Shown: positions 1 to 35,375 of the stretch, piece by piece
How the letters are laid out: each line of letters begins with the position of its first letter
Position numbering within the stretch: position 1 is the first letter of the stretch
Translations under genes and position numbers: made by a program
Assembly (NCBI GenBank): GCA_027596035.1
Contig: JADGJA010000159.1
Coordinates: forward strand, 1 to 35,375
Length of the DNA stretch: 35,375 nucleotides
From: Thoreauomyces humboldtii
Lineage: Eukaryota; Chytridiomycota; Chytridiomycetes; Spizellomycetales; Powellomycetaceae
Reading direction: 5' to 3'
Notes under the pieces: model-generated
Seen by the model: the letters and a program-made list of their open reading frames with translations, nothing else
Told to the model about the DNA's origin: nothing
The model's database searches: none

Positions 1-1030
1 TCCGGCGTACCCGGACACACATAGCAGGAGCACAGCCACTCCTTAGATAGTCTCCTTTCCCCTCGGCTCTCTCCCCCATTAGTCGAGCAAGCTTCACCAA
101 CATATACATTCGTCTATCAGTTCCCACAGCTGCGCCGTCCTGCTCACAGACCCTCCCTCAGCAGTGTCCTTTCCTCTTTGAGCGCTGGAACAGTTCAGCA
201 TTTCGCCATTTCGGTGAAGCTTCATCGGGCACTACGCCTCTCTGGAGCGTAGAATAGGAACCCTTTCGACGATGCTGGTCATTGTCTGATCAACCTCGCT
301 GGATTCCCCTTTCTCTACAAGGGGAGGGCGTCCCAGCTCTCCGACCAGATCATTGCGAGCCTTCCGTACTTCTTCTGGGTCTTTCTTCTTTGGTTCGACG
401 CCGTCGCCGTCGCTGTCGTCAGCAGTACGTCAAGCCGTCGGTCTCGACCATCTCTCCCAGACTGCGCCAGCCCGAGGCGCACATCAGCTGGGACCTCACA
501 AGGGGAGAGCATTCCTGCTCTCCGACCAGGACGATTCGGCTTACAACCCCGCATTCTTCTGGGTCCTCAACTAACCAGGAAATTAGAGAAAACGATAAAT
601 TGTCCGTCAACATGTTAGGAGATGGACGGGGCTGTCATGGGAAGGTCGGGTCTCTCGGTGCTTGTATTGGAGATGCATGTTCACCGGGAGGCGGAAGGCC
701 GGCCAGTAGACCGTGGAGTTGGGACCGTCACTGAAGTGACTGCGGGTTTCGAATGTAAGGACGTCGAGGGCTTTTTAGGGTTACTTGGTTGGTGAGCAGG
801 TGCTGATGCGTGTGAGGTGGAGACGAACCACGGTGAGCGAGCCTACTGTTAGGGGACCCCACCTTTCAAATCGCTTAGCGCCTCTATAAACCCGCTCCGA
901 GGCCAGGTGCGCCAGCACCACAGGCCGAGACATCGACCGCAGTAAGACACCGGCGACGAGGTAAATAAAAAAAGCACCGTCGATTTAACGACTGCCCCAT
1001 GTTATATTGGTAAATCCGACGACGCTCTCA
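1..1030. other. gene-poor left flank
   Basis: No complete gene is supported here. Open frames are short, use non-ATG starts and have no recognisable motif apart from the Mpo1-like remnant listed separately. A TATA-like string lies near 883-891 on the plus strand, but no convincing start codon follows it. The 580-1030 part holds nothing I can interpret. Confidence 0.5.
292..575 (+). pseudogene. duplicated remnant resembling an Mpo1/DUF962 fragment
   Basis: Two related stretches, about 320-400 and 495-572, share the DNA words aaggggag, ctctccgacca and ttcttctgggt. Translated, the first reads KGRASQLSDQ followed by a hydrophobic run with PYFFWVF; the second reads KGRAFLLSDQ and ends AFFWVLN. 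This resembles the EKR-P-L-DN ... APYF segment of the fungal DUF962/Mpo1 family, which are ER membrane dioxygenases in yeast. The two copies are in different frames, neither has the rest of the family, and the N-terminal His-containing part is absent. I read it as an old internal duplication of a gene fragment. The family match is from memory and weak. Confidence 0.25.
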
Positions 1031-1032
1031 TA

Positions 1033-1506
1033 TCAGGTAATAGTTGTCGCATCGCGCAGCGTAACCGTGATAGCTCCGCCAATCAGGAACAGCAGCAGAA
1101 AACCAAACAGCATACACTGCGGGGATGAGCCCAGGACGCCGACGCTCTGCATTACGGCGAACGCACTGCCCTTGATGATGAATCCTCCAAGAAGGATCGA
1201 TTGGTACAAGGCTGCCCAAGACCCCTTAGCGACCCCTCTCACTGTGAACCCGAGGCAAGCGATACAGTAAGGCAGGAGGCAGAGCACGGCTACGGCAAGG
1301 ATGAATCCGCCTACGACGAACACGAGCGGGGCATCGGCAGGAATTTGAATGGTAATGTCGTGCGGGAGAGTTAGGTTCTTTGCTGGGAAGTGCGGAAGGG
1401 AGATGTTGCTTGGGAAGTGTGGGAGGGCCGTTTCCGAGATATTACGGGCGGTAGCAGCAGCAGCAGCTGTAGCAAGGACGACCTGAGCAGGAGCAATAGG
1501 CGACAT
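1033..1506 (-). CDS. ISG12/IFI6-like small membrane protein
   Basis: A single-exon gene of 157 residues with an ATG start at 1506. The first 50 residues are Ala/Pro rich, with repeated HFP and LPH motifs and N-glycosylation-type sites. A hydrophobic segment follows (about residues 60-85), then the family signature GFTVRGVAKGSWAA, QS, GSAFAVMQS and GVLG (about 86-128), and a last hydrophobic stretch. This Gly/Ala/Ser-spaced helical pattern is that of the interferon-induced 6-16 (IFI27/ISG12) family, which is named for its vertebrate members but also occurs in fungi. Vertebrate members sit in mitochondrial or ER membranes and affect apoptosis; the fungal role is unknown. The C-terminal third is hydrophobic to near the stop. 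Nothing nearby suggests a partner. Confidence 0.75.
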   Translation of the reverse strand: MSPIAPAQVVLATAAAAATARNISETALPHFPSNISLPHFPAKNLTLPHDITIQIPADAPLVFVVGGFILAVAVLCLLPYCIACLGFTVRGVAKGSWAALYQSILLGGFIIKGSAFAVMQSVGVLGSSPQCMLFGFLLLFLIGGAITVTLRDATTIT

Positions 1507-1795
1507 GGTGAACGGCTCGTTCCCCTCTGAGAAAACCCAAAAACGATTTCCTCCTACTTGTACCAGATTCCCTCATAGTAGTAATTTCCTTATGGGACCC
1601 CACGTGACCGATGACTCCACTGTCAACTATTTCGATAAAGCCCTCACAAAATTCACCCGTGCTGTGACATTAGGTCAGCGGATTAGCTCATCTCAATAAC
1701 ACTTTGGGAATTCCAGGTCGCAAAAGGTATGATAGGGACGTACGATTTCCCAGCTACGGTCAACCTAAACCTCGGTACGGCATGTCGGACCCGCA
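1507..1795. other. intergenic stretch
   Basis: This 289-nt stretch should hold the promoter of the IFI6-like gene (minus) and the 5' side of the broken gene at 1796 (plus). One short plus-strand frame from an ATG at 1782 reads MSDPQCGQC, giving a Cys-x2-Cys knuckle in a different frame from the gene that follows; it may be the displaced N-terminus of that gene. Confidence 0.35.
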
Positions 1796-2617
1796 ATGTG
1801 GACAGTGCGAAACATCAAGGGCACCACCAAAGACCGTCTTCCTAATGACGATTCCTGGACGCGTTACTGGAAGAGAATTACTGGTCAACCATTGACCGAC
1901 TGTTGCATTGCCAACTGTCAGATGGTGATCACCGACACTTCGAAGCAGCTCGTAGGCGGTCACATGTGGTGTTACCAAACCAACCACACTCGCAACTATC
2001 ACTACATTCTCCCCATTTGCGACTTTTACAACAACCACTCGCGTGAAGACCGTGACCAGACCAAAGCGAACCCCTACATGGTTCGCATAGGAGCCAACCC
2101 GACGGTCGGAGAGGACATTGATACAGAATGAGAAGAAGAAACCCCTTTGATCAAGTCGCAGATGCTGCCGTGCATGCAGTGCGGACTTTGGCTGAGCGAA
2201 GACATCGCCCGTCAAGCCTGCGGAGATTCACCATGAAGGTACGACAACCCTGATCCTGCGGAGGGTCGGCATGTAGTCCTGTTCCGAGGGGTATCATACC
2301 CTATCAAAAAGGCTGACATGAAGACGGTGAAAAAGACCAAAGGCAGGAAGCTTCGTGGGTACCAGCAGTGGCTGCAGCCCAAGAAGGTCCTTGGGAAAAT
2401 GAAGGAGACACAGTCAAAAGAGATCGCACAGTTTCCATCGGCTTCGGAAGGAAGCCAGGTTCTGCTAGAGGAACTGGCGAAAAAGCTCGACGCGTCGGTC
2501 GAGACCCCGAACACTGCAGGCGCAAGTCGAGCACTAATTGATCTATGGGAATCGTACACCGATGGCGAGGACTTCGAGAAAGAGGTCTTGGCTATGCTCC
2601 ATGTGCATCGAAACTAG
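1796..2617 (+). pseudogene. zinc-knuckle-type protein frame with two in-frame TGA codons
   Basis: One plus-strand frame runs 274 codons and is interrupted only by TGA at 2129-2131 and 2234-2236. Block 1 (111 residues) carries RNIKGTTKD, W-x2-YW, C-x3-C, VGGH, then YHYILPIC and N-N. This recalls small treble-clef proteins of the pattern RN-KGTT ... GH ... YI-PIC-x2-N. Block 2 has a further Cys-x2-Cys (MLPCMQCG). Block 3 is charged, Lys rich and ends in an acidic helix. All three blocks read as protein-like, so they look like one gene. Both stops would be Arg if CGA had changed to TGA, a typical CpG transition. No GT-AG intron of reasonable size removes either stop. The N-terminus may also be frameshifted (an ATG at 1782 starts MSDPQCGQC). 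No function is assigned. Confidence 0.5.
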
Positions 2618-3025
2618 GTGACCCCCAAAACGAAGATTGAAACGTGGCTCCTCGACGTCACTCGTCGGACGAGCGGCCCTCAGCATCCCGCAGGTTGTTC
2701 TTCCCAGTACTGCCTCCAGTCCACCGACTAGCTACATCTTCGTTTCCTTTTATTTCAAATCACATCCTTTGCCGATGCTGCGACTTTTTAGACCTTCTTT
2801 GTCCTGATCGCGACCATTCAGCGGACATTCAGCAAATGATATTGCTAGCTGACACTGGTCTCTCAAAACCTCATCTATCTAATCCACTCTGCGCTTGCGG
2901 GCCGCACCAAGTCTGCCTTACGTCTTGCGACTGGCGGTGTCAAGCGACGAACGCAACCTACTAGCCGCGCCTCGCCGACTGGTTCGCATGAAGTTGGTCG
3001 GGTTCCCTCCTCGCTTGAAAGCACC
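2618..3025. other. intergenic stretch, nothing recognised
   Basis: Short open frames on both strands lack ATG starts or protein-like composition. The stretch lies at the 3' ends of two decayed genes, the plus-strand frame ending at 2617 and the minus-strand frame ending at 3026. Confidence 0.45.
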
Positions 3026-3547
3026 TCAGTTCAAGGGTAAGGATAAGGTCGTGGTTGTTTTGGACAAGAGTTTACCCATGCAACCAACCCCCTCTACCCG
3101 CATTGCGATGGTCTTACCTCGGACAAGTTTTGGGTACGTGTGGAAGTTTCTCATGGCTCTCATCGAAACCTTGTCGACAAAGGTAGGAACCGTGTCGGAC
3201 GGAACGGCACCTCCGTCGTCGCCCACGTCCGTCTCGGAGAAGATGGTCAACCCTTCGACATCGTTCATGTCGACGCCGACAGCGGACAGGATGGACACAC
3301 CGTTCATGTCGCACTCGTAAGAGTCCACGTCTTGGTCTCCGATCTCGTTTCCCGCGTTGACAGCTCCGTTGAGAGGGTGTGGAGTTCGGTTGGACCATGC
3401 TCAGCTGCTGACTCCTTGCTCTTTGTTTATCCCGCTCAGAATCGAGCTGAAGGGGTCGAGCACGGGCTCCAGAAGATTGATCCAACTTTTGGGACAGAGC
3501 TGCCATCTCACACGGCCGTTTGGGACACCAATGATCTTACCGTGCTT
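3026..3547 (-). pseudogene. decayed gene fragment, unknown family
   Basis: A minus-strand frame runs from 3547 to a stop at 3028-3026 and is broken once by TGA at 3403-3401. Before the break it reads KIIGVPNGRVRWQLCPKSW and then a hydrophobic/Pro segment; after it, WSNRTPHPLNGAVNAGNEIG and an Asp/Val-rich segment with DSYECDMNGVSILSAVGV. Composition is clearly protein-like and the competing frames are Arg/Ser rich. The frame is closed upstream by TAG at 3550-3548, so an N-terminal part is missing or sits in another exon. A donor-like gtaaga after KLVRG (near 3053) may mark a former exon end. The TGA again fits a CGA-to-TGA change. I do not recognise the family. Confidence 0.4.
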
Positions 3548-3590
3548 CTATTATTTATAGGCGTGTACTGTAAACAAAAGGAGGGTTTTT

Positions 3591-6500
3591 CTAATGTAGT
3601 GCTGCAAACACACCGGGGAAGGTGGGAAGGTCCTGTCCCGCGGGATTGCTGGCCATCAGGGTCCATAGGTCCTGGACAGCTCCAGCTGCAGGCGCGCCTG
3701 CTTGTCGCTTTTCGAGCCTCTCTGGGTCATCACCGTCATCGCGCTTGCGCCTGGTACTGAGCCCGACGTCACCCACGCCGAGCGAGTTCATGGAGGTGTC
3801 GACCGGGATTCCGCGCTTGCAGCGATCAAAGTCCGCTTGGAAGTACTCTGCAAATCCCGAAGCGATGTTTAGGACAATGAGCGAGAGAAAAGGCGAGAGA
3901 GGGAGAAGGGTGGCTCACGAGAAGATGCATCTTGGCAGTTGTCGCTGTCGATGTTCCCCCACGTCCCGTCGTTCCCGCACTGCCTCGTCGAGTCCCCTCC
4001 AAACGGACACGGGAGACTCGCCAGGGCACCCGCCTTGGTGCTCGGCCATGTGCCATCACCATTGCAAACGCTGCCGCTGCCCAGGCCGGACCCAACGTTC
4101 GAGTTGCCAAACACGGCCATCATGAGCAGACCCGACGGATCCAGGTCCGTCGACCACGCGCTGACGCCCGACAGACACTGCGCGTCCGCGATCTGCATCT
4201 TGGTCGTGATGGTCTGAGGCGTCTCGTAGGTGATCCACTGCGATCCGATCACCACCGACGCGGCGTTGGAGGTGCTGTCGACGGTCTCGGTCGCGCCAGC
4301 GGCGGTCGAGAGGGCCTTGATCTCGTTGTACGAGAGGAAGCCCGGAGTGTTGGTGCAGACTCCCGGGGCACCTGGACCCGTGAAGGAACAGCCGACGTTC
4401 GCGCACGAGCTAGAGGCGAGCTGGTAGTTGCGTCCGTAGAAGGCGATCCCCATCACGAGCTTGGTCCGCCTGACCCCGGCCTTCAGAAAGACCTGGATGG
4501 CTTGGTTCATGCTGTCAACGGTGGTTAGAGGCTGGACGCCGTTCGCCGTCGGCCACGAGTCTGGAGAGACGTCGCTGTAACCGCCGGCAACGGCCACGGT
4601 CTGAGCAGCGGCTCCTCCGCCTCCTCCACCGCCAGTGATGACGAGGTCATACGTCTTGAAGTTCATCCTTTAAAGTCCAATGGTCAGACTCCGGCGGACG
4701 TGCTGGACGTTCATGTGGAAGCTCACCAGTCAACATAGTCCTGCAGGTCCTTGAGTGCGTAATCGTTGATTTTGGACATGTCGGCCGGGATGGTCACGGA
4801 AACGAGCAGGTGGGAGTTTGACGAGGTTATGGCTTGGTTGAGCTCCTTGAAGAACTGAACATAGTTGGCTGCGTCCGTGGGCTGACCACCACGGTCTGGA
4901 CCTGGATGAGTATGCATAAACACATCATTCAGTGCGAACGCCGTTAAAGCGCATGCCGCGGAGGTTTCGTACCAGGGTATTCCCAGTCAAAATCTACACC
5001 GTCGAATCCCTTCGCAGGGACGGTTGTCAAGATGTCGGAAATGAGCTTCGCCCTGTTGCCCGGGCTCGTGACCATGTTCGAGAACCTAGTCTCGGTGCCC
5101 GATCCGGGAGTGTTGAAGGCCCAGCCTCCAATGGACCACATGGTCTTGAGCGCCGTGTTGGACGTCTTCAAACCGTTGAAGGTCTTGATCTGGGCGTCGT
5201 CCTGCCCGCTGGTGGTCGCCAGGGTGAAGCCGGGGGAGATTGCGCCAAAGGTATACACGAGGTGAGTGACGCCTGTCGTGCGGATCTGGTCGGGTGCGAG
5301 CGAGGGGAGCACGCCCTTGCAGTTGGGCAGGTTGGCGCCACGATTGGCAGCGCTGTTGGAATAGTACGCGACCACCCGGGTGAGTGCCTGCGGGTTCGCC
5401 GTCGCGCAGTTGCCAGGAGCGGGAAAGTCCGAGAGACTGTTGCAGTTGGACTGACATCCCTCACCGCAGAAATCCTGGCCCACTCCGCACATCCCATAAG
5501 CGGAACAGCATTGCCCGTTGGGGCACGTGGCTCCCTGAGCATCCTTTCCGCACTGTGCGGACGGGCAGAACGTGACCTGGAATGGTGTTTCATGTGAGCT
5601 TCTTGCCTCCGGAACCAGATATCTGCAAACCCACACTTGCTAACCCTGTAGTCGGCATCCCTGCAGTTGAAGGTGGAAGATAGGTCGTCAAACTGCCACG
5701 AGTAGGCATCGGGACACTTGTCCTTGAAGACCTGGTCGTAACGAGTCGGCCAGTCGCCTTGACTTTGCACGGACGGCCAGGTGACCGAGTCGCAGACCTT
5801 GCCGACGGCTTCGGGCCGCACGTCGTGCTTGGAGTAGCCAAAGTTGGGGGCGACGCAGCCGAGAAGCTCCCGCATGCTCTCGTCGTTGAACCAGCCCATC
5901 AGAGGGTTCGGATTGTAGGTTCGCTGGATGAGGTCCTCGACGGCGTCGTGGATGGATCCGCAGGCGATGGTTCTCTTGCGGTCGTCGCTCTTGAACGAGA
6001 GTTCCACGGGGCAGTTCCTCTGGATGTCCATGCGGCAGGAAGGATTGCCGCAGTCAAAGTTCGGGGGAGTCCCTTGGGGATCGTTCATCTTTGTGCCCTT
6101 GATGACCTCGATCTGGATGTCGAGCGTGTGACCGTCGACCTGGCTGAGGTCGTAGTAGTCCTTGTTGCCCCAGCCGGCCAGAGTGAACTCGGCGATCGTG
6201 TACGGCGGGATCCCTCCGTTCCCTTGACACGCTACTCCGTAATTGTTTTCTGGAATGCCGCAGGTTCCCGTCTCGCAGAAGACCTTGGGATGGCAAGAGT
6301 GGGGATCAGAACGTAAACACGCGCAAGATGGTCTCGGCATGGATGGAGGCCGAGGAGTGGGCGGTTCGCGCTCCATGAAGAAGTCTGGCTCGCTTCGCTC
6401 GCATTTGGGTCGCGCCATGAAGGGAACCTGGGCTCGCTTCGCTCGCATTTTGGAATGGGCGCGCTTCGCGCGCCGTGAGGGAACTTGGGCTCGCTTCGCT

Positions 6501-7152
6501 CGCATTTGGGTCGCGCCATGAAGGAACCTGGGCTCGCTTCGCTCGCCATCTTGGACTGGGCGCGCTTCGCGCGCCGTAAAGGAACCTGGGCTCGCTTCGC
6601 TCGCCCTTTTTCTTTTTTTACCTTGCCATTGTTCAGCTTGCAGTTCGTCCTCCCCCAGACCCTCCCCGAGATCCAGTTCCATGGGATGGCGACGTTGGCG
6701 AGGGAGCCAGGAGCCAGACCGAAGCCGCCGTCGGCCGGCACGGGGGCGTCCTTTGCGCCCTGGATGGCGGGCCAGACCTTGTAGGCACACTTGTTGACGA
6801 TCTGCATCTGCTTGGTGAGGCCGGTCCAACCGGGGGTGTCGAGGTTGGTGATGGGAGCCGTGTAGACGTCGGCATCGGGGTCCTCTGCGCGGTAGCCCGG
6901 CCCTTGGACGAGCAGGGGCGACCCATCCGGGGCCTTCATACAGTGGTACTCTCCCTTGTCAGGATCGATGCAGGCCACGCCGCAGGTGACCTGAGTGGGG
7001 AGACAGTCGCGCCTGACAAGGCCAGAAGAAGAAGTCGAGTTGGCTGCTCCGACGACATTGTCAGCGGCTGTGGCAGAGAAGCACGTCAAAAGGAGGGCCA
7101 GAGCGATGGCAAGCCAGGTGGTGGTGCCACGAGATGTCCAAGGATCCGCCAT
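3591..7152 (-). CDS. secreted thaumatin-CBM18-GH18 chitinase fusion
   Basis: Exons (minus) 7152-6622, 6283-5645, 5576-4973, 4901-4727, 4667-3919, 3847-3591 give 984 residues, all junctions in phase. A signal peptide comes first (hydrophobic core at residues 12-28). From about 115 to 395 lies a thaumatin-like domain: NKCAYKVWPA, GRVWGRTNC, FCETGTCG, PPYTIAEFTL and the closing ADYRVTFCP, the last spanning the second splice. A hevein-type CBM18 follows at once (about 396-435, CCSAYGMCG). GH18 begins near 450; the catalytic motif DGVDFDWE at about 583-590 keeps the acidic Glu, so it should cleave chitin. The strand after the fifth junction reads MNFKTYDL and then a run of Gly in place of the usual YHG. 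About 855-897 is a small Cys/Trp module (PCP ... RQCGNDGTWGNID). The tail has dibasic sites (RRKR, EKRQ) suited to Kex2-type cleavage. Intron 1 (6621-6284) is unusually long and repeat-filled. It is divergent from another chitin-binding gene. Exon 6 is the least certain. Confidence 0.85.
6284..6621 (-). repeat. 338-nt intron filled with GC-rich mirror and hairpin repeats
   Basis: Intron 1 of the chitinase fusion. On the plus strand it contains five copies of gctcgcttcgctcgc (starting near 6389, 6432, 6488, 6532, 6589) alternating with two perfect hairpins ggcgcgc-ttc-gcgcgcc (near 6458 and 6558) and spacers such as gggtcgcgccatgaagg and gaacctggg. In the sense of the gene the hairpin loops read GAA. 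The other introns of this gene are 68-74 nt, so the repeats explain the extra length. The frame stays open through part of the array, which could mislead gene callers. Confidence 0.8.
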
Positions 7153-7636
7153 TGCGGGGTTAAGAAGGAGAGTATTACTCTGTGAAACGACAACGACGAC
7201 GAACGGGAGCGCGAGGGCGAGCCTTCAGTCGTGACGGAGACGAGGTGAGCAAACGCACATCTTTTTCTTTGTTTTTTTTTTTGGGTTCCTTCAGCCTCCA
7301 CGCACACGCACATTTGGGTCAATTCGTGGAAAGTCGTTGGCGTGTGGAATGTTCCGCAAGAGCACAAAAAGCAACAAAAGCTTCTCTCTTTCTTCTTTTC
7401 TTCTTTTCTTTAGGGGAGACACGTGTCGATCACACCGGACAAACTGCTGAGGCTGAGCAGCCATTCCGTCCGAATGAAGAGAAAAAAAAAAAAGCAAAAA
7501 AGAGAAAAACGCACGTAGCCAGTCCGCGGTTCATGACAACAGGAAGCTTGACAATGGCACAGCACACACATTCCCCTCAGGACATCTCGCGGTGGATTCA
7601 TCGTCTGTCCTCGCTTCCTGTGCAGCGTTACTGGTG
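7153..7636. promoter_or_regulatory. shared divergent promoter of two wall-active genes
   Basis: The 484 nt between the ATG at 7152 (minus) and the ATG at 7637 (plus) must serve both genes. It holds long pyrimidine runs (about 7259-7285 and 7380-7412) and an A-rich stretch (about 7480-7510). No TATA box or named operator is clear. The shared promoter is inferred from arrangement alone. Confidence 0.5.
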
Positions 7637-10600
7637 ATGATGATGTTGCGCAACGCACGCATGGTGGTCGCGCTCCTGGTCGCGGCTCTCACCACCACCA
7701 CCACCACCACCACCGTTGCCGCCTTCGGCCTGTTCACCACCGATGATCTCGCTGCCTTCAAGATCTCCTCCACCGGCGCATGCGGGACGGCGCTGCGCCT
7801 CGACATCAACTGCCCGCGCGCCATCGTCTTCGGAGACTACTCGTCCTTTGCACTCCCGGGCGGAAACATCTCCCGCAACGCCTTCTGCTCGGCGACCGGC
7901 GACTGCATGACCACCGTCAGGGCCTTCTCCTCGCAGGTCCAGGCCGCATGCGACCTCTCCACCCAGCTCGGTCCCACCGCCAATGTCGGTCGCCTCCTCG
8001 GCCACCTCGTCCAGGGCGTCAACCTGCCGTGCCTCGTCGACTCGACCACTCGGCAGAACTGCAGGGACTACATCGCCGCCGCAACGAAATTCGTGGACCC
8101 GTCCAAACCCATCAGCGAGGCCCTTCCGCCTTCCGTCCTGTGCAGCGACTGCTGGCTCGCCTCGTCCCTGCTGTCCCAGGGCCTGGACAAGAGCGTGCAG
8201 CAGATGCTCTTTTATCTCGAGAACTTTGTCTGCGCGGGGGAGCGCATCGCGGACGTCTACGAGACCATGGTGCAGGACGTCATGCCCGTGTTCCCCGTGG
8301 TTTCAACCAGGTGAGTGTGGATGCGAGAGGTACCGCCGTTCCAAGGGACCCCCAGGAAAGGCCAAAGCCGCACGATCCTGCGAGGGAAGCCAGGTCCTGC
8401 GCTGGCTCGTTCCGATGTTCCTTGACCAATGGTTTTTTTTTTCTCTCTTTTGATTTCCTTCACCTTTACAGCAACTCGTCGATGATCTTTCCAGCGGCAG
8501 CTCCTGATACGCCCACCTGCGGTCCCGGCAAGGGCTCATGCCCGATCGGACAATGCTGCAACTACCTCGGGCAATGCGGCACGGGTGCCACCTTTTGCTC
8601 GCCTGCGAACTGCCTGTTCGGGTACGGCACGTGCACCCGGCTCACGACGGATCCCAAGGCCGCCTGTGGGGCGACGTCGGCCACACTTGCGTCCTGCGCC
8701 AGCGGATGCTGCAGTGCGGCGGGACAGTGCGGAACCGGCGCCTCCTTTTGCACTCTTCCGGATCCCAGTCTGCCCGCGGTGCCGGGAGCGCCCACCGGTT
8801 GCCAGGCTGCCTTTGGGAAGCCGTGCACACCGTTCATCAACGCTGCTCACGGTTCGCGCCTTCTTCTTGCTGGCCTTCTCGGCTTGGACTGTCATCAACG
8901 TTGCTAATTCCGACGATTGCTCCCTTTAGCATGCGGACCGGCTGCAGCCGGCAACGGCACGTGCGCGGCGGGAACCTGCTGCAAGGATTCGACAAAGCAG
9001 TGCGGGACAACCGAGGACTTTTGTGCCTACAGCAACTGCAACGAAGGTTACGGCTCCTGTGGACAGCAAAAGGTCGATCGAAACCAGAGTATGTCCTCTC
9101 TCGCGATATGCTTGATGATTTCCCTTGGTAACGGAGCTTCCTGTGCTGTTCTAGCTTGCGGATGGCAGTCACCGTTCCAAAAGTCGTGCGGTCCTACGAG
9201 CTGCTGCAGCGGAGCAGGTTCGTGCGGGAACACGACCGCCGAGTGCGGAAGCAATTGTCAGGGAAACTACGGAGCCTGCAGCTGGCCACTCGTAGTCAAG
9301 TGTCCCGCCATAGCTGCGCAGATGACAAGCGAAGGAGGCGTCTATTACGGCAACTGGACAGCTTCCCTTACCAACACCACGGCCACCCTTCCATGTGCCA
9401 ACGCTCCTACTCGCAACATGACCACTCCGTGCCTTGCCGGCGGCCAATGGGGCCCGGTCGATGTCAGCAGCTGCTACACAAGAAAGACCGTCTGTCCCCC
9501 GTCGGCGGGCTGGCCTTTGACTGTCGGCGGGGCGAACGCCACCCAGCCTTGCGACCGCGGTTTTAAGGGGGTCAAAACAGCCATGTGTAAGGTGGAAGGA
9601 TCTTGGAGTTCTACCGATTTCTCGCAGTGCGCGCAATTCGGATGTGCTCCGACCGATATCCTCCCCGTCACACCGTTTGGACAGACGGCCTCCGTCGCCT
9701 GCCCACTTCTCTTCAATGGCAATCAGACAGCACAGTGCCTGCCGACGGGACTCTGGAGCGCCATGGACACGAGCAAGTGCACGCCGAGCCCAGCGTCCCA
9801 TTGCTCTGCTTTCAATGGCTTCAACATCACGAGCTACGGAGGCATAGCTTCGGGACCCTGCTACCAGCCTCTCACCGGCAACATGACCATCCGATGCGGC
9901 GCGATGGGCGTGTGGATTACTGTCAACGGAACTGGGTGTGTCGATCTCACCGGTCCGACACCCAGCAACTCGACTCTCCCTTCCGGCAACTCCACCGTCT
10001 CGTCCGCCCTCCCGACATCCACGCTCCCACCTCTGATCGTGCCCACACCGTGCGTGGCAACCACCTGCGGCGTGTTCGACCCGGCCAACTACGTCTGCTG
10101 CGGGACGGGCACTCTCTGCCCCAAGACGGCCCCCGCCGTATGCGCAGGATCCTGCTACTCTACGGCCAGCTACGACTGCTGCGCGCCTGGGACCCTCTCT
10201 CCCAAAGGAGCCTGTGGACCGCCGGTGGTGCAGCCCACCGGCACCGTCACGCCCACGACCAGAACCACCACGGCCAAACCCACGACGACGACGACGGGGC
10301 CGGACCCCAACGCCTGCACCTCGACCAACTGCGGGGTCTTTGACACCAAGGCGTACGTGTGCTGCTCGGGTACTCTCTGTCCGATGGTCGCGCCGAGGGC
10401 TTGCGGAAAGGCCTGCTACAATCCGGCCAACAACGACTGCTGTCCGGACCTCACCTTGCAAGCCCGAGGCGGGTGCGCTGGACACACAGCCGAGACCACG
10501 ACCGCACATGCTCCTGCCCCGCCTACCACCACCACGGCCAAAAGGCCCGAGACCACCACCACGACAGCTGCTCCGCCTGCCCAGACGTGCAGCTCCGTGT

Positions 10601-10758
10601 CCCCAGGCCCGTGCGGCGGCTTTGACCCGACTGCGTACTGGTGCTGCGGGACGCAGTTGTGCCAGAAGGGGATGCTGAACTGCGGAGGAGCGTGCTATCC
10701 TCCGACCGTCTATCACTGCTGCAAGAATGCCCTTCAGCCTCTGAGCGTAGCTTGCTAG
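7637..10758 (+). CDS. secreted multi-modular chitin/glucan-binding protein
   Basis: Exons 7637-8310, 8472-8851, 8930-9088, 9155-10758 give 938 residues, all in phase. A signal peptide is interrupted by an eight-Thr run coded by an acc microsatellite. Residues about 30-224 form a Cys-containing helical domain I do not recognise. Four CBM18 hevein-type modules follow (about 238-275, 285-318, 352-388, 405-440), each with CC and QCG or SCG spacing. Residues about 450-690 hold four modules with a C-terminal C-x(n)-G-x-W-x(n)-C pattern, like the module at the end of the neighbouring chitinase. Thr/Pro-rich linkers then separate three CBM52-like modules (about 702-756, 790-840, 882-937) with CG-FD-YxCC, LCP and CYxxxxYxCC. 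No catalytic domain is seen. It is probably a wall or matrix protein binding chitin and beta-1,3-glucan. The three ATGs at 7637, 7640 and 7643 are equivalent start options. The intron 8852-8929 uses a weak gttcgc donor. Confidence 0.82.
7690..7714 (+). repeat. (ACC)n microsatellite in signal-peptide region
   Basis: About eight tandem acc triplets code for consecutive Thr residues right after the hydrophobic core of the signal peptide of the CBM18/CBM52 protein. Length changes here would add or remove Thr next to the cleavage site without changing frame. Confidence 0.8.
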
Positions 10759-11224
10759 GTGTACATGTATATCCACGTATATAGAAGGATCTCGGTGCGA
10801 GCGTTCTTTGGGGATTATCGGGATCTTGGAATGGTCGAAGTAGACATGCCTTCAGCCACCATACAAAGCAGCCACCAGTGGCCCACCACCAATGCACGCG
10901 CACGGAGAAACGTGCCGATCACCCTCCCTCGGAAATGAAAAAGAACAAAAAAGAAAGTCCGAAAAAAAAAAAAAGACAACGTTTTCCAGGTTAATGGTGA
11001 TCACACAGTTTGGCTGAGTCCGGAGTGTTGGCGTCGCTCGTGAGAACTCACCGTGAGAAAAACCAAAAAATGTTGGTCGACGGGAATGGTGGAATCGCGG
11101 GCATTGGGGAACCATACCTTTCGCATTGTGACTCTCCCGCCGCGAGGAACGCAGCCTGGCGCAACCCGAAAGAGCACGGCAAGCAGCAGCAGTCGCAGGT
11201 CCTCGTCGTTCTCTCGAGCAGCAT
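10759..11224. other. intergenic region
   Basis: The 466-nt gap between the chitin-binding gene and the metallo-beta-lactamase-like gene. It contains the 3' flank of the first (including gtacatgtatat near 10760), A-rich runs around 10940-10975 and the likely promoter of the second. Open frames here are short and Arg/Ser rich; I see no gene. Confidence 0.5.
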
Positions 11225-14200
11225 ATGCCGATGGCTACCTTCACGCGGTCTCCGAGGCGCGGCACGGCCATCCTCCTCTCAGTCATTTCGGTCACCCTCC
11301 TCTTCCTCCTCGCAGTACCCACAGCGAACGCTTCCGGCTCCACCGCCACCGCCAACCCATCCTGTCCTGTGTCAAGCGGAGGCCGTCCTTACAAGGCCCC
11401 GTCCCTCGCACAGCTCAAGTACCTGGCTGGCCGCGCAATCGATAAGCGCGCCGCCGAAACCCCCGTCACCCGCGACCAGTTCGAGACGATCGTCCGTCGC
11501 TTCGACGCCGACGGGAATGGCATCCTTGACCGGAACGAGTTGGAGTACCTCACGGCGAGGATGGGGGCCGGCAATCAGAGGTCCCCCGACGATTGGAACC
11601 CGAAAGAGGTAACCATGGTCGATCACCTTCGATCCGTGGGATTCCAGAGCGTAGCGGCGAACGACCACGTGCATGATCATCTGGCTGAACACTATGAGAA
11701 CGGCATCACGGTGGAGCATCTTGTGAGTGGGTGGGCGTGGGTTTTCTGTTTCTTTTCTTGCGAATGGTCATCTTACAATGTTGCGCCTGGTTCAGGTGGA
11801 AGAGGCCTTTAACCAAGAGAAGATCTCGGCAAACACTGTAAAGTACGGTTCCACACTCACTCTGCTCGAGCGAAAGATGGACACCCTCGGTCCGGCTTCC
11901 TGCACGGACCACCTCCGTCTGGCACTCCAGATTCTGGCTCGCAACGGCGACGCCCTGCCCAACGTAGAATGCCTCACAGTTACTCCCGCCAACGACCTTT
12001 GCGATTGCTTTGCTCCCGTGGACACGTCCGTGTCCGTCGTACCCGCCAGCCATCGCCTTGAGAGAAGAATTCTCAACTTTAATCTTCCCATCCTGAACAA
12101 CGGCTGGATCCGACTTGCTCGAGATAGCGGAAGCATCTTCTCTGACGTCATCTCCTCTCTGCTGCAGCTGCGAGAGGCGGTTGCCGTCGCTGGGTTCGTT
12201 GCCGAGTGGGGTCCCATCATTGTCGCAATTGCAGTTGTGATCTTCGTTATTATCGAGCTTCTGAGGTTCGCTGTGAGCTACTTCAACTGCAAGCCGGACG
12301 CCAACGACTTCAAAGGGCCGGTGGCGAAGCTGACTGCCATTGGTGACTTTGTCCCTATGAACTTTATTGCTTGGGACCCAAGCACCCCCGCCCCAACGTG
12401 CGCCCTCGCCATCTACATCAGCAACACCTGCGGTTGGGAGGGCACCGCCGATTCGCAAAGCTGCTCGAATGGCGGAGAACTTGTCTGTAAGTGTTCCAGA
12501 AGAAAAGAAAGAGCTTGCACAAGTTCTGAACGTAGTGCATGCAGACCCCAACTCTTGCAAAGACATTTTCCGATATGGCTCCTGCGTGTGTGGTCTGAAA
12601 TGCAAGAGCAAGTGTTGGAAAGTATTCCAAGGGTGCTGCTGCGAAGCGCTCATGTACCGCAACCCTCGCGCGGGACGCCTGGAACCCCAGAACGGCGATA
12701 CCCTCCTTGGCAAGGACCTCACGACCGTAGAAGATTGCGCTCAGACGTGTTATGATTCTGGAATCTGTGCTGGGTTCTCGATCACGACAACCCATGACAA
12801 TGATATCTCGAAGGTTCAGTGTCGTCTCAGTGTCTCGGACTCGGGCGACGCGGATTTGGTGGCAGACAGCGCGTCCACGACGTGGTTCTCCAACAAAGAG
12901 GCGCCCGGCGCGTTTGCCAACGGTGTCGACTTTATCGACATCTATGCCGACCTCAAGATCTTGTGGCTCGCGGGCTCGTCCGGAGCCCCTGCTGTCGGAG
13001 GTAGCAAGGTCCAGACGGCATTGAATATTATCATGCTGTCCCTTCTAGCCATGAGCGGCTGCCTCGAACGCATGACCTTTGCGACACCAGACCTCATCAC
13101 AACTATGATGACGAGCTACCAGAACATTCATTCGGACTTCGATGGAAGCGCAACGAGACTCGCTGGTGTCATGTCAACCACGCTTACTGGTAAGTTCTGG
13201 AAGCTGACGGCCCAACTACTACGGCTCAAAAGCTCAAACCACTCTGTTTCAGTCAACCCGGCGGTCGTTGACCAATGCGCGTACTTCAACGATCCCGACG
13301 GTCTCAAAACAGTGGCGGCTATGAACATCTTCTTCAACTCTGTTGGCGTGAACATGTTTCAAACCGCCTCTAACCTTCGCTACGCTGCATTAAAAGAAGG
13401 AATCATGCCTAGTGATGGATATTTCCAGGGCTTGCCGTCGACGGGTATCGACAAGAACTTCAAACTATGTATGCATCTCCCGCTGGGCACAAGTTCTTGT
13501 ATCTCATGAGTCTCACATACTGTGTGCAGTGACCAGGGCTAGTCTACCAGGCTGGTCTGATATGATCAACCCCACCCCCGACCCAGCAGACGACACCGAC
13601 GATGATGAAGACGAGCTGGACGACGACATGCCTGATCCCTTGCCACCCCTCGAAGCTGACTTCCAATTCGCACCTGTACTCGGAGTGGCCAACTCCCCCC
13701 TGTCCGATGCGATCACTGATCTGTGCACTGCTTTCGCGCTGGGCGCCAAAGTCTCGGACACTCTGGGATGGGCAGCTCAAAAGAATCAACCCAAGGTGCC
13801 TTACAAGTGGTCGAGATTGGTCGTCGTGAGCGTGGGACAGGCCGATGCCATGTACCAGGAGTTCACCCACTACGAATGTCTGCCGCTCTTGGTCGGCGGC
13901 AAAACCGTCCTGTGGACGCCTCGGACGATCCGAAATTTTCCTTTCGTCTGTGACTTGATAGACAGGTGCCTTTCCACCATTCACCCTCGGCCCCATCTTC
14001 GAGATGATGACTGACTGTTTTTCTCGACTTCCGCAGACGGCGAATCTGGGTCGACGGCGGGACACATAGTTGGCAAAACGGCGTCTGGGCGAAAATTGCA
14101 CTCACGGCCTTCTTGCCCCCCGTTGTTATCAGCGGGGCGTACCAGACTTACATGTTCGACGAAGCTATCATCACGCACCTTGATACTGATCATTACGTCG

Positions 14201-15883
14201 CCATGACCTCCGCGATGAATGAGTTCCGCATAATCTATCAATATTTTGCTCCGAACGGTGAGGCCTGCTTTGTTGACTTCACAGAGATATTCCATGTGAC
14301 TAACTGACGTCATTCGAAAGCAAACATATTTTGGAACAACTTCCTCGGTATGGGTTTGTGGGGGCAAGCCCCGAGTGACAGCGATTCACTTACTCCATCT
14401 TTACCGCAAAATAGACGCCACCTGGAGATCGCAGACTGGCTTCACTCCCGCCCAGCAGAATCCCTATATCGATGCCTTGAACTATGCGTTCAAGGCGGTC
14501 GGCGCTGACGCGCAGAATGTCCGGATGGGCTCCACGACGCAGTCATGGGGCGCATTGTTGACCGCCAAGAATATCCCGCTGCCCCCTGGAAATCCTTGTG
14601 AGGACGATCGGGTTCGAAGCCCTCCCAGTGATTGTAAGTACTAACTACTAGCTCATTTTATGACTCGAATCTTCAGACTGGGTTGGTCTCTTAGCAAAAG
14701 TCCTTCCGCATCGGGACCCCGACTACGATGCAGACACTGACAATGGATGGGATGCGTATACGTCAAGCAAACCGGCAACGATCCAGCACATCGAGCTCTG
14801 GAATGCAATTAACCGGGAGTTCCCGCTCACAAACCAGCGTGGCTACGTGGGCGGAAACGAGCCGGCCCAGTTTGCCACTGACCTCGGCGCCACCACCACC
14901 ATCTTGTGGCCCCAGCCAACCACCCTTTTGACCAACGCTGCGCGCTGTTCGTATGGCGGCGTCGAGGGTGATGGAGTGGGAGCCACTGGGGCCGGCCCTC
15001 TCCGGCGCCGAATGGGCATCGCGAACATGACCGAAACCGACGAGAACCCATACGGTCCCGAAGGCGCCCACTCGGACAAGATGGTTCATCTTGAGGAACG
15101 CTCCGTTCAGAACGATTACGCTGCCGTCAAGAACCATCTCAGGTGAGGCGTGCGGTACGTTCAATCGACTCTCCCCGAAGAAGGTGCACCTGACAGCGTC
15201 TGTTCTCTCGCAGCATCGTCACCAAGACTACCATGAACGGTGCGCGTGTTGTGCTTACCGGCGACGCTATCTCGCAATCTCTCACCGGCATCGGTGCGGA
15301 TGCCATGAACTGTGACCTTTTTAAGGCGCCTCACCACGGATCCTCCAACACCGGCCAGCGGACCGACTTCAACGGAATTCAGGCCGACAAGATCATCATC
15401 AGCGGCAGGTATGACAAGAACAATCCGAAGAAACCAGCCACGTCGACCTCCGACCCGTCATTACCCTACTCCACCACGTACCTCCTGTGGATCATCCAGA
15501 GCCATCACGCTTCGCGACCCGACAAGACCCTCAACCTTTACATAACCGGTAAGTTGCCGGGATCCTGAGCGGGGGAAGAACCGAAGAATGCGTTTTAACC
15601 AGGTATTGCGGACTGGCCAGACTTTCCGTGGATCATTGACGGCACGCCTCTTCGCGCCCTCCGTGACAGACCTGGCGTCCGACCCCAGGACTGCAACTAC
15701 AACATCTGGAGGCTTCCCGTCCGCGGAGCCTACTTTGGTTTCGACACGGCTTTGGTGGCCGACACTACCGAGCCCATCTACGACGACGTCACGAACGCCA
15801 TGTGGGTGAACCTCGGCCTCGCAGCGAACGGGGGCGGTGTTGCCTGCGATCAGTCGTGGGAGACGCTGACGGACTCATATTGA
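11225..15883 (+). CDS. membrane protein with EF-hand, Apple-like and ComEC-like MBL domains
   Basis: Eleven exons: 11225-11722, 11796-12486, 12545-13189, 13253-13468, 13530-13965, 14037-14257, 14321-14347, 14415-14633, 14677-15142, 15214-15548, 15603-15883; 1344 residues, every junction in phase. A signal peptide or anchor lies at residues 12-38. An EF-hand follows at about 92-104 (DADGNGILDRNE, all ligands present). One strong transmembrane helix is at about 303-325, a weaker one near 560. A Cys-rich PAN/Apple-like module is at about 425-500 (DCAQTCYDSGICAGFS). An acidic linker is near 699-716. The C-terminal half has metallo-beta-lactamase signatures in ComEC order: IWVDGG (about 832), THLDTDHY (about 876), VVLTGDA (about 1150) and KAPHHGSSN (about 1178). 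In ComEC this fold is taken to be a metal-dependent nuclease or hydrolase; here the substrate is unknown. About 270 residues separate the second and third motifs, so the domain has a large insertion. The 43-nt intron 14634-14676 and the 27-nt exon are extreme but fit. Confidence 0.8.
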
Positions 15884-16079
15884 GGAGAGAATGTATCGGC
15901 GACGGTCGCCCGCACTTGTACAGAATGTACGCGTATGGTAGTTGTTAGAAAGGGATTTTCTCCGTAGATTGTTTACATAGACGCAAACCCACCCGTTGGG
16001 TTCCGAAACTCAGCCTCTGAACCGTAATGTTTTTAGGGCCATTTCCCTCCCTCTATCCACCCGCGCTGTTCCCGCTCCC
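15884..16079. other. intergenic, convergent 3' flanks
   Basis: A short gap between a plus-strand gene ending at 15883 and the minus-strand Ecl1-like frame. No structure is recognised. Confidence 0.4.
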
Positions 16080-16616
16080 TCAAAACTTCTGTGGGGCGTT
16101 GCAGCTAGCGTCGATACTCAGAGCATCACCATCTTCAGTTTCGCAACCCTGAAGGGACCCTGGAAGCCAAGTGAATGTGGAAAGGAAAGGAGGATTGCAA
16201 AAGGTGTGGCTGTGGTGCATGACGGTATATCGCTGGAGGGGGAAATCATGCGGAACCGGGGCCAAGCCGTACCTCAAGTCCCCGACGCTTGCCGCGGCGA
16301 GGGTGACTGGTTCACGAAGCCTTGATTCCGGAGTGTGAGACATAGATCGTTTGAGACTTTTCATTTGAGCGGAATGCGCTGCCGCGGCGGGGAAGCCTCC
16401 AGGAATGCGGTCGGCCTCGTCGGGATCGAGGAGGAAGGAAGAGAATAGGGCTGCGGTCGAGGGCGGCTCTCCGCGGACGAGTGTAAGGCGCCCAGCAAAC
16501 GATACCGCTTTCGGCAGCATTAGCGAGGACTCGCCGTTGGACTCAACCTCCAGACAGGCGATCGAGCAGTAGAGGCTCTCAGAGGTATGAGTGCCGCAAG
16601 TCAAGCACCAGTCCAT
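16080..16616 (-). CDS. Ecl1-like zinc-ribbon protein
   Basis: The ATG at 16616 starts MDWCLTCGTHT followed shortly by LYCSIACLEVE: two Cys pairs, C-x2-C and YC-x3-C, the compact signature of the fungal Ecl1/life-span regulatory factor family, small nuclear proteins that extend chronological life span in yeasts. The rest is Ser/Pro/Ala rich and disordered, with a possible nuclear motif (KSLKRS). The uninterrupted frame gives 178 residues to the stop at 16082-16080. A plausible intron (donor 16272, acceptor 16160) would instead end the protein at 16137-16135 after VPSGLRN; I cannot decide. The frame is open 46 codons upstream of this ATG to a TAA, so an extra 5' exon is possible. It is convergent with the metallo-beta-lactamase-like gene. 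Confidence 0.6.
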   Translation of the reverse strand: MDWCLTCGTHTSESLYCSIACLEVESNGESSLMLPKAVSFAGRLTLVRGEPPSTAALFSSFLLDPDEADRIPGGFPAAAAHSAQMKSLKRSMSHTPESRLREPVTLAAASVGDLRYGLAPVPHDFPLQRYTVMHHSHTFCNPPFLSTFTWLPGSLQGCETEDGDALSIDASCNAPQKF

Positions 16617-16754
16617 GTCCACTTCCGGTCCGTATGTGTGGAGGGATGAGAGATGAGGAAGGTGTGGAAGATAAAGGTCACCTATGACGATCTGCTCGAG
16701 ATCACCAAGGCCTCCGGGCCCCGGGAGAGCCTCTTCAGAGACGTAGGCGTTCAC

Positions 16755-17350
16755 GACGACTTAGCTTGGGCGCTGAAGGCAAACAGTCCCGCAAAGACTG
16801 GTGTTGAGCTTAAATAGGAGCTCGTGCGGGCCGAGCTCGCCACTTCCAAAGCTCAGCTTCAGCGACTCTCTGCCCCCGAAGTGCTTGACAGCATGACAAC
16901 GAAGGAGCACCTCGGCATCGCTACCCAGGTCAGCGACGAGCCCAGGAACCACCCTCTCACCGCCGAGTCCATCACCGCAGAACCTATCCATGCATACCAT
17001 CTTTCCGCGATGGAGCTTAGCGCTTAGCCCTCTTCTCAAAGTTGAAGCGGAAGTCGAGACGGATACCGACGACGACGGCCAGCGGATAGGCGATGACGAG
17101 GATCCGGAAGATACTGACGACCGCCGCGAGTTCGTCGTCGAGAGTGACCAAGAGAGCAACCAGGACGATGGCCAGGACGGTGACCCGGACGCTGACACCG
17201 ACTCCGACGTCAACGGTGGCCAGGACGATGACAGCGACACCGACGTCAACCGTTGTACATCCCTTATCCATATTAAGATGGCCCATATCAGCACCGAAGA
17301 TGCCCTTACCCCCGATCACTTGGTCAACGCCCCTCACACCGGCTCCCCAT
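16755..17350. other. ambiguous coding stretch with acidic/hydrophobic antisense frames
   Basis: Both strands give protein-like frames. Plus: 16824-17027 is open and helical, then 17040-17352 encodes an extremely Asp-rich run. Minus: from about 17337 to 17017 a frame gives Val/Ala-rich hydrophobic segments ending IRLDFRFNF and a basic tail before the stop, like a small membrane protein; another minus frame (down to 16761) is also open. The cause is a degenerate repeat around 17155-17250 rich in gac and gtc triplets, which reads Asp one way and Val the other. I cannot assign strand or family. Confidence 0.3.
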
Positions 17351-17456
17351 GAAAGATTCTGCCCATCACACTACGAATGTCGACAGCGATTGACGTACGG
17401 AATCTCTTAGCATGCTGCAACCTCAAGTCCAGTGTCCCTCATAGAACTCTTCTAAG

Positions 17457-18880
17457 CTACACGAGGGCGTCATTGATTTTCGTGGCCGCGATCTTGGTGA
17501 CTTGAGGTGTCATCGTGGCCTTACGCGAAGCGTCTCCGCCAACTGAGCTGGCACCGACCGAGGATTGACCGGTCACAAAACTCTTTTTCTTCTGAATGGC
17601 GTCCGAAAACTTGAGAAGCATGGTATGGAACACCTGCTTTTGGATGACGATCTCGCTGGGGTTGGCAGTCAAAATCTTGATGGGTGCGGCCAAAACTCGG
17701 GCCATGCCGGCAACGATGAGGACCTGGACACGCAATCCATTTAGATAATTGCTCCACCAAAGTGTCGTTGTTAGGTAATTCACCATTCTCACGGCGGTAT
17801 CAACGATTGCACCGACGACCGTCTTCTGGATCTGGTAAAGGTTGCCGGCGAAGTCGTCTGCGAGGAGGAGTCACGGTTAAGGTTCGATAGGTCCTTTTGA
17901 GACTGGTTCCGACACAACCCACCTTTAGGCATGGAAAGAACAACGATCCACTCCAGTCCATACTGATCAACAATGGTAGCCGCACCGACGAAGATAACAC
18001 CTCCTCCGATCTTGCTGCTTGCCTTGAACGATCCCGTGAACAGATCAGGCATCTTCGATAGGTCAGGGTACTGCTTGTAGATGAAAGCAGCGGTCTCGCT
18101 GATGAAAGGGTTGAGGTTTCCACTGGCAATATAACGTTCTGTAGACTCGAAGATTTGAGAGACGTTAGCAGGCGAGGCTGCGACCATGGTTCCCGTCATG
18201 TCCCTACAAGAGAGAAAAAACCAACAATAAGCTAGGATCCAGACGAGAAAATCGCACAAATTGCCGTACCAGATCGACACAACACTGTTGGGGCTGATGT
18301 TGATGTTCGCCAGGTAGGTAGAGATAGTGGCGACAGAGACCGACATCGTGCCCACCGCTATCGGCTCCACACCGGGAGTGGCGGTTTCAAGGCTGGTTGT
18401 CCCTAGAAAGACATCTCAAGGTCAAGGGCGAGCATGTGAATGGTCAAGCTTCAGCACGTCAACGGGTGGATACCAGATAGGCCACTTCAAAGGGAAGAAG
18501 ACGCCATCTTCAGGCGCTACCCAGGCGGCAGTCACCGACGTGGCCGACGTATTGTAGACATCAGTGGTGGGAATGAAGTTGGAAATGTCGGTCAGGGCAA
18601 AAACTCCAGGAGCGATGCCGTTAGTCGTCACATTGGGACCATAACCAAGGGTACCGTCGCTCAGAATGGACATGATAGGAATGATAGACAATTTTCTGTC
18701 GCCATAAGCATCAACGGCCGAACTAGTGCCGTCAAGGCACACGATGGCTCCGATCGGCACTTGCGCTCCTGGGTACGGTGACACATACTCGACCGGAGTT
18801 CGGCTTCCTAGATACAGCCTTCTGGTATGGGAAGGAATTCTTGCGGTTGAGTTGCGAGGGAGCTCATGGAGTTCATTCAT
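17457..18880 (-). CDS. Cache-like sensor domain protein, probably truncated receptor
   Basis: Exons (minus) 18880-18474, 18392-18270, 18203-17923, 17857-17784, 17723-17457 give 383 residues. Introns 2-4 are clear, with in-phase joins SIW/DMTG, MPK/DDFAG and AVRM/VLIVAG. Intron 1 (18473-18393) is the best in-phase choice but less certain. The protein has two alpha/beta halves. The second reads SVVSIWDMTGTMVAAS, then helical residues about 200-240, GGGVIFVGAA and EWIVVLSMPKDDF, which matches the membrane-distal to membrane-proximal order of double Cache sensor domains in fungal histidine kinases and cyclases. A short hydrophobic segment VLIVAGMARVLAAP follows where a transmembrane helix is expected. 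The C-terminus has no kinase or cyclase domain and there is no N-terminal signal or first helix. It may be a fragment of a receptor, or a gene whose outer exons I missed. Confidence 0.55.
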
Positions 18881-19272
18881 CTAGGACAGAACCCGAGAAA
18901 TAATAAAAACGGGCACTCTCGACGAAAAGGAGCCGTTTCCGCGGGCAGGAATGAGAAAAACGCTCGAAAAGACTCATGTGGCGGCGGGAACAGCCCGCGC
19001 CATACGAAACTACATCAGCACCGAATCCGTGCCTCTTGCAAAGCCCTGGCATCGCGGCATCGCTGCCCCACGAACTCTGTCGAACGCTATCATGAGGCTG
19101 CTCCACTGCTCCACACACTCTCTTGGGACGGTCACCGCCCCTCATTTGACAGAGTAGATGGGCTCAAAGTGTTTAAGAGGGTCCCTTGTCTATCAATCCC
19201 GTCAGTTTCACTACGCTTTGTTCGTAGTCCACCTCTCAAGCCCCCATCTCGTTTCTTCCGCTTCTACCGGCC
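18881..19272. other. divergent intergenic region
   Basis: This 392-nt gap separates the Cache-like gene (minus) and the E2/F-box/TerD gene (plus) and should hold both promoters. No TATA box or repeat is evident; short frames are not protein-like. Confidence 0.45.
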
Positions 19273-22200
19273 ATGGCTTCCGAGACGGCAACCCTCACCC
19301 ACGTGCCTCAAGCTACGAGGCGTCTTCTCAAAGACTACGCTGAGATTGAGCACGCACCCATTGGAGCGGACCTGTCGGCTCACCCTCTTGAGGACAACAT
19401 CTACGAATGGCACGCGAGCATGCGAAACGGACCCCTGATTGTTCATCTGATGCTTGTCTTTCCGAAGAGTTATCCCTGCGATCCCCCGAGCGTTACTCTC
19501 TTCACTCAGATTCCGCACGCGAATGTCGTAGCGAGCCTGGGAGGGTACCGTATCTGTCTGGACATGCTTGACGTCGGGAAAACCAAGCCGTACGAAGGAT
19601 GGAGCGCGTGCTATTCTGTTGCTAGCATCCTTCGTCAGCTTCAAGGTGAGAAAGGGTGTATCGTACCCTTGCGCGTCGATCGAAGTAGCTCATTCCTCTG
19701 TTTTATGATCGGATCGCAGCGTTTATCTTCGATCCCGCATTCCAATTTGATCAGCCTACCGGTGCGCTCTCGAACATCACCACAGCCGTGGACCGGGCGA
19801 AGGCTTTCAAGTGCGACAAGTGTCCCCATACCTACAAGAAGCCGTGGCCCAAGTTCCCGACCTCCGCTGAACTCGAAAAGAAGGCACCGACGCCCATTCG
19901 TCGCCAGGTCATTCCCCTTCGAAAGATCTCGACGCCCAGCTCGGCGTCCGACTCACCGCCTGCCGTGGCTGCTCCTGCAGCAGAGGGCGCCGCCGGCCCG
20001 TCGATCGAAGACAACGAAGGAGAGTGGACGGTAGTAGCCAACAAGAAGCTTTCTAAGCAGACGAGTGGGTCCCACGCGAAGCTGGTCCTCGGAAGCAAAA
20101 CGTGGGCAGCCTTGCTGCTTGCATCACCGGCTGCCAAGGTCGACCCGGTTCCCGAGTCCGCCAAGAAGGTCAAAGCAAAGAAGCTTGTCATTTGTCAAGT
20201 CACAAATGTGGCTGCTCTCCATGCTTTGACGATAGCACCGCCAGTAGACGCGAAACCAGCTTCGTTCGTCAGCAGCACTACCCGGGACGCCGTTATCGAC
20301 CCGTTGCTCCACCCCTCTTCCTCGGTGATCACGTCCTCGGGTCCGTTCTTCTCACGACTGCCCCATGAGATCCTGGTACATGTCGTCTCGTCACCGGTCC
20401 TTTCCAGCGGCGATGTTGTTGCCCTCTCCAAAACCTGCCGGGGTCTCTACGCAGCAACTCAGGATGGTCACATCTGGCGATCGATATTCGGAAGAAGGAC
20501 AAACGCAAGCGTCACAGCGGCCAGTCTCCAGGACTGGAAGACGGCTCTGGCCTTGGAAGAGAACTTGGCCACGGAAGAGATGCGGTGCTCGCTGACAAAG
20601 GTTACGTGGGAGGAGGATGTCATTGGTCTGCCCATCATCTACACGGTTAACCCAAAGACCAAGAACGTCGATTACATCTGCGCCCAGGAGGGGATTTTGA
20701 GTCGCGCTTCATTCTATACCGACAAGGTATCCAGTCAAGACCGCAAGCCCTGAGTGCCTTTCTACGTTACCGTCACTGACTTCCGAAATCTAGGTTCGTC
20801 GCACGATCTGGAACGTCAAATTCCAGGAGTTCCTTCCATTGTACCTCACGCACTCGCATTTTTTACGTGCTTTACCGGATCTCCAACGGTTCTTCCTCGC
20901 CATGTCGCCACAGCATGGGACCCGGTTGTTCCGTCCGGAGATGGCGGTGGAGGTTTTAGCCAAGATGATGAACACGCTGATCGTACTTCTCTGCGACAAT
21001 GGTCTATCGGTCTCATCCACGGCGATCCAAGGGTACTTTGTTCTCCATCGTCTCCTCACCGCCTTTGTCGACCATTACCCAAAACTGGAACGCTTCATCG
21101 ACAACGTCCTCGCAAAGTTTATCTACGGAGGCGACGGCGCCCGCCACAAGGATGCGGCCCCTTCCCTCGGTAACCTCCTTCCGCTCCTTACCGTCTCGAA
21201 ATCGCATAGCTGGTCGCAACCTCGCGTGCGCGACGCCTTTTTGAACGAGAGCGCCGATCGCTCGGTCCTCTGGACCTGCACAAAGTTTCCGAAGCTTGCA
21301 AACATCCCTGCAGGGTCGTGCATCAAACCGGACATGGACCTTCTGAAGCGCGTCTGGGAGGGAAACGTCGTCTCGCGCAGGCTCCTCATGTTTCACGTCA
21401 GGGTCATGCAGCACTTTGTCAACGGGGTTACGACGCACTGCGACGTCCTGTTCGGACGTCCGCCAAGGAGAGTCGTCGATCAGTTTCAGGTGATACCGCT
21501 TGTTCCTCGAGCTCGCATTGTCCACCGCTTTTTCCTGACTTTCCCTACCCAGAAAACCACAAAGAGGATCATGAACGTGGAATTTTGGCCGGAATATCAC
21601 GCGGCCATCATGCATCCGCTCCCAACGCCTCTTCGCCTCACGGCGCAGTGGCGAGAGTCGGTAGCGAACTCGCTGAGAAAAGGGTATCACCGCAGAGGGA
21701 TGGATTTCTCTGCCGTTCAGCGTTCGGGCGTCTCTCGAATCCTGCTCAAGGGAGACTCGTACACGGCCCCACCGGACCTCGATACGGTCGTGATGGACGA
21801 GACGTGGCGATGGGCTCCCGAGGATGGAATGACGTATCTGGATGCTTCTTGTTCTGTCTATGACTTCTCAGGTACTCACGTGAGAGTTTTCTGGGATCTC
21901 GGACGCAAGACTCTTTTCGATAGCAAAAGAACTCACCCCACCTTTCTTGACCCCAGGCAAGCACCTCGAGCACGTCTGCTGGTCTCGCCGCGTCAGCACA
22001 AACGGCAGCATCATCCACAGTGGCGACCAGATCGATTATGCTCTCCTTCTCGGAACCCATAAGATCACCGTTAATGTCCGCAACCTCGACCCCAAGGTGA
22101 AGTCCCTCGTGTTCTGCATGTCCGCGTTCACGGGCGACCTCCTGAGGATCAAGCATCCGACCGTCAACTTCCATTCCGTGGACCCGCGAGATCGCGACGT

Positions 22201-22399
22201 CACCGAGGCCCTCTGTCGCTACGATTTCGTAGCGGATGAGTCGTTGAGAGGGAAGACGAACGTCGTGATGTGCGTTCTTTGGAGGTCGACGCGAAGGGAC
22301 CGATGGCAGGTGACGGCTAGAGGGGATGTCGGTCATGGTACGGCGTCGAATTGGGCACCGATGATGAAGGACATGGCTCGAGTGTTGCGCCAACTTTGA
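19273..22399 (+). CDS. E2 ubiquitin-conjugating / F-box / TerD fusion protein
   Basis: Exons 19273-19645, 19720-20726, 20794-21489, 21553-21871, 21957-22399 give 945 residues, all in phase. Residues 1-145 form a UBC (E2) fold: PP-VTLFTQIPHANV, GGYRICLDML with the active-site Cys at 95, GWSACYSVASILRQLQ and FIFDPAF. The HPN triad reads HAN. A Cys-x2-Cys (FKCDKC) follows near 153, then a disordered Ser/Pro/Ala linker. Residues about 333-378 are an F-box (RLPHEILVHVVSS ... VALSKTCRGLY ... IWRSIF). A 330-residue helical region without a name follows. The last 148 residues are a TerD-type domain: IHSGDQIDYALLLGTHKITV, VKSLVFCMSAFTGD and LCRYDF. E2 enzymes carry ubiquitin, F-box proteins recruit targets through Skp1, and TerD is known from bacterial stress and tellurite-resistance proteins. 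Having all three in one chain suggests a self-contained ubiquitylation factor, an inference. The intron 21490-21552 is a multiple of 3 without stops and could be retained. Confidence 0.82.
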
Positions 22400-23126
22400 G
22401 AAGTGTGCTGCATGCTGGGTTCTAGCGCAGACATAGCATGTATCATAGCACATCTGGTTTCCTTTAACAAACACGACATTCGAGAAAAAAACTGCTTTTG
22501 CGACGCTTGCAAATCCAAAGGCTGATCTGATGGCTCCACTGCCGCTCTCGTCAGCTTCTGCTCGAAGCGAAAAACTTACGCCCGCCCTCAGAGTGTATTC
22601 GACAGCGGGGCGGTGTGAGTCACAACCGAACGACTTCACCTCACTCGCTACCGGGGTGTGTATACTCTCAATCGTGCGTAGCGTCACCCTTATTCCGTAT
22701 AAAGAGCCCCCCGCACGTCTACCACTCCTCTCACGTCGCGCGCCAGAGTCCCAATTGTCGGAGTGACAAGTTTCTTATCGTTTGTTCGGGTCCCGATCGA
22801 CAGCAGCCCGTGCTGACAGTGTGCCCTCGCAGCGGCTTTGCAGTCCAGCAGGCTCGCCAGAGGTGCATCCTGCGAGAGCAGGTTATTGGCGACGAAGTCA
22901 ATGGCCGTAGTTTGAAGACCCGAGTTCCTGATTAGCTGAAGGTCAGAACCGCGTTAGATGTTCCAGTCGCCTTAGAGATGGGTCATTCAACAATAAGATA
23001 GCGAACGGATTTACGTGTTAGGACGATGTAAGATAAAAAGAATGGGAAGAAGTCTGACAATAAAAGAATAAAAAAAGTCGAGGACGCTTGGCAGGCGGAT
23101 GAACTTTCAAAGTTCAAAGCTAACAC
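22400..23126. other. intergenic, convergent 3' flanks
   Basis: A 727-nt gap between the convergent ends of the E2/F-box/TerD gene and the sugar-phosphate cyclase gene. Weak open frames occur on both strands without motifs. A TATA-like tataaag lies near 22698 on the plus strand, but no gene follows it. A small unannotated gene or non-coding RNA cannot be excluded. Confidence 0.4.
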
Positions 23127-24795
23127 TCAAAAGCTGACACGGTTCAACTCGTCAAGAGCGAGGGCCAGCTCTTCGATGGTCATGTCATCCACGAACGTCG
23201 CAGCGCCTATCCCGCGCATCAAGGGAGTCCGCTGGAATCCACCTCGTCCAGCTGTAATGTCCTCGAGTGCCTTTGCACAGCACGCGATGTCCAAGCTCGG
23301 ATGCGAGGTCGCGAGTCCAAGGCCCTGCATCAGACGCAACGTGCGACAGGCGTCCTTGTCCGAAAGCAGACCACGTCTACGAGCGATGACGGTGGTGAAA
23401 GCCATGTCGATGCACACGGCTTCTCCATGAAGAAGCGACATGTCCGTCCCCAGAGCAGCCATCTCAAGACATGGGGAGAAGGAGTGACCGTAGTCAACGA
23501 TGCGGCGAAGGTTGAACTCGTGGAGATTCGGCTAAAATGAAAGCAAAAGCGAATGGTAAGGCAAGGGGGATTTCTCCGCTTGCTCGATCGCACTTCTTAC
23601 CTCAAGCTCTTCGAGCATGCCTTGAATCGCCCTGCGCATGATCTCTTCGCCTCCGTACAGGTAAGCGTCGCCCCGCGTCGTCCGAGGATGTTGGACCATT
23701 TCCTCCATGAGTTCAAAGAGCCGCGCGTCCTTGATGCACGCCATCTTTGCGATCTCGGCTGATCCGTTTCGGATGTGTCGCTCCGGAAGCGTGGCGAGAA
23801 AGCTGGTGTCGACGAACACGGCCAGCGGAGCGCAATAGGTTCCGATCTTGTTCTTTCCGCCGTTGAGATTGCATGCTGTTTTGACGCCGACGGCCGCATC
23901 CACCATCCCAATGAGAGTCGTGGGAACCTGGAAATATTGGGCACCTTGAGCGATCGGATATCAAAGAGGACGGGAACCAGGACATACAGATGGGTGGTTA
24001 CCTTGATGATGGGCGTCCCTCGCCTGTACAAGTTTGCGGCCATGGCGCTCAAGTCCAGACTGACACCTCCACCGATGGCGAGGATCGGTTCTCTCCTCCT
24101 GTCAATGTTGCACTTCTGCATGGTGGTGCAAGCGGCGAGGACCTGGTTCCAGTCTTTGTTAGCTTCGTCCGGAGTGATGAGGTGGATGATGACCTGGACG
24201 CCATGATGGGCAAAGTATCTGTCGATTTTGTTTCGGTAGAGCTCGTACACCGTGGAGTCAATAAGGACAAGCCGCCGCTGTGGACCTGCACGAGCGGCTT
24301 CCGATGTTGAGTAAGCACTGAGGATGGGTGGAAACACTGAGTCGTTCATGGTACGTAGGAGGGATGTGTTGTCCTCGTCGAAGATCCGAGGTGTGATCTC
24401 GACAGTATATCGCATGGGCATCCACTCTTCGACCGTGAAAAGACCCTGTTCGATTCTGTTTGTCAGCCAAGGAAAGGAGAAGAGTGAATTGGGTTCTGCA
24501 TTGTTCGAAAGCTTACCGAGTCTAGTCCAGTCAATCCGCTTCCGTTCAATCCATTCAAACCCACACGGTTGCACTCGGAAGGGGACTTGCGCTTGCTCTC
24601 GGAAACTGTGATCGCGCTGTCGCGCCGAGGCTCTCGAGACGAGTACAGAGGTCCGTCCATGCTGCCGCTCCGGCTGCTTCTCGGGATGGTCATGGTATCG
24701 CTGTCGGCGGTGGCGGTGATATCGTCTTGGACCGGCAGTTGCTGGGGGCTGTCCATCAACACATTGAGAGGGAAGGTCGACGCTGCAAAGGTCAT
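23127..24795 (-). CDS. sugar-phosphate cyclase (EEVS/DDGS type, DHQ synthase fold)
   Basis: Exons (minus) 24795-24517, 24445-24002, 23927-23601, 23531-23127 give 484 residues, all joins in phase 0. Residues 1-93 are a poorly conserved Ser/Asp-rich tail. The rest follows the dehydroquinate synthase fold: ILAIGGGVSLDL (NAD binding, about 213-224), RRGTPIIKVPTTLIGMVDAA across a splice, VGVKTACN and KNKIGTY, FLATLPERHIRNGSAEIAKM, DYGHSFSP (about 363-370) and LHGEAV (about 383-388, metal ligand). The form VGVKT with KN-IGTY and HSFSP, rather than the GGKTGVN of true dehydroquinate synthases, places it with cyclases that act on sedoheptulose 7-phosphate: 2-epi-5-epi-valiolone synthase or desmethyl-4-deoxygadusol synthase. 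It would make the cyclitol core of gadusol or mycosporines in the cytosol. Its divergent neighbour is the methyltransferase-dehydrogenase expected for the next steps. EEVS versus DDGS cannot be settled here. Confidence 0.85.
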
Positions 24796-25608
24796 CGTAT
24801 GTTCTCAAGTTGTTCCTTCGGTGTGGGTTGCTTGTGGGCTCTTTGGTATTGACAAGGTGCTGCTGGAACGGTTTGGAAGAAGCAAGCAGGCAAGATGAAG
24901 CAGAGCCATGGTTATTATTTGGCACGAATTTTCCGACAAATCTCCATACTATCCAGGGTCGACGAGGTGCAAGCGAGGGTGGAGATTATCCCACATGCAG
25001 ACGTCGCACGACGTTTTCGACCTCATGGGACCTCTTTTGACCCACATGCAGGTGGTTTTTCCATCCTTCAGCATGCGGGGGAATGTGAACATCCCCAGTC
25101 GCGAGAAGTGTGCAGGACGGCGTCTGGGGTTAACGGGCCTTAAGGGGGGAGACATTTGGACAGCAACATCCCATAACGCCAGCAGCCAAAGGGGCGTCAT
25201 GCCGTCCCGCGCATTTAATTTCCGCAGGCTCCCTTCCCTAATAACTCTCTCTCATCTTTCTCCATCTCGATCTGGTGCAACCCGCAAGATGAATGGATGC
25301 ATGAAATATATGCTCGAGAGAGAAACAGATAAGAAAGAGGAAAGCCCAAGGGGCCCAGGCACTGTTCCCGAACTTCTGGGTCCCGGGTCCTTGGTACGGG
25401 AGCGAGCGGCGATCATGACTCATCTCCTTTTGTTTTTCCCCCCCGCGCACCACTCACAGAAGATCTCTCTGTCTCTCTGTCTTGAAGCACACCCTTATAT
25501 CTAGTGCCAGCCGCTCTTGTTCAGCGCCCCCCCATCTGACAAGACCCTTCCCAGCTGCCATTCTTTTACCCGCACTTCCTCGCTCTTGATCATACACACT
25601 ACACCCGG
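24796..25608. promoter_or_regulatory. divergent promoter of cyclase and methyltransferase-SDR
   Basis: 813 nt separate the two start codons. A TATA-like ccttatatct lies near 25492-25501, about 110 nt before the methyltransferase ATG. The part 25050-25230 recurs in shortened form at about 28790-28910. Short open frames inside are not gene-like. Coregulation of the two genes is inferred from their arrangement and linked biochemistry. Confidence 0.5.
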
Positions 25609-28090
25609 ATGACCGTGCAAGACTCAAATTCAGGCAAGGCTTCCTTGCTCCTTCCCGACGGCCGCGTCGCCGACACACCGCTCGAGGTCATCGGCTGTCT
25701 CCTTCGTCAGAGCCTCTCGGCACGCGGCCACGATGCAGACATCCAAAGGGCCCTGGACATGGTCGTCGGAATCGATCAGTACACCGCAACGGTTTCGACG
25801 CCCGTGAGCCAAGCTGTCGCACGTCAGGTGGACGCCACCATGAAGGTCGATTGGGACTGCCTTTACGAAGCGGTAAGGGAGGCAAAGGAGATGAACCTCG
25901 AGCGAGGTTAGGACTTGTCTTTCCTGCGCGCGGAGCGCGCACCTCCAAAGCGAGCGCTAGCGAGCGACCCCAAGCGCCCCGCGAAGCGGGGGCCTCCATC
26001 TTTATCGTCCTGCGCGCGGAGCGCGACCAAAGCGAGCCTTGGCGAGCAATCAAAAGGCTCCGCGAAGCGGGGCCTCGATTTACCCCGCCCCGAAGCGAGG
26101 ACGTGTCTTCCTGCGCGCGAAGCGCGCACACAAGCGAGCGCCAGCGAGCGTATCCAACGCTTTTTAGTTTTTTACGTCCTGATGCTGTGATCCTTGTGAT
26201 CCTCATCCTTCACGTCCACCTCTCCCATGTCCCATCCATGAGACAGAATGCTGATGGTCAACCTTACCGACGATCTCTTCCAGGGCAAGACCACGTTCCG
26301 GCAGACAGCCAACTGCTGTGCGGGAAGCTTCGAAGCGGCCTTCGTGTCGTCCATGGCGCAGGCCACGCGCGCCGTCCGAGTCCTGGAGATCGGCTCCTTC
26401 ACCGGAACGACCACCATGGCCGTCGCGGAAGCTCTCCCAGAAGGTGGAAAGGTTGGGGTCTTCTCTGTTTTTGGTCTTACCGCAATGCCATTTTTTCCTT
26501 ACGGAACTTTTTCACACCGTCTGTAAGGTCTACACTCTCGAGATCGAGCCTTACCTTCGACAAATGTGCCAGGATGCATTCGACGCAGCAAAGCTGACCC
26601 ACAAGATCGAGATCCTGCTAGGCGATGCAAACGAGAGTCTGGCAAAGCTCGCTCAGGAAGGATTGGCCTTTGACCTCATCTTCATCGATGCGGACAAGAC
26701 CGGTTACAAACGCTATTTCGACACCATCATGGAGCAAGGACTTTTGGCTCCGAGCGGAACTCTGTTGGTCGACAACACCTTGTTCAAGGTAAGCGTTGAA
26801 CTATTTAGCTCGCGGCATCGACATTTCTCGTTTGCGTCCTGCTAACATGCACTGTCGAAGGGTAGGTTCTTGGTCAATCAACCTGTCGAGGACGAGAGTT
26901 CGGAAGCTCTGCGCGTCTTCAACGAGCATGTGCTGAATGACTCTCGGGTGAACGTCGTCGTTCTGCCCATCCGTGATGGCGTCAGCATGATCACACGGAG
27001 AAGGTACGGCACCGTGTACGAGGACTCTTTCCTGTTTACCAATTGACACCAATCCACCGCATGCAGATCCCGCGCCCCGGCAGCAGCGGATGCCGTAGCT
27101 CGCGACGGTCTGGACGTGCTACAGCGTCTGAGCCTTGGAGGCAAAGTAGCCCTCGTCACAGGTGGGTTATGAGTTCAAGCTTTGAGGATCTCGCAGCGAC
27201 GAGTCATCCTGATAATACTCTACATTCAGGCGCTGGTCAAGGAATCGGACGAGCATTCGCACACGCGCTTGGAGAGGCTGGTGCCGCGGTCGCTGTTGTC
27301 GATATATCCCAAACGACAGCCCGAGCTGTCGCCGATGAGCTCAAGTTGAAGGGTATTCGAAGCATAGCGTTAGTGGCGGATGTCACGAAACGGGCAGATT
27401 CTGATAGGTAAGAACTTCGACTACTTCGCGCCGATGAACTTCTCGGTTCTAACCTTGCCTCTTGTGTTCTTGCAGGATGGTACAGGATACGATTACCAAG
27501 TGGGGCCACCTGGATATTGCCATCAACAACGCCGGCGTCAACTTCAACTCGGCTGCCGAGGACATCACCGATGCGCAGTGGGATACGACGTTCGCTGTCA
27601 ACACGAAAGGTGTGCTTTACTGCTGCCAAGCAGAAGCGAAGCACATGCTCGAATCCCGCCGTCCTTGCTCCATAATCAATACCGCCAGCATGGCAACGCT
27701 GCTCGTTCCCCATCCGCAAAAACAAGCTGCCTACAATGCGAGTAAAGCCGCCGTCGTAAAGCTGACCGAGAGTTTGGCAGTCGAATGGGCCGAGAGAGGG
27801 ATCCGGGTCAATGCCATCAGTCCTGGAATCGTTAACACAGCTCTCATCACGGTAAGGGTCGTCGGGCTACCTAACCCGTCAAGGCATTCGCCGCAACTCA
27901 CTTTTTCCGATGATCACAGGAGAACCCGGACCTCAAACCTCTTGTCAAAACGTGGCTCTCTCAGATCCCTCTGGGCCGGCTTGCTGAGGTGACGGACTTG
28001 CAGGCTGCTGTCGTGTACCTTGCTTCCGATGCGAGCGCATACATGACGGGCCAGAACATCGGGATTGAGGGCGGCCAGTCGATCATTTGA
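25609..28090 (+). CDS. O-methyltransferase / SDR dehydrogenase fusion (MT-Ox-like)
   Basis: Exons 25609-25872, 26284-26451, 26528-26788, 26861-27003, 27067-27161, 27230-27407, 27476-27851, 27920-28090 give 551 residues, every join in phase. Residues about 1-280 are a class I SAM O-methyltransferase of the catechol/caffeoyl-CoA type: [15 protein letters not shown] (SAM loop), [21 protein letters not shown] (metal and substrate site) and [14 protein letters not shown]. After a short linker, residues about 300-551 are a classical short-chain dehydrogenase: [15 protein letters not shown] (the Gly motif crosses a splice), INNAGV, YNASK (catalytic Tyr and Lys) and VNAISPGIV. The order methyltransferase then oxidoreductase on one chain parallels the MT-Ox enzyme that converts the EEVS product to gadusol in fish. 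Divergence from the cyclase supports the same pathway. Intron 1 (25873-26283, 411 nt) is repeat-filled. A second donor at 25913 is possible but gives no in-phase join. Confidence 0.87.
25873..26283 (+). repeat. 411-nt intron carrying GC-rich hairpin repeats
   Basis: Intron 1 of the methyltransferase-SDR gene. From about 25925 to 26150 it holds perfect or near-perfect short hairpins: tgcgcgc-gga-gcgcgca (near 25926), ccccgc-gaa-gcgggg (near 25977), a tgcgcgcggagcgcg copy (near 26010), ccgcgaagcgg (near 26070) and tgcgcgc-gaa-gcgcgca (near 26111). Mirror-type words such as gcgagcgctagcgagcg lie between them. In the sense of the gene they share GAA/GGA loops with the array in the chitinase intron. 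The other introns of this gene are 63-76 nt. Confidence 0.8.
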
Positions 28091-28333
28091 ACCATATTTT
28101 CAGTCAGCACTCCACTTTCCTTTGCACCATCTCTAAATGTACTATTCTCTCTTCGCAAGCATTTCGTCGAAGGTCCGCACTTTGCGGATGCCAAATCGTT
28201 GGATTTGTATATTCTCCCATACGTCGTCACACGGTCGAGCGGCCCGTCCATGAGAACGATGCAGGCGATTCAATAGTCGCTTCCATCGCGATCACGACAT
28301 CCCTGGAAGATAACAAATCGGCCTCACGCCCGA

Positions 28334-28788
28334 TCAACCCTTCTTTGGCGGCCTGATCGCGACCGGACGTGCGACCCAGTCGATGGTCTGACCGGCGCCC
28401 GTGGTCAACGCCACATCCTCAGGCCCATCCGCCATGCGCTGATCGGCGTCTACACCCTCGAACAGAGAACCCGAGAGGAACGTATGAGGAAACCCATGGT
28501 CGAACGGATTCGCCTTCTCGATCTCCATCTCGTCCTCGGTCAGGTTAACCGCCAGACCGTCGATGCTGCCCTGAACGTTACCAACCTTACGGATCGGACA
28601 CACGTACGGGCTGTCTGGAGGCAGTAAATCAGGGCGACTTGCCTTGGGCTCGCACCTTTTGCGGGCTGCGCCGTTCAGGCCGATACCTTCCTGTCGCCCG
28701 TGGACGTGGGGATGTAAGATGCGTCCGGCAGGTTCCTTCTCCTCTGCCTCAAAGGTGTACCATGGGGATGATGTCCCGCTTAAAGTCT
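28334..28788 (-). pseudogene. relic of an Aad-type aldo-keto reductase
   Basis: The minus strand keeps the C-terminal part of an aldo-keto reductase: VQGSIDGLAVNLTEDE, then FPHTFLSGSLFEG and RPVAIRPPKKG before the stop. It is nearly the same as the gene at 31930-32690. Upstream of this tail the copy is scrambled by small deletions and frameshifts, and the family's central motifs (VVYQGMWN, APYG-L) are lost. Homology stops at about 28788, where unrelated promoter-like DNA is joined. It is non-functional as it stands. Confidence 0.8.
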
Positions 28789-28789
28789 T

Positions 28790-28910
28790 TTTTCCATCCT
28801 TCAGCATGAGGGGGAATGAGTATCCAGTCGTCAGAAGTGGGCAGGACGGACATTTGGACAGCGTCGTGCCGTCCCGCGCTCTTCCTGAACATGTGTGCGT
28901 GGCAAGTCCC
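28790..28910. repeat. fragment of the cyclase/methyltransferase promoter
   Basis: The DNA ttccatccttcagcatg, then ggggaatg, gcaggacgg, gacatttggacagc and gccgtcccgcgc occurs in the same order and orientation as in 25055-25215, with several internal deletions. The fragment is joined directly to the relic reductase. Confidence 0.75.
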
Positions 28911-28981
28911 AGTTTCCGCGCTAATTGCCACGACATATAATCGGTATCATATATATCTAGAATATGTCACCACCGAGTTCT

Positions 28982-30957
28982 CTAAAGACGGTAAACGGCG
29001 TTATCGTTGATTGCATCCCACATCGGGCATCTGGAGCAAAACCAGGGACCGAAGGAAACGATGAGCTCCGAGAAATCGAATACCATCCTGCCGCGTATGA
29101 CTTGCCTCTCGTTCCACCAAATCTGCTTCTTCCCTTTGCTTATGAACGTCAATCCGTTCTTGCCTGACCGAGCCGTGTTCAACTCCCCATAATCTGGGAA
29201 CGCCGGCCAGCCGCCGCCGGGGGTTCCGTGCTGGGCCATCGAGGTCCAAGCGGCACCGATGGTGTGGATGAGGCGTCTTTCACCCGAAGAAATGGTACAG
29301 TTTGAACCCACCGAGCTGGCGACATATGAGATTATGTCTGACGCCGGGGAGGGTGGAGAGCCAGTGAGCCACTTAGTAAAGCAAAACACCGGCATCGTCA
29401 TATACCTGGGAGGTCGAACACCATCGGAATCTCGGCGAAATGAGACGGGGAGGTCCAGTCCGGGATCGGCATGAACGGACACGACAGGGTCTGAGAGTAC
29501 CAGTACTGAAACACAGGGACACCTTGCTCCTTCAGCAACCTCAGTCCCCTGATGGTGGGGCAGGCAAAGTACTGATCGGTCATCATGTCGGCAAGGGCGC
29601 TGTATGGAGCCGAGTTGGCAGGGTACGCTGAAAGCGGATACAACGCCAGAACCTGGTCGACCTGCTTTGTGGGTACGGACTCCTTAATGTACGCGGTGTA
29701 GTTGTCTTTCGTGAGGACTGTCTCTCCGATGACTCCATAGGGCAGCATCTGCAGCTCAGCCTCTGCTTTGTTGGTTCCTGCAAGGACGGGGACTTTGTTG
29801 ATCTCGCCGGCAGCAATGGAATCCTTCAGCTGCTTGGGAACTAGGACTCCGTCGATGACGAATGTCGCGAAATTGGCACCGTTGACGAACTCGGTTCGGA
29901 GGAGATCCGGATAGTCTGCCGGGCCTGGGACGACAGTGGGTGATGCATCAAGAATAGCTAAAGAGTCCAGCTTCCTGGAGAAAAGACAGGCATTGAGACA
30001 AAGTTCAGTCGGAATGGAGAAAGATGTTGACCAACATACCTCAAACAGGAGGCCAGGTTGTCAGCCGTGCAACCCAGAGTTTTTGCATACTTCTCGGTCA
30101 CTTTCTTCGCGAACTCCAAGCTTGGACACGGGATGAGCGCACCCGTCCCTCCACTTTCGATGACGGCGGAGCTGAACAGACCTTTCGACTTTGGGCTCAC
30201 GAGATGCATGAAGACCGAGTCTCCTCCACTGGACTCGCCAAAGATGCTGACTCTCTTCGGATCTCCTCCAAATCCTGCGATGTTGTCCTTCACCCACCGT
30301 AGCGCAAACTGCTGGTCCTGCAAGCCCCAGTTCGCCTCAATGCCGTCCGCCGTCTTGAGAGCTGGATGGGAGAGAAATCCAAAGACATCGAGCCGGTACT
30401 GGATGACTACAACAATTGAATGGGTCTGTTCGGCGGTCGGGCAACCGTAGTAGTAGGGAAAGCTAGCTGATCCAGAAGTCAGGCTTCCACCGTGGATGAA
30501 CACGCGGACGGGAAGCCCGCTCTTTCTGGGGACGTCGGTGGGGCCGTATACATTGAGATAGAGACAGTCCTATGGGAAAATAAGGCAACGATCAGCGGAT
30601 CGTAACATCCAGAACATTAGTTTCACGATCGCTTGCCTCGGATGTCGGTGCATATGAGGAATTGAACTCCTTCTGACTGCATGCGTTGGGAGCGACAGAC
30701 GCGTTGAAGCTGTCGTACTTCGCGATCGGTTGAGGAGGAGCCCAGCGCAGGGCACCGACCGGTGGCGCGGCAAAGGGAATGCCCAGGTACTGTGTGTAGC
30801 GAGAGCTGCAGGGGATGCCAGCGACGGTGCCGAGGGAAGGAGTCGACGCTTTGTGGAGATGAGTTGAAGCAGTTGCCGCAAAGGGCGCTACGAAGGAAAG
30901 CAGGAGAGCTGCCGCCGACAGCATCATTGAGACAGAACGAGCGGCTGAAGCTTGCAT
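28982..30957 (-). CDS. secreted type B carboxylesterase/lipase
   Basis: Exons (minus) 30957-30637, 30569-30040, 29974-29406, 29337-28982 give 591 residues, in phase. The ATG at 30957 opens a signal peptide (hydrophobic core at residues 10-30). Motifs of the carboxylesterase family come in order: YLGIPFAAPPVGALRW, SEDCLYLNVYGP (across splice 1), FIHGGSL (oxyanion hole), NWGLQDQQFALRWVKDNI, GGDPKRVSIFGESSGG with the nucleophile Ser near 217, and PSHFAEIPMVF with the likely catalytic His. The usual length is 500-570, so it is nearly full size with a slightly long tail. Intron 1 (30636-30570) begins with GC (gag/gcaagc), a GC-AG intron that restores the conserved SEDCLYLN. The enzyme is secreted and its substrate unknown. 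It lies between the two copies of the duplicated segment, so it may have been inserted into, or trapped in, the cyclitol cluster. Confidence 0.85.
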
Positions 30958-31535
30958 GAAGGGCGGGATGCACAGTACTGTGCAGCACTTTTGAATGTAC
31001 AGTTGTTGCATATCGGCGCTTCAATTTCGCGACGCCCAACTTCTGTACATTCTGAAGCGTACCAAGGTTGCCGCTGTGTGCTACCGGTATGTGTGCCGCT
31101 TTCTTTAGACAGCAGCTTGTCCTCGCCGCGCGGTACACTCTGTACACTCTGGCGTTCAATCAGCACCGGTGTCCAATGCGACTCTGGTGGATTGCGGACC
31201 AGAACATCTTGAGCAGCCTTGATTTCAGCGGCCTTCTGGCCCTCTGTACAGTAAAGTACACTTGTACACGCGTCGTCGATATTCCCATCAGAAGGCGGCC
31301 GCTCTCCTGCGTGGAATGAGATGGCTACATTTGGCGTAGGCTTTCTTTTCGATGTCAGATTTGGCGTGCTAGACACTATCGGAGCTATTAAATCTTCTCT
31401 ATGAGCTCCCACATCCGTCGGCCGTCTGCTAGTATGCATCGCCCTATGTATCTGCGCCGGGACGTAAAGAACGAGTTCCGCGCCTCTATACTGCACAGTC
31501 AAACGCAATAACCCTGCGGACTTTGCTCAACGCAT
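30958..31535. promoter_or_regulatory. esterase upstream region with clustered GTAC motifs
   Basis: About nine GTAC tetramers lie between 30970 and 31275, many inside TGTACA or GTACACT contexts, for example tgtacagtaaagtacact near 31248. About one GTAC would be expected in a stretch of this size. They may be sites for a zinc-finger or metal-responsive regulator, but none is identified. The rest, 31280-31535, shows no gene. Confidence 0.35.
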
Positions 31536-31690
31536 TCAATTTTTCCGATGATCACAGGAATACCCGGACCTCAAACCTCTTGTCAAAACGTGGCTCTCTC
31601 AGATCCCCCTCGGCCGACTTGCTGAGATAACGGACCTGCAGGCTGCTTCCAGACCATCGGGATCGACGGCGGCCAGTCAATCGTTTGAAC
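31536..31690 (+). pseudogene. truncated copy of the last SDR exon
   Basis: The DNA corresponds to exon 8 of the methyltransferase-SDR gene with its acceptor (gatcacag). It has a changed first codon (aat for gag), several silent-type changes and a deletion of about 43 nt removing the residues around [12 protein letters not shown]. The tail and stop (QSIV, then tga) remain. No upstream exons are present, so it cannot be expressed as an enzyme. Confidence 0.8.
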
Positions 31691-32460
31691 CATTTTTTCA
31701 GTCAGCACTCCACTTTCCTTTGCACCATCTCTAAATGTAGTATTCTCTCTTCGCAAGCAATTCGTCGAAGGTCCGCACTTTGCGGATGCCAAATCGTTGG
31801 ATTTGTATATTCTCCCATACGTCGTCACACTTCGAGCGGCCCGTCCATGAGAACGATGCAGTTGAGTCAACAGTCGCTTCCATCGCGATGACAACCTCCC
31901 CGGAAGATACAAATCCGCTTCACGCCCGATCAACCCTTCTTTGGCGGCCTGATCGCGACCGGACGTGCGACCGAGTCGATGGTCTGACCGGCGCCCTTGG
32001 TCAACGCCACGTCCTCAGACCCATCCGTCATGCGCTGATTGGCGTCTGCACCCTCGAACAGAAATCCCGAGAGGAACGTGTGAGGGAACACATGGTTTAA
32101 CGGATAGGCCTTCTCGATCTCGGCTACCTCGTCCTCGGTGAGGTCCACCGCCAGGCCGTCGATGCTGCTCTGAACGTGACCGACCTTCCTCCCTCCTACG
32201 ATCGGGAACACGTACGGGGCCTTCTGTAGGCAGTAGGCGAGGGCGACCTGGATGAGCTCGCAGTCCTTGTGGGATGCGACGTCTTCCAGGACGGCCGACA
32301 CCTTCCTGTCGCGCGTCGACGTGGGGATGAAGGTGCGTCCAGCGGGTTCCTTGTCCCGTGCCTCGAAGCCGGCCCTGGTCTGGAAGCGTCCCTGGTTGAG
32401 CACGCCGTAGGGCGCGAGGCCTATCCCCTCGGCGTGGACCATGGGGATGATGTCCCGCTC
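31536..32460. repeat. segmental duplication, copy 2 (SDR relic plus reductase)
   Basis: Partner of 27901-28788. The shared non-coding 3' flank (for example from cagtcagcactccactttcc to tcccatacgtcgtcacac) is almost unchanged, which suggests a fairly recent event or gene conversion. Confidence 0.85.
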
Positions 32461-32690
32461 AAAGTCCCGCATGCACGCGTTCCACATTCCTTGGTACACC
32501 ACGAACAGACGGAGGCCGTGGGACCTGGCGTACTCGTTGGCTTTTGACACGACCCACGCGGGGGTGTCGGGTACGCCGAGGTAGAGGACCTTGCCTCTCG
32601 TGACGAGGTCGTTGAGGCACTGCATGAGCTCGGGGATGGAGGAGGCGTAGTCCCACCAGTGGACGTAGAGGATGTCCACCGTTGGATGTC
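31930..32690 (-). CDS. Aad-type aldo-keto reductase, 5' part missing
   Basis: The minus-strand frame ends at 31930 and reads VDILYVHWWDYASSIPELM, GKVLYLGVPDTPAWVVSK, FVVYQGMWNACMRDFERDII and LAPYGVLNQGRFQT, the core of fungal aryl-alcohol dehydrogenase (Aad) type aldo-keto reductases. These NADPH enzymes reduce aldehydes. The C-terminal 250 of about 370-390 residues are present. The N-terminal third, with the catalytic Asp, Tyr and Lys, is absent. Upstream, the family's expected lead-in appears only as ELVALAKLK in another frame (near 32695-32725), after which unrelated sequence and a gcttgag repeat begin. It has no ATG at the frame start. It is either a 5'-truncated pseudogene or has a distant first exon I could not find. 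Confidence 0.7.
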
Positions 32691-33030
32691 TTGAGCTTTG
32701 CGAGAGCTACGAGCTCGTAGGATCCCGCGGATGCTGTGCAACTCCCAACACCGTGACGAGAAGCGTCCCGCAGCTTGACGCTTGAGGCTTGAGGCTTGAG
32801 GCTTGAGGGGCGACCTCCGACAGCTCCTGACTCACACCCCTTCCGTGTGTGACTGTGTGTGTGCTCAAACTCTTTACCTTACATATACGTACAGAGCCAG
32901 GTCCGTCAAAAGGGATTTGCCTTTCGCTCGACGCAACGCATGTTATGCAGGTGGGTCTCACTGCGGATGGTTCCTCACAACGATGTAGATGGTTCCTTTG
33001 GGACGAACTGAAGTTACGGATGGGGACATG
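32691..33030. other. intergenic region at the truncated reductase end
   Basis: Holds the frameshifted reductase lead-in, the gcttgag tandem repeat and gt-rich DNA (about 32842-32865). No gene is recognised. Confidence 0.4.
32773..32807. repeat. tandem 7-nt repeat, gcttgag x5
   Basis: Five adjacent 7-nt units, the first reading gcttgac and the other four gcttgag. It lies about 80 nt beyond the broken 5' end of the aldo-keto reductase, so it may sit near a rearrangement breakpoint. Confidence 0.85.
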
Positions 33031-34615
33031 TCAGAAGCGGATGCTATTTGTGGCGCCGACATCCAGTGGCTCTCGATACGCTTCTTCTCGTTCGGGCCTG
33101 TGGCCCACCTCACCCCACCCCCCAGGTCAGTATGACTTCAGTCTCGCAAACATCAGATTCGGTGACCTCGCCCTGCAGGTTCTGGACCTAACGGCCTTTG
33201 ATATGGCATGTGGTGACGCTCACCGTCTTTGGTTCCCAGGTGGCATCTGGAGATACACAACTGCGAGAATTCCGCCGCTTTTGTTCCGATATTCTATCTC
33301 GCTGGATCCTTCTGCTTGGGCACCGTTCTGTACGGAATAGCTACCCTGGTCTATAGGTTCCTGGTCATCAAGCATAGCCTCCGTGGCATCAAGCTGGCGA
33401 GCTTCGATGCATTCCTGCTCCTGGTACTTGGCCGCGGTTCTTCGGCACCCACGATGCCAAAACTCAACTCGGTGTTCCATAGGTCAACTTCGGAAGCGTC
33501 GCCCCGCTTGCGACGTATTATCTGGTCATGGCCACCGGCCGTCCGAAGTCCATATACGACAGAAAGTGGCTTTTATATGGCTGGGAAACAATTCCATGGT
33601 GTATGGCCCGATCTGCCATATGGGCGTACATTGTTTCGATGTGAGGACCATGGAGCAGGATTTCTTTTTTCCAACGAGACTAGACTCACGGTTTTTCATC
33701 AGAGCAAAGAGCACGCCTCGGTCCGGCGACATCAAAGTGTACCTTCCAAAAGACCGGCATCTCGATCTCTTCTTGCGCATGATGGTGCTACTGGAGATCG
33801 TTTCCTCGACACCGTTCGCGATCGCAGCAGGCTGGGTCTACGAAGCGGAGAATGCAAGTCACAAGTTCCTGGTCCTCCAGGCCATCGTCAACGCCATCAA
33901 CTGCTTTCTCTCATGGGCACTGTCGGCGGGAGCGTGGTTCTTCGGCACCCAGATGATATCGATCGTCGAGGAGTCTGTTCAAAACTTGCAAGGTCCGCTA
34001 AAGCCAGGAGGCCTGACCTCGGTCGCAACTCAAAGGACGGTCGTGGAAGTTCGGCTGTCCAAGACTGTTACGAAGGTAACACCTTTATAGTCTATGTACA
34101 CTGTATGCTGAGCAAACCGACCAGACCAATCGTTTTTCATCCTTAGATGAAGATGGCTAGGTTTGCCATCCTGTCCTCCTTGGGGTGGAACGGCGTTGTT
34201 TTGATCGCCTACGCGAGCATTCCCAATGAGGTAAGATCGATCTTCTCTTTTGCGATTTTCGGCGCGACTCAACACCTCATGTCTAGATGATAGCGTTACG
34301 ATGGTGGGCGATATCCCAATGCGTCGTCAGTTTTCTTTGCATACCTGTTGTCTTCTTCGTCCTGCACGTGAGCATGACCTGGACTCTTTCTGTGGAAGAA
34401 ACTTACCTTCTGACCAACCCCTTTCTGGACAGGTCGTGATCCTATGGGCCGAGTTTTTCCCGCCTGACGAGCCAGGGGACGTCGGAAGTCTACTTCATGG
34501 CCTCCATTCTGGGGGCCCAGCAACCTTGCTCGACCCATTCAATCGCGAGTACGCGAAGCATGGTCCAACCAGCGCCGTGCGGGTCATTGCAAACGCGGAA
34601 GCCGACGATAGCTGA
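33030..34615 (+). CDS. multi-pass membrane protein, 5' exons unresolved
   Basis: The 3' exons are clear and in phase: about 33240-33423, 33483-33640, 33703-34075, 34147-34230, 34287-34367, 34433-34615. They encode several hydrophobic segments (for example FVPIFYLAGSFCLGTVLYGI, FGSVAPLATYYLVMATG, ILSSLGWNGVVLIAYASI and CVVSFLCIPVVFFVLHVV), linked by basic loops, and an acidic soluble tail rich in Gly and Pro. Six or seven helices are likely, so a 7TM-type receptor or a transporter-like protein are both possible. Upstream, a frame from an ATG near 33030 (MSEADAICGADIQWL) and another with DLALQVLDLTAFDM look coding, but I could not find in-phase introns of normal size to join them. The family is not recognised. 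Confidence 0.55.
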
Positions 34616-35321
34616 TATCCCGGACTGACTCCTCGAGCTCGGAGAGTCATTCATCACTTGGTTTCGGTAGTGTGACTCGGTCAGGCCTTCCTGCCTATCA
34701 AACCACAGGTCCTCCTGCTACCCGAGCCATCTGCCATGGGTGCTCAACTGAATGCGCGTGGAAGCAGAACGAAGCCCTCCGGGGGGGTAAAGCAAGCAAG
34801 GAGCATCCCCAGCAACTCCATCCCCGAGGACCAGTCTTTCCAGTGCGCTGCAGCGGGACATGTTGTCGAAAGCCGTTTCTTTCTTGCGTCCCTGTCTGAA
34901 TGTTGCTAGAGCCTCTTGTAGATACCTTGCCGCTTCTTTGAACAAAGCCAATACTTTGTTCCTGGCTTTTCAGAGGGGTTAGGGTTTAGCCCTTGAGGTT
35001 GGTCACACAGAGTTCTCTCCATTTCCGACAGCAGCAAACACGTCGAAAGGGTCGAAAGGATGACAAAAACAGAGTGCACAACCGTCCGTCACAACGCACA
35101 ACGCACACACTCTGCACTTGCCGACGAACCACGCACCGCCACTAGCAAAAACACCCTCTTCCCAACAGACAGACCCACCACCACCACCGACAATCGCCCG
35201 TGAGTCGCCCATTCTCTCTCCTCCCTCTCCTTGTCCGTGTGCGCAAGAGGGCCGAGGACAGCATCTCCAAGCGCAAGGGCGCCGCCTCACATATCCTCCT
35301 TTACGCTCCTCTACCGCCGCC
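34616..35321. other. gene-poor stretch
   Basis: About 700 nt without a supported gene. A minus-strand frame near 34951-34800 begins with a helical, protein-like run (FKEAARYLQEALATF) but soon loses coding character. From 35030 the DNA becomes C/A-rich, like the 5' flank of a gene on the plus strand. Confidence 0.4.
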
Positions 35322-35375
35322 ATGCTTGTAGCCCTTCACGACCCCTCCTCCCCTTCCGCTCCCATCGCAGTCACC
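35322..35375 (+). CDS. probable gene start cut by the window end
   Basis: An ATG in a good context (gccgccATG) follows about 250 nt of pyrimidine-rich leader. The 18 codons available read MLVALHDPSSPSAPIAVT and stay open to the last base. Too short to identify. Confidence 0.35.
   Translation, partial: MLVALHDPSSPSAPIAVT

Follow-up and report, generated by a model that had tools for sequence, protein, structure and literature searches.

The chytrid fungus Thoreauomyces humboldtii (Spizellomycetales) carries a sugar-phosphate cyclase gene next to a gene whose product unites an O-methyltransferase with a short-chain dehydrogenase (SDR), which raises the question whether a fungus may produce gadusol by the route of fish. 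In zebrafish, the gadusol pathway consists of an EEVS (LOC100003999) and the bifunctional enzyme MT-Ox (zgc:113054), as set out in the available text of PMC4426668. Fungal sunscreens, as far as covered by the available text of PMC10057719, are mycosporines made through DDGS. We therefore analysed gene structure, relatives and active-site residues of both proteins in the window, i.e., the whole stretch of 35,375 nucleotides of contig JADGJA010000159.1, and searched the genome assembly (20.67 Mb, 823 contigs) for the remaining genes of the competing routes.

Gene structure of the locus

The cyclase gene and the fusion gene were found head to head on opposite strands with 813 nt between their start codons, and spliced models and Pfam domains both agreed with the arrangement given in a first-pass annotation of the window (Table 1). 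All ten introns of the two genes had GT-AG borders. The spliced cyclase was an open frame of 484 aa, of which the deposited protein HKX48_002137 corresponds to residues 14-484. The two genes may be co-regulated via the shared intergenic region.

With the deposited intron 1 sites, the spliced fusion was 576 aa long and 100% identical to the deposited HKX48_002138. This protein carries 25 residues following DWDCLYE that occurred in none of 20 other aligned sequences. Use of a GTAAGG donor at 25873 and a CCAG acceptor ending at 26283 removes these residues and leaves an in-frame protein of 551 aa, and the splice sites of this model are better than the deposited ones. The GC-rich short repeats of intron 1, which had three more matches in the genome search, all on contig C202, may have misled the gene finder behind the deposited model.

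Table 1. Features of the cyclase and MT-Ox genes in the window.
Feature	Position	Strand	Remarks and basis
Cyclase gene, 4 exons	24795 to 23127	-	stop codon ends at 23127
Cyclase exon 1	24517..24795	-	start codon at 24795; deposited protein begins 13 codons later; splice model
Cyclase exon 2, NAD-binding region	24002..24445	-	splice model; PF01761
Cyclase exon 3, VGVKT and KNKIGTY	23601..23927	-	splice model, motifs
Cyclase exon 4, GHSFSP and LLHGEAV, stop	23127..23531	-	splice model, motifs
Intergenic region, 813 nt, candidate shared promoter	24796..25608	.	distance computed; promoter function inferred
MT-Ox fusion gene, 8 exons	25609 to 28090	+
MT-Ox exon 1, N-terminal extension, revised 3' end	25609..25872	+	GTAAGG donor; homologue alignment
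MT-Ox intron 1, 411 nt	25873..26283	+	GC-rich short repeats at about 25910-26150
MT-Ox exon 2, methyltransferase start, revised 5' end	26284..26451	+	CCAG acceptor
MT-Ox exon 3, DADK and VDNTLFK motifs	26528..26788	+	splice model
MT-Ox exon 4, methyltransferase end	26861..27003	+	splice model
MT-Ox exon 5, linker and start of SDR NAD-binding motif	27067..27161	+	splice model
MT-Ox exon 6, SDR	27230..27407	+	splice model
MT-Ox exon 7, SDR Asn, Ser, Tyr, Lys	27476..27851	+	splice model; invariant alignment columns
MT-Ox exon 8 and stop	27920..28090	+	splice model
Truncated relic copy of MT-Ox exon 8, in segmental duplication	31558..31685	+	sequence comparison

Methyltransferase and dehydrogenase are encoded by a single gene

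The fusion protein matched Methyltransf_3 (4.9e-38) followed by adh_short_C2 (6e-61), i.e., a SAM-dependent methyltransferase and a short-chain dehydrogenase in one polypeptide. Among the best 120 of 607 relatives, including the window protein, PF01596 and PF00106 were both present in every one, and 118 of these 120 covered at least 92% of the query, so that the joining of the two domains is not due to chance. When intron 4 is read unspliced, a stop codon follows, and no in-frame ATG is present between this stop and the SDR exon, which makes two separate genes unlikely. The earlier claim that both domains belong to one gene was thus supported, and the fusion has been retained in organisms as far apart as chytrids and fish.

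Near the gene pair, the DNA is rearranged, as it contains the exon 8 relic as well as the tail of a truncated aldo/keto reductase. This rearrangement would fit a reading in which two adjacent genes were wrongly annotated as a fusion, or in which the pair is decaying. However, the constant presence of both domains among the listed relatives, the stop in the unspliced frame, the linker exon spliced in frame between the two domains, and the intact state of all residues expected to be catalytic leave this reading with next to no probability. Seven positions expected to be catalytic in the two domains were identical in 8/8 and 25/25 aligned sequences. We take the Asn, Ser, Tyr and Lys of the SDR part to be its catalytic residues and the DADK and VDNTLFK motifs to be metal-binding.

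Compared to zebrafish MT-Ox, the fusion was 49% identical over 550 columns, with residues 19-550 aligned to 5-550, and the methyltransferase half by itself reached 49% over 266 columns. The methyltransferase half together with part of the N-terminal extension was 40% identical to cyanobacterial MysB over 237 columns. Among solved structures, the SDR half scored best with 3awd, termed a putative polyol dehydrogenase, a likeness that would suit a cyclitol substrate. A structure model of the fusion from Fimicolochytrium had a mean pLDDT of 85.5.

The cyclase is neither a DHQS nor a DDGS

The motifs VGVKT, KNKIGTY and HSFSP, on which the first-pass annotation had based its assignment, were all located in one minus-strand gene, and the protein matched DHQ_synthase (1.1e-32) and DHQS_C (7.3e-22). 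By sequence as well as by predicted fold (deposited protein, mean pLDDT 84.0), the cyclase scored best with the bacterial EEVS ValA (4P53), followed by DDGS and then DHQS.

A phylogenetic tree was calculated from 49 sequences, among them four DHQS and 12 DDGS, the latter all bacterial; animal EEVS and fungal DDGS were not part of it, and apart from ValA and CETA_ACTSX, whose sources give them this name, EEVS labels were assigned by similarity. The four DHQS split off with a support of 100/100 and the 12 bacterial DDGS formed a group of 100/100, and the window cyclase belonged to neither. The cyclase is therefore neither a DHQS nor a DDGS. A grouping with DHQS, one of two outcomes that the first-pass annotation had named as refuting its proposal, was absent. 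The genome carries its own DHQS on contig C139.

The window cyclase grouped with that of Fimicolochytrium (98/92), then with Rhizophlyctis (97/82) and a metagenomic sequence (100/96); further outward, Saitoella and Savitreella joined at 94/97 and green algae at 87/99. Twelve bacterial EEVS were placed with the DDGS on their long branch (93/95) and outside this fungal-algal group. Accordingly, the sequences labelled EEVS did not occupy one side of any branch, and the label requires three changes on the tree. As most EEVS labels were assigned by similarity, the tree places the protein outside both the DHQS and the DDGS group, but would not suffice alone as proof of an EEVS. We classify the cyclase as EEVS-like rather than as a proven EEVS.

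An ordinary fungal mycosporine route, in which the cyclase would be a DDGS, the methyltransferase would yield 4-deoxygadusol and the SDR would act on something else, is highly improbable. In Phaffia rhodozyma, the DDGS gene is likewise divergent from OMT and ATPG (PMC10057719, available text), and in the fold comparison DDGS was the second-best solved relative of the window cyclase, only 2 Z units behind ValA. However, the bacterial DDGS group excluded the cyclase in a tree without fungal DDGS, the window motif GHSFSP differs from GHTWSP in the Phaffia DDGS (PMC10057719, available text), and no ligase was found in the genome.

The cyclase departs from bacterial EEVS in the active site

Discriminating columns were selected from 14 bacterial EEVS versus 12 DDGS, and residues were numbered after ValA (chain positions less 6, a shift obtained by comparing the ends of matches). 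At 21 such columns, the window cyclase carried the EEVS letter in 15, the DDGS letter in four and neither in two; at a stricter threshold, it was EEVS-like in 13 of 17. Asp281 of ValA is shared by the cyclase, as in EEVS, and its own D363 is the same residue in all 120 listed cyclases.

The comparison, which the first-pass annotation had named, also revealed a point not raised there, namely that the cyclase differs from bacterial EEVS at several sites, ValA positions 173 and 360 among them. Position 360 is His in bacterial EEVS and Thr in DDGS, and corresponds to Gly445 in the window cyclase. A His at this position occurred in 0/42 of the nearest listed cyclases (fungal, algal and unnamed, the window protein included) and in 76/78 of those further down, the 120 sequences being divided at the first one named as bacterial (P0121-P0162 versus P0163-P0240). 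Gly173 of ValA is replaced by Ala, as in DDGS, and Ala was found in 18/18 eukaryote-like sequences. Asp281 and His360 are, as we take it, the two published distinguishing sites. With Gly in place of His360, the product of the cyclase is not certain.

Therefore, it is conceivable, if unlikely, that the fungal and green algal cyclases constitute a separate class of sedoheptulose 7-phosphate cyclases that forms another stereoisomer or a related cyclitol, in which case the fusion product would be gadusol-like rather than gadusol. The residues at positions 360 and 173 and the position of the fungal-algal group apart from ValA in the tree are in line with such a class; against it stand the EEVS-like state of 15 of the 21 columns and of Asp281, and the end-to-end homology of the fusion to a zebrafish enzyme that accepts 2-epi-5-epi-valiolone (EEV). 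In addition, work by Osborn from 2017 on how widely C7-cyclitol synthases occur reportedly identified two enzymes as true EEVS although their clade lies equally far from EEVS and DDGS, which also counts against a separate class.

No DDGS, MysC or separate MysB was found in the genome

Besides the window cyclase, the genome contained only one further DHQ_synthase locus, on C139, where DHQS is part of an open frame of 1693 aa, as in AROM; no DDGS was found among these genome matches. A cyanobacterial MysB query matched two exons of the fusion alone, exon by exon at 43% identity, and no separate MysB was found. This match indicates that a cyanobacterial query is able to detect a homologue of 43% identity in this genome.

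No ATP-grasp ligase was present in the window, as had been stated before, and the genome-wide check for ATP-grasp genes proposed along with that statement yielded no MysC-type ligase. A cyanobacterial MysC query had no genome match at E up to 1; the same query gave matches in 3/3 bacterial control genomes, although a ligase that has diverged and is split by introns could escape such a search. There were 0 matches to PF13535, and a single match to PF02655 was located on another contig than the window, in an open reading frame that appears biotin-carboxylase-like. PF07478 had seven matches on C40, C492, C60 and C801, of which the C60 site is this same frame.

These findings bear on the possibility that gadusol is an intermediate to which a ligase encoded elsewhere in the genome adds an amino acid, resulting in a mycosporine with a gadusol core. 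Such a route has been proposed for the green algae Klebsormidium nitens, C. zofingiensis and Coccomyxa subellipsoidea, in which genes for a MysC-like ligase and one more O-methyltransferase accompany the pair (PMC7826186, available text). As neither a MysC match nor PF13535 was found in T. humboldtii and the sole PF02655 match lies in a biotin-carboxylase-like frame, we regard this route as rather improbable, with the reservation that the MysC controls were bacterial. Because the searches yielded no MysC ligase, the pathway probably ends in free gadusol, like that of fish, rather than in an amino-acid conjugate. The suggestion in the first-pass annotation that this fungus may make gadusol or a related cyclitol by a methyltransferase-dehydrogenase fusion, and not by the usual mycosporine genes, thus gained support from the identity to zebrafish MT-Ox and from the searches for DDGS and MysC.

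Distribution and phylogeny of the fusion

Among the best 120 of 607 relatives of the fusion, the named fungal members were Fimicolochytrium jonesii, Rhizophlyctis rosea (two entries), Saitoella coloradoensis, Savitreella phatthalungensis and Protomyces lactucae-debilis. A profile built from seven fungal and one metagenomic fusion did not identify any additional named fungus among the best 120 of 734 matches. In the Rhizophlyctis entries, cyclase and fusion were located on contigs of differing size, and no Protomyces cyclase was among the 120 cyclase matches listed; both observations count against the reading of the pair as a gadusol module.

In a tree of 30 fusion sequences, the fungal fusions of three chytrid and three Taphrinomycotina genera formed one group (96/95), composed of the chytrids (100/99) and of the Taphrinomycotina with two metagenomic sequences (100/98). 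Fish, Artemia and two metagenomic sequences formed a separate group (100/100). When the halves were analysed separately, the best methyltransferase tree placed the animal domain beside MysB (94/94); a single clade of the 30 fused methyltransferases was not rejected (p-AU 0.284), though the best tree differs. The SDR tree recovered animals at 100/100 and fungi at 90/79. A scan of IMG/VR for a viral carrier of the fusion returned 153 stretches matching the pattern, of which 0 encoded a relative.

Discussion

The results suggest that the cyclase and MT-Ox pair probably represents a fungal gadusol module. In the proposed pathway, the cyclase would convert sedoheptulose 7-phosphate to EEV with NAD+ and a metal ion, the SDR domain of MT-Ox would use NAD+ to oxidise one of the ring hydroxyls of EEV, and the methyltransferase domain would O-methylate the resulting enol with SAM to yield gadusol. 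Substrate, product and a role in UV protection are inferred.

Like the vertebrate pathway, T. humboldtii possesses neighbouring genes for a cyclase and a full-length methyltransferase-SDR fusion, and no ligase was found; unlike there, the host is a fungus, the genes are arranged head to head and the cyclase lacks His360, which is presumably common to animal EEVS (PMC4426668, available text). The green algal neighbourhoods encode the same two enzymes, and the named algal cyclases also lack His at position 360, but the MysC-like ligase and the extra O-methyltransferase described there (PMC7826186, available text) were not found in T. humboldtii. The Phaffia cluster shares divergent cyclase and O-methyltransferase genes and a sunscreen product with our reading of the locus, but has a cyclase of DDGS rather than EEVS type, a separate OMT and an ATP-grasp ligase (PMC10057719, available text). 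In cyanobacterial mysA-mysB-mysC, MysB is homologous to the methyltransferase half of the fusion but is a separate protein, DDGS takes the place of EEVS and the ligase is present. ValA, finally, is the nearest solved structure and has Asp281 in common with the cyclase, but differs by His360 to Gly and Gly173 to Ala.

Thus, there is good support for the T. humboldtii pair as a fungal member of the gadusol route known from animals and algae, with a cyclase that differs in its active site. Among the papers listed in the literature search, where the route is described for animals and proposed for algae, no fungal EEVS and MT-Ox pair was reported; as most subscription papers were outside this search, priority for the fungal pair is not established. 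There is also a small chance that the cyclases of fungi and green algae, which have Ala at 173 and lack His at 360, form a third functional class among the sedoheptulose 7-phosphate cyclases, one that chytrids and early ascomycetes would pair with MT-Ox for a new gadusol-type sunscreen, and that this route in Fungi predates the split of these lineages.

In 2015, algae were proposed as the source of the animal genes, and MT-Ox was then known outside vertebrates only in Aureococcus and Coccomyxa, according to the available text of PMC4426668. If the pair works like its homologues, some fungi make gadusol the fish way, and zoosporic fungi and Taphrinomycotina would join the short list of gadusol makers, sharpening the question of where the animal gadusol genes originated. 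A natural set of cyclases that has lost the active-site His may, in addition, help to find the product determinants of sedoheptulose 7-phosphate cyclases.

Relatives of the MT-Ox fusion outside Fungi

An MT-Ox fusion of 549 aa (P0242) was found in the brine shrimp Artemia franciscana, where it is encoded on a 51-Mb contig, and in the tree of fused proteins (30 rows) it falls with the fish sequences. For Artemia, a title cited by the eLife paper refers to the isolation of gadusol, which makes de novo synthesis in this animal a possibility. Four metagenomic fusions of methyltransferase and short-chain dehydrogenase (P0029, P0109, P0044 and P0024) belong to none of the named groups (algal, fungal or animal) in the same tree, and some of them sit on long branches.

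Repeats and a segmental duplication in the window

Short GC-rich repeats were observed in intron 1 of MT-Ox (25910-26150), and three related stretches occur on another contig (C202) of the same genome. The region of the thaumatin-like ORFs (5168-7152, minus strand) contains a self-match at 6361-6604 (145 columns, 90% identity) that overlaps with a shift of about 100 nt, indicating a short internal tandem repeat.

Comparison of the window with itself also identified a segmental duplication involving the 3' end of MT-Ox, the two copies of which align over 877 columns at 83% and are separated by carboxylesterase exons.

Copies of the segmental duplication at the MT-Ox 3' end
Feature	Position	Content
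Lower duplicate	27898-28754	MT-Ox exon 8, retained, and adjoining truncated aldo/keto reductase tail
Upper duplicate	31536-32368	Truncated relic of MT-Ox exon 8 and adjoining aldo/keto reductase ORF (minus strand)

Separately, part of the region between the cyclase and MT-Ox (25056-25120) is repeated at 28789-28849 (65 columns, 83% identity), where the copy adjoins the truncated aldo/keto reductase tail.

It is possible that the aldo/keto reductase is an old neighbour of the candidate gadusol pathway.
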